From Alphaproteobacteria bacterium (GTDB taxonomy: Bacteria; Pseudomonadota; Alphaproteobacteria; JAUHZY01), in assembly GCA_030425825.1 (NCBI GenBank), contig JAUHZY010000001.1, positions 1,336,834-1,400,833 on the forward strand: a DNA stretch of 64,000 nucleotides, in the 5' to 3' direction. The notes beneath the pieces were generated by a model that saw nothing but the letters and a program-made list of their open reading frames with translations, was not told the origin of the DNA and ran no database searches. How positions within the stretch are numbered: the stretch's first letter is position 1; the number at the start of each line of letters is the position of its first letter. The position numbers and the translations under genes are program-made. Shown here piece after piece: positions 1-64,000 of the stretch.

Positions 1-1538
1 CGATTGAGTATCTGTGTAAAAATGCCACGACAGCTGTGTATGAGCTTGAGCATTTCGGCGTACCCTTCTCGCGCACTGAAGAAGGTAAAATCTATCAAAG
101 ACCATTTGGTGGTCACACACAAAACTATGGTGAATCGATGGCACACCGTGCTTGTGCAGCGGCTGACCGCACAGGTCATGCTATTTTGCATACATTGTAT
201 CAACAATGCCTGAAGCACAAAGCGCAATTCTTTATTGAGCATTTTGCGATGGACCTGATTATGGATGATGAAGGCGCCTGCGTTGGTGTTATGACATGGG
301 ATCTAGAAACAGGTGAAATCCACCGCTTTAACTCACGTCACGTTATCTTAGCAACGGGTGGCTGTGGTCGCGTCTTTTTCTCTTGTACATCTGCACACAC
401 ATGCACAGGTGACGGAAATGCGATGGCGCTACGTGCTGGCCTTCCGTTACAAGACATGGAATTCATTCAATTCCATCCGACAGGAATTTATGGATCTGGC
501 TGCCTTATTACAGAAGGTGTGCGTGGTGAAGGTGGCTACCTAACAAACTCAGAAGGTGAACGCTTTATGGAGCGCTATGCGCCTTCAGCAAAAGATCTTG
601 CCTCACGCGATGTTGTCAGCCGTGCAATGACGGTTGAAGTACGTGAAGGGCGTGGGATTGGAAAAGAAAAAGATCACATTAATCTACATCTTGAACACCT
701 TGATCCTGATGTTATCCACAAACGTCTTCCTGGCATCTCTGAGACAGCGAAGATTTTTGCAGGTGTTGATGTGACAAAAGAGCCTATCCCTGTTATTCCA
801 ACAGTTCACTATAACATGGGCGGTGTGCCAACAAATTATCAAGGTGAAGTTCTTCGCCCCAAAAAAGGAAAAGAAGATGAAGTTTGCCCAGGCTTATTTG
901 CCGCAGGCGAAGCTGCATCGGCTTCCGTCCACGGCGCTAACCGTTTAGGAACAAATTCATTGATTGATCTTGTTGTTTTTGGCCGCGCAACAGCGCTGCG
1001 TGCAGCCGAGTTGATCGAGAAAGAAGGCGAACACGTCAAGCCTCTTCCAAAAAATGCTGGTGAAGAAGCTATTGCACGTCTAGATAAAATGCGCCATGCA
1101 AAAGGTAAACTTAAAACGGGTGAGATTCGCTTGGAAATGCAAAAAACGATGCAAAGTAATTGTGCTGTTTTCAGAACGAAAGACCTGCTTGCCGAAGGCG
1201 TGAAGAAAATTGAAACTGTTTCTAAAAAAATGTCATCAATTGGCATTTCTGATAGGTCGATGATTTGGAACACTGACTTGGTAGAAGCTTTAGAGCTTGA
1301 TAACCTCATGGCACAGGCCCAGGTTACAATCGCTTCTGCAAATGCCCGCCAAGAAAGTCGTGGTGCGCATGCACATGAAGATTACCCAGATCGCGATGAC
1401 AAAAAATGGATGAAACACACACTTGCTTACAATGATGGTAAAGCAAAAGGTTCTGTTAAGCTTGGCTATCGCAAAGTGCACACATATACACTGACAGATG
1501 AAGTCGAGTATATTAAACCGAAAAAACGAGTATATTAG
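1..1538 (+). CDS. sdhA: Succinate dehydrogenase flavoprotein subunit, 5' partial
   Basis: Catalytic subunit of complex II, oxidising succinate to fumarate with FAD and passing electrons to SdhB at the cytoplasmic face of the inner membrane. The gene enters from the left edge; the frame is open from base 3 and matches SdhA before the first ATG at 36, so that ATG is internal. Visible family features are the [12 protein letters not shown] segment, the substrate-site stretch [11 protein letters not shown] and [19 protein letters not shown] carrying the catalytic arginine, [11 protein letters not shown] with the conserved histidine, and [19 protein letters not shown] of the C-terminal FAD site. 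The N-terminal dinucleotide-binding motif and the histidine that binds FAD covalently lie outside the window. sdhB follows after 12 nt with its own ribosome binding site, so the two are one operon; sdhC and sdhD are expected upstream. Confidence 0.97.
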
Positions 1539-1550
1539 GAGATAAATAAG

Positions 1551-2348
1551 ATGGCAAAATTTACGCTTCCTAAAAATTCAAAAATTAAAAAAGGCCGCAA
1601 ATGGGCCTCGGAAACGTCTTCCCAAAACATGAAGAATTTCAAAATTTACCGCTGGTCACCAGACAGTGGTGAAAACCCTAGCCTTGATACATACGCGGTT
1701 GATCTAGACGAGTGTGGCCCAATGGTGCTGGATGCACTTATCAAGATCAAAAATGAAACCGATACATCTCTTACATTCAGACGATCATGTCGTGAAGGCA
1801 TTTGTGGATCATGCGCGATGAACATTGATGGCACAAATACGCTGGCATGCACAAAGCCGATTGAAGAGATTAAAGGCGATGCTAAGATTTACCCCCTTCC
1901 ACATATGGAAGTCGTAAAAGATTTGGTACCAAATCTAACACATGCTTATGCACAACTCGCCTCTATCGAACCTTGGATGAAATCTGATACAGAAGTCTCT
2001 GCAAAGGAAGAGCGCCTGCAAAGCCCAGAAGACAGAGATAAGCTTGATGGATTATGGGAATGTATTCTTTGCTTCTGCTGTACAACATCCTGCCCAAGCT
2101 ACTGGTGGAATGGTGATAAATATCTCGGCCCTGCGACTCTTCTTCAAGCAGCACGCTGGGTTGAAGACACACGTGATGACCACACAGGCGAACGCCTTGA
2201 AGAGCTGGAAGATCCTTTTAAGCTTTATCGTTGTCACACAATTATGAATTGTACAAACACATGTCCAAAGGGTCTGAACCCTGCAAAAGCAATTGGTCAA
2301 ATTAAGTCTAAGATTGCAAAAAAACACATGGGACTGTCGGCGGACTAA
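1551..2348 (+). CDS. sdhB: Succinate dehydrogenase iron-sulfur subunit
   Basis: Electron-transfer subunit of complex II (265 aa), carrying electrons from the FAD of SdhA to the membrane quinone site. All cluster ligands are visible: C80, C85, C88 and C100 for the 2Fe-2S cluster (CREGICGSC...LAC), C171, C174, C177 and C181 for the 4Fe-4S cluster ([11 protein letters not shown]), with C228, C234 and C238 in [14 protein letters not shown] for the 3Fe-4S cluster. The basic N-terminal extension of about 25 residues before the ferredoxin domain is common in alphaproteobacterial SdhB. An AGGAG sequence lies just before the ATG. The gene is followed 17 nt later by a secreted protein gene of unknown role. 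Confidence 0.97.
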
Positions 2349-2365
2349 AAGGTTCCTCGACGAAA

Positions 2366-3067
2366 ATGCTGATGAAAAAAATTTTTCTTCTCGTCTGTTT
2401 CACTTTTTTACTCAATGCAGCAGCCACAGCGCATGCCATAGAGATGGAAGAAGACAAAATATCCCTGAACCTCACTGAAGAAGCATGGATCACAGCCAAA
2501 ACAGCAGAAGTTCATATCGCTATTCACGCCTCAATCCGGCCGCAAGAGGCAAAAAGAACGATTAACAAAATTAATAATGGTCTTGAGAAAATATCAAAAA
2601 CAAAATGGCGTTTTACAAGGTTCAATACATCACGTGATAAAACAGATACTGAAAAATGGCAGATCACAGCACAAACACGCCTAGACACAAAGGCCCTGAC
2701 AGGTATCAGCGCGATTGTTAATAATCTCTCGGCACCTGGATTGCGCTTTAACATTGAAACAATTGTGATTGATCCCGCACCACAAACCTATGCTGAAGCT
2801 ATCTCTCATTTACGAAAAACGATTATCGCCAAAGCCATGGATGAAAAAAACAAGCTACAAACGGCTATGCCTGGCAATAAGCTGCGCCTTAAAACACTAA
2901 GATTTAGAACATCTCATCACAATCCTGTCGTCCAAACATCTCATAAAAGAACTATGGAAATGAACATTTTAAAGGTCAGAAAAAACAATCTTTCCCAAGG
3001 TTACGAACTACCACTCTCCAAAAAGCTGTTTTTATCTGCTGATATAGAGTTTGCGATTGTAAAATAA
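2366..3067 (+). CDS. Secreted hypothetical protein, possibly SIMPL-like
   Basis: A 233-residue protein (231 if translation starts at the second ATG, 2372) that I do not recognise firmly. It has a typical Sec signal peptide: two lysines, a hydrophobic core of about 15 residues (IFLLVCFTFLLNAAATA) and a likely cut after AHA near residue 24. The mature part alternates short beta-like and helical stretches, with a repeated design of 'residues around a pair of alternating variables, then Y-A-E-A-I-S-H-L-R', which recalls SIMPL/DUF541 periplasmic proteins; this is a weak impression. It has no cysteines after the signal peptide and many lysines. It lies between sdhB and zapE, and its stop codon overlaps the zapE ATG by one base (3067), so it is translated in the same operon. 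Confidence 0.75.
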   Translation: MLMKKIFLLVCFTFLLNAAATAHAIEMEEDKISLNLTEEAWITAKTAEVHIAIHASIRPQEAKRTINKINNGLEKISKTKWRFTRFNTSRDKTDTEKWQITAQTRLDTKALTGISAIVNNLSAPGLRFNIETIVIDPAPQTYAEAISHLRKTIIAKAMDEKNKLQTAMPGNKLRLKTLRFRTSHHNPVVQTSHKRTMEMNILKVRKNNLSQGYELPLSKKLFLSADIEFAIVK

Positions 3068-4161
3068 TGAAAACACCCCTTCGCCTTTACAGTGATGCCA
3101 TCAAAGACGGCCAGGTCATCCCTGATCCTGTACAGGAACATGCCGTTGATATTCTTGAGAAACTCCACCAAAATCTCATTAAAATGGCGCTCAAAAGAAA
3201 GTCTTTTTCACATAAAATTTTAGGAAAAAAAGGGCAACCACCAAAAAGTGTTTATATGTTTGGTGATGTTGGCCGTGGAAAATCTATGTTAATGGACCTT
3301 TTCGCCTCTTGCTCGCCCCTACCAACAAGGACATCACGTGTCCACTTTCACCAATTCATGCAAGATATTCACACACAACTTCATGAACTAAGACAAGACG
3401 GTGCCAATACTTCCGATGCCCTCGCACCAATTGCTGCAAAAATGGCAAAAGAAATCGATATTTTGTGCTTTGATGAGTTCTTTGTCACAAATATTGCGGA
3501 TGCGATGATCTTGCAGCGCCTCTTAGAGCTTCTCTTAAAGCATAGAATTGTCTTAGTCGCGACATCTAACCGTCACCCTGATGCACTTTACAAGAATGGC
3601 TTACAAAGAGAACGTTTTATGGACTGCATAGAACTGATCAAAGAAAAATTCGAGATTGTAGAGGTAAATGGCAAAACAGACTATCGCACAACAAAACAAA
3701 AAGAAGACACTAAATACCTTTATCCATTAAATAATAAAAATACAGAAACGCTTCGTGCTCTTTTCAAAAAACACATCAATAACAAAACACCGCGCGCAAA
3801 AAAAATCATCGCAAAAGGTCGAGAAATCAAAATCGCGCAGTCTGGAAAAAAGACTGCCTATGTTACATTTGATGAAATGTGTCGTGAAAACCGTGGTACA
3901 TCTGACTTTCTAGCAATTACAAAGAACTTCGATACTCTTTTTCTTGAAGGTATTCCACAACTAAAGGATGAAGACAGAAATGAAGCCTCCCGCTTTGTTA
4001 CATTGGTCGATACACTTTATGAAAAAAAAATTAATTTTTATTGTTCTGCTGCAACACCTCCAGATGAATTATATGTCAAAGGCGAGGGTTCCTTTGAGTT
4101 TCAAAGAACTGCTTCCAGATTAAAAGAGATGTCATCACAAAATTGGCAAAAAACTGACTGA
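3067..4161 (+). CDS. zapE: AFG1/ZapE family ATPase
   Basis: AAA-type P-loop ATPase of the AFG1/ZapE family (364 aa, the usual length). In E. coli ZapE associates with the division ring; the mitochondrial homologue helps quality control of respiratory-chain proteins. The Walker A motif GDVGRGKS spans residues 66-73, the Walker B motif ILCFDEF has D136 and E137, and the sensor segment ATSNRHP lies around residues 165-171. The family pattern FHQFM near residue 94 and the C-terminal segment FDEMCRENRGTSDFLAI are also visible. Start and preceding stop overlap by one base, so translation is probably coupled to the upstream gene. Placement next to sdhAB fits a respiratory or proteostasis link, but that is inference. 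Confidence 0.93.
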   Translation: MKTPLRLYSDAIKDGQVIPDPVQEHAVDILEKLHQNLIKMALKRKSFSHKILGKKGQPPKSVYMFGDVGRGKSMLMDLFASCSPLPTRTSRVHFHQFMQDIHTQLHELRQDGANTSDALAPIAAKMAKEIDILCFDEFFVTNIADAMILQRLLELLLKHRIVLVATSNRHPDALYKNGLQRERFMDCIELIKEKFEIVEVNGKTDYRTTKQKEDTKYLYPLNNKNTETLRALFKKHINNKTPRAKKIIAKGREIKIAQSGKKTAYVTFDEMCRENRGTSDFLAITKNFDTLFLEGIPQLKDEDRNEASRFVTLVDTLYEKKINFYCSAATPPDELYVKGEGSFEFQRTASRLKEMSSQNWQKTD

Positions 4162-4197
4162 TTGATTTTTTTGACTTTTTTGAAACATGCCTACGAC

Positions 4198-4245
4198 CCC
4201 ATAAATATTGTGAGTATTATTTACTAGACCTACTACATATAGATG
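4198..4245 (+). promoter_or_regulatory. Candidate NrdR boxes and promoter upstream of nrdA
   Basis: Two 16-bp elements resembling the NrdR box (acaCwAtATaTwGtgt) start at 4198 and 4230, exactly 32 bp apart, the three-turn spacing known for NrdR pairs. The first holds TATTGTG (4206-4212), shared with the nrdB upstream region; the second holds CTACATATAG. Each matches only about two thirds of the consensus. A possible -10 TATAAA lies at 4249-4254. NrdR represses ribonucleotide reductase genes when dATP is high. Supported by position and spacing, but the sequence match is modest. Confidence 0.4.
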
Positions 4246-4290
4246 TTCTATAAATAAATGGGTGGCATAATTTTGTCACTTTCTCTTGTC

Positions 4291-4329
4291 AGACGGGTCA
4301 AATAAAGCTACTTTATTAACCCGTCTTTC
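4291..4329 (+). terminator. Long stem-loop before nrdA (terminator or leader structure)
   Basis: AGACGGGT (4291-4298) pairs with ACCCGTCT (4319-4326), and inside it AATAAAG (4301-4307) pairs with CTTTATT (4311-4317) around the loop CTA. Only three or four T residues follow. It lies about 45 bases before the nrdA start and downstream of the probable nrdA promoter, so it could end the sdh-zapE transcript or be a structured nrdA leader. Confidence 0.5.
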
Positions 4330-4371
4330 GGCAACTTGTCGATATAAGATCGAGATTATTATGGGGGTAAA

Positions 4372-6210
4372 ATGCTTAACGTCATACAACTTGAAAATGG
4401 AAATCGTGTTCAATCTGATTATGCAAGAGATGCTAGTCTAACAGAATTTGGAAAATCTACATTGAAAGATCGATATCTTTTACCTGATGAAACTTTTCAG
4501 GATAGATTTTCAAAAGTTGCAGCATATTTTGCTGACGACTCTGCGCACGCCCAACGTATGTATGAATATATAAGTAATCTTTGGTTTATGCCTTCTACGC
4601 CTGTCCTAAGTAACGGCGGCACAGATCGCGGACTTCCTATTTCATGCTTTCTCAACGAAGCCAATGACAGCCTTGAAGGCATTGTTAACACATGGAATGA
4701 AAATGTTTGGCTGGCCGCAAAAGGTGGTGGCATCGGGAGCTACTGGGGAAACCTAAGATCGATCGGTGAAACTGTCCGTGGAAATGGTAAAACATCTGGT
4801 ATTATTCCTTTTATTCGTGTGATGGACTCACTCACGCTTGCGATTTCTCAGGGAAGTCTGCGCCGTGGAAGTGCCGCTGTTTACTTGCCAATAGACCATC
4901 CAGAAATTGAAGAATTTATCGAACTACGACGCCCAACAGGTGGTGATCCAAATCGTAAGGCCTTAAACTTACACAATGCCGTTGTTGTTAATGACGACTT
5001 TATGCGCGCTGTTGAAAAAGATGAAGAATGGAAATTAACAAGCCCTAAAACAGGTGAGACTGTTCGCAAAGTTAAAGCGCGTGACCTATGGATTCGTATT
5101 TTAACAGGCCGTATCGAAACAGGTGAGCCATATATCATTTATGTTGACCATATCAACCGCGCTCTTCCAGAGCACCAAAAGCTTGCTGGCCTGACTGTGA
5201 AAATGTCTAACTTATGTACAGAAATTACATTGCCAACCGGCATCGACCAGTACGGAAAAGACCGCACAGCCGTATGTTGTTTAGGATCTGTTAATGTTGA
5301 GTTTTATAAAGAATGGAAAGATAACCCTCTTTTCATCGAAGATCTTATGCGATTCTTGGATAATGTCTTGACCGATTTTATTAATCGTGCACCAGATTCT
5401 ATGGAAAAAGCACGCTATTCTGCGATACGTGAAAGAAGTGTCGGGTTGGGCGTTATGGGCTTCCACTCGTTCCTACAGTCACAAATGATTCCTATGGAAT
5501 CAGCCATGGCAAAAGTTTGGAACATGAAAATCTTCAAGCAGATTCGCAAAGAAGCTGACGAAGCCTCTAAAAAACTTGCAGAAGAAAGAGGGCCATGCCC
5601 AGATGCAGCCGATTACGGTATTATGGAACGTTTTTCTAACAAGCTGGCAATTGCGCCAAATGCATCGTCTTCTATTATTTGTGGTGGCACATCGCCTGGT
5701 ATTGAGCCTTACACAGCAAACAGCTTTACGCACAAAACATTAAACGGCTCTTTCCCTGTCCGGAACAAGCATCTTCAGAAAATCTTGGCCGAAAAAGGGA
5801 AAGATAATGCAGAAGTTTGGTCTTCGATCACAGTGCACGATGGCTCAGTTCAACATCTCGACTTCTTAACAGAAGACGAAAAATCTGTCTTTAAAACAGC
5901 CTTTGAAATTGACCAGCGCTGGCTGATCGATCATGCGGGCGACAGAACACCTTATATCTGCCAAGCGCAATCTTTAAATGTCTTCTTGCCTGCAGATGTT
6001 CACAAGCGCGACCTGCATGAAATTCATTTCCGTGCATGGGAAAAAGGCGTTAAAAGCCTTTATTACTGTCGTTCAAAGTCAATGCAACGCGCCGATTACG
6101 TTGCCACATTGAATTCTGAGTATACAAAACCCAAAGCAGTAAAAGCTGAACCTTTCCAGCAACCGCTTGATAAAGAAGACATGTATGACGAATGCTTGGC
6201 GTGTCAGTAA
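4372..6210 (+). CDS. nrdA: Class Ia ribonucleotide reductase large subunit without ATP-cone
   Basis: Large (alpha) subunit of aerobic ribonucleotide reductase, reducing ribonucleoside diphosphates to deoxynucleotides with the radical supplied by NrdB. At 612 aa it is about 150 residues shorter than the E. coli protein because the N-terminal ATP-cone is missing; the protein starts directly with the alpha-helical domain. Catalytic residues are visible: C92 (PISCFLNEA), the N280-L-C282-T-E284 thiyl-radical site, C302 (AVCCLGS), the radical-transfer tyrosine pair in SLYYCRS, and the C-terminal redox pair C608-x-x-C611 in ECLACQ. The specificity loop GSLRRGSAAVYL is intact. Strong ribosome binding site GGGGG lies before ATG 4372. 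nrdB follows after a 213-base regulatory gap rather than directly. The length suits the Rickettsia-type NrdA group. Confidence 0.95.
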   Translation: MLNVIQLENGNRVQSDYARDASLTEFGKSTLKDRYLLPDETFQDRFSKVAAYFADDSAHAQRMYEYISNLWFMPSTPVLSNGGTDRGLPISCFLNEANDSLEGIVNTWNENVWLAAKGGGIGSYWGNLRSIGETVRGNGKTSGIIPFIRVMDSLTLAISQGSLRRGSAAVYLPIDHPEIEEFIELRRPTGGDPNRKALNLHNAVVVNDDFMRAVEKDEEWKLTSPKTGETVRKVKARDLWIRILTGRIETGEPYIIYVDHINRALPEHQKLAGLTVKMSNLCTEITLPTGIDQYGKDRTAVCCLGSVNVEFYKEWKDNPLFIEDLMRFLDNVLTDFINRAPDSMEKARYSAIRERSVGLGVMGFHSFLQSQMIPMESAMAKVWNMKIFKQIRKEADEASKKLAEERGPCPDAADYGIMERFSNKLAIAPNASSSIICGGTSPGIEPYTANSFTHKTLNGSFPVRNKHLQKILAEKGKDNAEVWSSITVHDGSVQHLDFLTEDEKSVFKTAFEIDQRWLIDHAGDRTPYICQAQSLNVFLPADVHKRDLHEIHFRAWEKGVKSLYYCRSKSMQRADYVATLNSEYTKPKAVKAEPFQQPLDKEDMYDECLACQ

Positions 6211-6303
6211 ACTGACCGCGAGCATTTTTATCTATAAAGTCAAAATAAATTCGTTTATTTCTTGCCCAAGAAGGGCTGCATGTAGTATTTTACCAACAGT
6301 TTA

Positions 6304-6340
6304 ATTCTATATATTGTGAAAAACTCACAATATTTTGAAA
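6304..6340 (+). promoter_or_regulatory. Tandem NrdR-like boxes / palindromic operator upstream of nrdB
   Basis: A 16-bp element at 6304-6319 (ATTCTATATATTGTGA) matches the NrdR-box consensus at about 13 of 16 positions, and a second at 6325-6340 at about 12 of 16; their starts are 21 bp apart, two helical turns. The same bases also form a perfect inverted repeat, ATATTGTGA (6311-6319) and TCACAATAT (6325-6333), separated by 5 bp. Either reading marks an operator. NrdR is the expected regulator because the same half-site lies before nrdA. Confidence 0.55.
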
Positions 6341-6370
6341 TCCAAAGTAAAAAGCTAGGATTTATGTGTT

Positions 6371-6389
6371 TTGGCATGCAAGTTGCATG
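6371..6389 (+). promoter_or_regulatory. Sigma-54-type (-24/-12) promoter before nrdB
   Basis: TTGGCATG, four bases, then TTGCA matches the sigma-54 consensus YTGGCACG-N4-TTGCW at all but one core position; the invariant GG (6373-6374) and GC (6385-6386) are exactly 10 bases apart. Transcription would begin near 6398, about 26 bases before the nrdB ATG. The bases 6375-6389 also form a 7-bp palindrome (CATGCAA-G-TTGCATG), so an operator is an alternative reading. Sigma-54 drives late flagellar genes in several alphaproteobacteria, and a flagellin gene lies directly behind nrdB. Confidence 0.6.
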
Positions 6390-6423
6390 TGCCTGTGTGT
6401 ATTTATATATTTAGAGGATAATA

Positions 6424-7383
6424 ATGTCACTTCTTGAGCCTAGAGCTGTTTACAAACCGTTTCGATACCCATGGGCATACGATGCATGGCTTATGCAGCA
6501 GCGCATTCACTGGCTACCTGAAGAAGTTCCTTTAGCGGAAGATGTAAAAGACTGGCACAAGAACCTTAGCAAAAAAGAGGTCAATCTACTCACGCAGATC
6601 TTTAGATTTTTTACACAAGCCGACATTGAAGTAAATAATTGCTATATGAAGCACTACTCTCAGGTTTTTGGCCCCACAGAGGTTCAAATGATGCTCGCGG
6701 CATTTTCAAACATGGAAACCGTTCATATTGCAGCCTACTCTCATCTGCTTGATACCATCGGCATTCCTGAAGTCGAATATCAGGCCTTTATGAAATATAA
6801 AGAGATGAAAGATAAATATGACTATATGCAAGAGTTCAATGTTAATAGCAAAGAAGATATTGCCCTAACACTCTCTGTTTTCGGTGCCTTTACAGAAGGA
6901 TTGCAGCTTTTTGCTAGCTTTGCAATTCTCATGAACTTTCCACGCTTTAATAAGATGAAAGGTATGGGTCAGATCGTTTCTTGGTCTGTACGCGATGAAA
7001 CACTTCATACAAATTCTATCATTAAGCTTTTCCGTACTTTTATTTCAGAAAACCCAGAGATTTGGACGGATGAGATGAAAAACAAGATTTACAATGCTTG
7101 CCAAACAATCGTCAGCCATGAAGACGCCTTTATCGACCTTGCCTTTGAGCAGGGTGGTGTACAGGGCTTAGAAGCTGAAGAGGTTAAGAAATATATTAGA
7201 TATATAGCAGATTATCGTTTAACACAGCTGGATTTAGACCCCCTCTATCACGTTGGAAAAAATCCACTCCCATGGCTTGAAGAGCTTCTAAATGGTGTTG
7301 AACATACTAATTTTTTTGAAAATCGTGCAACCGAGTACTCTAAGGCGTCAACGCAAGGGACTTGGGAAGAAGCTTTTAATTAA
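6424..7383 (+). CDS. nrdB: Class Ia ribonucleotide reductase small subunit
   Basis: Beta subunit (319 aa) that houses the di-iron centre and the stable tyrosyl radical used by NrdA. Likely metal ligands and radical site are in order: D67 (TQADIEV), E98 and H101 with radical tyrosine Y105 in METVHIAAYSHLL, E158 (FTEGLQLF), and E192 with H195 in RDETLHT. No N-terminal ATP-cone is present, so neither subunit of this enzyme carries one. The C-terminal tail that docks to NrdA ends in WEEAFN. An AGAGGA ribosome binding site precedes ATG 6424. The stop codon is only 11 nt from the start of a flagellin gene with its own strong Shine-Dalgarno sequence, implying cotranscription of a DNA-precursor enzyme with a motility gene. 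Confidence 0.95.
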   Translation: MSLLEPRAVYKPFRYPWAYDAWLMQQRIHWLPEEVPLAEDVKDWHKNLSKKEVNLLTQIFRFFTQADIEVNNCYMKHYSQVFGPTEVQMMLAAFSNMETVHIAAYSHLLDTIGIPEVEYQAFMKYKEMKDKYDYMQEFNVNSKEDIALTLSVFGAFTEGLQLFASFAILMNFPRFNKMKGMGQIVSWSVRDETLHTNSIIKLFRTFISENPEIWTDEMKNKIYNACQTIVSHEDAFIDLAFEQGGVQGLEAEEVKKYIRYIADYRLTQLDLDPLYHVGKNPLPWLEELLNGVEHTNFFENRATEYSKASTQGTWEEAFN

Positions 7384-7394
7384 GGAGAATAGAA

Positions 7395-8216
7395 ATGGCC
7401 GATATTTCACTTACTGCTGGGATGCGAAGCAATCTTTTGACTTTGAAGACGACCAATTCTTTGATCTCAAGAACTGAAGGAAGACTCTCGAGCGGTAGAA
7501 AAATCAACTCTATTCTTGATAATGCTGTCGGCTACTTTAAGGCAAAAGGCATCTTTGACCGATCCGAAGATCTTGAAGGATACAAAGACGAAATCGATCA
7601 AGGCATTAGTACGGTTAAAGCAACAGTGCAGGCGATTGAAGCCGCAACAAAGATTGTTGAACAAATGGCTGGCCTCGCACAAGAAGCCCTGAACGCAGAC
7701 GCGACAAATGCAACAACACTGCAAGCAAAGGCCGTTGCCTTAACAACAGCGCTTGATGATCTTCTTCGTGATGCAAGCTTTAATGGTGTAAACTTACTTT
7801 ATGATAACAGCCTAAATATTTACGCCACAAGCCTACATGTTGACTTTACTGATGATACATTCACAACAATTAATAGTGTTGATACAACTTCAGCAGCGAT
7901 TGGCATCACAGGCGCAAGCATTAACTTTGGTGCGTTAACAATCCAGACGACCATCGCCAGCATTGAAGCTGCGCTTGATACATTGGATGCGCGCGGTGCT
8001 ACTTTTGCAACAGATGTCTCTCTTCTTCAGGTAAGGCTAAGCTTTACAACAGACTTCGTTAACACCCTGGAAGAAGCAGGCGATAAGATCGTTCTTGCTG
8101 ACTTAGAGGAAGAAAGTGCAAACTTACTGGCGCTTCAGACACGTCAACAGCTTGGATTACAGGCCATATCGTTTGCAGCACAGTCTGAGCAGTCTATCTT
8201 AAGCTTGTTCCGTTAA
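7395..8216 (+). CDS. Flagellin, first of two tandem copies
   Basis: Short flagellin (273 aa), the filament subunit exported by the flagellar type III system. The N-terminal D0/D1 region has the family pattern (SLLTLKTTNSLISRTEGRLSSGRKI, here cited only as SRTEGRLSSGRKI) and the C-terminal D1/D0 region has NLLALQTRQQLGLQ and the final SILSLFR. The central variable part is short, as in Caulobacter flagellins of about 273 residues, and contains no cysteine. It is about half identical by eye to the next gene, most strongly at both ends. An AAGGAG sequence overlaps the nrdB stop, fixing ATG 7395. No terminator separates it from nrdB. Confidence 0.92.
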   Translation: MADISLTAGMRSNLLTLKTTNSLISRTEGRLSSGRKINSILDNAVGYFKAKGIFDRSEDLEGYKDEIDQGISTVKATVQAIEAATKIVEQMAGLAQEALNADATNATTLQAKAVALTTALDDLLRDASFNGVNLLYDNSLNIYATSLHVDFTDDTFTTINSVDTTSAAIGITGASINFGALTIQTTIASIEAALDTLDARGATFATDVSLLQVRLSFTTDFVNTLEEAGDKIVLADLEEESANLLALQTRQQLGLQAISFAAQSEQSILSLFR

Positions 8217-8286
8217 AAACTTCTTTTCATTTTTTTATTTGACGGCAAAAAGAAAATCAGCTACTTGTAAATCTGTTATTGATATG

Positions 8287-8324
8287 GTAACATGTATCTA
8301 TGGGCACAACGCCCACTATGTTAC
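8287..8324 (+). other. Stem-loop in the leader of the second flagellin gene
   Basis: GTAACAT (8287-8293) pairs with ATGTTAC (8318-8324), and nested inside TGGGC (8301-8305) pairs with GCCCA (8311-8315) around ACAAC. The structure ends six bases before AGGAGG (8331-8336), the ribosome binding site of the flagellin at 8343. The first flagellin gene has no such element. In Caulobacter FlbT acts on the flagellin mRNA leader, so this is a candidate target for the FlbT encoded at 9268; that role is inferred. Confidence 0.6.
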
Positions 8325-8342
8325 TTCAAAAGGAGGTTTATT

Positions 8343-9161
8343 ATGGCTACAGATATTTCACTAACATCAGCGTCACGTAACTCGCTGCTTTCTCTACAAG
8401 GTACTGTTGATCTTATTGGTCGTACGCAAGGGCGTCTTTCGAGCGGATTAAAGGTTGCAAAAATCGAAGATGATGCGGTTAACTTTTTCAAAGCGAAAGC
8501 TCTGAATAACAAAGCCGACGATCGTCTGAGTTACAAAGATAACATTGAGCAAGGTATCAGTGTTATTAAAGGAACACTCGACGCGATTGAAGCAGCGACA
8601 GATCTTTACAATCTTGCCTTAGGTTTGGCACAAGAAGCTTTGAATGCAAATGCAACAAATGCTGCGACGCTTCAGACAAAAGCACGTGACACTTTAGCAA
8701 AAGCGGATCAATTATTCCGTGATGCTGAAATTAACGGTGTTAACCTTGGTTACTTTAACTCAGCAGCTGGTCAAACGACTTTGACTTTTGATCTTTCTGA
8801 GAACAACACATTTACTGCTAATGGTCAGAACCTGACAACAGTTGGTGTTGGCGCAACAACAGGAAGTATTAACTTTGGCTCGTTGACTGTTCAAACAACA
8901 ATTGCATCGATTGAAGCAGCCATTTCAACACTTGAAACAGCAGCCTCAACATATGCAACAGATGTTGCACTTCTTGGTGTTAACTCTGACTTCTCGACTG
9001 GGCTTGCGAATACATTGCAAGAAGCAGCTGGAAAACTGACACTTGCTGATCTTAACGAAGAAGGCGCGAATCTACTTGCCCTTCAGACACGTCAGCAGCT
9101 TGGTATTCAGTCTCTTGGATTTGCTGCAGATTCAGAAAGAAGTATTTTGGGTCTATTCTAG
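8343..9161 (+). CDS. Flagellin, second of two tandem copies
   Basis: Flagellin of 272 aa, start placed at ATG 8343 because AGGAGG lies six bases upstream and the protein then begins MATDISLTSASRNSLLSLQ, parallel to its neighbour; an upstream in-frame ATG at 8292 falls in the leader hairpin. N-terminal GRTQGRLSSGLKVA and C-terminal GANLLALQTRQQLGIQ are the conserved coiled-coil segments that build the filament core; the middle (about residues 130-190) is rich in T, N and G and forms the exposed part. It differs from the first copy mainly there. Tandem flagellin paralogues are normal in alphaproteobacteria and usually occupy different parts of the filament. A strong terminator follows, separating it from flbT. 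Confidence 0.93.
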   Translation: MATDISLTSASRNSLLSLQGTVDLIGRTQGRLSSGLKVAKIEDDAVNFFKAKALNNKADDRLSYKDNIEQGISVIKGTLDAIEAATDLYNLALGLAQEALNANATNAATLQTKARDTLAKADQLFRDAEINGVNLGYFNSAAGQTTLTFDLSENNTFTANGQNLTTVGVGATTGSINFGSLTVQTTIASIEAAISTLETAASTYATDVALLGVNSDFSTGLANTLQEAAGKLTLADLNEEGANLLALQTRQQLGIQSLGFAADSERSILGLF

Positions 9162-9189
9162 GAATACTTTACATATTTTTCTGTATACG

Positions 9190-9221
9190 AAGAGGGAATT
9201 GGACTTTCAATTCCCTCTTTT
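9190..9221 (+). terminator. Intrinsic terminator after the flagellins
   Basis: AAGAGGGAATTG (9190-9201) and CAATTCCCTCTT (9208-9219) form a perfect 12-bp stem with loop GACTTT, followed by TTTTGT. It ends the flagellin transcript. Confidence 0.88.
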
Positions 9222-9267
9222 GTATTATATGCTTTGTTTGGTTTAAAATTCAAAGAAGTGTATTAAA

Positions 9268-9660
9268 ATGTCACTCAAAATTAACGTAAAGTCTGGTGAA
9301 AGACTTCTTATAAATGGCTCCGTCGTCGTAAATGCGGGCCGAGACACATCTTTGGTATTTGAAACACCAACTTGCTTCCTCCTTGAACGTGACGTTATGA
9401 CTTTAGAAGAAGCCGACACGCCTGCAAAACGCATCTATCTTGTCCTTCAAATGCTCTATATTTTTCCAGAAGGCGACCCTTCACGGGTTAAGATTTTCGA
9501 AGAACTTTTGACACAATTTGTTAAAGCGGCCCCCAGCAGCGTCGAAATTGCTACCAAAATAGCCGATGCAGCCAAAGAAAAAAGGTTTTTTAAAGCCCTA
9601 AAGTCCTGTAAAGACCTAATGAAACTTGAAGAAGAAAGGTTACAAAATGGATCCAACTAA
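9268..9660 (+). CDS. flbT: Flagellin synthesis regulator FlbT
   Basis: FlbT family (130 aa), found in alphaproteobacteria. In Caulobacter it binds the leader of flagellin mRNA and promotes its decay until the hook is complete, linking flagellin synthesis to assembly. The N-terminal half is beta-rich (KINVKSGERLLINGSVVVNAG, quoted here only as SGERLLINGSVVVN), followed by the helical part RIYLVLQMLYIFPEGD typical of the family. The 3' end overlaps flaF by 14 nt, so the pair is translationally coupled. It is separated from the flagellins by a terminator and must have its own promoter in 9222-9267, which I could not define. Confidence 0.92.
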   Translation: MSLKINVKSGERLLINGSVVVNAGRDTSLVFETPTCFLLERDVMTLEEADTPAKRIYLVLQMLYIFPEGDPSRVKIFEELLTQFVKAAPSSVEIATKIADAAKEKRFFKALKSCKDLMKLEEERLQNGSN

Positions 9661-10084
9661 TCAAGAGGGATATGCCTCTCAACAAGGATTTGTATCAAAC
9701 CCTCGTCAAACAGAAGGACGTGCACTGGCTGAAGTTGCTAGAAGGCTTAGCGCTGCTCAAGAGTCTGGTAATGAAGACCAAATATTAGAAGCTGTAAGGC
9801 TTAATATGCGTCTGTGGACAATCTTTCAGGCAGAACTTTTGCAACCAGACTGCCCTGTTCCTCTTGAAATAAGACAAAATGTGCTTTCTTTAGCATCTTT
9901 TATTGATAGAAGAATTGCAGATCTTTTGTTTAAGCCAGAAGAGACTGAAAAAATTACTGTGCTTGTTAATATTAATCGTCATCTTGCCGCTGGCCTTCTT
10001 GCCAACACAGAAGAAGAAGCTTTAGAGGCTGAAGATAGCACTTCTGAGGATGCTCAACCCAGCAGTTTTAACGAAGAGATTTAG
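9647..10084 (+). CDS. flaF: Flagellar protein FlaF
   Basis: FlaF family (145 aa), the partner of FlbT in alphaproteobacterial flagellin control; it is needed for flagellin secretion and is thought to help activate translation or to act as a chaperone. Family features are the N-terminal SNPRQTEGRALAEVARRL, the central RLNMRLWTIFQAELL and the following IRQNVLSLASFIDRR. The C-terminal tail (about residues 115-145) is acidic and unlike the usual short FlaF end. I chose ATG 9647 because GAAAGG lies seven bases upstream; an in-frame ATG at 9626 would add seven lysine-rich residues inside flbT. The gene overlaps flbT by 14 nt and is followed 15 nt later by the glycosyltransferase. Confidence 0.88.
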   Translation: MDPTNQEGYASQQGFVSNPRQTEGRALAEVARRLSAAQESGNEDQILEAVRLNMRLWTIFQAELLQPDCPVPLEIRQNVLSLASFIDRRIADLLFKPEETEKITVLVNINRHLAAGLLANTEEEALEAEDSTSEDAQPSSFNEEI

Positions 10085-10099
10085 AAGAAAGACTAAAAA

Positions 10100-12355
10100 A
10101 TGAGCAAGCGCTATTTTTATAAGTTTGATGAGCTTCCCGGCAATGCCGTTGAGCTTTTTAAGCAAGGGAACCTTTCTCAATGTATCGAAATTTGTGAGCA
10201 AGCTATTGAAGAAGAAACGGCGGTAGCAGCCGCCTTTTACCTCATTGGGGGATGTTCGGTTCGCGCAGGAGAAATAGAATTAGCTGGAAAATTTTTTAGC
10301 TTAGCCCTAAATGCAAGGCCTGAAATCCCAAACCCTTATTTTGCGCTGTCTATTCTTAACAACTATCATGGTGATCGCAACCTATCTCTCTCTTTACACA
10401 AAAAAGGCTTGCTACGTGCCGACCCTGTTTTGCTGAAAAAAACGAATGTGCTATACGATGAAGCAAACTTCCTTGTTAGCCAGCAAGAATATGAAGAAGC
10501 TGTTGAGCTTATTGAAGAAGCCCTAGAAATGACGCCTTTTCTTGCACCTCTACTGAGGCGTCTTGGCGACTGCTATCATGACCTAAAACAATTTGAACGG
10601 GCGGAAGAAGTATATAGAGAGTGCCTTCTACAAAACCCTGTTTTTATTGAGCCTTACAGAAACCTTGCTGTTTGTGTAGATAAAATCCACCACGACCCTT
10701 ATCGTGCCATCCCTATCTTGGAAGAAGCTTTGCGGATATGGGATAAATACACAGAAGCCCGCTATTATCTTGGTGAGCTTTTTAGGCGTCTTGATAAACC
10801 TGCTGAAGCATACGAACATTATAGGTTTATCACAGAGAACGATCCTGATTATACAGAAGCATATCGTCGTCGTGCCGATTCCATACGTGACATTGGTGGC
10901 ATTGAAGAAGCTATTGAATATTATAACATATACAAAGAGAAAAACCCTTCTAGGGAAAGCTCGGTAAAAATGGACATTGCTTTTTCCATTCCCCCTATTC
11001 TTGATTCAAAAGAAGAGGCCGAAGAATACCATGACAAGCTGGAAAACACCCTTAAGGAATACCAAAACGACACTTTTTCTATCGTTGACCCTGCACGCGA
11101 CATCAGAGGCGTAAACTTTTACAGCGCCTATCTTGGTAAGAATGAGAGGGACATTCAGAAGATGACAGCAAACATCTTCCGCAAAAGCTCCCCTCTACTG
11201 CGATACAAATCAAAGCATCTTGATAAGCCACGTAAAGAAGGAAAAATACGTCTTGGGATTTTTTCTTGCAGCCTAAAGCGTCATAGCGTCGGCCGCCTTT
11301 TATACAGAACAATTCTACAGCTTCCAAGAGATGTTTTTGACATCACAATTATTTTCGGTGATCAAACAAATGATGAAATTGTTCAAATCCTCAAAGGCCA
11401 GTTTAACTGGATTAATGTGCATAAATCAATCTCTGAAGGACATATGCAGGAGGCACAAGAGGATGTGAATGCGCTAGAGCTTGATATTTTATACTATCCA
11501 GATATTGGGATGGATGTTCAATCTTATTTTATGGCATATTCTCGCTTTGCACCTGTTCAAATCGTTAGCTGGCATCACCCACTGACAACAGGGATTGATA
11601 CAATCGACTACACAATATCCAGTAAAAAGTTTGAAGTCGAAGAAGCACAAAATCACTTCACTGAAAAGCTCATTTTATTTGAATCAACAATTCAAAACTT
11701 TGAACGTATTAGAAACTATAAATGTCAGAAAACACGTCAAGACTTTGGATTCTCTGATGATGACAATCTCTATGGTTGTCCACAAAGCTCGTTTAAAATA
11801 CATCCTGACTTTGATGATATTTTCAAAGGTATTCTTGAAAAAGACCCCAAGGCACTCATTCTGCTTCTTGAAGCCCACAAAGGCCCATGGGATGAAGCTT
11901 TGAAAAAACGCTTTGCAAAAACAATGCCTGATGTCATGGACCGTATTAGGTTTCTTGACCGCACAACAATTACAGGCGTTCACGATTATATGAATATATT
12001 TGATGTTTCACTTGATCCTCCACATTGGAGTGGTGGCGTGACTTCTCTAGAAGCATTCTCTCAGGGCTGCCCTGTAATTACACTACCAAGCCCCTATACA
12101 CGCGCACGGTTAACATATGGTTTCTACCTGGAAATGGGGATAGAGGACTGTATTGCATCAACGCCTGAGGAATATATTGATATTGCAGTGAAGGTGGCTT
12201 CTGACAGAAAAATACGCAAGGATATTTCTGAAAGAATTCTTGAAAAATGTGATGTCCTCTACGACAACCCTGAATGTGCAATCGAACTTGCTGAGTTCTT
12301 CCAACTTGCTTTTGAAGCACATCAAAAAGGCGAAAAGATAGAAAGCTTTAAATAA
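10100..12355 (+). CDS. TPR-domain GT41-type glycosyltransferase, probable flagellin modifier
   Basis: A 751-residue fusion of tetratricopeptide repeats (about residues 15-285) and a C-terminal glycosyltransferase of the OGT/SPINDLY type (about 380-735). In the catalytic part KRHSVGRLL (393-401) holds the conserved histidine, APVQIVSWHHPLTTGIDTID (484-503) matches the OGT 'VQVSWIGYPGTTG' segment, SSFKIHPD (563-570) supplies the likely catalytic lysine K566, and DPPHWSGGVTSLEAFSQGCP (639-658) is the sugar-nucleotide site. Such enzymes attach a sugar to Ser or Thr of proteins. Caulobacter FlmG has the same TPR plus transferase design and glycosylates flagellins, and this gene directly follows flagellins, flbT and flaF, so the flagellins are its likely substrates. 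The donor sugar cannot be read from the sequence. Confidence 0.88.
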   Translation: MSKRYFYKFDELPGNAVELFKQGNLSQCIEICEQAIEEETAVAAAFYLIGGCSVRAGEIELAGKFFSLALNARPEIPNPYFALSILNNYHGDRNLSLSLHKKGLLRADPVLLKKTNVLYDEANFLVSQQEYEEAVELIEEALEMTPFLAPLLRRLGDCYHDLKQFERAEEVYRECLLQNPVFIEPYRNLAVCVDKIHHDPYRAIPILEEALRIWDKYTEARYYLGELFRRLDKPAEAYEHYRFITENDPDYTEAYRRRADSIRDIGGIEEAIEYYNIYKEKNPSRESSVKMDIAFSIPPILDSKEEAEEYHDKLENTLKEYQNDTFSIVDPARDIRGVNFYSAYLGKNERDIQKMTANIFRKSSPLLRYKSKHLDKPRKEGKIRLGIFSCSLKRHSVGRLLYRTILQLPRDVFDITIIFGDQTNDEIVQILKGQFNWINVHKSISEGHMQEAQEDVNALELDILYYPDIGMDVQSYFMAYSRFAPVQIVSWHHPLTTGIDTIDYTISSKKFEVEEAQNHFTEKLILFESTIQNFERIRNYKCQKTRQDFGFSDDDNLYGCPQSSFKIHPDFDDIFKGILEKDPKALILLLEAHKGPWDEALKKRFAKTMPDVMDRIRFLDRTTITGVHDYMNIFDVSLDPPHWSGGVTSLEAFSQGCPVITLPSPYTRARLTYGFYLEMGIEDCIASTPEEYIDIAVKVASDRKIRKDISERILEKCDVLYDNPECAIELAEFFQLAFEAHQKGEKIESFK

Positions 12356-12356
12356 A

Positions 12357-13661
12357 ATGATCCCAAGATATTCACGTGAAAAAATGGCCAGCATCTGGTC
12401 ACCCGAAAACAAATTCAAAATCTGGCTGGAAATTGAGGCGTATGCCTGTGAAGCACAAGAAAAACTGGGTGTTATTCCGGAAGGAACAGCAAAAGCAGTA
12501 TGGGAACGCGGGGCATTTGATGTCGCGCGCATTGACGAAATCGAGAAAGATGTCAAACATGATGTCATTGCTTTTCTTACAAATTTGGCTGAAAATATTG
12601 GTGATGAAGCACGATTTGTTCATCAAGGCATGACATCGTCTGATGTTGTTGATACATGTTTTGCTGTGCAACTCAAACAAGCTGGAGATATTTTAATTGA
12701 GAATGTTCAAAGGCTTATCGATGTTTTGAAAGAACAAGCGATTAAGCACAAAGAAACCCTCTGTATCGGTCGCTCTCATGGTATTCATGGAGAACCAACA
12801 ACATTTGGCCTGAAAATACTTGGCTTTTACGCAGAATTTAAAAGAAACAAAGAACGTCTGCAGCGCGCCCGTGATGGCATTGCTGTTTGTGCGATTTCTG
12901 GTGCTGTTGGAACATATGCAACAATTGACCCATCAGTCGAAGCATATGTTGCGGACAAAATGGGGCTGATTGGTGAAGATGTCTCTACACAGGTTATTCC
13001 TCGTGACAGACATGCTGAATTCTTTTCAGCTTTGGCTATTACTGCCAGCTCAATCGAAAGGTTAGCTGTTGAAATCAGACATCTACAACGTAGCGAAGTG
13101 CGTGAAGCTGAAGAGTTTTTCTCTGAAAAACAAAAAGGGTCCAGCGCTATGCCACATAAACGCAATCCAATCCTAACAGAGAATGCAACAGGGCTTGCAC
13201 GTGTTGTCAGGTCATCTGTTATTCCTGCCCTAGAAAATGTTGCGCTTTGGCATGAAAGAGATATCTCTCACTCATCTGTCGAACGTATGATCGGTCCAGA
13301 TGCAACCGTAACGCTTGATTTCGTCCTAGCGCGTATGACAAGTGTTATGAAAAATCTTCTGGTTTATCCAGACCGCATGCAAGAAAACCTTGAGCTTCTT
13401 GGCGGCCTTGTTTTCTCACAACGCGTTCTACTGAGCCTTACACAAGCAGGTATATCACGTGAAGAAGCCTACCGAATTGTTCAACGTAATGCGATGAAGG
13501 TTTGGGAAAGGCCCACCTATGAGCGTAAAGGTGTTTTCTTAGAGCTTCTTAAATCTGATGATGGCGTACCACTTTCCGGTGAAGAGCTTGAAGGTATCTT
13601 CTCTTATGATCATTACACGAAACATATTGATCAAATTTTCAAACGTGTCCTAGAAAACTAA
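12357..13661 (+). CDS. purB: Adenylosuccinate lyase
   Basis: PurB (434 aa, usual length) catalyses two purine steps: SAICAR to AICAR plus fumarate, and adenylosuccinate to AMP plus fumarate. It belongs to the fumarase/aspartase fold; the signature loop GSSAMPHKRNPI is intact, as are the substrate-binding HQGMTSSDVVDT and the general-acid region RSHGIHGEPTTFG. The ATG lies one base after the stop of the glycosyltransferase gene, without a clear Shine-Dalgarno sequence, so it may be translated by reinitiation. The functional link with the flagellin cluster is probably none. Confidence 0.97.
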   Translation: MIPRYSREKMASIWSPENKFKIWLEIEAYACEAQEKLGVIPEGTAKAVWERGAFDVARIDEIEKDVKHDVIAFLTNLAENIGDEARFVHQGMTSSDVVDTCFAVQLKQAGDILIENVQRLIDVLKEQAIKHKETLCIGRSHGIHGEPTTFGLKILGFYAEFKRNKERLQRARDGIAVCAISGAVGTYATIDPSVEAYVADKMGLIGEDVSTQVIPRDRHAEFFSALAITASSIERLAVEIRHLQRSEVREAEEFFSEKQKGSSAMPHKRNPILTENATGLARVVRSSVIPALENVALWHERDISHSSVERMIGPDATVTLDFVLARMTSVMKNLLVYPDRMQENLELLGGLVFSQRVLLSLTQAGISREEAYRIVQRNAMKVWERPTYERKGVFLELLKSDDGVPLSGEELEGIFSYDHYTKHIDQIFKRVLEN

Positions 13662-13673
13662 CACCAAAACATG

Positions 13674-13712
13674 TTGACAATAAGGATATTTACTCATATA
13701 TTGTATCCTTAT
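13674..13712 (+). promoter_or_regulatory. Consensus promoter with overlapping inverted repeat
   Basis: TTGACA (13674-13679), 17 bases, then TATATT (13697-13702) is a near-perfect sigma-70 promoter. A 9-bp perfect inverted repeat, ATAAGGATA (13680-13688) and TATCCTTAT (13704-13712), brackets the -10 element, with half-site centres 24 bp apart. This is the layout of a repressor operator. It serves the gene at 13737. Confidence 0.7.
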
Positions 13713-13736
13713 CGGAATAATATGCGAGGAAAAGTA

Positions 13737-14300
13737 ATGGGTTTAAATTATATAAAAACAAGAAAAAAGAAACGTGCCATCCTGAAAACATTTGATCTTG
13801 ATGGGGCTTATAACAATTATGTATCAGCGTTAAAAGACCGTAATGCAAGTTTAGCAGAAGCATCAATAATCGGAGGTGTAATCGCAATACCCGTATTAGG
13901 AGCTGCAACAGCCATCATCGCAGGTGCCGCCATCATAGGGTCAGCATCCGTGGCAGCAGGTGCTATCATCGGCGGCGCAGGAGTAGGAGGCGTCGCAATC
14001 GTATCAGCAAAAATAGCAAAAGAAGCCCATTTAATGCGAAGAATAAAAATATTCAAGAGAGACAGAGCATCTGCTAGAGGCAATAAACGTCATACTGAAA
14101 GAGGACTGGCAACGGCGATTCAAAAGAAAATCAAAGAAATAGGTTCTGAAAAACCAGGAGCCGCGAAAGCTTTGGATGTTTACATTGAAGAAGTTCAAGG
14201 CCTTTATGATAAGAAAACAGAAAAAATCATTCCGATCAGAAATGCGGCGAAGCTAGGGACTTTGAAACAGATTTACAAAAACATAGGAAAAGCGGCTTAA
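13737..14300 (+). CDS. Hypothetical membrane-active protein with glycine-zipper segment
   Basis: Unrecognised 187-residue protein. GAGGA at 13726-13730 fixes ATG 13737. A strongly basic N-terminus (KTRKKKR, residues 7-13) and a short amphipathic stretch lead into a hydrophobic region, residues 43-94, packed with small residues and G-x-x-x-G-like spacing (GG46-47, G55, G63, G68, G75, GG79-80, GG84-85). That could form two packed transmembrane helices of the glycine-zipper type. The C-terminal half is basic and soluble-looking, with helix-forming KKIKEIG and YIEEVQGLYDKK. There is no signal peptide. The gene has its own strong promoter, an operator-like repeat and a terminator, and uses ATA and GTA codons more than neighbours, hinting at separate origin. 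Function unknown; a pore-forming, toxin or envelope-stress role is speculation. Confidence 0.7.
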   Translation: MGLNYIKTRKKKRAILKTFDLDGAYNNYVSALKDRNASLAEASIIGGVIAIPVLGAATAIIAGAAIIGSASVAAGAIIGGAGVGGVAIVSAKIAKEAHLMRRIKIFKRDRASARGNKRHTERGLATAIQKKIKEIGSEKPGAAKALDVYIEEVQGLYDKKTEKIIPIRNAAKLGTLKQIYKNIGKAA

Positions 14301-14317
14301 TAAAGTGCGCTTTTTCC
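14286..14317. terminator. Bidirectional terminator hairpin
   Basis: GGAAAAGCG (14286-14294) pairs with CGCTTTTTCC (14308-14317) with one bulged T; A and T tracts lie in the arms on each strand. It sits between the convergent genes ending at 14300 (+) and 14330 (-) and can stop both. Confidence 0.65.
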
Positions 14318-14329
14318 TTCAAATTGTCT

Positions 14330-15559
14330 TCAACGCGCCACCAAATAGAGAACACCAAAGCCAATAAGGTAAATCAAGCCAATAACTGTGATGATTTGCT
14401 GTCTGCGCGACGGCTGATCTTTTTTCAAAGTCTTTATCAGCTTGTAATTCATCCATGCGAAGACTGGAGCAGAAAGAAAAGCAACTGTTGTGACAAGGTC
14501 AATGAGAAGCTTAAAATGCTCAACAAAATGTGAAATCAGAAGAATCCCAAAAACTGATGTTAACGCCATCCAAAGAAAACGAAGCGTTCTTTCAGAAAAA
14601 CGTATGCTCGGATAAAGTGTTTTATACGTCACAGCAATTGACCGAGAATACCCATCCATGACCGTCAATGATGTTGAAAATATCGCCGAAAAAGCAGCCA
14701 GTTTCACAATTGGTGCGGCCCAAGGGCCAATTGTATGAATGTAAAGATATTCAAACTGTGCAGCAAAGCTATGTGGCTTATCAGCATATTCAACTCCAGA
14801 ACCGAACATGACAAGCGCACCTAACGCAACGAACATAAGCGCCGTCACAGTCGTTGTCCAGTAACCCAAATGAAAGTCTAGCTTCGCCTCTTGTAATGTC
14901 ATGGCCTTGCCTAAGTCTCTTTTTTTTGCCTGTATCCACAAAGATTGCCAGCTCGAAACTTCAATTGGGGCCGGCATCCATCCCATTAAAGCGATAAGAA
15001 AAGGAATGGACGAAAGCTGCCATATTGTTGGCGCAATAGTGGGAGGCGCATGTGCAGCACCATTATATATTGAAACAAAAAGCGCTATTATTGTTGAAAG
15101 ACACAACACGACCATTAAAATTTTTATAACATTATCTAATAAATGATAACGACCCATGACAAGTAACGTGACCGAAACTGCAACGACAACAAAAACCCAC
15201 TCTAAAATATCAAGCACGCCCGGAAAAAGGTTTTGTATAATAGCTGCTGCAACAAAGTTAACACCCGCAATCGTCCCAATAGAAGCAATAATGTTTAAAG
15301 CAAAAAATATACCTAAATAAGACCTTCCCAATCGCAAGTATCCCTGCAAAAGGTTTTCACCTGTTACAACAGTATAACGATGGCCTGCTTCAAAAAAAGG
15401 ATACTTTAAAACATTAGCAACAAGCACCAGAAATAAAATAGAAAACCCATAATCAGCACCTGCGCGTGTAGATTGCACAAGGTGTGAAACACCCATGGCG
15501 GCACCTGCCATCAAAATCCCAGGACCCAATGTTTTTAGAAGGCTGCGCACAGACGACAT
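14330..15559 (-). CDS. Divergent Nramp-family transporter
   Basis: Integral membrane protein of 409 aa with about 11 hydrophobic helices, matching the Nramp fold: the first helix reads GPGILMAGAAMGVSHLVQS followed by TRAGADYGF. In canonical Nramp proteins this helix carries the metal-binding DPGN; here the aligned residues are G-V-S-H. The sixth-helix motif MPH is replaced by MPAP in GWMPAPIEV. The metal ligands are therefore changed, so manganese or iron transport cannot be assumed; a different cation or substrate is possible. Its start codon abuts the stop of the enoyl-CoA hydratase gene with no gap, so the two are cotranscribed. Confidence 0.8.
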   Translation of the reverse strand: MSSVRSLLKTLGPGILMAGAAMGVSHLVQSTRAGADYGFSILFLVLVANVLKYPFFEAGHRYTVVTGENLLQGYLRLGRSYLGIFFALNIIASIGTIAGVNFVAAAIIQNLFPGVLDILEWVFVVVAVSVTLLVMGRYHLLDNVIKILMVVLCLSTIIALFVSIYNGAAHAPPTIAPTIWQLSSIPFLIALMGWMPAPIEVSSWQSLWIQAKKRDLGKAMTLQEAKLDFHLGYWTTTVTALMFVALGALVMFGSGVEYADKPHSFAAQFEYLYIHTIGPWAAPIVKLAAFSAIFSTSLTVMDGYSRSIAVTYKTLYPSIRFSERTLRFLWMALTSVFGILLISHFVEHFKLLIDLVTTVAFLSAPVFAWMNYKLIKTLKKDQPSRRQQIITVIGLIYLIGFGVLYLVAR

Positions 15560-16336
15560 TTACTTATCCTGAAAGTCTGGCTTTCTCTTTTCAGCGAAAG
15601 CGGCCATTCCCTCTTTTTGATCTTGCGTCGCGAAAGTTGACTGGAACAAACGGCGCTCGAACATAACACCTTCTTTAAGTGTTGTTTCAAATGCTTTATT
15701 GACGGCTTCTTTTGCCATCATTAACGTCGGCAAAGACATTTTCGCCATTTTACTAGCTGTTTTCAGCACTTCTTCCATTAACGCATCATCTGAAACAACA
15801 CGTGACACAAGCCCTGCACGTTCTGCCTCTTCAGCATCCATCATGCGACCCGTTAGACACAAGTCCATTGCCTTTGCTTTTCCGACAGCACGCGTCAATC
15901 TCTGCGTACCACCAGCACCTGGAATAATACCGAGTGTGATTTCGGGCTGTCCAAACTTTGCTGACTCACCTGCAATAATGAAGTCACACATCATCGCAAC
16001 TTCGTTTCCACCGCCCAATGCGAATCCTTGTACGCCTGCAATAATAGGCTTTCGAAATTTAGAAACTTGCTCCCAGCCCTTTGTAATAAAGTCTTCTAGA
16101 TATGTTTCAGGATATGTTTTGTCCTTCATTTCTTTGATATCAGCACCTGCTGCAAAAGCTTTTTCACCGCCCGTCAGCACAGCAACTTTTATGTTTGAAT
16201 CCTCTTCCAAGTCAGACAAAGCTGACCCAAGCTCATCAACAAGTTGATCACAAAGCGCGTTTAATGCTTTTGGTCGGTTAAAGGTGATAACGCCAACACC
16301 TTCCTTTTTCTCTAGTTCGATCATTTCATAAGCCAT
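15560..16336 (-). CDS. Enoyl-CoA hydratase
   Basis: Crotonase-family protein (258 aa) that hydrates trans-2-enoyl-CoA to 3-hydroxyacyl-CoA in fatty-acid beta-oxidation and related catabolism. The oxyanion-hole stretch FAAGADIKEM (61-70) and both catalytic glutamates, E112 in GGGNEVAMMCD and E132 in GQPEITLG, are present, which supports hydratase rather than isomerase activity. Gly-rich GIIPGAGGTQRL follows as in short-chain hydratases (FadB1/EchA type). It begins one base after the stop of the small secreted protein gene upstream, and its stop abuts the Nramp-like gene. Confidence 0.93.
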   Translation of the reverse strand: MAYEMIELEKKEGVGVITFNRPKALNALCDQLVDELGSALSDLEEDSNIKVAVLTGGEKAFAAGADIKEMKDKTYPETYLEDFITKGWEQVSKFRKPIIAGVQGFALGGGNEVAMMCDFIIAGESAKFGQPEITLGIIPGAGGTQRLTRAVGKAKAMDLCLTGRMMDAEEAERAGLVSRVVSDDALMEEVLKTASKMAKMSLPTLMMAKEAVNKAFETTLKEGVMFERRLFQSTFATQDQKEGMAAFAEKRKPDFQDK

Positions 16337-16337
16337 T

Positions 16338-16739
16338 TTAATTTCCCCTTCTATGTAAGTTTCGGTAAGCCTTCAATGGTAATTGTTTTAACCTTACAAC
16401 ACTAAAATCTGATTTCTTTGAAATATTCATTAACAAGACATCAACACCACGTCGATAGTTTCCTGAACGATCGCGGATCCAACCCAGGTTCTTCAACGTG
16501 TCATCATAGTATTTTAAAACATCTTCAACAGGATTTCTTGTTTTAAACTCTGCGGTTACGACACTACCTTCTGGGCTATCAAAAGAAAAGCTACGGTCTC
16601 CTGACCATATCATTCCCTGCATCACAGGCACATCTTCAAAGCCTGGTATAAATTCTGGTTGTGCAGATAATTGTGATGATTGATATAAAAAGAAAAACGC
16701 GGTAAGAATAAATAAAATATTTATGCCAAAAATTTTCAT
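16338..16739 (-). CDS. Small secreted hypothetical protein
   Basis: 133 aa with an N-terminal hydrophobic segment (residues 4-25) that ends in QLSA-QPEF, a plausible signal peptidase site. The mature part (about 105 residues) contains no cysteine and shows a pattern of beta strands followed by PVEDVLKYYDDTLKNLGW, a helix-plus-turn motif seen in small envelope proteins of alphaproteobacteria that precede enoyl-CoA hydratase genes. Basic C-terminus (YRNLHRRGN). It is the first gene of a three-gene minus-strand operon with the hydratase and the Nramp-like transporter. Function unknown. Confidence 0.75.
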   Translation of the reverse strand: MKIFGINILFILTAFFFLYQSSQLSAQPEFIPGFEDVPVMQGMIWSGDRSFSFDSPEGSVVTAEFKTRNPVEDVLKYYDDTLKNLGWIRDRSGNYRRGVDVLLMNISKKSDFSVVRLKQLPLKAYRNLHRRGN

Positions 16740-16789
16740 TTATATATTCCCCTAACCCCTTTGAATCAAAATAAATACTAAGGAAAACA

Positions 16790-17497
16790 ATGAGAAAATT
16801 CTATAAACAAGTCGAAATCTGCAATCAAACGGATGCTAATCCTAAGAAACGTTGCTATACCATCACATTGGATGGCAAGCCTATTAAAACACCTTTAAAA
16901 AACCCTCTAAACTTAGAAAGCAAAAAGCTTTCAGAGAAAATAGCAGCCGAATGGATCGCGCAAGAAGAAGAAATCATTCCACATACGATGCCGCTTACAC
17001 AAATCACCAACACTGCGCTTGATAAACAAAAAAGTGATGTTGAAAATCTCTTTCCTTTTATCGAAACAGACCTGCTCGTTTATCGTGCTCCCAAAGAAGA
17101 AAAAGCGTTGGTAGAAAAGCAAAATGAGCTCTGGGATAAGCCTCTTTTATTTATTGAAAAAGAATTTGATATTAATTTCAAGATAACAAACCAAATAATA
17201 CCTATTCAACAACCCGCAGAAACCATCCAAAAACTACAAAAATTTCTTTACGATCTTCCTGCATTTAAACGCGCAGCCTACCTAAATCTTGTACCGCTAA
17301 CGGGTTCTGTTGTTTTGCCTATTTACGCTTTTTATAATGCCCTTTCTGCAGAAGATGTTTTGAACATTTCTTGCATTGATGAACTCCACCAAATTGAAAG
17401 ATGGGGCCATGATGAAGAGTTATTACAAAGCCTTCAAAATACAAAAAAAGAAATAAGCATTATCTTGGATTTCTACCGATTTTCAGAGGAAGGTTAG
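16790..17497 (+). CDS. ATP12-family F1-ATPase assembly chaperone
   Basis: 235-residue ATP12-like protein. In mitochondria ATP12 binds the F1 alpha subunit before it joins the hexamer; alphaproteobacterial homologues are presumed to do the same. Visible family features are RCYTITLDGKPIKTPLKNPL near the N-terminus (quoted in part), the AAEWIAQEEEIIPHTMPLT segment, LLVYRAP, and the C-terminal IDELHQIERWGHDEE. It starts a plus-strand run of closely packed genes (acylphosphatase, DUF1467, DMT permease, tag) and is divergent from the secreted protein at 16739, with 50 bases for both promoters. Confidence 0.92.
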   Translation: MRKFYKQVEICNQTDANPKKRCYTITLDGKPIKTPLKNPLNLESKKLSEKIAAEWIAQEEEIIPHTMPLTQITNTALDKQKSDVENLFPFIETDLLVYRAPKEEKALVEKQNELWDKPLLFIEKEFDINFKITNQIIPIQQPAETIQKLQKFLYDLPAFKRAAYLNLVPLTGSVVLPIYAFYNALSAEDVLNISCIDELHQIERWGHDEELLQSLQNTKKEISIILDFYRFSEEG

Positions 17498-17498
17498 C

Positions 17499-17777
17499 AT
17501 GCCTGCCTATCACGTGCTTATTACTGGAAAAGTTCAAGGCGTTTATTACCGCAAATGGACCGTCGCACAGGCAAAGCATTTGGAATTAACAGGGTGGGTT
17601 AGAAACTTAAAAGATGGCCGTGTTGAAGCATTTATTCAAGGCAGTGAAATAAATACAAAAGAAATGATTGCGCAATTCCATAGAGGCCCTAAACATGCTA
17701 AAGTGAATGATGTTAAAGCAATCAAAACAGATAAAGACTTAACATTAAAACATTTTAGAAAAAGAGACACGCGATGA
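17499..17777 (+). CDS. acyP: Acylphosphatase
   Basis: 92-residue acylphosphatase, which hydrolyses carboxyl-phosphate bonds such as in acetyl phosphate or 1,3-bisphosphoglycerate. The signature GKVQGVYYRKW carries the catalytic arginine in the phosphate loop and GWVRNLKDGRVEAFIQG carries the catalytic asparagine. Start lies one base after the ATP12 stop, and the stop overlaps the next gene by four bases (ATGA). Confidence 0.93.
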   Translation: MPAYHVLITGKVQGVYYRKWTVAQAKHLELTGWVRNLKDGRVEAFIQGSEINTKEMIAQFHRGPKHAKVNDVKAIKTDKDLTLKHFRKRDTR

Positions 17778-18019
17778 GTATTACGTCAGGAATTGTTGTT
17801 TATATTGTTGTTTGGTGGATGGTTTTTCTAGCCTCTCTTTCTTTCGGGATTGAAGTGCCAGAAAAACAAAAAAAAGGGCATGCGACCAGCGCGCCAAAAG
17901 ACCCTCTTATCTTAAAAAAAGCTATCATTACAACGATTATATCATTTGTTGTTTGGTATGCTATTGACCGTATTATTGATGCCAGTGTCTTTAATCTTCG
18001 ACCAACACAAATTCCATGA
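17774..18019 (+). CDS. DUF1467 family membrane protein
   Basis: Small inner-membrane protein (81 aa) of the DUF1467 family, common in alphaproteobacteria. Two hydrophobic helices are visible, residues 6-25 (GIVVYIVVWWMVFLASLSFG) and 52-68, joined by a charged loop with PEKQKKGH. No catalytic residue is apparent; function unknown. It overlaps the genes on both sides by four bases, so it is translated with them. Confidence 0.82.
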   Translation: MSITSGIVVYIVVWWMVFLASLSFGIEVPEKQKKGHATSAPKDPLILKKAIITTIISFVVWYAIDRIIDASVFNLRPTQIP

Positions 18020-18903
18020 GAAAAACTTACCTTAACGCATCAGACAATCTAAAAGGTATTTTTTGGATTCTTGTCTCGTCGATTTGTTTTACAATGATGA
18101 CAGCTTACGTAAAAATGCTTAGCCAAGGTTTTGCCTTGGTAGAAATTATATTTTTTCGCTTTCTTTTTGCCTTCATTCCTCTTGTTTTTATGATTCATTT
18201 TCGTGGGTGGGCGCGTATTAAAACAAATAAAATAAAGATTCACTTTATTCGTTCTTTTATCGGGTTTGGAGCTGCTTTATCAGGCTTTTATGCTCTCTCA
18301 AAAGCGCCTCTCGCCGAAGCGATGACCCTTAATCAAACAATTCCTCTTTTCATGGTTTTTTGGGCGGCTTTTTTTCTAGGTGAAACTGTTTACTGGCGGC
18401 GCAAGCTTGCAACATTGGTTGGGTTTATTGGTGTTATGATTATTTTTCGACCAGGATTTGACGAGCCTAATTTTTACCTTCTTTTTGCTTTACTCGGTGC
18501 TTTTTTTATTTCTATAAGCTTGGTTCTTGTCAAACGTTTAACGCGCACAGAAGACCCTTTCGGTATGATTTTCTATCTTAGTCTTTTCATTTTTGCTTTT
18601 TCTGGCATCCCCATGCTTTTTTTCTGGAAAACACCCGATTTAGGTGAGTGGATATACCTGCTTGCCTCAGGCATCTTTGGCTTCGGTGGACAAGTCGGAA
18701 TGGTTCTTGGTTATAAATATGCAGAAGCATCTGTTGCAGCACCAATTGGCTATATTACAATTCCTTTCTCGTTTTTTGCAGGCATTTGGTTTTTTGGTGA
18801 AACCATTGATATTTGGTTGATCATGGGAGCAAGTTTGATTATTGCCAGCATGACGTATTTGGCATATCGCGAAGAACAATTAAAAAGACAAAACAGACAA
18901 TGA
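18016..18903 (+). CDS. DMT-superfamily (EamA) permease
   Basis: Inner-membrane transporter of 295 aa with ten predicted helices in two EamA repeats: the first about residues 14-140 (with GFYALSKAPLAEAMTLNQT, ending in the short GFIGVMIIFRPGF motif), the second about 150-285 (with GYKYAEASVAAPIGYI). This pattern marks drug/metabolite exporters of the RhtA/YedA type; the substrate cannot be predicted. Its last codons overlap the tag start by four bases. Confidence 0.88.
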   Translation: MRKTYLNASDNLKGIFWILVSSICFTMMTAYVKMLSQGFALVEIIFFRFLFAFIPLVFMIHFRGWARIKTNKIKIHFIRSFIGFGAALSGFYALSKAPLAEAMTLNQTIPLFMVFWAAFFLGETVYWRRKLATLVGFIGVMIIFRPGFDEPNFYLLFALLGAFFISISLVLVKRLTRTEDPFGMIFYLSLFIFAFSGIPMLFFWKTPDLGEWIYLLASGIFGFGGQVGMVLGYKYAEASVAAPIGYITIPFSFFAGIWFFGETIDIWLIMGASLIIASMTYLAYREEQLKRQNRQ

Positions 18904-19451
18904 CAGATTATTGTGAAATTGCCAAAGACCACCCGCTTCATGGTCCATACCATGATCACGAATACGGCTTTCCACAAACAGAAGATACTGTTTTATTTGA
19001 ACGCCTCATCTTAGAACTTAACCAAGCCGGTCTTTCTTGGGCCACAATTCTTAAAAAACGTGACGGTTTCACAAAAGCCTATGAAGGGTTTAATATTCAA
19101 AAAATTGCGCTCTACCAAGAACGTGATATTGAAAGATTGCTAAGCGATAAAAGTATCATACGCAATCGCCTAAAGATTAAGGCTGCAATTTATAACGCAA
19201 ACCAGGTTATCAAACTACAAAATGAATTTGGGTCTTTTAAAGCATGGCTTGATCACCATCACCCAAAACAAAAAAAAGAGTGGGTTATACTTTTTCGCAA
19301 AACATTTAAGTTCATGGGGCCAGAAATCGTCGGTGAATTTCTTATGAGTCTTGGATATCTGCCAGGAGCACATCATCAATCCTGCCCTATTTACAAAGAA
19401 ATAGAAGAAGACTACCCACCTTTTATATCCCAAACTGCACAAGATAAATAA
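18900..19451 (+). CDS. tag: DNA-3-methyladenine glycosylase I
   Basis: Base-excision repair enzyme (183 aa) removing 3-methyladenine from alkylated DNA. The start at ATG 18900 overlaps the upstream stop in an ATGA arrangement and gives the family N-terminus. The zinc-binding residues are conserved: C5 and H18 (YHDHEYG), and the C-terminal H and C in GAHHQSCPIY. The catalytic-region FERLILELNQAGLSW and the helix-hairpin segment IIRNRLKIKAAIYNA are intact. Its 3' end overlaps the convergent antiporter gene by 29 bases. Confidence 0.94.
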   Translation: MTDYCEIAKDHPLHGPYHDHEYGFPQTEDTVLFERLILELNQAGLSWATILKKRDGFTKAYEGFNIQKIALYQERDIERLLSDKSIIRNRLKIKAAIYNANQVIKLQNEFGSFKAWLDHHHPKQKKEWVILFRKTFKFMGPEIVGEFLMSLGYLPGAHHQSCPIYKEIEEDYPPFISQTAQDK

Positions 19452-20349
19452 CATAAGCACAAAGTAGTAAAGCGCCTTCAAAGCGTGATATTTTACCTTT
19501 GTGGTATGCAAAAGCACCCATCAACAAAGTGGCCCCTAACAGCACCCACATGTCACGATTAATAACTTCTGCATCAATCGGATAAGGCTTTACGATGGAA
19601 GTACTTCCCATAATCAGAAGGATATTAAAAATATTACTGCCAATCACATTACCAAGCGCCATCTCAGTATGCTTACGAAATGCAGCAACAACACTTGCAA
19701 CTAACTCAGGTAAGGATGTACCAAGCGCCACAATTGTCAGTCCAATCACAGCTTCGCTAATGCCAAAGCTACGCGCAAGATCTGCGGCACCATCGACAAA
19801 AATGTTAGCAGAAAAATACAAAAGGCCAAAGCCCACAAGAACCAGAATTAAGGCAACGCCGAGATTTGATTTAACAATAAGCTCTTCGACTTCTTCAGCT
19901 GCCCCTTCAATCTTTCCATGTTTGTAAGATATCCTTAAATAAGCACCAAGAAGAAAAAGCATAAAGATACCTGTCATCATACCTAAGGAACCTATTAAAA
20001 GGCTAATGACAACGAAAACACATGTGGTGATCAACAGCATACCACCATCACGAAATAAAGTTTCTTTGTTTGTCAGAACAGGATAAAGAGCACTTACCGC
20101 ACCAAGAACCAATAACGAGTTTGTAATATTACTGCCAACAGCATTCCCAATGGCAATCCCTGGAAGTCCCATCAATACAGAACGCATCGAAACAACAAGT
20201 TCAGGAAGAGACGTAGCAAGCGCCAAAACAGTCAATCCAATCAGCATCGGAGAAAGCTTTAAACGGCTAGCAAGTGAAACAGCCCCACGCACCATCACTT
20301 CGCCACCGAAAAAAAGACCAATCACGCCGATTAGAATATTGATATACAT
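19423..20349 (-). CDS. Calcium/sodium antiporter
   Basis: Membrane exchanger of 308 aa from the CaCA superfamily (YrbG type). The two inverted alpha repeats are clear: LALATSLPELVVS with GNAVGSNITNSLLVLG in the first half, and VALGTSLPELVAS with GNVIGSNIFNILLIMG in the second; these form the ion-binding sites. Start set at ATG 20349, preceded by GGGAG; a longer frame upstream would run into the promoter region shared with the divergent esterase at 20398. The central loop is short, as in bacterial exchangers. The 3' end overlaps tag. Confidence 0.9.
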   Translation of the reverse strand: MYINILIGVIGLFFGGEVMVRGAVSLASRLKLSPMLIGLTVLALATSLPELVVSMRSVLMGLPGIAIGNAVGSNITNSLLVLGAVSALYPVLTNKETLFRDGGMLLITTCVFVVISLLIGSLGMMTGIFMLFLLGAYLRISYKHGKIEGAAEEVEELIVKSNLGVALILVLVGFGLLYFSANIFVDGAADLARSFGISEAVIGLTIVALGTSLPELVASVVAAFRKHTEMALGNVIGSNIFNILLIMGSTSIVKPYPIDAEVINRDMWVLLGATLLMGAFAYHKGKISRFEGALLLCAYVIYLVQFGI

Positions 20350-20397
20350 TTGAAGACTCCCTATAGTTAGGCCGCAGTTTAAACAAAGGAACAAAAA

Positions 20398-21045
20398 ATG
20401 ACAAACCAATTAACAGGACCCGCTCTCCCCCCACTTTCAGGCAACAAACCAAAACAACTTGTTGTTATTTTGCATGGATATGGAGCAGATGGTGCAAACC
20501 TTATTGGTCTTGGATTTGAATGGCAACAAGATTTGCCGGATGCAGAGTTTCTTGCACCCAATGCTCACCAATTCTGTGAAATGGGTGGTGGTGGATATCA
20601 ATGGTTTTCATTGATGGAACGCAGCCGTGAGAACTATCTGAGAGGCGCAAAAGCAGCAGCCCCTATTTTGGATGCTTATTTGGATGAAGAGCTTAAAAAG
20701 CGTGATTTAAGCGACAAAGACCTTGCTCTTGTCGGCTTTTCACAAGGCACAATGATGTCGCTTTACAATGCGCCAAGACGTCAAAATGCATGTGCAGGCG
20801 TTTTGGGTTATTCAGGCAGACTACTAGGTGAGGACACATTAAAAGACACATCCGCACGCCCTCCAGTTCGCCTGGTTCATGGTGAAGCAGATGATGTCGT
20901 TCCTTTTGAGTCAATGGCACATGCCGAGAGCCATCTCAGCAATGCAGGGTTTTCCGTCGACAGTTTTGGCCGTCCAGGATTACCACACAGTATTGATGAC
21001 AAAGGTATAAAGCTTGGGCGAGAGTTCTTGAAAAGTGTTTTTTAA
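20398..21045 (+). CDS. Carboxylesterase/phospholipase family alpha/beta hydrolase
   Basis: 215-residue serine hydrolase related to Pseudomonas carboxylesterase and acyl-protein thioesterase. Features in order: oxyanion segment LHGYGADGANL (26-36), nucleophile elbow GFSQGT, catalytic aspartate in HGEADDVVP and histidine in GLPHSID. No signal peptide, so cytoplasmic. It likely cleaves short-chain esters or lysophospholipids; specificity cannot be told. AAAGGA precedes ATG 20398. The last four bases overlap the convergent coq7 gene. Confidence 0.88.
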   Translation: MTNQLTGPALPPLSGNKPKQLVVILHGYGADGANLIGLGFEWQQDLPDAEFLAPNAHQFCEMGGGGYQWFSLMERSRENYLRGAKAAAPILDAYLDEELKKRDLSDKDLALVGFSQGTMMSLYNAPRRQNACAGVLGYSGRLLGEDTLKDTSARPPVRLVHGEADDVVPFESMAHAESHLSNAGFSVDSFGRPGLPHSIDDKGIKLGREFLKSVF

Positions 21046-21578
21046 AAACGTTTTGACAACCAAATAGCCAGCTTTGATCCAGCTTTAATAGCACCGCTAA
21101 GAACTTCATAACCAATAGCTTCACGTCCGCCATACTCAATTCCTATATCACGATGATGTAGTTCATCTTCACGGAATTTGATAAGCTTCTTTTTTAACTC
21201 TTCTTCTTCATCACCTAATGCTTCTATTTGCTCTTGATAGTGTTCATCAATTGTTTCTTCCACTGCGATCGTACAGGCCATCGCCGCTTTTTCACCCATC
21301 AAAGCTGTCGCAGCGCCAAGTGCAAAACCAGCAACATGCCAGAGGGGTGTGAAAACTGTTGGACGCACACGGCGTTGAGCAATCAGCTCTTCAAAAGCGT
21401 CTAAATGCTCTTGTTCATGCGCTAACATCTCTTCTAGAACAGGTGTGTTTTTTAGAATTGCCATCTGGCCTTTATAAATACGAATTGCACCATATTCGCC
21501 AGCATGATCAACACGAATCATTTGTTCAATTTCTTGTGCCTTATCCAAATCACCTGGCCATTTAGGCTTTGCTTTCAT
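21042..21578 (-). CDS. coq7: Demethoxyubiquinone hydroxylase
   Basis: Coq7-family di-iron hydroxylase (178 aa), performing the last hydroxylation in ubiquinone synthesis at the membrane surface. The carboxylate/histidine iron ligands are visible: E28 (DHAGEYGA), E55 with H58 (HEQEH), E107 or E108 (AVEETID), and E139 with H142 (EDELHHRD). The start at 21578 is supported by GGAGG seven bases upstream; a further in-frame ATG at 21596 would sit before that site. The 5' end overlaps dsbB, so the two are translationally coupled. Confidence 0.94.
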   Translation of the reverse strand: MKAKPKWPGDLDKAQEIEQMIRVDHAGEYGAIRIYKGQMAILKNTPVLEEMLAHEQEHLDAFEELIAQRRVRPTVFTPLWHVAGFALGAATALMGEKAAMACTIAVEETIDEHYQEQIEALGDEEEELKKKLIKFREDELHHRDIGIEYGGREAIGYEVLSGAIKAGSKLAIWLSKRF

Positions 21579-22038
21579 GACGCAACCTCCAAACACTAAA
21601 AACTGTCAACCCCATCGAAAGAAGCATGCTGTAAGCTGCCAATGAGAGACCTAAAAAAGACCACTGCACTTCATCACAACGTACAATAGGAGCCGTCATG
21701 ATTTGATTAATAAGCTCTTCCATTGTTTCAACATTTGTGCCGCTACAGGCTGTAAACCCCTCCCACCAGCTTTGCTCAATACCAACATGATAAAAACCCA
21801 GCAAAACATTTACGGAAAAAATGATAATAAACTCTATTAAAACAAGACGACGCAAGCCAGGCCTTTTCCAACCCAAAAGCGCAACGACAAGACCAATAAC
21901 ATATGGCCAGCGCTGATAAAGACAGAGTGGGCAAGGGTGAAGTCCAACAACAAATTGGAAAAAAATTGCCATCACAAGGCTTGCTGCACAAACAGCAAAA
22001 ACAATCTGGAAAAAGTATTTATTTAAATGATCATTCAT
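21562..22038 (-). CDS. dsbB: Disulfide bond formation protein B
   Basis: Inner-membrane quinone reductase (158 aa) that reoxidises periplasmic DsbA. Four hydrophobic helices; the first periplasmic cysteine pair is C36-P-L-C39 and the second pair C98 and C121, as in DsbB. The arginine following the first pair (YQRWPY) matches the quinone-binding arginine. Its start overlaps the priA stop by one base, and its end overlaps coq7 by 17 bases. A DsbA gene is not in the window. Confidence 0.92.
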   Translation of the reverse strand: MNDHLNKYFFQIVFAVCAASLVMAIFFQFVVGLHPCPLCLYQRWPYVIGLVVALLGWKRPGLRRLVLIEFIIIFSVNVLLGFYHVGIEQSWWEGFTACSGTNVETMEELINQIMTAPIVRCDEVQWSFLGLSLAAYSMLLSMGLTVFSVWRLRHESKA

Positions 22039-24023
22039 TACATAAAGCCATAAGGGTCAATATCAATCTTCATTTTTATTCTACTCGGACACCCTATCTT
22101 TGCAATCCAATTCCGTAGAAAAGGTTGAAGAAGTTTTTCTCTTGGCCCCATCACAAGAAAACGCCGACGATGATGCTGTCGCAATAAGCGCATTGGCGCA
22201 GGCGCAGGACCTAAAACCTTTAGTCCGTCTTCACGTGGAACAGCACGGCTTAGGGCATGGCAATACTGATCCAGAAATCCCTCATTAGTCGAAGATAAAA
22301 TAAGCGCTGCCATCCGCCCAAAAGGAGGCAGCAAACCCTGACGCCTGATATCACGTTCGCTTTCCATGAAAGCGTCCCGGTCCCAATTTTTAAGAGCTTG
22401 CATAACAGGATGGTTGGCCTGATGTGTTTGGATATAAACCTCACCTGATTTCTCTTCACGCCCTGCTCGCCCTGCAACCTGGTGCAACATTTGGTATGTT
22501 TTCTCGCCTGCCCTGAAATCACCGCCCATCAAGCCAAGATCTGCATCAACAACACCAACAAGTGTCAGGTGAGGAAAGTGATGCCCCTTTGCGACCATTT
22601 GCGTGCCAATAATAATGTCTATTTCCCGTGCTTCTATTTTTTCAATGAGAACACCTAGATCATCTGTTGTCTTGATATGATCACTTGTCATAAAACCCAG
22701 CCGGGCATCAGGAAAAAGAGAAGAAACTTCTTCGGCAAGCCTCTCAACACCAGGTCCGCATGCTGCAAAAGAATCCTCCTCTTCACAAGAAGGGCACGCT
22801 TCCGGCAACCACCCTTTATGCCCACAGTGATGACACTGCAAAGACATTTTATTTTTATGCGAATGTGCAACAAGCCATGCTGAGCAGCTGGGGCACTCAA
22901 ACCGATATCCACATGTCCGACAAAGAATAAGGGGCGCATATCCACGGCGGTTTAAAAAAAGAAGGCTTTGATCACCTGCCTCTATATTTAACTTTAAAGC
23001 CGCCTTTAAAGGTGTTGAAATCCATGTCTGTGATGCCAGCTTTTCTTCTTCAAGATTGATGATTTTGACATCTGGCAATTGCGCTTCTTTGTGTCGCGAT
23101 GGAAGGTGTAAAAGAGTGTATTTTCCTTCTTTATAATTTGTATAACTTTCAACAGAAGGTGTTGCAGAAGCAAGTACAATAGGGATATTTTCTTCTCTGG
23201 CACGCACCACTGCCATATCACGCGCATGGTAGAGCAGTCCACCATCTTCTTGCTTGAAGCTATGCTCATGCTCTTCATCGACAATGATTGCCTTTAGGTT
23301 ATTAAAAGGAAGGAAAAGCGAAGAACGGGCACCCACAACAACATTCACGTTGCCTTGAATAACAGCTTTCCATGTTTCCCTTTTCTCAGCAGCCCCAACA
23401 TGACTATGCCAAACACCAGGCGCCACACCAAAACGATTCTTAAAGCGTTCCAACCATTGTGAAGACAGAGCAATTTCGGGCAACAAGACAAGAATTTGAC
23501 AGGCTTTTTCTCTCTTGATCAATTGATCAATAAAATCAAAATAAACCTCTGTTTTTCCTGATCCAGTCACACCATCTAAAATATTAACTGAGAAGTTTTT
23601 TTCTTGAGAAAGAGCTTGCGAAGATGCTTTTTGCTGGTCGGAGAGTTTTAATTCATCATGTAAAAGAGGTGTCTCAAAAACAAATTTCTTTCTTGTTTTT
23701 TTGTTCAGAAAAACATCTTTCGGTGGCAAAGCAGCGCGAACAACTTCTCCTATTGGCGCCATTGTATAAGAAGAGATCCACTTTATAAAATTAAGATAAC
23801 TATTCTTTAGCTTCGGAAAATCATGAAAAACTGATTCAATACTCTTAATTTTTGAGGCGTCTAAAGAAGGCTCGTTTTTTGAAACAACAATCCCAATGGC
23901 AGAACCTGAACCAAAAGGCACTCTAACAAAATGACCGATCTCGATAGATCCCAGAGAATCGTCATAAAAATAATCAAAAAACTTATCAAACGGTCTCGGA
24001 ACGACAACTTGAACACATTTCAA
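22038..24023 (-). CDS. priA: Primosomal replication restart helicase PriA
   Basis: 3'-5' DNA helicase (661 aa) that reloads the replisome at stalled forks. The order is a DNA-binding N-terminus (about 1-140), helicase lobe 1 with Walker A GVTGSGKTEVYF and DEEHEHSFKQ, a zinc-binding insert with eight cysteines (CRTCGYRFECPSC ... CHHCGHKGWLPEACPSC), then lobe 2 with GTQMVAKGHHFP and QVAGRAGR. It is about 70 residues shorter than the E. coli protein, mainly at the N-terminus. The start is a TTG (24023) two bases after the upstream stop; no in-frame ATG lies nearby. Confidence 0.95.
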   Translation of the reverse strand: MKCVQVVVPRPFDKFFDYFYDDSLGSIEIGHFVRVPFGSGSAIGIVVSKNEPSLDASKIKSIESVFHDFPKLKNSYLNFIKWISSYTMAPIGEVVRAALPPKDVFLNKKTRKKFVFETPLLHDELKLSDQQKASSQALSQEKNFSVNILDGVTGSGKTEVYFDFIDQLIKREKACQILVLLPEIALSSQWLERFKNRFGVAPGVWHSHVGAAEKRETWKAVIQGNVNVVVGARSSLFLPFNNLKAIIVDEEHEHSFKQEDGGLLYHARDMAVVRAREENIPIVLASATPSVESYTNYKEGKYTLLHLPSRHKEAQLPDVKIINLEEEKLASQTWISTPLKAALKLNIEAGDQSLLFLNRRGYAPLILCRTCGYRFECPSCSAWLVAHSHKNKMSLQCHHCGHKGWLPEACPSCEEEDSFAACGPGVERLAEEVSSLFPDARLGFMTSDHIKTTDDLGVLIEKIEAREIDIIIGTQMVAKGHHFPHLTLVGVVDADLGLMGGDFRAGEKTYQMLHQVAGRAGREEKSGEVYIQTHQANHPVMQALKNWDRDAFMESERDIRRQGLLPPFGRMAALILSSTNEGFLDQYCHALSRAVPREDGLKVLGPAPAPMRLLRQHHRRRFLVMGPREKLLQPFLRNWIAKIGCPSRIKMKIDIDPYGFM

Positions 24024-24024
24024 T

Positions 24025-25443
24025 TTATTTACCCACTATCTTCGCATTTAAGTTTGTCGCAAGCGCAGAAGGTGAAACCAATATAAGCTGTGTCATTTCA
24101 CCCACACTTATTGGAAGGCGCGGTCGTAAAGAAAAAGAGATACTGTTTTTGTTTTTTAAGAAGGTTTTGATCGCTTCATGCGCCTCCATTTTCAGCATTG
24201 TCTTTTGTGGGCCCATTGCCTCATCGAAAGCAGCTAAAATATTTTCATGAATTTTCTCTTCTGTGATACCGTTTTTTTCTGCCCTAAAAGCAAACCCTTT
24301 TTCCATCAATCCATGATCCATGTAAGAAAGATTAAAGTCTTTTAACTCAATTGTTTTGACAAAAAACACCTCATCAACCGATGTAACATAAGAGGGGTCT
24401 ATGTTCGTGAAAACAGCATCAAATCGAACACCAAAATTTCGAAGAAGATCCAGATCCAAGTCCAGCCTTATACTCTTATCTTCACGGTCAAAATCATAAG
24501 AGAATTTATAGGCACCCTGGATATCATTTCCGCCCAATGCTTTGATAAGACCAAACTCCTGCCTTACAGCAAGAATATTTTTATTCTCTTCTTCCATGAT
24601 TTTTTGCAAGCGTTCAAGAGGTACGAAAAACTGGAAACCCTCAACTGACTGCTGAAGAGACGTAGGAAAAACACCATCAACCTTCTTTGACCATTTCACA
24701 GCATCTGCCTTCACAGTCAAGTCAAGACGCGGAATGCCGAAATGAAGTGCACGCAAAATGTGCTGTGCAACGTCTAAGTCTCTTTCATACAAAAAAGAAA
24801 GCGCATAAGGCAGAGGATCAGAATCAACTTTTTCTGGTGTCGGGCGCTTTTCAACACCCTCCTCTTGCAAAGCATATTGCTTGATTGAGCCCGCCTCCGA
24901 ATCCTCTAATAATCCTTTGAGACTGAAGGTCAATGATGTGATTAAGCCATCCTTTTTTTTTATGTCTCCAAAATTAATTTCCGAGAACTTGTAGGCCGGC
25001 AACCCCTCTTCATCAAGTATTGCAATATCACGCAGAATAATATCATCATTTGTTTTTTGGTATTTTAAAGAAGCAGCATGATAAACAACTGACTGGTTCG
25101 ACCCTTTAGAGATCCAGCCTTCGATAAAAAGATCAATGAGGTCAGCTTTTAAATGAAAACTGGAGACCTTTCCAGAAGACAGACCAACATCAGAAATTGT
25201 CACCTTACCTGCACCTAAACGGTTTTGAGGCTTCTTGAGAAAACCACCAACCTCAAGGTCCTCAATCACAACGCGCCGACGAAAAGGATTAACGTCTATC
25301 TTATTAAAAGACACATCATATTGGCTTAAAGAGGCATAAATAGCCTTTTCGATTTTGCTTTTCAGATATGCATGTGCTCCCCATAGACCAGCTCCAATAA
25401 AAAGAGCAGAAAAGAGCAGAATAAGTATCTTTTTACGTTGCAA
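24025..25443 (-). CDS. Membrane-anchored periplasmic protein, AsmA-like or DUF945-like
   Basis: 472 residues: a short basic start (MQRKK), one hydrophobic helix (6-27), then a long region with no further membrane helix, so an inner-membrane anchored periplasmic protein. The stretch VDVNPFRRRVVIEDLEVGG (residues about 50-67, partly quoted) recalls the start of AsmA/DUF748 domains, where a strand-rich repeat follows the anchor. I cannot place it more precisely. The start is TTG 25443 with GGGAG six bases before. It is the first gene of the priA-dsbB-coq7 run and ends one base before the priA start. Confidence 0.7.
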   Translation of the reverse strand: MQRKKILILLFSALFIGAGLWGAHAYLKSKIEKAIYASLSQYDVSFNKIDVNPFRRRVVIEDLEVGGFLKKPQNRLGAGKVTISDVGLSSGKVSSFHLKADLIDLFIEGWISKGSNQSVVYHAASLKYQKTNDDIILRDIAILDEEGLPAYKFSEINFGDIKKKDGLITSLTFSLKGLLEDSEAGSIKQYALQEEGVEKRPTPEKVDSDPLPYALSFLYERDLDVAQHILRALHFGIPRLDLTVKADAVKWSKKVDGVFPTSLQQSVEGFQFFVPLERLQKIMEEENKNILAVRQEFGLIKALGGNDIQGAYKFSYDFDREDKSIRLDLDLDLLRNFGVRFDAVFTNIDPSYVTSVDEVFFVKTIELKDFNLSYMDHGLMEKGFAFRAEKNGITEEKIHENILAAFDEAMGPQKTMLKMEAHEAIKTFLKNKNSISFSLRPRLPISVGEMTQLILVSPSALATNLNAKIVGK

Positions 25444-25555
25444 TATTATCTCCCGTCGCTGTTTTTTACATCCTAATATGATTTATAAGACAAGTCTACT
25501 GATAGTGCTTGATAAGCGCTCTAATATTTGGCATTTTGGGTAAGCCATTATATAG

Positions 25556-25644
25556 GCGGTCGTGGCGGAATTGGTAGACGCGCAGCGTTGAGGTCGCTGT
25601 GGGAGATTTATCCCGTGGAAGTTCGAGTCTTCTCGACCGCACCA
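25556..25644 (+). tRNA. tRNA-Leu (GAG)
   Basis: Cloverleaf of 89 nt including an encoded CCA end. The acceptor arm is GCGGTCG paired with CGACCGC, the D-arm holds GGCGGAATTGGTAGAC, the anticodon stem CAGCG/CGCTG encloses TTGAGGT giving anticodon GAG, and there is the long variable arm of leucine tRNAs (TGGGAGATTTATCCCGT), followed by the T-arm with GTTCGAGTC. It reads CUC and CUU codons. Confidence 0.96.
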
Positions 25645-25648
25645 AATT

Positions 25649-25663
25649 GGTAAATGATTTACC
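25649..25663 (+). other. Small perfect hairpin between tRNA-Leu and maeB
   Basis: GGTAAA (25649-25654) and TTTACC (25658-25663) around TGA, 5 bases after the tRNA end and 26 bases before the maeB ATG. No T-tract follows, so it may be a processing or leader structure rather than a terminator. Confidence 0.4.
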
Positions 25664-25688
25664 GCCTGCGGGTTTAGAGGAGTAACTT

Positions 25689-27962
25689 ATGGATCAAGAG
25701 CATGCCAAGAAAGCCCTGAAATACCATCGCGAGCCTCGCCCTGGAAAACTTGAAGTTGTTGCAACAAAACCCCTTGAAACACAAAGAGACCTGTCACTTG
25801 CATATTCACCAGGTGTTGCAGAAGCATGCCGTGTCATTTGTGAAGACCCTGCTGAAGCAGCAAACGTCACCGCACGCGCCAACTTAATTGGCGTCATCAC
25901 GAATGGAACAGCAGTTTTGGGTCTTGGCGACATTGGGCCACTCGCATCAAAACCTGTCATGGAAGGAAAATCTGTTCTTTTCAAACAGTTTGCAAATATT
26001 GATGCCTTTGACATTGAAATCGATGAAAAAGATCCTGACAAATTTGTCGACATCGTCTCTGCGTTAGAGCCGACTTTTGGAGGAATCAATCTTGAAGATA
26101 TAAAGGCGCCAGAATGCTTTGAAATCGAGGAAAGACTTAAAAAGAAAATGAATATTCCTGTCTTTCATGATGATCAACATGGAACAGCAATTATTGTTGC
26201 AGCAGGTATTTTAAACGGCCTACGCCTTATAAAGAAAGATATTAAAAAAGTAAAACTTGTCGCCTCTGGTGCTGGAGCTGCTGCACTTTCATGTCTCGAC
26301 CTTTTGGTTGATATGGGAGTAAATCCAAAAAATATTTCTGTTTGTGACATTGATGGCCTTATCTACAAAGGACGTGAAAAAATTGGTGAAAGACAGAAGA
26401 AATATGCTCATAAAACTGACAAACGCACACTGGATGACGTCATCAGCAATGCGGATATTTTTCTTGGTCTTTCTGCCCCTGGTGTTTTAACGGGTGACAT
26501 GGTCAAGAAGATGGCTGCAAGACCGCTTATTTTTGCACTTGCCAATCCAACACCCGAGATTATGCCAGAAGAAGCAAAAAAAGCCAAACCAGATGCCATC
26601 ATAGCAACAGGCCGAACGGACTATCCGAATCAAATTAATAATGTTTTATGTTTTCCTTTTATTTTTCGTGGTGCCCTAGATGTTGGCGCAACTGAAATTA
26701 ATACAGAAATGAAAATCGCATGTGTAGAAGCAATCGCAGACCTTGCACATGCCGAGGCATCTGATGTCGTCTCTAAGGCTTACGATGGTAGTAGCTCGAC
26801 ATTCGGCGAAGAACACTTAATTCCAAAGCCATTTGACCCGCGCCTTATCTTAAAAATCTCACCAGCTGTTGCCAAGGCTGCAATGGACAGCGGTGTTGCA
26901 ACACGCCCCATTAAAGATTTTGAAGAATACCAACAAAAACTGACACACCTTGTTTACAGATCTGGCCTTTTAATGAAAAACATTTTTGAACAGGCTAAAA
27001 CAAAAGAAAAAGAAACCCGCATTGTTTATGCAGATGGCGAAGAATATCAGGTTCTGCAAGCCGTACAAGCTGTTATTGATGAGGGTATTGCCCGCCCTAT
27101 TTTGGTCGGTCGACCATATGTCATTGAACAACGGATTCAACGTTTGGGCCTACGCCTTCAAGCAGATAAAGATTTTGATATTGTTAACCCTGAATCCAGC
27201 CCACTTTATCGTGACTTCTGGGAGCTTTATGTTGACCTTGTCGGGCGTAAAGGGGTTTCTGTTGACATGGCAAGAACACGTGTTCGAACAAACAACACTG
27301 TTATTGCGGCCCTTATGCTTTACCGAAAAGAAGCAGATGCAATGCTATGCGGTGCAACAGGAACGTTTGAAGAGCATAAAAAACATATTGAAGAAATCAT
27401 TGGGCTGAAACCCGGTGTAAAAAATCTTTCCGCAATGAGTGTTGTGGTTATGCCGAAAGGCACTGTCTTTATTTCTGATACACATGTTTGCTCTAACCCA
27501 GATGCAGAGGCTATAAGCGATTCTGTATTCCTTGCTGCAGAAGAAGTGAGACATTTCGGGTTAACACCTAAAGTCGCACTGGTGTGTTACTCAAACTTCG
27601 GCAGCAAAGGGAATGCTTCTGCCATTAAAATGAGAGAAGCCATGAAAGTTATTGCGGATAAAAATCCTGACTTTGAAGTAGATGGAGAAATGCAAGCAGG
27701 CCTTGCTTTATCAGAAGAAATGAGGCATCGTGTTTTCCCAAAATCACTGCTAAAAGGCGCAGCAAACATTTTGGTCATGCCTAATATTGATGCTGCAAAT
27801 ACAAGCTTTAATTTACTACGTGAATTAGGTGGTGGGATAAGTGTTGGTCCCCTTTTATTGGGTACTGCTTTACCTGTGCAAATCCTAACACGCTCTTCAA
27901 CGGCCAGAGGGATTTTCAATATGAGTGCGCTTGCCGCAACAAACCCCTCTTTGCAGGAGTAA
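25689..27962 (+). CDS. maeB: NADP-dependent malic enzyme with phosphotransacetylase-like domain
   Basis: 757-residue MaeB-type enzyme converting malate to pyruvate and CO2 with NADP. The malic-enzyme half (residues about 1-430) shows LAYSPGVAEACR, the metal-binding HDDQHGTAIIVAAG, the Rossmann stretch VASGAGAAALSCLDLL and ALANPTPEIMPEEA. The C-terminal third (about 440-757) resembles phosphate acetyltransferase and is regulatory in known MaeB proteins. GAGGA precedes ATG 25689. mgtE follows three bases after the stop. Confidence 0.96.
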   Translation: MDQEHAKKALKYHREPRPGKLEVVATKPLETQRDLSLAYSPGVAEACRVICEDPAEAANVTARANLIGVITNGTAVLGLGDIGPLASKPVMEGKSVLFKQFANIDAFDIEIDEKDPDKFVDIVSALEPTFGGINLEDIKAPECFEIEERLKKKMNIPVFHDDQHGTAIIVAAGILNGLRLIKKDIKKVKLVASGAGAAALSCLDLLVDMGVNPKNISVCDIDGLIYKGREKIGERQKKYAHKTDKRTLDDVISNADIFLGLSAPGVLTGDMVKKMAARPLIFALANPTPEIMPEEAKKAKPDAIIATGRTDYPNQINNVLCFPFIFRGALDVGATEINTEMKIACVEAIADLAHAEASDVVSKAYDGSSSTFGEEHLIPKPFDPRLILKISPAVAKAAMDSGVATRPIKDFEEYQQKLTHLVYRSGLLMKNIFEQAKTKEKETRIVYADGEEYQVLQAVQAVIDEGIARPILVGRPYVIEQRIQRLGLRLQADKDFDIVNPESSPLYRDFWELYVDLVGRKGVSVDMARTRVRTNNTVIAALMLYRKEADAMLCGATGTFEEHKKHIEEIIGLKPGVKNLSAMSVVVMPKGTVFISDTHVCSNPDAEAISDSVFLAAEEVRHFGLTPKVALVCYSNFGSKGNASAIKMREAMKVIADKNPDFEVDGEMQAGLALSEEMRHRVFPKSLLKGAANILVMPNIDAANTSFNLLRELGGGISVGPLLLGTALPVQILTRSSTARGIFNMSALAATNPSLQE

Positions 27963-27965
27963 AAT

Positions 27966-29333
27966 GTGAAAGAGAATAACGAAGAACTTTCAAATATGTA
28001 CGGTATATCAGAGGACTTACTGCAGTCTATTCTGGATTCTATCGACATGCCAAGAAAGCTGAAACAACTTATCACACCACTCCACCCTTCTGATATTGCA
28101 ACGCTTGTTCAGCAGTCTAGCAGCACCGACAGAGAAAAAATCATTCACGTTCTAAAAAAAGATTTTAATCCTGAAATTCTTTCTCACCTTGATGAAGCCC
28201 TTCGAGAAGAAGTCTTCGAATCACTCGGAACAAAAAAAATTGCAGAAGCCATCACAGAGCTTGAAAGTGATGATGCTATTGATGTTCTTGAGGACTTAGA
28301 AGATGAAGAAAGAAGTCAAATTCTTGATTCAGTTTCTGCTCATGAGCGTTTTATCTTTGAACAAAGTTTAAGCTTCCCCGAGGAAAGTGCTGGACGCTTG
28401 ATGAAGCGTGAATTTGTTGCTGTTCCTGCACATTGGAAAGTATCAACTGTTCAAGGCTTTCTTGATAAAAACAAAAACCAACTTCCGCAACAGTTTCATG
28501 CTATTTTTATTGTTGATGAGAAATACAAGCCAATCGGGAAAATCTCTTTAAGCTCTTTCATTCAAGCACCAAAACAAAAAAAGATGCTGGATTTAATCGA
28601 AGGCGAAACACAGGTGATTCCTGTAAACATGAACCAAGAAGATGTCGCATATCTTTTCCGTCACTACAACCTGATCACCGCGCCTGTTGTAAATGAAGAT
28701 GACAGGTTACTAGGGGTTATTACTGTTGATGACATTGTTTATGTTATTAATGAAGAAGCCGAGAAAGACTTTATGGCCCTTGGTGGTGTACGTGAACGCG
28801 ATATTTATCGCGATGCCATCAATGCGACAAGAACGCGCTTTTACTGGCTTATTCTGAACCTTTTAACAGCGATTATTGCTTCTATGGTCATTTCTGCATT
28901 TGACCAAACCATTGAAAAAATGGTTGCACTTGCTGTACTTATGCCAATTGTTGCCTCAATGGGCGGAAATGCAGGCACCCAAACATTAACTGTTGTCATT
29001 CGTGCGCTAGCAACGAAAGAAATTTCATCGTCTAACCCATTTAGAATGATTTGGAAAGAGACACTCATTGGAACACTGAATGGTGCTATTTTTGCCTTCT
29101 TAACAGGCTCTATCGTTTGGTTATGGTTTGCAAGCTTTAAGCTAGGTCTTGTTGCTGCAGGTGCTATGGTTATTAATATGATCTGCGCAGGGCTTGCAGG
29201 AATTATTATTCCTCTTGGCTTGGACCGCATGAAGATTGACCCTGCAATCGCATCAAGCGTTTTTGTGACAACAATCACAGATGTTATTGGCTTCTGTACG
29301 TTCCTTGGGTTCGCTGCAATGTTTTTAATGTAA
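27966..29333 (+). CDS. mgtE: Magnesium transporter MgtE
   Basis: 455-residue magnesium channel of the MgtE family: a cytoplasmic N domain (about 1-130) of alpha-superhelix type, a CBS pair (about 140-260), and five membrane helices (about 285-455). The pore motif MPIVASMGGNAGTQTLTVV is intact. Start is GTG 27966 with GGAG seven bases before; the ATG two bases earlier is out of frame and closes at once (ATG TGA). The N-terminus EENNEELSNM is unusually acidic. Its stop codon abuts the stop of the convergent flhB. It is three bases after maeB and thus cotranscribed. Confidence 0.94.
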   Translation: MKENNEELSNMYGISEDLLQSILDSIDMPRKLKQLITPLHPSDIATLVQQSSSTDREKIIHVLKKDFNPEILSHLDEALREEVFESLGTKKIAEAITELESDDAIDVLEDLEDEERSQILDSVSAHERFIFEQSLSFPEESAGRLMKREFVAVPAHWKVSTVQGFLDKNKNQLPQQFHAIFIVDEKYKPIGKISLSSFIQAPKQKKMLDLIEGETQVIPVNMNQEDVAYLFRHYNLITAPVVNEDDRLLGVITVDDIVYVINEEAEKDFMALGGVRERDIYRDAINATRTRFYWLILNLLTAIIASMVISAFDQTIEKMVALAVLMPIVASMGGNAGTQTLTVVIRALATKEISSSNPFRMIWKETLIGTLNGAIFAFLTGSIVWLWFASFKLGLVAAGAMVINMICAGLAGIIIPLGLDRMKIDPAIASSVFVTTITDVIGFCTFLGFAAMFLM

Positions 29334-30404
29334 CTAGAAAAACTTCTTTTTAAGCTCGTAGATATAGCTGATAACCTCAGCGACCGCTTTATAGTATTGC
29401 TCTGGAATTTCTTCATCCACTTCAACACCATCGTAAAGAGCACGCGCTAGAGGTGGGTTCTCAACAATTGGAATGTCATGCTCCTCAGCAACCCCTCTAA
29501 TTCTTAAGGCCAAATGGTCTAGTCCTTTTGCAACAAGAACAGGGGCTTCCATATCCTCCATTTGATACTTCAAAGCAATGGCATAATGCGTCGGGTTTGT
29601 AATCACAACATCTGCCTGTGCAACATCTTGCATCATACGTTTTCTAAACTTCTCCATTCTCAATTGTCTTAGTTTGGCTTTAATTTGAGGGTCCCCATCT
29701 GACTCTTTTGCCTCGTCTTTGACTTCTTGTTTTGTCATTTTCATGCGTTGAATGTATGAGTATTTCTGATATGCAAGATCACCCCCTGCAATAATTGTTA
29801 AAAAAACAGAAACAATCAAAATAAAAGATTTAATTTGCTCATAAAGCTCAACCAAAAGCGTTTGTGACGTTGCACCGACCATCACATATATCTTGTCCAT
29901 TGATGCTGCAACGAGGAAATAAGCAATAATAGTAATAATAGCAAGCTTAGATAAGTTCTTTAAAAATTCGACAAGACTTCTCATAGAAAAAAGCCTTTTA
30001 ACCCCAGCAAGCGGAGAAATTTTCTCAAGCTTTGGTGTCACAGATTTAAGGCTTAGAATCCAACCATTTTGAACATATCCAGCAAGAACCGCAGCGATAT
30101 AAAGCAACACAAAAGGAATTGCGAGTGTTTTTAAAATCTGTAAAAGAATATCATTAAAGAGAACAATGAAGCTTTCAGAAGAAAGCAGCACATCATGAGG
30201 CTGCTCTATAAAGCGATAATAAGAAACCTTAAAACTGTTTGCCATTGAACCAAAGAGCGCGAAAACAATCACAGAGCCCATAAGCAGAATGAACCAAGTA
30301 TAAACCTCTTTGGATGTAGGAACATTTCCTTCTTCTCTCGCTTTGGCGAGACGTTTCTCGGTCGGGTCTTCGGTTTTCTGCGAGTCATCTTGATCATCAG
30401 CCAT
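29334..30404 (-). CDS. flhB: Flagellar export gate protein FlhB
   Basis: 356-residue component of the flagellar type III secretion gate. N-terminal signature KTEDPTEKRLAKAREEG (10-26), four membrane helices between about 35 and 215, and the cytoplasmic domain with the autocleavage motif N270-P271-T272-H273, which switches export from hook to filament. Normal length. It lies 15 bases downstream of fliR in the same direction. No other structural flagellar genes are in the window on this strand. Confidence 0.97.
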   Translation of the reverse strand: MADDQDDSQKTEDPTEKRLAKAREEGNVPTSKEVYTWFILLMGSVIVFALFGSMANSFKVSYYRFIEQPHDVLLSSESFIVLFNDILLQILKTLAIPFVLLYIAAVLAGYVQNGWILSLKSVTPKLEKISPLAGVKRLFSMRSLVEFLKNLSKLAIITIIAYFLVAASMDKIYVMVGATSQTLLVELYEQIKSFILIVSVFLTIIAGGDLAYQKYSYIQRMKMTKQEVKDEAKESDGDPQIKAKLRQLRMEKFRKRMMQDVAQADVVITNPTHYAIALKYQMEDMEAPVLVAKGLDHLALRIRGVAEEHDIPIVENPPLARALYDGVEVDEEIPEQYYKAVAEVISYIYELKKKFF

Positions 30405-30419
30405 TACCGAAGCACCTTA

Positions 30420-31178
30420 CTAACCTATAAACAAAAAAATGTTTTCTTTTAAAACAGAAAAAAACCACGACATCATCGCTGTCATCGTCATCATCATGAC
30501 AACAATACCAACAACTACCTGAATAGGTAAAGAGACGAAGAAAATATTAATGCTGGGAACAAGTTTGGCAATCATCCCCATTGAAAGATGAATAACAAAA
30601 GAAATCAAAATGACAGGTGCACTTAACTGAAAACCAAGTTCAAATGATTTAGAAACCGAATGTGTAACGACTTCCGAGAAATTGCCCATTGGAGGCATAT
30701 TCCCTGGTGGGAACAATTCATAGCTTCCAATAATGGCTGCAAGAATATTGTGATGGGTATCTGTTACAAACATAATGAAGATCCCTGCAGCAGATAGTAA
30801 TGCGCCGTAAACAGCCCCTTGCTGTGCCAGACCTGGGTTAAAGATCTGTGCGGCCGCAAGGCCTGTTTGGTTACTGATTAAAACACCTGCTATTTGAAGG
30901 CTCTCGAAAATAAGCTTGATAACAATTGCAATGAAAAGCCCAATAAAAACCTCGATGAAGATAAGAAAAACAAGCAGCTCTAAAGAGTCAGGAGTCGGTG
31001 GGAACTTTGGTTTTAGAACAGGCAAGACAACCAGTGAAATTGCAAATGCAAGCAAAAGTCTTGATTTGCTCATCACATGACGCTCAGAGAAACCAGGCAT
31101 CATTGACAGTGCAACACCAATTCTCATAAAAATAAGAAAAAAATGAAAAAACTCATTGGTGATAAAGTTTTGCAGCAT
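30420..31178 (-). CDS. fliR: Flagellar biosynthesis protein FliR
   Basis: Core inner-membrane channel subunit of the flagellar export gate (252 aa) with six hydrophobic helices. Family residues include MRIGVALSMMPGF near residues 18-30, GLFIAIVIKLIFESLQ, and ISNQTGLAAAQIFNPG in the middle. It begins directly at the stop of trpS, with no gap, and flhB follows after 15 bases; the pair matches the usual fliR-flhB order. Confidence 0.95.
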   Translation of the reverse strand: MLQNFITNEFFHFFLIFMRIGVALSMMPGFSERHVMSKSRLLLAFAISLVVLPVLKPKFPPTPDSLELLVFLIFIEVFIGLFIAIVIKLIFESLQIAGVLISNQTGLAAAQIFNPGLAQQGAVYGALLSAAGIFIMFVTDTHHNILAAIIGSYELFPPGNMPPMGNFSEVVTHSVSKSFELGFQLSAPVILISFVIHLSMGMIAKLVPSINIFFVSLPIQVVVGIVVMMMTMTAMMSWFFSVLKENIFLFIG

Positions 31179-32180
31179 TTAGACCTGTAACAATCCCATA
31201 ATATCACGCACATCATGCATGTTTTTCATTGCAATATCAGCAGCTTTTTCTGCACCTGTTTTTAAAATATTATCAAGCTCTACCTGGTCTTTCATAAACT
31301 CTTTCATTTTTTCACGAACAGGAGAAAGGCTTTCGATTATCCTATCAGATAAAACAGGCTTGAATTCAGAAAATGGCTTACCGCCAAACTCTGTACAAAT
31401 TTGGGACAACTCTTTGCCTTCTAATGCGGCATATATTGTCATAAGGTTTTTCGCCTCAGGGCGCCCTTCAAAGCCTGACAACTCTGATGGTAATGACTCA
31501 GGGTCTGTTTTTGCCTTTTTGATTTTCAGAGCAATCACATCATCTTCGTCTGTTAAATTAATACGTGAATAATCTGACGGATCTGACTTACTCATCTTAT
31601 TTGTTCCATCGCGCAAACTCATAACACGCGTTGCGTCACCCAGTATTTGAGGCTCTGGCAATGGAAAGAACTCTTTTTCATAACGTGCATTAAAAGCACC
31701 AGCAATATCACGCGCAAGCTCAACATGCTGCTTTTGATCATCGCCAACAGGAACATGGGTTGCTTTATAAAGTAAAATATCCGCAGCCATTAATGTCGGA
31801 TACCCGTAAAGCCCTAACGAAGCTTGGTCTTTTTTCTTTCCTGCCTTGTCTTTAAATTGTGTCATACGGTTTAACCAACCAAGCGGCGTTAAACACCCCA
31901 ACAACCAAGAAAGTTCACTGTGACCAGCAACAGCACTTTGATGGAAAACAATAGAATTTGTATAGTCAATACCACATGCAAAATAAGCAGCGGCTGTTTC
32001 GCGCGTTTGTTTGCGTAGCTTTTCTGGATCTTGAGGAACAGTCAATGCGTGTAAATCAACAACACAATAAAGACTGCTTTCATGACCTTCTTTCAGGCCA
32101 ACCCAGTTTTTTATCGCGCCTAAGTAATTACCTAATGTGAGATTACTCGTTGGCTGAATACCTGAAAAAACGCGTGACAT
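31179..32180 (-). CDS. trpS: Tryptophanyl-tRNA synthetase
   Basis: Class I aminoacyl-tRNA synthetase (333 aa) charging tRNA-Trp. N-terminal SGIQPTSNLTLGNYLGAI contains the HIGH-like TLGN site, and NKMSKSDPSD carries KMSKS. The segment GLYGYPTLMAADILLYKA with the tryptophan-binding DDQKQHVELARD is intact. It abuts murJ upstream and fliR downstream with no spacing, so these unrelated genes share an operon. Confidence 0.96.
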   Translation of the reverse strand: MSRVFSGIQPTSNLTLGNYLGAIKNWVGLKEGHESSLYCVVDLHALTVPQDPEKLRKQTRETAAAYFACGIDYTNSIVFHQSAVAGHSELSWLLGCLTPLGWLNRMTQFKDKAGKKKDQASLGLYGYPTLMAADILLYKATHVPVGDDQKQHVELARDIAGAFNARYEKEFFPLPEPQILGDATRVMSLRDGTNKMSKSDPSDYSRINLTDEDDVIALKIKKAKTDPESLPSELSGFEGRPEAKNLMTIYAALEGKELSQICTEFGGKPFSEFKPVLSDRIIESLSPVREKMKEFMKDQVELDNILKTGAEKAADIAMKNMHDVRDIMGLLQV

Positions 32181-33722
32181 CTATGAACCCTTTTTCTTTA
32201 CAAAAACAGATTTTAATTCCGAAATATTTAATGCTCCAGTGATATAGCTTGTTGTGAAAAAAATCAATGCGCCCAAACTAATTTGCGCCAAAAGAAGAGC
32301 GACCTTTATTTCACCTAAAGGAAAATCAAGGCCCTTCAAAAAGACAAGAGACGCCGCCATCACACAACTAGAAAAAAGAATTTTTAAGAGATTTTTCAAA
32401 AGCCTATTATCAGGCTTGAAATGGCCTCTTCTGACTAAAATAACAAGCAATAAAGATGCGTTTACCCATGCGGCAATCGCCGTTGCAAGAGCAAGCCCAA
32501 CATGTGCAAAATACTGCATCAAAATAAGGTTAAGAGCCAGATTAACGATTAATGCCACTGCACCTGTTTTGACAGGTGTTAGCGTGTCTTCATGTGCATA
32601 AAACGCTGGGCTCAAGACCTTGATGAGGATATAAGCAGGCAAGCCAACAGCATAGGCACTTAAAGCTTGTGAAGACATAAGGCTCTCAAAAGCACCAAAA
32701 GCACCACGTTCAAACAATGCCGTCATAATAATGAAAGATAAAACACCCAGACCAATCGCTGCGGGTAAAGATATGAGAAGAGCATATTCAAGCGACCTAT
32801 TCATCGTATTATTGGCACGCTTTAAATCGCCTGAGCGAAATTGACGTGTTAATAACGGCAACATCGCTGTTGCGAAAGCAATCCCGATAACACCCAGCGG
32901 CAATTGGTTTAAGCGATCTGCATAATAAAGATAAGAAATAGAACCGGTCGGCAGCAATGATGCCAACAACACATCAACAAGAATATTGATTTGTGTCACA
33001 CCTGCACCAACCAATCCTGGCACCATTATTTTTAGTAAATGTTTCGTTTGTTGATTGAACCTTGGGCGTACAATTTTCAAATTTGCCTTGGCACGAAAAA
33101 GCCCCAGAACCATCCAAAGAAACTGGCAGACACCTGCTATCAAAACCCCATAAGCAAGAGCAAACCCAGCATTTGGAAAAAACCTTGTCAAAAAAACAAG
33201 AGAAAGAATAAAGCAAATATTGAGAATAATAGGTGCTGCGGCAAACTCTGAAAACCTGTCGAGAGAATTTAAAATCCCCCCCATTAAGGCCACAATCACA
33301 ATAAAAAACAAATATGGCATTGTAATATGCGCAAACTCAACGGCAAGAGATGCCAACTCTGGTACATCACGAAATCCGGGTGCAAGAACAGAAATAACCG
33401 TCGGCATAAAAAGCTCGAAAACGACAATCAATAAAATAAGAATAACCAGCATCCACGAGAAAATATTAGAAGAAAAGGCCAAAGCTTCTTCTTTTGATTG
33501 CTTAGTCAGAATTGTTGAGAATTTAGGAACAAAAGCAGCACTAAAAGCCCCCTCACCAATAAAGCGGCGAAAAAAATTCGGCAGCTTAAACGCGACAAAA
33601 AAGGCATCAGCAACGGGTCCGGCACCAAGATAATAAGCAGTTAAAAGTTCACGTATAAAACCAAAAACACGACTAGCAAGCGTAAGGGATCCAACAGAAA
33701 GGACTGATTTTGCAAATGACAC
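32181..33722 (-). CDS. murJ: Lipid II flippase MurJ (MviN)
   Basis: 513-residue MOP-superfamily flippase that moves lipid II across the inner membrane for peptidoglycan synthesis. About 14 hydrophobic segments; N-terminal SVGSLTLASRVFGFIRELL, GEGAFSAAFVP and LYYADRLNQLPLGVIG are family hallmarks, with arginines in the central cavity conserved. The start is GTG 33722, three bases after the greA stop. Confidence 0.95.
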   Translation of the reverse strand: MSFAKSVLSVGSLTLASRVFGFIRELLTAYYLGAGPVADAFFVAFKLPNFFRRFIGEGAFSAAFVPKFSTILTKQSKEEALAFSSNIFSWMLVILILLIVVFELFMPTVISVLAPGFRDVPELASLAVEFAHITMPYLFFIVIVALMGGILNSLDRFSEFAAAPIILNICFILSLVFLTRFFPNAGFALAYGVLIAGVCQFLWMVLGLFRAKANLKIVRPRFNQQTKHLLKIMVPGLVGAGVTQINILVDVLLASLLPTGSISYLYYADRLNQLPLGVIGIAFATAMLPLLTRQFRSGDLKRANNTMNRSLEYALLISLPAAIGLGVLSFIIMTALFERGAFGAFESLMSSQALSAYAVGLPAYILIKVLSPAFYAHEDTLTPVKTGAVALIVNLALNLILMQYFAHVGLALATAIAAWVNASLLLVILVRRGHFKPDNRLLKNLLKILFSSCVMAASLVFLKGLDFPLGEIKVALLLAQISLGALIFFTTSYITGALNISELKSVFVKKKGS

Positions 33723-33725
33723 GGC

Positions 33726-34205
33726 TTACTCAAACTTAACACTAAGAATTTCATAGGTCTGAACACCTTTTGGCGCTTGGACATCAACGCTGTCACCAAC
33801 AGCCTTTCCGATCAATGCGCGTGAGATTGGAGATGTAAAAGACATTAATCCCTCTTTTACATTTGCCTCATCTTCACCAACAATCTTAAATGTTTTTTCT
33901 TCTTCTGTATCTTCATCAACAACAGTCACCGTTGAAGCAAAGACGACTTTGTCCCCTGATAAGCTTTTTGGATCAATAACTTGTGCACGTCCGATTTTGG
34001 CATCAAGCTCAAGAATGCGTCCCTCAATAAAGCTCTGACGCTCGCGTGCAGCATGATACTCAGCATTCTCTTTCAAGTCACCATGATCACGCGCCACAGC
34101 AATGGCATCAATCACTTCGGGACGTTGATTTTTCTTGAGGTCTTCTAATTCTTCTACAAGCCTCTTATGCCCAGTTACAGTCATCGGGTATCGTTCATTG
34201 GACAT
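33726..34205 (-). CDS. greA: Transcription elongation factor GreA
   Basis: 159-residue GreA, which rescues backtracked RNA polymerase by stimulating transcript cleavage. N-terminal antiparallel coiled coil (about 1-75) with the acidic tip DHGDLKENAEYH that reaches the active site, then the FKBP-like C-terminal domain with SPISRALIGKAVGDSV. It precedes murJ and trpS; carB lies upstream by 35 bases. Confidence 0.96.
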   Translation of the reverse strand: MSNERYPMTVTGHKRLVEELEDLKKNQRPEVIDAIAVARDHGDLKENAEYHAARERQSFIEGRILELDAKIGRAQVIDPKSLSGDKVVFASTVTVVDEDTEEEKTFKIVGEDEANVKEGLMSFTSPISRALIGKAVGDSVDVQAPKGVQTYEILSVKFE

Positions 34206-34240
34206 ATCAGACTCCTCTATAAGGTATTGTTTTTTAATGT

Positions 34241-37200
34241 TTATGAATTATATGCTTGTAAAGAACAAACGTCCAGATCTTCCTTCAATTCTTGCGAAAG
34301 AACGCGGGTCACAGCTTTGGCACCTGCAAGCGTTGTATAATAAGGAATTCTGTTAATAAGAGCTGTCCGACGCAAACTAAAGCTATCACGAATAGCCTGC
34401 TCACCAGCGGTCGTGTTAAACATAAGATTAATTTTCTTATCTTGCATAGCATCAACAATATGAGGAGATCCTTCACTGACTTTATTAATAGCAGTCACTG
34501 GAATATTTTGCTCCTCAAGAAATTTAGCTGTTCCTTTTGTCGCAATGACTTCATAGCCAGCGGACGAAAGCTGTGCGGCAAGGTCAGCAAATGCTTGTTT
34601 GTCTTCATCTTTAACAGACAAGAAGACAGCACCCTCATGAGGCAAACGCAGTCCAGCTGCCATTTGTGACTTTGCAAAAGCACGTGTGAAATCTCGGTCA
34701 ATTCCCATAACCTCGCCTGTTGATTTCATTTCTGGACCCAAAATAACATCAACACCAGGAAAACGATCGAAGGGGAATACAGCTTCTTTGACGGAGACAT
34801 GCTGAGGCCTTGCGCAAGAGTCATCTGGCCACTCAATATTTTGTCCTGCCATAATTTTCGCCGCAAGACCTGCTAAAGGCACGTTTGTTGCCTTTGCAAC
34901 AAATGGTACTGTACGACTGGCTCTTGGGTTGACCTCTAGAACATAGACGCTGTCATCTTTGACTGCAAACTGAACATTCATCAATCCAATCACACCAAGC
35001 TCTAATGCCATTGCCTCAGTTTGACGGCTAATTTCTGCAACAATTTCTTCTGGCAGGTTTTGTGTTGGCAAGGAACATGCAGAGTCACCTGAATGAATAC
35101 CAGCTTCTTCAATATGTTCCATAATACCTGCAACATAGACCTTCTTACCATCACAAAGCGCGTCCACATCAACCTCAACAGCATCTTTTAAGAACGAGTC
35201 TATTAACACAGGATTCTTTCCCGAGACCTCAACAGCCGTCGTCATGTAATGACGGAGACTTTTTTCGTCATGAACAATTTCCATGCCACGACCACCCAAC
35301 ACATAAGACGGACGAACGACAACAGGATAACCAATGTCATTAACAATCTTAATGGCCTCTTCAGTGGAAGTCGCTGTACCATTATCCGGCTGCGTCAAAC
35401 CAAGCTTATGAAGAAGTTTTTGGAATCTATCGCGATCTTCTGCCAAGTCAATTGCATCTGGACTTGTTCCAAGAATCGGCACACCTGCAGCTTCAAGTTC
35501 ATAAGCTAAACGCAAAGGTGTTTGACCACCAAACTGAACAAAGACACCTAAAAAATCGCCTTTTTGTTTTTCTACACGGATTATCTCTAAAACATCTTCT
35601 GCTGTTAGTGGCTCAAAATAAAGCCTGTCAGCTGTGTCATAATCTGTTGAAACTGTTTCAGGGTTACAATTAACCATGATTGCCTCAATACCAACCTGCT
35701 GAAGAGCATACACAGCATGTACACAACAATAGTCAAACTCAATACCCTGACCAATTCTGTTAGGACCGCCACCTAAAATAATCACTTTCTTGCGATCATT
35801 GACTTCGGCTTCGCACTCAGGATTTTCATCCAACTCGTATGCGGAATAAAGATAAGGCGTCTGTGATTCAAACTCTGCCGCACATGTATCAATTCTCTTG
35901 TAAACAGGGTGTGCGTTCAAGCCAGTACGCTTGGCATAGACGTCTTCAAAAGAAATGCCTGCAAGCTCGGCTAAGCGCTGATCCGAGAAGCCTTTAGACT
36001 TAAGGGATAAAAATGCGTCTCTACCATCTGGCAAACCTTGTTTCTTGATCTCTTCTTCGATTTCGATAAGCTCTTGAATTTGTGCCAAAAACCATGGCTC
36101 AAACCCTGTTAGATCTTTTATTTCATCTAACCCTAGTCCCACACGAAATGCCTGAGCAATAAAAAGTATTCTTTCATGCGATTGTGTTTGCAGAAGATCT
36201 CTTAGATCTTCAACTGAAACATCCACATCATTCAGGCCAGTCAAACCAATTTCCATTGAACGCAATACTTTTTGCAAAGACTCTTGGAAACATCTGCCAA
36301 TTGACATTGCTTCTCCAACTGACTTCATAGCTGTTGTTAAAGTAGGGTCAGCGCCTTTAAATTTCTCAAAAGTAAAGCGCGGCATTTTCGTGACAACATA
36401 GTCTATCGTTGGCTCAAAAGAAGCAGGCGTTTGACCGCCTGTAATATCATTACCAAGCTCATCTAGTGTATACCCAACAGCAAGTTTTGCCGCAATCTTA
36501 GCAATTGGAAAGCCTGTCGCTTTTGATGCCAATGCAGATGATCTTGAAACACGTGGATTCATTTCAATAACAATCATTCGTCCATCTTTTGGATTGACAC
36601 AAAACTGAACATTCGACCCACCTGTTTCAACGCCAATCTCACGCAAAATTGCAATCGAAGCACTGCGCATTAATTGATATTCTTTATCGGTGAGGGTCAA
36701 AGCAGGAGCGACAGTAATACTATCACCTGTGTGAATTCCCATAGGATCAACATTTTCAATTGAACAGATAATGATGGCGTTATCAGCTTTATCCCTGACA
36801 ACCTCCATTTCATATTCTTTCCAGCCAACCAAAGACTCTTCCACAAGAATTGATGTGACAGGAGATGCGTCTAGCCCTGACTTCGCAATACGCTCAAACT
36901 CTTGGAGTGTGCTTGCAAAACCACCGCCTGTACCACCCATGGTGAAACTTGGGCGAATAATAACAGGGAGACCTATTTCTTCCATGGCGCGACGCGCCTC
37001 TTCCATAGAGCAAACCAAATGACTTTTTGCAGACTCAAGACCAATTTTATCCATGGCTTCACGGAACAGCTTACGATCTTCTGCTTTTTCAATTGCCTCT
37101 TCTGTTGCGCCAATAACCTCGATACCAAGACGGTCAACAACCCCGGATCGAACAAGCTCCAACGTTGTGTTCAAGGCCGTCTGGCCACCCATTGTTGGGA

Positions 37201-37459
37201 GAATTGCATCAGGCTTTTCCTTGATCAGGATTTTTTCAACAATGTCAGCCGTGATCGGCTCAACATAGGTTGCATCGGCAATGACAGGGTCTGTCATGAT
37301 TGTTGCAGGATTAGAGTTCACGAGAACAACGCGGTACCCTTCTTCTTTCAAGGCCTTACAGGCTTGAACACCTGAATAATCAAACTCACAAGCCTGGCCG
37401 ATAACAATCGGTCCAGCTCCGATAACAAGAATGGATTTAATATCTGTTCTTTTTGGCAT
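34241..37459 (-). CDS. carB: Carbamoyl-phosphate synthase large subunit
   Basis: 1072-residue ammonia-dependent synthetase that makes carbamoyl phosphate for pyrimidine and arginine synthesis. Two ATP-grasp halves are clear: the first with [28 protein letters not shown] and [18 protein letters not shown], the second with [26 protein letters not shown] and [16 protein letters not shown]. The C-terminal MGS-like allosteric domain (about 940-1072) closes it. carA is not nearby. It lies 35 bases before greA and 30 after the DnaJ-type gene. Confidence 0.97.
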
Positions 37460-37489
37460 TTTCTATTCTACTTTAATAAGCCTGCGTTT

Positions 37490-38173
37490 TTAATCTTCAC
37501 GCACTTTATACTCTCTTGACCAAGATTTCAAAAAGTCTTTTAGACTTTCATCTGGTTCGGTTGGCAATACTACCTTTAAACGGACGTATTGGTCACCCTT
37601 TTTTTTCGATTTTTTATTATAAAGGCCTCGCCCACGAAGACGCAAGAGATCGCCACTGTTAGAGTTCTCTGGTATGCGAAGCGCAACACGGCCTTCAAAT
37701 GTAGGCACATCAACCCGATCACCAAAGACAGCTTCCTTCAGGTCCAGCGCTAAATCAAGAAAAACATCACCGTTATCTTGAACGGTGAACAGGCCTTGAG
37801 AGACCCCTTCTTGAAACTCTTTCATTTTCTGGCGATGCTTTTTCTCTTGAATAATTTTTTCAGGGAAAATGTCCACAGCCGATTTCATTTGATCCTTAAG
37901 AACCTTTGCGAAAGAAGTTGCTTTTTCTTTTGCTTTTTCTACCTTTTCAATAGGCATTCTTAACCACATCATGCGATCAACTTGCGCACGCTTTTTGGGA
38001 TCAAGCAAAAGCCCATATGCATCTGTCACTTCTCTGAAGATTTCTTCTGCTCGTGCATTACCAGGGTTAATATCTGGATGAAACTCTCTGACCAAACGAC
38101 GAAACGCAGACTTTATCTCCTGCTCATCCGCGCCAGCTTTGACGTTCAGAATATTATATGGGTTTCTCGTCAT
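37490..38173 (-). CDS. DnaJ-type cochaperone (CbpA-like)
   Basis: 227 residues: N-terminal J domain (about 4-68) with the HPD motif at 32-34, which stimulates DnaK ATPase, then a charged linker and a C-terminal substrate-binding beta domain (about 130-225, DGDVFLDLALDLKEAVFGD and LRLRGRGLYNKKSKKKGD). The G/F region and zinc-finger repeats of DnaJ proper are absent, so it is type CbpA or a class III protein. The first four bases overlap the lipoprotein gene upstream. Confidence 0.88.
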   Translation of the reverse strand: MTRNPYNILNVKAGADEQEIKSAFRRLVREFHPDINPGNARAEEIFREVTDAYGLLLDPKKRAQVDRMMWLRMPIEKVEKAKEKATSFAKVLKDQMKSAVDIFPEKIIQEKKHRQKMKEFQEGVSQGLFTVQDNGDVFLDLALDLKEAVFGDRVDVPTFEGRVALRIPENSNSGDLLRLRGRGLYNKKSKKKGDQYVRLKVVLPTEPDESLKDFLKSWSREYKVRED

Positions 38174-38625
38174 TTTTTAACGGCCTTCCATTTTGGCGTT
38201 TCTCCTCGACACGCAAGACCAAAACTTGTCAAAGAGTCTCCTCGGACGACAACTTCATTTTTAAATTGTCGACACGTCAGGCCACTTGGTGCATTGAATG
38301 TTTCAATCGGCGTGACGTAACCATATACTTGAGAGGCACGATTTTCCCAGTAAGATGTTTTCCCGGTGGTCATATTTTCAAGGCTGTGTTGTATTGCCGC
38401 ATATAAAAAACGGCGGTCATCCTCGTCTAACACAAAATAATGACTCGAAAGAAGGGATATTTTCAAAAAATCATTTGCTGACTTCTCAGTTGAAGAGTGT
38501 GTCTCGAAATAATATAACCCTGGCGTATGGGACTGGTTATCTAAAACCGTGATATCATCAAGAGGATCATAAAGATGACAACTTGAAATCAGCAGCAAAA
38601 GGAATATACTTACAAAACATTTCAT
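38170..38625 (-). CDS. Lipoprotein with 17-kDa surface-antigen-like domain
   Basis: 151 aa from ATG 38625; the longer frame would use a TTG and lacks any benefit. The start MKCFVSIFLLLLISSC ends in a lipobox (LISSC), so C16 would be lipidated. The C-terminal half, ALQHSL-like AAIQHSLENMTTGKTSYW, VYGYVTPIETF, GLTCRQFKNEVVV and FGLACR, follows the pattern of the RT0821/Lpp0805 family found in rickettsial 17-kDa antigens. Role unknown, probably outer membrane. Its stop overlaps the J-domain gene by four bases (ATGA). Confidence 0.72.
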   Translation of the reverse strand: MKCFVSIFLLLLISSCHLYDPLDDITVLDNQSHTPGLYYFETHSSTEKSANDFLKISLLSSHYFVLDEDDRRFLYAAIQHSLENMTTGKTSYWENRASQVYGYVTPIETFNAPSGLTCRQFKNEVVVRGDSLTSFGLACRGETPKWKAVKK

Positions 38626-38655
38626 AACAGCCAACTATAATAGGATCGCATGTAA

Positions 38656-39270
38656 ATGACGAGTAAAAACATCTTCCAAAATCCACCTACTAATCCCCTT
38701 CTCATTTTTGAAGAATGGTACAATATGGCGCAAGAAAATGAGATTAATGATCCAGGCGCTGTCAGCCTTGCAACTGTTGACGCATCAGGACAACCACATT
38801 CTCGCATTGTTCTCATAAGAGAGGTTTCCACAGAAAAAGGGTTTTGTTTTTTCACCAACACACATAGTTTTAAAGGCCAACAAATTGGCGAAAACCCTAA
38901 AGTAGCCCTCTGCTTTCATTGGAAGTCTTTACGTAAACAAGTCCGCATTGAAGGAACGGCACATCTCACCTCTGACGAAGCCGCGGATCAGTATTTTGCG
39001 GGACGCCACCGCCAAAGCCAAGTTGGTGCGTGGGCCTCTAAACAATCTGAAGTCTATGAAAATCGCGCTGTTTTTGATCAGGCATTTGAAGAAGCAGAAA
39101 AAAGATTTGAAGGACAAGACGTGCCACGACCACCACACTGGTCAGGCTATCAAGTTACCCCTCACCGCATTGAATTTTGGTCGGATGGCGAGTTCAGGTT
39201 ACATGATAGAATTTTATATACACGCAAAGCCTCCGAAAATGACTGGGAAACAGAACTTTTATACCCTTAG
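38656..39270 (+). CDS. pdxH: Pyridoxamine 5'-phosphate oxidase
   Basis: 204-residue FMN enzyme that oxidises pyridoxine or pyridoxamine 5'-phosphate to pyridoxal phosphate. Family pattern: NAVSLATVDASGQPHSRIVLI with FFTNTHSFKGQQIGENPKVALCFHW (quoted as key stretches), FMN contacts in RQVRIEGTA, and the C-terminal PPHWSGYQVTPHRIEFW with RLHDR. It is divergent from the lipoprotein gene by 30 bases, and its stop abuts the stop of the convergent DUF2059 gene. Confidence 0.96.
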   Translation: MTSKNIFQNPPTNPLLIFEEWYNMAQENEINDPGAVSLATVDASGQPHSRIVLIREVSTEKGFCFFTNTHSFKGQQIGENPKVALCFHWKSLRKQVRIEGTAHLTSDEAADQYFAGRHRQSQVGAWASKQSEVYENRAVFDQAFEEAEKRFEGQDVPRPPHWSGYQVTPHRIEFWSDGEFRLHDRILYTRKASENDWETELLYP

Positions 39271-39897
39271 TCATTTTAGGTGACGTGATGCAAGGGCGCC
39301 GCGCACAACCATTGACTGAATTGTTGGCAGCATCCCTGCAAAATAGCGCGTTTGTTTTCTGTAAACAGATTGCCCTTCTGGGGTTTTATAAAAAGTGATC
39401 AAGGCACGCAGGTCTTCAGAAGAGTATTGTTTTTCTAGATTTTGTTGATGGGCTATCTCCAGCTCACGAATATTAAAAACCTCATTTAGAAACTTCGCTT
39501 TTTTAGAAGCCTCGTTAACAGGAATGTGCCGCGCAGCCTGCTCTACAAAGTGTTTAATTGTCGGGCGAATAGGTGTTAATTCCATCAACTCCCGAACCAA
39601 GGCCTTTTTACTAGATGCATCCAGAGTATTTGCTGCTTTTCTTTCTTTTGCTGACTTTGATTTCTGACGTGCGGTATTATTCTTGGTCGTACTGTGCTTA
39701 TAGCTTCTTTTTGTATGTGTTTTTTGAACATCTTCCTCAGACTCCTCTAACGCAGGCACGTCAACATACTCTTCTGAAAAGCCTTTTTCTTGATCATAAA
39801 CAACTTCCGCTCCTTGACCTGGGCGCTCCAAGACAAAACCGGCCTGTGCAAATGACAATGAGGGTAGGACAACTAAAAAAAACAGCACCTTGATCAA
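39271..39897 (-). CDS. Secreted DUF2059-family protein
   Basis: 208 aa with a signal peptide (MIKVLFFLVVLPSLSFA, cut about residue 17). The middle (55-85) is a basic low-complexity linker (KTHTKRSYKHSTTKNN). The C-terminal part (about 90-200) has the helical DUF2059 pattern: VRELMELTPIRPTIKHFVEQ and LRALITFYKTPEGQSVYRKQ. Function unknown; periplasmic. The start is a TTG that overlaps the htpG stop (TTGA), with AAAGGA nine bases before it, which supports it. Confidence 0.8.
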   Translation of the reverse strand: MIKVLFFLVVLPSLSFAQAGFVLERPGQGAEVVYDQEKGFSEEYVDVPALEESEEDVQKTHTKRSYKHSTTKNNTARQKSKSAKERKAANTLDASSKKALVRELMELTPIRPTIKHFVEQAARHIPVNEASKKAKFLNEVFNIRELEIAHQQNLEKQYSSEDLRALITFYKTPEGQSVYRKQTRYFAGMLPTIQSMVVRGALASRHLK

Positions 39898-41780
39898 GAG
39901 CTAAGTCCTTTCTCAATAACATCAAAAATATTCTCTCTGAATGTTGCAGAGTCCTGCAACGGCTCACCTTCAATTATATGAGCAAGATCAAAAAGAAGAA
40001 AGACAACTTTTTCAATATCCTTCTTTGATTTATTCTTCAAGCCTTCCGACACTTTTTTAACCAATGTGTGAGATGGATTAATTTCTAAAACACGCACCAG
40101 ATCTGTTTTCTCAAGCTCCTGCGCACCCTTAAGTAGACGTGTTAAACGCATATCCATATCACCCGCATCAGCAACCAAACAGACTGGAGAACCTTGAAGG
40201 CGACTTGAAGGCTTCACATCTTTGACCTTATCTTTGAGTGTCTCCTTAAAAAAAGCAATAACATCAGAGATATCCTCTAAAGGCTCTTGAGCCTCTTTTT
40301 GAGAAGATTTGAACTTTGAAAGATCAATGTCACCTTTTGTAACAGACTGAAAGCTCTTCTCTTTATACGCGCCAACAGGGACAGCCCAAAAATCGTCTAT
40401 TGGGTCCGTCAATAATAAAACATTAATACCGCGCTCTTTGAAACCTTCGATTTGTGGGCTTCTTTTCAGCGCTTCAACTGAGTCGCCAGTGATATAATAA
40501 ATATGCTCCTGATCAGGCAACATCGCATCAACATATTCCTGTAATGATATTTTTTTGTCATCTATAAGGCTCGGGAAAAGAGAAATATCCATGATCTTTT
40601 CACGCATTTTCATGTCTTCATAAATACCTTCCTTCAAAACTGACCCAAACAAATCCCAAAACACCTCATAAACACTTCGATCATTTTTGAATTGTTTTTC
40701 TAACTCGCTCAGGACATGTTTTGTTAAAGACGTTTTTATTTTCGTCATTGTTGTGTCTTGCTGCAGCATTTCACGGGAAATGTTCAGGGACAAATCATCA
40801 CAGTCAACAACACCCCGCAAAAACCTTAAATAACTTGGAACAAGTTCAGAACAATCATCCATGATCAATACGCGCTGAACATATAGTTTTACTTTTGGCA
40901 GCCTATCTGGGTTAAACAAATCAAGAGGACGCTTTGATGGAATATAAAGCAAAGATGTGTACTCCAAAGATCCTTCCGTTTTACGGTGAAGAGTCATGCC
41001 AGGCTCTTCTTTCATGTCTGGCGTTAAAGCAACCTCACGATAAAAAGCATTATATTCTTCTTCTGTAATTTCATCTTTTGATCTACGCCATATGGCCTGC
41101 GCCTTGTTTAACTGTACACCAAATTCATCAACAGCTTCGCCTTCCTCTCCAACAAGCATAATAGGGTAAGGAATATGATCTGAATAACGCTTTACAATAT
41201 GCCTCAAGCGGACTTCCTCTAGAAACTCTTTTGCATCATCTTTGAGATGTAGAATGATTGTTGTTCCGCACTGGTCACGCGTTGCAGGTTCAATTTCAAA
41301 ATTTCCCTTTCCATCAGATCGCCATGCAAATGCCTCATCTGACTTTGCATGTTGACTAATCACTTCAACATACTCAGAAACCATAAAAGCTGCGTAGAAT
41401 CCGACCCCAAATTGACCAATGAGATTGGCATCATTTTTTTCATCCCCTGTTAAATGAGAAACAAAGTCAGAGGTGCCTGATTTTGCAATTGTTCCTAAAT
41501 TCTCAATCAACTCTTCCTGCGTCATGCCGATGCCATTATCGTGAATGATCAACTGATTTTTTTTAACATTCACCTCAACAGCAATACGAAATGGTTTTAT
41601 CTTATCCGCTAGCTTTTTATCTTTGACAGACTCATAACGCAGCTTGTCACAAGCATCTGACGCATTTGATAACAGCTCACGTAAAAAAATCTGACGGTCA
41701 CTGTAAAGCGCGTTTGCGACAATATCCAAAAGCTTTGAAACTTCGGTCTGGAAAGAATGTTTTTTTACCTGCTTTGTCAT
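39894..41780 (-). CDS. htpG: Molecular chaperone HtpG (Hsp90)
   Basis: 628-residue Hsp90 from ATG 41780 (GGAG with six-base spacing; a TTG four codons earlier is not needed). The GHKL ATP domain shows ELLSNASDACDKLRY, IHDNGIGMT, GTIAKSGT and GQFGVGFYAAFMVSE; the middle and C-terminal dimerisation domains are complete. It helps refold proteins with DnaK. Its stop overlaps the DUF2059 start by four bases. A divergent trkH lies 153 bases upstream, a space where a heat-shock promoter would lie, but I found no convincing match. Confidence 0.96.
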   Translation of the reverse strand: MTKQVKKHSFQTEVSKLLDIVANALYSDRQIFLRELLSNASDACDKLRYESVKDKKLADKIKPFRIAVEVNVKKNQLIIHDNGIGMTQEELIENLGTIAKSGTSDFVSHLTGDEKNDANLIGQFGVGFYAAFMVSEYVEVISQHAKSDEAFAWRSDGKGNFEIEPATRDQCGTTIILHLKDDAKEFLEEVRLRHIVKRYSDHIPYPIMLVGEEGEAVDEFGVQLNKAQAIWRRSKDEITEEEYNAFYREVALTPDMKEEPGMTLHRKTEGSLEYTSLLYIPSKRPLDLFNPDRLPKVKLYVQRVLIMDDCSELVPSYLRFLRGVVDCDDLSLNISREMLQQDTTMTKIKTSLTKHVLSELEKQFKNDRSVYEVFWDLFGSVLKEGIYEDMKMREKIMDISLFPSLIDDKKISLQEYVDAMLPDQEHIYYITGDSVEALKRSPQIEGFKERGINVLLLTDPIDDFWAVPVGAYKEKSFQSVTKGDIDLSKFKSSQKEAQEPLEDISDVIAFFKETLKDKVKDVKPSSRLQGSPVCLVADAGDMDMRLTRLLKGAQELEKTDLVRVLEINPSHTLVKKVSEGLKNKSKKDIEKVVFLLFDLAHIIEGEPLQDSATFRENIFDVIEKGLSS

Positions 41781-41933
41781 TTTATTCTCCAAAACTGTTT
41801 ATCAAGAAAAAGCATTACTTCCAATATTTAGGCATTAATTTTCTCAAGAAAAGGGGGCGCACTGCCTACTTGTCTAAAAAATCGATCTAGAGTAATGTGT
41901 TCAGATTAAACTTTAAGAAAAAGAAGATTACAA

Positions 41934-43403
41934 ATGAACTTGCCTTTTAAGCTGCAACCTGTTTTCTACGTCATTGGCATTTTTGTTAGTGCAATTGGTG
42001 TGCTGATGCTTATTCCAGGGCTGATTGACTATTTACATGGCCACACGGACTGGCATGTTTTTGTTGTTTCTTCGTTTGTAACTGTTTTTATTGGTATTGT
42101 CCTAATTCTAGCGAATCAAACTCAAAGTATTCAGCTGAATAACCGGCAAACCTTCTTGTTGACAACAACAAGCTGGGTGGCTGCAAGTGTTTTTGCTGCC
42201 CTTCCTTTTATTTTTTCAACTGTAGCTTTATCCCCAATTGATGGCTTCTTCGAAGCGATGTCTGGCCTGACAACAACAGGCGCAACTGTCATTACAAATC
42301 TTTCTTATGCCTCAGACGGCATTATTTTCTGGCGTGCAATGCTTCATGCAATTGGTGGGGTTGGGATTGTTGTTATGGCTGTGTTGGTTCTACCGTTTCT
42401 ACGCATTGGCGGGTTTCAGCTTTTCAAGTCAGAATCGTCCGATAACTCTGAAAAGCTTTTCCCACGTATGGGTCAAGTGGCTGGTGCAATTTTAACCATT
42501 TATTTTGCTTTCATTACAATCTGTGCTTTCGCTTTGTGGTGGGCAGGAATGACAAGTTTTGATGCGATTATTCATTCAATGGCAACCATTTCAACAGGCG
42601 GATTTTCATCAAAAGATGCTTCTATTGCCTACTTTCAAAACCCTGGAATTGAGTGGATCTTAACATTTGGTATGATGGCCAGCGGCTTGCCACTTCTTTA
42701 TTATGTACGCCTGATTCATGGCCAAGGAAAAAGCTTCATTAAAACACTTTCTGACGACAGCCAAGTCACAACATTTATTGGCACCTTGTTTGTGTTTATT
42801 ATTATCATGACCATTTGGCTGCGTGTTGGACAACACTTTCCAATTGCTGATGCAATAAGACTTGCGGCCTTTAATGTTGTTTCTATTGTCACAACAACAG
42901 GATTTGTCAGCGCAGATTATGGGGCATGGGGACACTTTGCTGTTATCTCTTTTTTCTTTCTATCTTTTGTTGGCGGTTGCACAGGGTCAACATCAGGGTC
43001 TGTGAAAATATTTAGATGGCAGATTCTATATAATATGGTTTTTGAGCAGACCAAGAAGATGCTTCAACCACATAGAATTGTGACCGTTTCACATAACCAT
43101 AAACCTGTTGGCGAAGACATTATGTTTTCTGTTGCAAACTTCTTGTTCTTATATCTGGCGACATTTGTCATCCTGTCACTCATGATGGGAATGTTGGGGC
43201 TTGATTACATTACTGCCGTAAGCGCCGTTGCCTCTTGTATCACAAACGTTGGACCTGGCATTGGGGATGTTGTTGGGCCGACAGGAAACTTTGCAACGCT
43301 ACCAGATATGGCAAAATTCTTATTAAGTATTGCGATGTTATTTGGAAGGCTTGAGCTTCTGACAGTCTTTGTTATTCTAACACCAACATTCTGGAAAAAG
43401 TAA
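41934..43403 (+). CDS. trkH: TrkH-family potassium transporter
   Basis: 489-residue potassium-uptake membrane subunit. Four pore-loop repeats appear in order, TTTGATVIT, STGGFSS, TTTGFVSAD and ITNVGPG, each with the selectivity glycine. About ten membrane helices. It acts with a TrkA-type regulator that is not in the window. Starts alone, divergent from htpG and convergent with tyrC, whose stop lies 15 bases beyond. Confidence 0.95.
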   Translation: MNLPFKLQPVFYVIGIFVSAIGVLMLIPGLIDYLHGHTDWHVFVVSSFVTVFIGIVLILANQTQSIQLNNRQTFLLTTTSWVAASVFAALPFIFSTVALSPIDGFFEAMSGLTTTGATVITNLSYASDGIIFWRAMLHAIGGVGIVVMAVLVLPFLRIGGFQLFKSESSDNSEKLFPRMGQVAGAILTIYFAFITICAFALWWAGMTSFDAIIHSMATISTGGFSSKDASIAYFQNPGIEWILTFGMMASGLPLLYYVRLIHGQGKSFIKTLSDDSQVTTFIGTLFVFIIIMTIWLRVGQHFPIADAIRLAAFNVVSIVTTTGFVSADYGAWGHFAVISFFFLSFVGGCTGSTSGSVKIFRWQILYNMVFEQTKKMLQPHRIVTVSHNHKPVGEDIMFSVANFLFLYLATFVILSLMMGMLGLDYITAVSAVASCITNVGPGIGDVVGPTGNFATLPDMAKFLLSIAMLFGRLELLTVFVILTPTFWKK

Positions 43404-43418
43404 TTCCCTCATACTGGT

Positions 43419-44294
43419 TTAGGACTTATGTTGTTTAGCACCGACAACCTTCTTGCGGATTTCGCGTGTCCTTGTGAAAATCTCCTTCAGACTTTTCCCA
43501 TCACCTTTTTCAATCAAGTCGCGAAACATATCCAGATTATCACGAAAGTGATCAAGCATTTCTAGCGTCGCCTCTTTATTCGTTAAAAAAACGTCACGCC
43601 ACATAACAGGATCAGACCCTCCCATACGAGTAGAATCACGAAACCCGCCTGCAGAAAAACGAATAACATCTGTCTCCATAATATTTTCAATATGGTCAGC
43701 AGTATAAACCATATTATAAGCAATCAGATGAGGGATATGTGATGTCACAGCAAGCGTACGATCATGCTGTTCAGGCGCCATTAATTCGACTTTGCTACCA
43801 AGGCTTTCCCAAAAATTACGCAAGCGATCAATAGAGGTTAGGTTACTATTGGGCAGCGGCGTCAGAACACACCAACGGTTTTCAAAAAGCCCTTCTACAA
43901 AATTCTGTGGACCTGATTTTTCACTTCCTGCAATAGGATGCCCTGGAATGATCTTCTTTTGATCAATAAAGGCAGACAGAGCATCAACAACGTACCCTTT
44001 AACAGATCCAAGATCAGAAACAATCACATCTTCTTCTAAAGCGTCAGCAATATGTTCAGCAATATCTGGAAATGTCTTAACAGGTGTCGCCAGCACGACC
44101 AGATCAGCCCCTATAACAGCCTCTGCAGGGTCTTCACATACTTCATCAACAAGCCCAGATTCAAGCGCAGCATTCAAATTCTCTTCTGAACGATCACATG
44201 CGATAATCACATCCGAAAGATTGTATTTCTTCACAGCATGCGCAAGGGATCCCCCCATCATACCCATACCAATAATACAAAGTTTCTTGAACAT
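43419..44294 (-). CDS. tyrC: Prephenate/arogenate dehydrogenase
   Basis: 291-residue dehydrogenase of the TyrA family (tyrosine synthesis), oxidising prephenate or arogenate with NAD(P). The N-terminal Rossmann loop is IIGMGMMGGSLAHAVKK (7-23), followed by a catalytic histidine region in VTSHIPHLIAYNM and PGHPIAGSEKSGPQ. No chorismate mutase domain. It abuts the pheT stop, an odd but compact pairing within an aromatic or phenylalanine-related run. Confidence 0.92.
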   Translation of the reverse strand: MFKKLCIIGMGMMGGSLAHAVKKYNLSDVIIACDRSEENLNAALESGLVDEVCEDPAEAVIGADLVVLATPVKTFPDIAEHIADALEEDVIVSDLGSVKGYVVDALSAFIDQKKIIPGHPIAGSEKSGPQNFVEGLFENRWCVLTPLPNSNLTSIDRLRNFWESLGSKVELMAPEQHDRTLAVTSHIPHLIAYNMVYTADHIENIMETDVIRFSAGGFRDSTRMGGSDPVMWRDVFLTNKEATLEMLDHFRDNLDMFRDLIEKGDGKSLKEIFTRTREIRKKVVGAKQHKS

Positions 44295-46673
44295 CTAAGA
44301 CCTTAAAACAGCACCTGTCGATTTTGCTGCTGCATTAATAATTTTATTTGAAATTTCTTCTAGAACTTCATCCGTAAAGCTTTCATTTACTGGTTGAAGT
44401 AAAACATCAATAGCAATTGATTTTTTATTATCGCCTAGTGCTTCACCTTCAAAAACATCAAAAACACTGACGCTCTGAATATACTTCTTTTCAGCGCCCT
44501 TAACCGCACGCACAAGATCAGCTGCGAAAATATCTTGGTCAACAATAAAAGCAAAGTCACGTGACGCTGGTTGCAAGTTATTGAGCTTCAGAAGCTGCTT
44601 TGCTGCTTTTTTCTTAGAGGCGGGAAGATTGTCCATAAATATTTCGAATCCAAAAATAGGCACTTTCAACTTATAAGCTTTCGCTACTTTTGGATGAATT
44701 TCACCAAATTCAGCAAGCTTGTTTTTAGGCCCCAAACAAAGAGAACCAGACTTCCCAGGATGATACCAACCAGATGATTCTGTCTTCACTTGAAGCTTAT
44801 CTGTTGAAAGACCAATACCTTCTAGAACAGCATAAATATCTGATTTCACCGTGTAAACATCAGGTTTTTCTGCCTGCCCAGACCAATGACGAAGGCCTTT
44901 ACCAAAACGCACACCCGCAACAACAGATTGTTGATTCATATCACAATCTTCATTAAAAACAGGACCTGTTTCGAACAAAGCACCATTGTCCAAACTGCGC
45001 TTTTCGTTTTGTTTTGCGGCATCAATCAAATTCGGTAAAACAGACGGACGCATAACATTTAATTCTGCAGAAATAGGGTTAGAAACATTCAAATTATCTG
45101 ATTGCCCACCAAAAAGATCAGCATATTTAGAAGACATAAATGAGTATGTCACAACTTCATGCATACCGTTTGCTGCCAAAATACGGCGCGCCTTAAATGC
45201 GCGATCAAAGTTTTGGGTTAAAACACCGTCTTTCTTTTCCAAAGGTGGTAAAGATACAAGTGGAATATCATCCATACCATTCAAGCGCATAATTTCTTCA
45301 ACAAGATCTTCTTCCAGCTCTAAGTCAAAACGCCATGAAGGAGGACTCACTTTCCAAATATCTTCTTTAACAATATCACACCCAAGCGCTGTGAAAATAT
45401 CGGCCATTTTTTTCTCATCAACGCTAAGAGCTGTCAATTCTTGGACACGTGAAGGACGAAAGAAAATTTCTTTCCGCCAGCCAGGCTCTGAACCAGCAAC
45501 CGCAATGTCGCCAGCTTCTCCGCCACATAAATCAAGGATAAGCTGCGTTGCAAAATCCAGCCCCTGCTTGACAGCAGCAGGATCAACACCACGCTCAAAG
45601 CGGTAACGTGCATCACTAATAAGGCCAAGTGTGCGACCAGCTTTCGCAATAGCAAGTGGGTCAAAAAGAGCTGACTCAATATAAACATTAACCGTATCAT
45701 GATGGCTACCTGTTGACAGGCCACCCATTACACCTGCAAGAGAAATAACGCCGCTGTCATCTGAAATGACAACCATATCTTCTTGTAGTTTTTGTTCATT
45801 TTCTTTCAAATCAATAAATGTCTCGCCGTCTTTTGCCAGACGGACAACCATATCGCCCTTCAGCTTATCAGCATCAAAAACATGCAAAGGACGACCACGG
45901 TCAAAGGACAGATAATTTGTAATATCTACTAAAATAGAGTGCGATGTGACGTTGCATGCAGCAAGCTTTTGCTTGAGCCAGTCTGGGCTTTCGCCATTTT
46001 TAACGCCCTTAATCAAGCGCCCCATAAACAATGGACATGCACGTTCGTTCTCGATTCTAATTTTTGGTGATGATGAAAACTTTTCATCAATACGATGGTC
46101 TGGCAAAACATTAAGTGTTCCCAGTCCAGAAGCCGCAAGATCACGCGCAACACCATAAACACCTAAGCAATCTGCACGATCAGGTGTAATAGCAATTTCA
46201 ATAATAGGATCATCAGCGCCAACATAGCCCGCAAAACTTTCGCCAATTTTCGCGCTTTCTGGCAACTCCATGATGCCTTCAGCATTTTCACCTAAAGCCA
46301 TCTCATCAGCTGAACACATCATACCTTGACTATCAACGTCACGAATTTTTGTGGGCTTCAATGTCATACCATTAGCAGGAATAGTCGTTCCAATCGCCGC
46401 AAAAACTGTTTTTAACCCTTTGCGTGCATTTGGGGCGCCACAAACGATTTGAAGCTCACCTTCATGTGTTGCAACACGACAAACCTTCAAGCGATCTGCA
46501 TTTGGATGCTGTTCAGCATCTAAGATTTCAGCAACCGTGAACGGCGCAAGCACATCTGCCCGATCAATAACCTCTTCAACCTCAAGGCCGATCATTGTAA
46601 GGCGATCAACAATCTCATCAAGTGTCGCTGTCGTTTCTAGATACTCTTTTAACCAACTTAACGAGAATCTCAT
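44295..46673 (-). CDS. pheT: Phenylalanyl-tRNA synthetase beta subunit
   Basis: 792-residue beta chain of the (alpha-beta)2 synthetase. Domains in order: tRNA-binding EMAP-like domain (about 40-150, NADRLKVCRV), B3/B4 editing domain (about 210-380), B5 (about 400-475), catalytic-like core, and a C-terminal FDX-ACB domain (about 700-792) that contacts the tRNA anticodon. Starts four bases inside the pheS 3' end. tyrC follows directly. Confidence 0.96.
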   Translation of the reverse strand: MRFSLSWLKEYLETTATLDEIVDRLTMIGLEVEEVIDRADVLAPFTVAEILDAEQHPNADRLKVCRVATHEGELQIVCGAPNARKGLKTVFAAIGTTIPANGMTLKPTKIRDVDSQGMMCSADEMALGENAEGIMELPESAKIGESFAGYVGADDPIIEIAITPDRADCLGVYGVARDLAASGLGTLNVLPDHRIDEKFSSSPKIRIENERACPLFMGRLIKGVKNGESPDWLKQKLAACNVTSHSILVDITNYLSFDRGRPLHVFDADKLKGDMVVRLAKDGETFIDLKENEQKLQEDMVVISDDSGVISLAGVMGGLSTGSHHDTVNVYIESALFDPLAIAKAGRTLGLISDARYRFERGVDPAAVKQGLDFATQLILDLCGGEAGDIAVAGSEPGWRKEIFFRPSRVQELTALSVDEKKMADIFTALGCDIVKEDIWKVSPPSWRFDLELEEDLVEEIMRLNGMDDIPLVSLPPLEKKDGVLTQNFDRAFKARRILAANGMHEVVTYSFMSSKYADLFGGQSDNLNVSNPISAELNVMRPSVLPNLIDAAKQNEKRSLDNGALFETGPVFNEDCDMNQQSVVAGVRFGKGLRHWSGQAEKPDVYTVKSDIYAVLEGIGLSTDKLQVKTESSGWYHPGKSGSLCLGPKNKLAEFGEIHPKVAKAYKLKVPIFGFEIFMDNLPASKKKAAKQLLKLNNLQPASRDFAFIVDQDIFAADLVRAVKGAEKKYIQSVSVFDVFEGEALGDNKKSIAIDVLLQPVNESFTDEVLEEISNKIINAAAKSTGAVLRS

Positions 46674-47743
46674 GATACAGACCTCTCTTTCGACGGCATA
46701 TCTTGGTGAGAAAAGCCATAGTATTCAAGCCAGCGCATATCACTCTCAAAGAAGGGGCGCAAATCAGGCATCCCATATTTCAGCATAGAAATACGCTCCA
46801 ACCCAACACCGAATGCAAATCCTTGATGTTCTTGTGGGTTCAAGCCACAGTTCTTCAAAACATTGGGATGAACCATCCCAGCACCTAAAATCTCTAACCA
46901 ATCTTCACCAGCACCAATTTCCAAGCCTTTATCTGTTTTCTTACAGCCAATATCAACTTCAACAGATGGCTCAGTAAAAGGGAAAAAAGAAGGACGAAAA
47001 CGCATTGGCAAATCTGTAACACCAAAAAACTGCTCACAAAAAGATTTAAGCGTCGCCTTCAAATGCCCCATATGAATGCCTTTTTCAATCACTAGCCCTT
47101 CCACCTGGTGGAACATTGGGGAATGCGTCGCATCGTGATCACAACGATATGTACGCCCAGGAACAATAATACGAATCGGCGCCTCTTCAGTTAACATTGT
47201 ACGAATTTGAACAGGAGAAGTGTGTGTTCTTAAGACCATTGGCTGGTCATCATGTGTTTTATTTAAATAAAAGGTGTCTTGCATCTCACGTGCAGGGTGA
47301 CCCTTAGGAAAGTTTAAAGCTTCGAAGTTATGAAAATCATCTTCAATGTCTGGGCCCTCGGCAACGTTAAAACCCATTTTACCAAAAATTTCGACGATTT
47401 CTTCAATGGTTTGTGAAATAGGATGCACAGATCCTTTTAAAGCCGGAGAAGGCTGAAGCGTTACATCAATAGACTCGCTTTTCAGCTTTTCATCTAAGGC
47501 TGCAGCATCAAGGGCTTGCTTCTTTACATCAAGCGCCTTTGCAATCTCACCTTTTGCTTTATTTAACTCTTGTCCTTGGATTTTTCGGGCATCGCCATCA
47601 AGTTGCCCAAGCGTTTTCATTTGCTCGGTCAAAAAGCCCTTTTTACCCAGCGCGCTGACACGAATCTCGTCAAGTGCTTCTGGTGTAGAAGCCTCCTCAG
47701 CAGCCTTTAATGTTTGCTGCAAGAAAGTGACGAGATCGGTCAT
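46670..47743 (-). CDS. pheS: Phenylalanyl-tRNA synthetase alpha subunit
   Basis: 357-residue catalytic alpha chain. N-terminal coiled coil (about 1-100) binds tRNA; class II motif 2 is visible as MFHQVEGLVIEKG and motif 3 as FAFGVGLERISMLKYG, with the substrate segment RTHTSPVQIRTML. It overlaps pheT by four bases and follows rplT after 11 bases, giving rpmI-rplT-pheS-pheT, a known order. Confidence 0.97.
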   Translation of the reverse strand: MTDLVTFLQQTLKAAEEASTPEALDEIRVSALGKKGFLTEQMKTLGQLDGDARKIQGQELNKAKGEIAKALDVKKQALDAAALDEKLKSESIDVTLQPSPALKGSVHPISQTIEEIVEIFGKMGFNVAEGPDIEDDFHNFEALNFPKGHPAREMQDTFYLNKTHDDQPMVLRTHTSPVQIRTMLTEEAPIRIIVPGRTYRCDHDATHSPMFHQVEGLVIEKGIHMGHLKATLKSFCEQFFGVTDLPMRFRPSFFPFTEPSVEVDIGCKKTDKGLEIGAGEDWLEILGAGMVHPNVLKNCGLNPQEHQGFAFGVGLERISMLKYGMPDLRPFFESDMRWLEYYGFSHQDMPSKERSVS

Positions 47744-47754
47744 GGCTTTTGTCT

Positions 47755-48117
47755 TTAAGCAGCATTAAGTGCTTTTTGTGCCTGATCAACAACTGACTTA
47801 AACGCTTGCGGGTCGCGCACAGCCAAATCAGCCAAAACTTTGCGATCCATTTCAATGCCAGCTTTTTTGATACCATTCATGAACACAGAATACGTCAAAC
47901 CGTACTGACGTACACCAGCGTTAATACGCTGAATCCATAAGGCACGGAACGTACGCTTTTTAACGCGACGGTCGCGGTATGCATACTGAAGTGCTTTTTC
48001 TACACGCTGAAGGGCTGGACGGTAACAATTACTTGAACGACCGCGATATCCTTTAGCAAGTTTGATAACTTTATTATGACGTGCTTTTTTGACTGTACCG
48101 TTTTTAACTCTAGACAT
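47755..48117 (-). CDS. rplT: Ribosomal protein L20
   Basis: 120-residue 50S protein that binds 23S rRNA early in assembly. Basic N-terminus [20 protein letters not shown] and the C-terminal [19 protein letters not shown] are family hallmarks. In an operon with rpmI (5 bases upstream), pheS and pheT. infC, usually the first gene of this group, is not present here. Confidence 0.98.
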
Positions 48118-48122
48118 GTCTC

Positions 48123-48335
48123 TTATCCTCTCTTAATTTTTAGTGTTGGAAGCCATTTACGAACGATCTTTTGATCACCCGACGCAAGAACAAACATTCC
48201 GCGAGACTGCCTTTTAGCTTTTTGAGAGCGTTTACGAAGATTGTGTCTTTTGAAAGCAAATCCAGCTTTGACTTTGCCAGAAGACGTGACTTTGAAGCGT
48301 TTTTTGACGCCACTTTTGGTTTTTAGCTTGGACAT
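48123..48335 (-). CDS. rpmI: Ribosomal protein L35
   Basis: 70-residue 50S protein with the family start [20 protein letters not shown] and strongly basic C-terminus. AAGGAG precedes its ATG. It heads the rpmI-rplT-pheST operon; upstream lies a 174-base stretch before the guaA end, which must hold its promoter. I see nothing else certain in that stretch. Confidence 0.97.
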
Positions 48336-48509
48336 TTTTTTCTCCTTAAATATAAAACTAATAAATTAGCGCTGACGAGGCATGTCCTTTTAGCCCACAT
48401 TCAGCTTGGGGAGATGAGTTATACACGAGAATGAAAAGGCTGGCAAGGGGAAAATATGAAGGAAAATAAACGTTCACTTACCAGAAAAACAAGAGTGCAT
48501 ATTAAAGGT

Positions 48510-50060
48510 TTATTCCCACTCAATCGTGCCTGGAGGCTTTGATGTGATGTCATAGACGATGCGGTTAATGCCACGGACTTCATTGACAATGCGGGTAGAG
48601 GTTTTGCCCAAGAACTCATGAGTGAAGGGGTAATAGTCTGCTGTCATCCCATCTGTTGAGGTCACAGCACGCAAAGCACAGACATATTCATATGTTCTGC
48701 CATCACCCATCACGCCGACTGTTTTAACAGGCAGCAACACAGCGAAAGCTTGCCAAATTTCGTTGTAAAGCCCAGCTTTTTTGATTTCTTCGAGATAAAT
48801 TGCATCAGCTTCTTGTAAAATGCTGATTTTCTCACGTGTAATTTCACCTGGAATACGGATCGCCAAACCTGGCCCTGGGAAAGGATGACGGTCAACAAGA
48901 TCATCTGCCATACCAAGCTCGCGCCCTAAGTTACGAACTTCATCTTTGAACAATTCACGCAAAGGCTCAACGATCTTCAGATTCATTTTTTCTGGCAGAC
49001 CGCCCACATTATGATGAGATTTAATTGTAACCGATGGACCGCCTGTGAAAGACACAGACTCAATCACGTCAGGATAAAGTGTGCCTTGCGCCAACCACTT
49101 CGCATCTTCGATCTTGCCCGCCTCTTCATCAAACACATCAATGAAAAGCTTACCGATTGTTTTACGTTTGACTTCTGGATCTGTAACGCCTTCAAGCTCA
49201 CCCAGAAACAGATCAGACACATCTTTATGAATCAGCGGAATGTTGTAATGATCACGAAACAGTTTCACAACCTGGGTCGCTTCGTCTTTCCGCAACAATC
49301 CATGGTCAACAAACACACACGTTAACTGATCACCAATGGCTTCATGTAAAAGCACAGCCGTAACTGATGAATCAACACCACCAGAGAGACCACAAATGAC
49401 CCTATCACGACCAACTTGTTCTTTAATTTTCTTAATAGATTCTTCACGAAATGCCGCCATCGTCCAATCACCACTGCATCCACAAATCTTGAGGACAAAG
49501 TTTTCTAATAACTTTGCACCTTCCGGTGTGTGAACAACCTCTGGATGGAATTGAACACCGAATATTTTTTTGTCTTCATGTGCAATCGCGGCATAAGGTG
49601 CACCGCCCGAGGTTGCAACAACCTCGAAACCTTGTGGAATTGCACTGACGGAGTCGCCATGGCTCATCCACACTTGATAAGATTGACCCTGATGCCACAC
49701 ATTTTGGAAGAGAGAGCACTCTTGAGAAACCGTCACATCTGCGCGTCCAAACTCACGTACATTCGAAGGTGAAACCTGACCACCCATTTGCTCTGTGATT
49801 GTTTGCTGACCATAACAAATCCCAAAAATTGGAACGCCCAGCTCAAAAACGACTTCTGGCGCACGAGGCGAGTTTTCTTCTGTTACTGAACTAGGACCGC
49901 CCGAAAGAATAATACCTTTTGGGTTAAAGCCTTTTATTTTCTGAACGTCTACATTGAATGGGAAGACCTCACAATAAACGCCTGCCTCACGAACACGGCG
50001 CGCGATAAGTTGCGTCACTTGTGAACCAAAATCTAAAATAAGAATATGATCGTGCTGCAT
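48510..50060 (-). CDS. guaA: GMP synthase (glutamine-hydrolysing)
   Basis: 516-residue enzyme converting XMP to GMP. The class I glutaminase domain (1-200) has C82 in GICYGQQ and the H-x-E pair in QFHPEVVHT; the synthetase part has the PP-loop SGGVDSS and the C-terminal dimerisation domain ending TIEWE. It lies 17 bases downstream of guaB, forming the usual guaBA operon. Confidence 0.97.
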
Positions 50061-50077
50061 GCTTGCTAACTTCCTTT

Positions 50078-51541
50078 TTAACTACGGCGATAATTCGGTG
50101 CTTCGCGTGTAATCGCAACACCGTGAACATGACTCTCACGAAAACCTGATGATGTAATGCGTACAAATTCAGCATTCTTTTTCATCTCATCAATCGTCCC
50201 ATTTCCTGTATAGCCCATTGAAGAGCGCAAGCCGCCAATTAACTGATGAATCGCGTTACTAAGTGGTCCTTTGTAAGGAACACGACCCTCAACACCTTCG
50301 GGCACAAGCTTGTGAGACTCTTGGATTTCGCCTTGGAAATAACGATCTGCAGACCCACGCGCCATCGCACCCAGTGACCCCATACCACGATAAGACTTAT
50401 AAGAACGACCTTCATATAAGAACACTTCGCCAGGGCTTTCTTCTGTTCCTGCAAAAAGAGAACCAAGCATCACAAGGTCAGCACCCGCAGCAATTGCCTT
50501 TGCAAGATCGCCCGATGTTCTAATGCCACCATCTGCAATAAGTGGTATTTTTCTCTTACGACACACAGATGAGACATCTTGAATCGCTGTCAACTGTGGC
50601 ACCCCAACACCTGCAACGATACGTGTTGTACAAATAGATCCCGGTCCAATACCAACTTTCACAGCATCAACACCAACATCAATCAAAGCCTTGGCAGCAT
50701 CTGCCGTAGCAATATTTCCTGCAATAATCTGCGTGTCTTTTTTCATTTTCACAATAGACTTAACCGTGTCTAATACGTACTGGGAATGACCATGGGCTGT
50801 ATCGACCACAACAATATCAGCGCCAGCCTCAATCAAAGCTTCAGCACGCTCAACACCATCTGGACCTGTTCCTGTTGCAGCCGCAACGCGCAAACGTCCC
50901 ATTTCGTCTTTACAGGCGTTTGGGAACTGTGAGGCTTTTTCCATATCGCGTACAGTAATTAAGCCAACACAACGAAAAGCATCATCAACAATAAGTAATT
51001 TTTCAATACGGTTTTTATGAAGCAACTTTGTTGCCTCTTCGCGTGAAACTTTTTTGTTTGCTGTCACCAGGTTCTTTGAAGTCATATAATCACTGATTGG
51101 CTTTTCATAATTTTCGGCAAAACGAATATCACGGTTTGTCAAAATACCCGCCAGCTTACCGCCTTTTTCTTCCGTGATTGGAATCCCAGAAATACTATAT
51201 TCTTCCATCATTGCCAGAGCTTCAGAGAGTGGTTGATCAGGGCGCATTGTCAACGGATCAACAATCATCCCAGATTCAAATTTTTTCACTTTCTTAACAT
51301 GCGAAGCCTGCTTTTCAATATCCATGTTACGATGAACAACACCGATGCCACCTTCTTGTGCCATGGCAATCGCCAAACGACCTTCAGTCACCGTATCCAT
51401 CGCTGCGGATATAATAGGAATACCCAATTCAATTGTTTTTGTGATTTTTGTTCTGACAGAGACATCTGCAGGCAGCACATCAGAATGTGCGGGCTTTAAA
51501 AGAACGTCATCAAAAGTTAGTGCTTCTTGTAATTTTGTCAT
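50078..51541 (-). CDS. guaB: Inosine-5'-monophosphate dehydrogenase
   Basis: 487-residue enzyme converting IMP to XMP with NAD, the first committed GMP step. Catalytic-loop cysteine in [13 protein letters not shown], the flap [10 protein letters not shown], and a CBS pair inserted about residues 95-205 that senses adenine nucleotides. It heads the guaB-guaA pair; a bidirectional terminator lies upstream at 51597-51624. Confidence 0.98.
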
Positions 51542-51596
51542 TTTCTTATCCCATCCGAGCTTAAGTGGCTTCAGGTAAATTGGCGGGATTATATAG

Positions 51597-51624
51597 AAAA
51601 ACCCTCAAGAAGGGAAGGGTTTTT
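51597..51624. terminator. Bidirectional intrinsic terminator
   Basis: AAAAACCCT (51597-51605) pairs with AGGGTTTTT (51616-51624) around a 10-base loop; T tracts are on both strands. It ends the minus-strand kdsB-phosphatase transcript just before guaB. Confidence 0.78.
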
Positions 51625-51629
51625 ATGAT

Positions 51630-52286
51630 TTATTTTAAAACACCATCTTTGGCAGGGTTTTTATTCCAGCAATCAAGCGACCATTCATCGTTTTTAAAAG
51701 TAAACTGGGAAATATTCCCTGTAGCCATCTTAAAGGCTTCTTCTTCGACTTTTTGTTCGAAAGCGCCTTCAACATTTTTCAGGAAATACCTTAAAACGCC
51801 ATTACTAGAAACAGCAACAACGACATCCTCTTCACCGTGACGCGCAAGTAAATCATCAACAAATCCACGTGTTGCAGAGACAATCACATCCTCTCCACCA
51901 CCCCAACCAGCATCAACAGGCCACTCACTACGTTTTGACCATCCGTCCAAAGCTTTTTCAGCTTTTTTCCCAAACTGGTCCACAATTTCTTGATTCGAAA
52001 GCCCTGTCCATTCACCATAGTCAACTTCATCTAGGCGCTTATCTTCAATTTCAGCGCGCTCAATACCTAATTCTTCCATAAGAATATGAGCATAGTCACG
52101 AGAACGCTTTAACGTACCACAATAAATTTCCGTTGGCATGACGCCTGCCTTTTTCAAAGCAGCTGCAAAACGACGCGCTTGCTCAAAGCCTTCATCAACA
52201 AGCGGCAGATCATTACGAGACCCAACCCAACAGACCTTGTCACCAGGACCAAATGTATTTCCGTGACGAGATAAAATTAGCTTCAC
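51630..52286 (-). CDS. Histidine phosphatase family protein
   Basis: 218-residue phosphatase of the phosphoglycerate-mutase-like superfamily. N-terminal SRHGNTFGPGD has the catalytic R7-H8-G9, a second arginine in LKRSRDYA, catalytic glutamate in DEVDYGEWTGL, and the second histidine position is replaced by SSNGVLRYF, where the usual motif is SHG. The missing second histidine (N in its place) questions full catalytic activity. Start is GTG 52286, abutting the kdsB stop. Confidence 0.82.
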   Translation of the reverse strand: MKLILSRHGNTFGPGDKVCWVGSRNDLPLVDEGFEQARRFAAALKKAGVMPTEIYCGTLKRSRDYAHILMEELGIERAEIEDKRLDEVDYGEWTGLSNQEIVDQFGKKAEKALDGWSKRSEWPVDAGWGGGEDVIVSATRGFVDDLLARHGEEDVVVAVSSNGVLRYFLKNVEGAFEQKVEEEAFKMATGNISQFTFKNDEWSLDCWNKNPAKDGVLK

Positions 52287-53081
52287 TTAACTCAACTCCA
52301 CAAGTTCGCCTTCTTTGGCAATAATGTCTTCAGTTTTTGCTATATCTTCAGGATTGTCAACAGATCCGTGCGTCCGACCACGATAATCAACCAAGACAAT
52401 CTTTACAAACATCCCAGTTTCCAACGCACGCAGCTGTTCTAATTGTTCAATTTTTTCTAGTGGCGTTGGCGATGTTGCGACATATTTCTTTAAACTGTCG
52501 TAACGATAACCATAAAGACCAATGTGACGATAAAAAGGCGGATCTGTTATTTCTTTTGTGCGTACAAAAGGAATGGGATTTTTTGAGAAATATAACGCTT
52601 TGCGCCTTTCATCAAATACGACTGTTGTGCCACCTGCTTTTCCTGTCTTTGCGCTTTCTAGTAATGTATTAAAATATTCAGGACTAATCTTTACTGCAGG
52701 CGTCACAATATCAGCCGAACGATCCACTTTCATTTCAGCAATCATATCTTCCAAGATCCATGGCGGCGTCAGCACAGCGTCACCTTGCAAGTTCAAGATA
52801 ATATCTGGCTTCTCGGCCAGCTTGTTCACAGCCTCAAAAACACGCTCTGATCCATTTGCGCACGCAGGATCCGTCATTACTGCTTGCCCCCCGAAACCTT
52901 CAACGTGCTCCATAATACGCTGATCATCTGTTGCAATCACAACCTCGTCAGCGCCTTCAACATTGGACGCAATAGACCACATACGCTTGATCATTGAGTG
53001 ACCAGCAATTTCTTTCAAAGGCTTAGCAGGAAGGCGATAAGATCCATAACGCGCAGGAATGATAATCGTTGTTTTTGTCAT
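52287..53081 (-). CDS. kdsB: CMP-Kdo synthetase
   Basis: 264-residue cytidylyltransferase (3-deoxy-manno-octulosonate) that activates Kdo for lipopolysaccharide core synthesis. N-terminal IIIPARYGSYRLPAKPL is the nucleotide-binding loop; DEVVIATDDQRIMEH and the VNLQGD-like NLQGDAVL with metal-binding aspartate follow. The C-terminal RALETGMFVKIVLV is typical. Shows that the organism makes Kdo-containing LPS. Starts two bases after the VOC gene stop. Confidence 0.93.
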   Translation of the reverse strand: MTKTTIIIPARYGSYRLPAKPLKEIAGHSMIKRMWSIASNVEGADEVVIATDDQRIMEHVEGFGGQAVMTDPACANGSERVFEAVNKLAEKPDIILNLQGDAVLTPPWILEDMIAEMKVDRSADIVTPAVKISPEYFNTLLESAKTGKAGGTTVVFDERRKALYFSKNPIPFVRTKEITDPPFYRHIGLYGYRYDSLKKYVATSPTPLEKIEQLEQLRALETGMFVKIVLVDYRGRTHGSVDNPEDIAKTEDIIAKEGELVELS

Positions 53082-53083
53082 AT

Positions 53084-53533
53084 TTAATCCCAGCTTTGCA
53101 GTTCAATAATATTGTCTTCAGGGTCAGCAGCATAAACAACTGTGATAATACCTGCTCCTGGTACTTCTTTTTTTGTGACTTTACCAATTTCCCGACCACC
53201 TGCATCGATGACTTTTTCAAGACAAGATGTCACGTCATCAACTTCAAATGCTAAATGACCATAACCTTTACGATTCGCAAGTGCGATCGGCTTTTCTTCC
53301 ATGTTTTTATAACTATAAATTTCTAGCGTAGGACCATTTTTTCCATGCCCAGGAAGACGTAGATGCACACCTTCAAGCGCAGCATCTTTTACACCTGTCG
53401 CATCATCCAACCACTGACCAGATTGTAAGCGTTGGGGCGGCACGAAAACACAATCAAAAACACTCTCATAAAATGCCATCAAACCGCGCCAGTCTTGCGC
53501 TATAATATTTGTATGGGCATATCTTATAGACAT
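53084..53533 (-). CDS. VOC-family protein (glyoxalase-like)
   Basis: 149-residue protein of the vicinal oxygen chelate fold, with two beta-alpha-beta-beta-beta modules. Likely metal ligands include H7 (RYAHTN), a glutamate in GPTLEIYSY, a histidine in GYGHLAFEVDD and a terminal glutamate in DNIIELQSW, the lactoylglutathione lyase arrangement. Its length and pattern suit a glyoxalase-like or dioxygenase-like enzyme; substrate unknown. First gene of a minus-strand run with kdsB and the phosphatase. Confidence 0.82.
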   Translation of the reverse strand: MSIRYAHTNIIAQDWRGLMAFYESVFDCVFVPPQRLQSGQWLDDATGVKDAALEGVHLRLPGHGKNGPTLEIYSYKNMEEKPIALANRKGYGHLAFEVDDVTSCLEKVIDAGGREIGKVTKKEVPGAGIITVVYAADPEDNIIELQSWD

Positions 53534-53726
53534 TTTTGCTTCTCACTTTGCTTAAATTAGATCTTACTTTACATCCTCTAGGGGCTCTCACACAATAGCC
53601 TTATGAACAAGAAGATAAAGCTCTATAACGCCGAGAGATTAAGTCATATAAAGGGAATCACAAAGCATTGTGTACATATTATGCAACAAAAAATGTTCAT
53701 AACAACCCTAATGTAGCGCACAAAAC

Positions 53727-56195
<2,469 letters not shown>

Positions 56196-56252
56196 TTAGC
56201 AGAAAAAACACCTTAAAAACAAGTAAAACTGTCATATATTGTATATAGGATC

Positions 56253-56284
56253 GAAGAAAACCCCAAAAAATTGTGGTTTTCTTC
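56253..56284. repeat. 10-bp inverted repeat between gyrB and the 98-codon gene
   Basis: GAAGAAAACC (56253-56262) and GGTTTTCTTC (56275-56284), 12-base gap, perfect. It lies in the 205-base gap between the divergent genes gyrB (starting 56162, minus) and 56368 (plus), next to TATAAT at 56285-56290. It may be an operator or a divergent-promoter structure. Confidence 0.5.
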
Positions 56285-56367
56285 TATAATATATTTTTAT
56301 GTACAACTTTATATCAAAGTATGTTATTTTTATCCAAAATAGATAATAAAAAATGAGGACGATGATC

Positions 56368-56664
56368 ATGAAAAACAATAAAGGTTTTAATCCAGAGGGT
56401 ATGGGAAATTTTGCTTACAGCTTTAACATGCAAGGTCTGGCAAGCCAAAATGGGGATCGCGTAAACCAGGCTCTAATCCTTCTATCTACGGCGCTCACTG
56501 AAGGAGATATGAGCGAATCACAGGCTTCTGCATTTATCTCAACAGGCTGCAAAGCTGTGAAGAAACACGGAGACTTTCTGAAAAGAAATGTTATTGGTGG
56601 GAATCCACCCGTTAATGGTGGATTTTTTCACGCAGCCCTTAGCTCTTTTAACGCTCAAAGATAG
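56368..56664 (+). CDS. Small hypothetical protein between gyrB and recF
   Basis: 98 residues from ATG 56368, chosen because GAGGA at 56355-56359 has an eight-base spacing; earlier ATGs (56353, 56362) are too close. I do not recognise a family. Small, polar: N-rich start (MKNNKGFNPEGMGNFAYSFN, residues 1-20), a helix-like middle VNQALILLSTALTEGDMS, then a C-terminal stretch with one cysteine (C61) and GGNPPVNGGFF. No signal peptide or membrane helix. The reading frame is clean and has normal codon use. An intrinsic-terminator-like hairpin lies inside its last 60 bases, and its stop is only three bases before the recF stop on the other strand. Confidence 0.6.
   Translation: MKNNKGFNPEGMGNFAYSFNMQGLASQNGDRVNQALILLSTALTEGDMSESQASAFISTGCKAVKKHGDFLKRNVIGGNPPVNGGFFHAALSSFNAQR
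56602..56628 (+). terminator. Terminator-like hairpin inside the 98-codon gene
   Basis: AATCCACC (56602-56609) pairs with GGTGGATT (56617-56624), loop CGTTAAT, followed by six T (56623-56628). A third copy of the arm, GGTGG (56596-56600), can instead pair with CCACC (56605-56609), giving a competing hairpin. The element lies 36 bases upstream of the stop codon. Confidence 0.55.
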
Positions 56665-56667
56665 CTT

Positions 56668-57816
56668 TTATACTTTACAAAGCGCCCCTGACTGAACATC
56701 AAAAACGTCAGAATCAGAAAAAAGAGACGAGAATATCTCACGGTCTGTACCGGTATACCAGGCTTGGGCACCTGTTTTCTTAACTTCATCGAACAAGTCT
56801 GCACATCTTTTCTCGTCCAGATGCGCGGCGATTTCATCCAACAATAGAACCGGTGTGCCACTTCCAAGCTTTGTCATCAGTCTGACCGCCGAAAACATAA
56901 TTGAAATCAACAATGCCTTTTGCTCGCCTGTTGAACATAAATGCGCGCCAATTTCTTTTTCAACAAAGACTGCACGAAAATCGGTGCGATTCGGGCCAAC
57001 AGAAGTGCGTCCCGACTGCTGATCTTCTGACCTTGTACGCTGCAACGCTTCGGCATAACTGTCTTCTGCTTGCAGGGATGTTTTTTCAGACAACCAGGCC
57101 TCCAACTGACCCGTCAAAGACAAAGAAACTGAAGGGAAGGCACCTTTTACTTCATTTTGTGCCTGATTAATCTTTTCTATTAAATCCTGCCGCGAAGCAG
57201 CCAATGCGATTCCCACTTCAACAATTTTTGCTTCAACAGAAGACAGCCAACTTGCTTGCGCTGTGCCTCCGGATGTTTTGAGTATTTTCATCCTCTCACG
57301 CGTCAAGGCTTCATACTTATACAGCCTGGCTGTGTGGTCATAGTCAAACAAAGCAACAAGCCGATCAAAAAAGCGTCTCTTTTCTGATTTGTTTTCTGAG
57401 AATAAGCGGTCCATTTGCGGCGTTAACCAAATAACAGAAGCAAAACGATTAAGCCCTGCTTGGTTTTTCAAGACATTGCCATCAACCTTAATAATCCGAC
57501 GTTCTGCCATCGGATTTTCTGGGTCTGCACCCGTGCTCACCTGGTGATCACCTGAAGGTCCATCAATATGCGCCGAAACACCCCATAAAGGGTTTTTAGC
57601 AGAAAAATGCCTAAAATCTGAAAGTTTTGCCGAACGCATTCCGCGCCCGGAAGAGAACAGAGAAAGCGCTTCTAATATATTGGTTTTGCCCACACCATTA
57701 GGACCACATAGCACAATAGATGCGCTTTGCGGCACAACCAAAAGATCTGCATAGGATCTAAAATTCGTTAGACTTAGTTTAGAGATAGAATAGGAACGCT
57801 GCGACAAATTACACAC
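56668..57816 (-). CDS. recF: Recombination mediator RecF
   Basis: 382-residue SMC-like ATPase aiding RecA loading at gaps. Walker A GPNGVGKTNILEAL, signature region STGEQKALLISIM (ABC-like), Walker B VLLLDEIAAHLD, and the NFRSY start motif are visible. It begins with GTG 57816 inside the last eight bases of dnaN, so the two are translationally coupled. Order dnaN-recF is the common one. Confidence 0.95.
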   Translation of the reverse strand: MCNLSQRSYSISKLSLTNFRSYADLLVVPQSASIVLCGPNGVGKTNILEALSLFSSGRGMRSAKLSDFRHFSAKNPLWGVSAHIDGPSGDHQVSTGADPENPMAERRIIKVDGNVLKNQAGLNRFASVIWLTPQMDRLFSENKSEKRRFFDRLVALFDYDHTARLYKYEALTRERMKILKTSGGTAQASWLSSVEAKIVEVGIALAASRQDLIEKINQAQNEVKGAFPSVSLSLTGQLEAWLSEKTSLQAEDSYAEALQRTRSEDQQSGRTSVGPNRTDFRAVFVEKEIGAHLCSTGEQKALLISIMFSAVRLMTKLGSGTPVLLLDEIAAHLDEKRCADLFDEVKKTGAQAWYTGTDREIFSSLFSDSDVFDVQSGALCKV

Positions 57817-58921
57817 GCATTGGCATTAAAACGTACAGAGCATCCTTTTCACCACTGTCTTTTAAGACTGCTGGCGCTGCAGAATCTGCAAAGTCGAACT
57901 GAACCTCATCACTTTCAATTTGCTGCATAATATCGAGAAGATATCTTGCATTAAAGCCAATAGAAATCTCACCTTGATTGTAGGAGATCTCAAGGTCTTC
58001 CTCTGCTGACCCCATTTCAGGGCTGCTCGCTGAGATAGAAAGCTTACCTTCATTAATGTTCAACTTAACTGAACGCGTCTTATCCGTTGAAATGATCGCC
58101 ACACGATCCACCGCGGAAGAAAACAAGTCACAATTCAATTGTAATGTTTTGTCATTTCCTGTTGGAATAACACGCACATAATCAGGGAAAGTTCCATCGA
58201 TAAGCTTCGATGTTAAAACAACATCACCAAAAGCAAAACGAATAACTGTCTCAGAAAGTGAAATATCAACATCTGACGACTCACCATCAATCATCTTACG
58301 CAGCTCACCAACCATCTTACGTGGCAAAATAACACCTGGTATATCACTTGCCCCAGAAGGGATATCAGCGTCAAAACGGGCTAAGCGGTGACCATCTGTC
58401 GCAACAGCGCGCAAAACTTTTCGGCCATCAATTTCTGAAGAGTGCAGATAAATACCATTCAGATAATACCTTGTCTCTTCCGTTGACATTGCAAAACGTG
58501 TTTTATCAATCATTTTACCCAAAGCCGAAGCAGATAACTTGAAACTGTGAGAAAGGTCTTCTGCATGTAAAAGAGGAAAATCTTCTGCCGGCAAAGTTGC
58601 AAGCGAGAAGTTTGATCTGCCAGCCTTAACACTTAAACGATCAGAGGAAAGTGAGAAGTCAACTTCAGCACCGTCTGGGAGTTTACGAATAATTTCATAA
58701 AGCATATGAGCAGCAACTGTCACAGCCCCTGCCGTTTCAATTTTTGCTGTCACCTTCTCACGCACTTCCATGTCCATATCTGTCGCTGTAATGTGAAGGG
58801 ATTCACCTTCTACACTCAACTGCACATTCGCGAGAATGGGAACTGTATTGCGTCTTTCTACAATAGACTGAACATGGGAAAGGGGCTTTAAAATCGAAGC
58901 TTTATCAATTGTAAATTTCAT
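57809..58921 (-). CDS. dnaN: DNA polymerase III beta clamp
   Basis: 370-residue sliding clamp that encircles DNA and tethers polymerases. Three repeated clamp domains; characteristic start MKFTIDKASILKPLSHVQ and C-terminal LMPMRV that forms the partner pocket (PMR conserved). csaA lies between it and dnaA, 87 bases upstream, and recF overlaps its end by eight bases. Confidence 0.97.
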   Translation of the reverse strand: MKFTIDKASILKPLSHVQSIVERRNTVPILANVQLSVEGESLHITATDMDMEVREKVTAKIETAGAVTVAAHMLYEIIRKLPDGAEVDFSLSSDRLSVKAGRSNFSLATLPAEDFPLLHAEDLSHSFKLSASALGKMIDKTRFAMSTEETRYYLNGIYLHSSEIDGRKVLRAVATDGHRLARFDADIPSGASDIPGVILPRKMVGELRKMIDGESSDVDISLSETVIRFAFGDVVLTSKLIDGTFPDYVRVIPTGNDKTLQLNCDLFSSAVDRVAIISTDKTRSVKLNINEGKLSISASSPEMGSAEEDLEISYNQGEISIGFNARYLLDIMQQIESDEVQFDFADSAAPAVLKDSGEKDALYVLMPMRV

Positions 58922-59008
58922 TTTGTGATCACTCTTGTTCTAAGTTGGTATTATTTCTCCACAGACTTAACCAAAAAATGAGAACAAAGACAAGAGGGAA
59001 TAGACGTT

Positions 59009-59344
59009 TTAATGTAAATGACTGCCATTCGGAACAAATTGTGATGGACGCGCAAGAATAATGTCGCCTTTTTCATCTGCTGCTCCCAACACCAGCACCT
59101 CAGACATAAAAGGCCCGATTTGTTTAGGAGGGAAGTTCGTAACAGCAAGAACCTGGGTGCCAACTAAGTCGCTACAAAGATAATTTTTTGTAATTTGTGC
59201 GGATGTTTTTCTCACACCAATTTCTGATCCAAAATCAATGATGAGCTTATAAGCCGGTTTATGTGCCTCTGGAAACTCTTCTGCTGATTGAATTGTGCCG
59301 ACACGAATATCAACTTTTAGAAAGTCATTAAACGTAATGAGCAC
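59009..59344 (-). CDS. csaA: CsaA-type tRNA-binding domain protein
   Basis: 111-residue protein of the CsaA/EMAP OB-fold family, reported as a secretion-related chaperone in Bacillus. Matching stretches are DIRVGTIQSAEEFPEAHKPA, VRKTSAQITKNY, VLAVTNFPPKQIG and MSEVLVLGA. I place the start at GTG 59344, one base after the dnaA stop, because it gives the family length; an ATG at 59380 inside dnaA would add 12 residues with no match. Its insertion between dnaA and dnaN is unusual. Confidence 0.85.
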   Translation of the reverse strand: MLITFNDFLKVDIRVGTIQSAEEFPEAHKPAYKLIIDFGSEIGVRKTSAQITKNYLCSDLVGTQVLAVTNFPPKQIGPFMSEVLVLGAADEKGDIILARPSQFVPNGSHLH

Positions 59345-59345
59345 C

Positions 59346-60725
59346 TCAGCCGCCAAGGCTTCTTTGAAGAATTTCGACATCTTCTGTAACATTCTGATCT
59401 GATGCCATAAGCTCTTGCACTTTTTTCACAGCATGCATCACTGTTGTGTGATCACGCCCACCAAAAGACCTGCCAATATCAGGCAAAGAACGTGCTGTCA
59501 GCTGCTTGCAAAGATACATGGCGATTTGTCTTGGTCTGGCAATTGAGCGAGAACGTCGCGCAGAATGCATATCACTAATTTTAACATTAAAGTGCTGAGC
59601 AACAACTTTTTGAATATCCTCGACCGTGACACGACGATCATTCGCGCGCAACAGATCACGCAAAACCTCTTGTGTTGTCTCCATTGTAATCGCACGACCA
59701 ACCAAAGTTGCGTGCGCAATAACACGCGTCAAAGCGCCCTCCAGTTCGCGCACATTAGATGTTATGCGGTGCGCAAGGAATTCTAAAACATTAAGGGGTA
59801 AATCAACATTCTTCTGCTCTGCTTTTGCCTGCAAAATACCTAGACGCAGTTCATAATTTGTTGGGTGAATATCTGCAACCAACCCCCAACCAAGGCGTGA
59901 ACGCAAGCGCTCTTCAAGGCCTTCAAGATCAGAAGGTGATTTATCAGCAGAGATAATAATTTGTCGATTCTGATCAACAAGCGCATTGAACGTGTGAAAA
60001 AACTCTTCTTGTGTTGAGTCTTTACCACAAATGAACTGCACGTCATCAATCATCAAAACATCAACCGAACGAAATTGTTCTTTAAAGTCCATCATGCTTT
60101 TATGGCGAATGGCACGAATAAACTGGAACATAAATGCTTCTGCAGAAAGATAAATAACCTTTCTCTCTGGCGTTTTTTCACGAATGGCCCATGCAATGGC
60201 GTGCATTAAATGTGTTTTACCAAGGCCAACGCCACCATACAAAAAAAGCGGGTTAAAACGAACCGTCTCATCTTCAGCGATTCTTTTTGCAGCTGAAAAA
60301 GCTAACTCATTCGGCCGGCCAACCACAAAGTTATCAAATGTAAAACGAGGATCTAAATTAACATCGAAAGATTCAATAAGAGGTTCTATGTTTTTTGAAG
60401 TGTCTGAAGATTTTTCTGGCTGAGAGGAAGGCGTAATTTCATTATTATTTGAGAGCGTTACTGGCGGCATTGTGTCATAATCCTTGATTACAAGCTCAAC
60501 AACCCTGACCTCTGGATTAACCTCGTTCCAGAAAAAACGCAAGCGGTCCATGTATTGTCTTTGTATCCAGTCTTTTAAGAACTTTGTTGGGGAGCTAAGG
60601 ATAACTGTGTTTTCATCTATGTTTTCGAAATTTAAGGGCGCCAGCCAGCTTTTGAAAGCAGCATCACCAAATTCAGCCCGAAGACTGTTTTGAACTTCCG
60701 TCCATTGGTGGTTTGGTGCTTTCAT
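59346..60725 (-). CDS. dnaA: Chromosomal replication initiator DnaA
   Basis: 459-residue initiator that binds origin boxes and opens DNA. N-terminal domain I (1-80), linker (about 95-125), AAA+ domain III with Walker A GGVGLGKTHLM and Walker B MIDDVQFI, domain IV with the box-binding GGRDHTTVMHAVKKV near the C-terminus. ATG 60725 with GAGGG seven bases upstream; the TTG one codon earlier is not needed. It lies 102 bases downstream of rpsT on the same strand. Confidence 0.98.
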   Translation of the reverse strand: MKAPNHQWTEVQNSLRAEFGDAAFKSWLAPLNFENIDENTVILSSPTKFLKDWIQRQYMDRLRFFWNEVNPEVRVVELVIKDYDTMPPVTLSNNNEITPSSQPEKSSDTSKNIEPLIESFDVNLDPRFTFDNFVVGRPNELAFSAAKRIAEDETVRFNPLFLYGGVGLGKTHLMHAIAWAIREKTPERKVIYLSAEAFMFQFIRAIRHKSMMDFKEQFRSVDVLMIDDVQFICGKDSTQEEFFHTFNALVDQNRQIIISADKSPSDLEGLEERLRSRLGWGLVADIHPTNYELRLGILQAKAEQKNVDLPLNVLEFLAHRITSNVRELEGALTRVIAHATLVGRAITMETTQEVLRDLLRANDRRVTVEDIQKVVAQHFNVKISDMHSARRSRSIARPRQIAMYLCKQLTARSLPDIGRSFGGRDHTTVMHAVKKVQELMASDQNVTEDVEILQRSLGG

Positions 60726-60782
60726 CAATTGTCCCTCATGTTAAATTATCTCCCTAAAAAAAGACGCAAGAATAGCGCTTTC

Positions 60783-60799
60783 TTGACAGGGGCTGTCAA
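60783..60799. repeat. Inverted repeat between rpsT and dnaA
   Basis: TTGACAG (60783-60789) and CTGTCAA (60793-60799), loop GGG: a perfect 7-bp dyad in the 102-base rpsT-dnaA gap. On the minus strand it reads the same and could be a -35 element or an operator for dnaA; no T-tract follows in that direction, so it is not a good terminator for rpsT. Confidence 0.45.
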
Positions 60800-60827
60800 A
60801 AAATCAATGTATGCTACTGGGCATTAA

Positions 60828-61100
60828 TTACCCTTGAGCAGACAAAGCCTTCACTTTTTTTGAAAGGCGAGAAATTGTTCTTGCTGCTGTGTTTTTATGC
60901 ATCAAGCCTTTTGTCACACCACGGTGAATTTCAGGCTGAGCAGCTTGAAGCGCCTCTTTTGCAAGAGATGCATCACCAGCTTCCGCAGCAACCAAAACTT
61001 TTTTAATAAATGTTCTGATGCGACTACGACGCGTCTTATTGATCTCAGTACGACGCGCAGAAGAACGTATTCTTTTCTTAGCAGATTTTATGTTTGCCAT
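60828..61100 (-). CDS. rpsT: Ribosomal protein S20
   Basis: 90-residue 30S protein with the family start [34 protein letters not shown] (quoted in part as [16 protein letters not shown]) and helical C-terminus. Located just upstream of dnaA, the common alphaproteobacterial order. Its promoter must lie in 61101-61250. Confidence 0.98.
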
Positions 61101-61490
61101 TTTTTATCCTAAATTTACTTCAAAATATTTAATTTTTGTTGGGGAGCAGAAAGTACTGCATTCGCCCTATCTCGTCAACACTTCGTCACTAAAAAATTTT
61201 TACTTTTTTCAATTGACTACAACATATTGTGACTAATTTGTATCAGCAGACGACATTTTGTTATATAGGCTAAATCTTAATTTATCCACAAGCAAAGACT
61301 TTTATACAGGCAGACCAGAAACCCAAATGAAACCGCGCGTATAACGTGATAAAAAACTTGACAGTTTGCAAAAACTTTCCTAGATTCCGTCGCACTAGCG
61401 GTTTTATTAGAAGTGCAGTTGTTTTAATTTCGAAACTCGGCGACTTAAGTAAAGCTTATTATAATAACAGTTCACCGAGGAGAAAAAGTA
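61101..61490. promoter_or_regulatory. Intergenic region rpsT / cold-shock gene with a DnaA box
   Basis: 390 bases without a gene, AT-rich. A perfect DnaA box TTATCCACA lies at 61282-61290, and a one-mismatch box at the TGTGACTAA near 61229. On the plus strand TTGACA (61358-61363), 17 bases, TAGATT (61381-61386) is a strong sigma-70 promoter for the cold-shock gene at 61491, giving a leader of about 100 bases, typical of csp transcripts. The rpsT promoter on the minus strand must also lie here but I could not identify it. Confidence 0.6.
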
Positions 61491-61697
61491 ATGGCGACTG
61501 GTACAGTAAAATGGTTTAACACAACCAAAGGTTTTGGATTCATTCAACCAGATGACGGCGGAAATGACGTATTTGTACACATTTCAGCTCTTGAGCAAGC
61601 GGGCATCCGCGGTCTTGACGAAGGTCAAAAGGTTTCTTTTGAACTTGTTGAGAACAGAGGAAAAACAGCAGCAGGCGATCTTAAGCTAGCTGAGTAA
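61491..61697 (+). CDS. Cold-shock protein, CspA family (first copy)
   Basis: 68-residue single OB-fold RNA chaperone that melts mRNA structure at low temperature. RNP1 KGFGFI and RNP2 VFVHI are intact, with [14 protein letters not shown] near the start. It has its own strong promoter about 100 bases upstream and a terminator after it, so it forms its own unit. The neighbouring second copy at 62074 is closely related. Confidence 0.95.
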
Positions 61698-61720
61698 TTT
61701 CTTTGGAAATCAAAAAAAGA

Positions 61721-61750
61721 AGGTCTGTGGGAAACCATAGGCCTTTTTTT
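61721..61750 (+). terminator. Intrinsic terminator after the first cold-shock gene
   Basis: AGGTCTGTGG (61721-61730) pairs with CCATAGGCCT (61735-61744) around GAAA with two G-T wobbles, then seven T (61744-61750). Confidence 0.82.
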
Positions 61751-61823
61751 ATGGCTATATAATATGTGTCTATTTTGCCAATTTTTTTTACAAATTATTT
61801 TATTTTCAATGTTTTTCTTGTAT

Positions 61824-62073
61824 CCATAAAAAAAACGTGTATACTCCCCTTCAAGTTATCTAGCAACTCTTTGCATTTGCCAGCTGCTCGTATTATAAGC
61901 AGCATGCCTTTTGAAAAGGCATAATTAAGATCTTCAAGATTGTTGATTCAGAGCGTATGACCGAGAGTGACCAGCTTCCTTTTAAAACAGGATTGTTTGG
62001 GCAAGATCTCTTCGCGTCAAAGTCACTTCGTGTTGAAGCGGCTAAGCATGTCAACGTCTTAAGGAGACTAAAA
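61824..62073 (+). promoter_or_regulatory. Promoter and structured leader of the second cold-shock gene
   Basis: TTGTAT (61818-61823), 16 bases, TATACT (61840-61845) is a plausible promoter, giving a leader of about 225 bases before ATG 62074. Two stem-loops are visible: GCTGCT/AGCAGC (about 61882-61902) and ATGCCTTT/AAAAGGCAT (about 61904-61922). Long, foldable leaders act as thermosensors in cspA-type genes; this is inferred by position. The rest of the 376-base gap from 61698 holds only the terminator of the first copy. Confidence 0.5.
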
Positions 62074-62298
62074 ATGGCAAACGGTACTGTAAAATGGTTT
62101 AACTCAACAAAAGGCTTCGGTTTTATCGAGCCAGAACAAGGCCAAGGTGATGGTGATGTATTTGTACACATCACAGCGCTTGAGCGTGCAGGAATAACAA
62201 GCCTTACGGAAGGTCAAAAGGTTTCTTTTGAACTTGCTACAGAAAAAGGTAAAACAGCAGCAGCAAACCTAAAGCTGCTTGATGCTGACGCTGCTTAA
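62074..62298 (+). CDS. Cold-shock protein, CspA family (second copy)
   Basis: 74-residue cold-shock protein, ATG 62074 set by AAGGAG nine bases upstream; an in-frame ATG at 61957 would add a 39-residue tail that lies in the leader. RNP1 KGFGFI and RNP2 VFVHI are intact. It differs from the first copy by an insertion of EQGQGDGD in loop 1-2 and an Ala-rich tail. The two are about two thirds identical by eye. Confidence 0.94.
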
Positions 62299-62414
62299 AC
62301 TCTAAAAACAAAAATCTTAAGCCTGCATTTTTGCAACTGGTATTTTGCGATCTATGCATCGTATATGTGCTGCTGCTTTGCATTGGCTATGATATAAATT
62401 AAAGGAAAAAACAA

Positions 62415-63980
62415 ATGGAAAACTTTAAATCTCTTGGCTTGCCTCAGCTTCTGATGCATTCACTCGAAAAAATGAATTTCACAACACCAACACCTATCCA
62501 AGCAGAATCTATTCCTTCTGCTTTAAAGGGCCGCGATATCTTAGGTTCTGCACAAACAGGAACAGGGAAAACAGCCGCTTTTGGTATTCCCTTGGTTGCC
62601 AGACTGATGACTGACCCAAACAGTGCAGCTATTATCATGACGCCAACACGTGAGCTAGCAACACAAGTTATGAAAGCCCTACGAGAAATAATGGGCCGAG
62701 AAAGCGGCATTAAAACAGCCGTTCTTATTGGCGGAGAGCCTATGCCAAAACAGTTCCAACAGCTGCGCAATAGACCAAGGCTTGTCGTTGGAACACCTGG
62801 TCGTATTAATGATCACCTAGAACGTCGCAGCCTTAAACTAGACGAGACGAACTTTCTGGTACTTGATGAAACAGATCGTATGCTTGATATGGGCTTTACA
62901 GAACAAATTGAACGTGTTGTCGCACATCTTCCTAAAAGCCGCCAAACTCTTTTGTTCTCAGCAACGTTCCCGAAAAATATTACAAAAATTGCTGGCAAAT
63001 ACTTGAATGATCCCGTGCGCGTTTCAATTGGATCAACAACATCGCCTGCAAAAAACATCAAACAAGAAACTTTGCGTGTTGAAGAAAAAGATAAATACCA
63101 ACAGCTTGTTGAACAACTTCATGAACGCCAAGGATCTATCATTGTTTTTGTAAAAACGAAGTGGAATGCTGAGAAAATGGCAAAACGCCTGCGCTCTGAA
63201 GACCATAGTGCAGATGCAATTCACGGTGACTTACGCCAGAACAGGCGCGATAAAGTTATCCAATCTTTCCGTAAACGGAAAAACCGTATTCTGGTTGCAA
63301 CAGATATTGCTGCACGTGGCTTAGATATTCCACATGTTGAACACGTCATTAACTATGACCTTCCACAATGCCCTGAAGATTATATTCACCGTATTGGACG
63401 CACAGCGCGTGCTGGCGCGAAAGGATCGGCACTTTGTTTGATCACATCCGCTGATGGGAAGAAATGGAACGCAATTGCACGCCTCATTAACCCAGATGCA
63501 AAACCTGAGTTCAAAGAAGAAAAGTCTTCAGGAGGTCGAAATCGTAGAAATTCTAGTGGCCCAAAGAAATTTGGAAAATACCGTAAGGATAAACAAAAAA
63601 GTTCATTCAGCGAAGGAAAGCCAAGATTTGAAAGAGATGGTGAGAAAAAGCCCTTTAAGAAAAGAGCAGAAAGCCCAACTCGTGGCGCACACCAAAAATC
63701 AAGCGAAGAAGGATCTTCTGAAAAGTCTTCTTGGGTAAAGAAAAAGCGTGCGACACACAACGGCGATGGAAAGCCTGCACGTTTTGAAAAACAAAATGAC
63801 GGCAACGCTAAACCTGAATGGAAAGGCAAGAAAAAGCCTTCGAATAGCAAAAAAGTTAAACCATTTAGAAAAGATGGCCAAAAAAAATCATTCGGCGGAG
63901 GGCAACAGAGTCTTCCTAAGAAAAGGTCATCAAGCCACTCAAAAGGCGGGCATCAGAGTCTTCAAAGAAGAACAAGCTAA
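62415..63980 (+). CDS. DEAD-box-type RNA helicase, RhlE-like, with basic tail
   Basis: 521-residue ATP-dependent RNA helicase. Motif Q region PTPIQAESI, motif I AQTGTGKT, Ia PTRELA, Ib TPGR, motif II reads DETD (not DEAD) in VLDETDRMLDMG, motif III SAT, IV IVFVKT, V ARGLDI and VI HRIGRTAR. The core (1-380) is RhlE-like; the tail (380-521) is low in complexity, rich in K, S, R and G, and likely binds RNA. It lies 116 bases downstream of the second cold-shock gene on the same strand, which fits a cold-adaptation role. AAAGGA precedes ATG 62415. Confidence 0.93.
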   Translation: MENFKSLGLPQLLMHSLEKMNFTTPTPIQAESIPSALKGRDILGSAQTGTGKTAAFGIPLVARLMTDPNSAAIIMTPTRELATQVMKALREIMGRESGIKTAVLIGGEPMPKQFQQLRNRPRLVVGTPGRINDHLERRSLKLDETNFLVLDETDRMLDMGFTEQIERVVAHLPKSRQTLLFSATFPKNITKIAGKYLNDPVRVSIGSTTSPAKNIKQETLRVEEKDKYQQLVEQLHERQGSIIVFVKTKWNAEKMAKRLRSEDHSADAIHGDLRQNRRDKVIQSFRKRKNRILVATDIAARGLDIPHVEHVINYDLPQCPEDYIHRIGRTARAGAKGSALCLITSADGKKWNAIARLINPDAKPEFKEEKSSGGRNRRNSSGPKKFGKYRKDKQKSSFSEGKPRFERDGEKKPFKKRAESPTRGAHQKSSEEGSSEKSSWVKKKRATHNGDGKPARFEKQNDGNAKPEWKGKKKPSNSKKVKPFRKDGQKKSFGGGQQSLPKKRSSSHSKGGHQSLQRRTS

Positions 63981-64000
63981 CATCATCAAAAAGGGTCATA

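Follow-up and report, generated by a model that had tools for sequence, protein, structure and literature searches.

A predicted sigma-54 promoter and paired NrdR boxes precede an nrdB gene that appears to lead a flagellin operon in an alphaproteobacterium

Upstream of nrdB in the window (the whole stretch of DNA analysed, 64,000 nucleotides) lies a -24/-12 element that we regard, with a probability of roughly 0.75, as a genuine sigma-54 promoter of the FlbD regulon. In this reading the promoter would mainly serve nrdB and the two flagellin genes behind it, and nrdB would receive two inputs, one from NrdR and one from sigma-54/FlbD. Thus nrdB appears to head an operon for the flagellar filament, and DNA supply and flagellum building may share a single transcript. 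The features are collected in Table 1.

Table 1. Genes and predicted regulatory elements around nrdB (window positions)
Feature	Position	Strand	Basis
NrdR box 1 of nrdA, CCCATAAATATTGTGA (predicted)	4198..4213	+	relatives-trained matrix
NrdR box 2 of nrdA, CTACTACATATAGATG (predicted)	4230..4245	+	relatives-trained matrix
nrdA, class I ribonucleotide reductase alpha subunit	4372..6210	+	NF006577 1019 bits, PF02867
NrdR box 1 of nrdB, GGGCTGCATGTAGTAT (predicted)	6273..6288	+	relatives-trained matrix
NrdR box 2 of nrdB, ATTCTATATATTGTGA (predicted)	6304..6319	+	relatives-trained matrix
Perfect 9-bp inverted repeat, ATATTGTGA-AAAAC-TCACAATAT	6311..6333	.	
Sigma-54 promoter -24/-12 element, TTGGCATGCAAGTTGCATG (predicted)	6371..6389	+	top score among window positions
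nrdB, class I ribonucleotide reductase beta subunit	6424..7383	+	NF007186 573 bits, PF00268
Flagellin gene 1	7395..8216	+	PF00669 + PF00700
Flagellin gene 2	8343..9161	+	56% identical to flagellin 1
Terminator-like stem-loop, 14 pairs, after flagellin 2	9189..9220	+	
flbT, flagellin post-transcriptional regulator family	9268..9660	+	PF07378 E 5e-34
flaF, flagellin secretion/translation factor family	9647..10084	+	PF07309 E 1.5e-27
TPR + glycosyltransferase-41 protein	10100..12355	+	PF14559/PF13844

Flagellin 1 starts 11 bp past the nrdB stop and has its own ribosome site, AAGGAGAA. An earlier note on this DNA had placed a promoter before nrdB, as we do, but had missed the flagellin genes that begin so close to the 3' end of nrdB. 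The stem-loop behind flagellin 2 likely ends the nrdB-flagellin-flagellin transcript. Further along, the TPR-glycosyltransferase has a domain layout like that of the Caulobacter flagellin glycosyltransferase FlmG (PMC7591256), and it is followed on the + strand by a putative purB, named from sequence.

The promoter element has the layout TTGGCATG-N4-TTGCA and fits TGGCAY-N5-TTGCW. Its GG (6373-6374) and GC (6385-6386) have ten bases between them, exactly the spacing that the earlier note had described. When both strands of the 64 kb were searched for TGGCA[CT]N5TTGC, this was the single occurrence. With a matrix built from the textbook -24/-12 consensus, whose weights are approximate, the element ranked first of the 127,964 positions in the window with a score of 19.7, and the runner-up scored 15.1. 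First-order Markov simulation of both strands predicts 0.05 sites at this score per 64 kb by chance, and about 1e-4 when only the 213-bp intergenic strand before nrdB is considered. Because reversed-pattern controls of the motif differ from it in word composition and are weak, we relied on the simulation and on genomic position. Transcription from the element is predicted to start near 6398.

No sigma-54 site was found before flagellin 1 (best score 0.3, positions 7000-7394) or before flagellin 2, between the two flagellins (best score 5.0). For comparison, we examined the starts of homologous flagellins in other alphaproteobacteria, taking the closest homologues from 289 sampled genomes of the class. 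Here, 11 of 25 had a sigma-54 site no more than 240 bp ahead of the start, and in seven of these the distance was 72-77 bp. Of 25 control stretches inside flagellin genes, none had such a site. Since the flagellins of the window lack a site of their own and those of relatives often have one, the element before nrdB is most likely, on this positional evidence, the promoter of the flagellin operon, with nrdB lying in between.

It is improbable that the match arose by chance, in which case an NrdR-controlled housekeeping promoter alone would serve nrdB and the flagellins would be read from a promoter within nrdB that has escaped recognition. This reading would be compatible with there being a single site, with its T after GGCA where the consensus has C, and with a word search around the sigma-54 promoters that yielded no shared enhancer or FlbD-binding motif beyond AT-rich words, which shuffled sequences equalled. 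The flagellins could also have a promoter of another kind, within nrdB. However, the chance expectations given above are low, the element is located exactly where the flagellin operon needs a promoter, and the flagellins of the window have no other sigma-54 site, though other flagellin and hook genes do.

Those other sites were found in the rest of the genome, which is alphaproteobacterial and comprises 1.95 Mb in 11 contigs. TGGCAYN5TTGC has 20 matches genome-wide, most of them within reading frames. Six precede a gene in the correct orientation, 47-108 bp before the start codon; the genes are rpoN, flgE, flgF-flgG, nrdB and two of RTX type or related to it, one confirmed as an RTX protein and the other assigned from sequence only. 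A looser scan found TTGGCACGTTTTTAGCATC 48 bp upstream of a lone flagellin, and TCGGCACGTATTTGGCATC, a weaker form of the sigma-54 element, in common among three tandem flagellin clusters. Because such sites also occur at flgE, flgF and further flagellin genes, we conclude that sigma-54-type promoters stand before the late flagellar genes in this genome; the element before nrdB has, by position, two flagellins in its apparent unit.

Besides the two flagellins in the window, the genome has seven flagellin-like genes, tandem or lone, at three loci (L175, L176 and L177), and their leaders are nearly identical across these loci. Sigma-54-type sites also stand before RTX-type or related genes at L110, L114 and L178:5724, which suggests that secreted RTX proteins belong to the same sigma-54 regulon as the flagellar genes.

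The genome encodes RpoN (572 bits). A PF00158 search returned only two full-length regulators of the sigma-54-activator type, one FlbD-like and one NtrX-like. The FlbD-like regulator is the sole activator in the genome that bears GAFTGA; its best NCBIfam model is FlbD, at 732 bits just below the cut-off of 750, and its gene sits in a flagellar cluster beside motA-type and fli-type genes. The NtrX-like regulator (L120) has lost GAFTGA and is therefore probably unable to activate sigma-54. In practice, the sigma-54 regulon thus has one activator, of the flagellar type.

There is also one NrdR gene in the genome (TIGR00244, 182 bits, cut-off 125). To score its boxes we used a matrix derived from 72 regions upstream of nrdA or nrdB in other genomes, whose boxes are spaced at 31-32 bp; the window was absent from the training set. 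The matrix places a canonical NrdR pair before nrdA (4198 and 4230, 32 bp apart, scores 16.7-16.9) and another before nrdB (6273 and 6304, 31 bp apart with a 15-bp spacer, scores 17.5-18.5), and NrdR presumably binds the latter, 31-bp pair. In simulation, 0.1 pairs scoring at least 16.5 are expected per 64 kb. Only four pairs in the window score above 14 (61217/61248, 6273/6304, 4198/4230 and 56229/56261), and the next separate one is near 10.

The earlier note had paired 6304 with 6325, as two NrdR-like boxes 21 bp apart. Elements do exist at both positions, and canonical boxes are present, but the pairing is wrong. In box pairs bound by NrdR, 14-17 or 24-27 bp separate the two boxes (PMC12051234). 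The 5-bp spacer of 6304/6325 lies outside this geometry, the range tested in that work excluding spacers below 12 bp, and strong pairs in relatives are 31-32 bp apart. The canonical partner of 6304 is 6273, which the note overlooked. Its broader proposal, that DNA precursor supply and the flagellum share a promoter region here, gains from the presence of RpoN, an FlbD-like regulator, NrdR and the flagellins downstream, and from the occurrence of this promoter element before other flagellar genes of the genome, although the NrdR pair it named was not the right one.

Among NrdR-like pairs, the strongest in the window (61217-61263, score 21.7) lies ~490 bp upstream of dnaA, between an rpsT-like gene on the minus strand and a cold-shock gene on the plus strand; a replication or stress gene might be under NrdR control there. 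A weaker pair (56229-56276, score 14.2) is found upstream of gyrB, in the stretch that separates it from recF. Elsewhere in the genome, a mismatch-free NrdR-like pair at 31 bp (L182:9065-9105, i.e., G000:C2:1172064-1172104) lies between LOG-family-like and outer-membrane-type genes, away from known reductase genes.

The element at 6325 has another aspect, as half of it is taken in by the 23 bases of the inverted repeat at 6311-6333. We consider it improbable that this repeat is an FlbD enhancer rather than an NrdR element. The repeat is perfect and its centre lies about 76 bp upstream of the predicted start, roughly where an enhancer protein would bind. However, TTGTGA-N5-TCACAA was not found around the sigma-54 promoters of rpoN, flgE, flgF or the RTX-type genes, its one exact occurrence in the genome is the repeat itself, and the half-sites are NrdR half-sites. 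Because the repeat is not common to the other sigma-54 promoters, we rejected it as an FlbD enhancer. It was also rejected as a terminator for nrdA: the RNA does form a hairpin (z -2.65), but one rich in A-T and with no T run.

To ask how widespread this gene order is, we compared nrdB loci of relatives. A flagellin adjoined nrdB at 0 of 96 loci of other genomes, some of whose contigs end soon after nrdB. A consensus sigma-54 element preceded nrdB at 0 of 80 loci (L019-L098), where one weak, loose match was seen (L083). Because both features are absent in relatives at the level of the class, they do not reflect a general rule, and among the genomes compared, the predicted nrdB-flagellin arrangement is peculiar to this lineage. 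The adjacency of nrdA and nrdB is ordinary in relatives, and this would tentatively favor the idea that the flagellins joined nrdB, the element being gained or carried in. A literature search for sigma-54 or a flagellin linked to nrdB found no description of the arrangement.

We envisage the following mechanism. The first input would be ordinary, NrdR-repressed control of nrdB through the boxes at 6273-6288 and 6304-6319, with a housekeeping promoter that presumably overlaps these boxes and keeps the essential nrdB expressed. Because a search for a sigma-70 promoter before nrdB gave no match at the threshold of the tool, this promoter is an assumption; it would lie within about 6273-6340 and would supply basal NrdB as well as some flagellin by read-on. 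The second input, sigma-54/FlbD, would be switched on with assembly of the flagellar basal body. Once the basal body is complete, FlbD would activate sigma-54 RNA polymerase at about 6398, giving an nrdB-flagellin-flagellin mRNA that would end at the terminator near 9220. What the analysis shows directly is the sequence elements, the order of the genes, which regulators are present and in what number, and the matching sites in the rest of the genome; activity of the promoter, its activation by FlbD and the co-transcription of nrdB with the flagellins are what we infer. Relative to the predicted sigma-54 start, the NrdR boxes occupy about -125 to -79, a usual binding position for an enhancer protein; one may thus speculate that NrdR could also hinder activation.

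A special case of this mechanism, with the same anatomy and a different consequence, is that the promoter is real and nrdB only a passenger: the promoter would exist for the sake of flagellin, sigma-54 transcripts would add a negligible amount of NrdB to what the housekeeping promoter supplies, and DNA-precursor supply would not be physiologically coupled to flagellum assembly. We give this slightly less than an even chance. The product of nrdA is needed in a matching amount, and nrdA is preceded by a separate NrdR pair and by no sigma-54 site (best score 6.0); moreover, nrdB in 80 relatives does without a consensus sigma-54 element. Yet the ribosome site of nrdB is located directly behind the sigma-54 start, so nrdB must be open to translation on every transcript of this kind. 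Even as a passenger, nrdB would still illustrate the capture of an essential gene by an operon under an alternative sigma factor.

Bacteria of the Caulobacter type assemble the flagellum and replicate DNA in an ordered sequence of cell-cycle phases, with dedicated regulators linking the two. If the operon proposed here is correct, with a reductase subunit and flagellins together behind NrdR and sigma-54/FlbD elements, it would be a direct and simple form of wiring. Under a stronger and rather doubtful version, FlbD/sigma-54 would raise NrdB while NrdR, sensing ATP/dATP, would limit the flagellins of the same operon, so that the flagellum and DNA synthesis would cross-check each other.

Sigma-54/FlbD-dependent late flagellar promoters have been described in Caulobacter and other polarly flagellated alphaproteobacteria (PMC3096577). 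The present system resembles them in its -24/-12 element, its FlbD-like activator, its hook and flagellin targets, and the location of flbT and flaF beside flagellin, but differs from them in that its apparent flagellin unit begins with nrdB. According to work cited in the same paper, FlbT-type control acts through the 5' leader of flagellin. Because no separate flagellin leader follows the promoter here, control of the FlbT type would have to differ.

As in other NrdR-controlled nrd genes (PMC12051234, PMC12176259), two boxes 31-32 bp apart stand before nrdA and again before nrdB, but here they are joined to a predicted sigma-54 promoter and to flagellins in the same unit. In E. coli, NrdR has been linked to motility and chemotaxis by a mechanism described as unknown, as far as the summary in PMC4898720 goes. 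NrdR would be connected with flagella in both cases; however, in contrast to what that summary relates, the flagellins here are physically downstream of predicted NrdR boxes, which, if our reading is correct, would provide a plain physical route from NrdR to flagellin.
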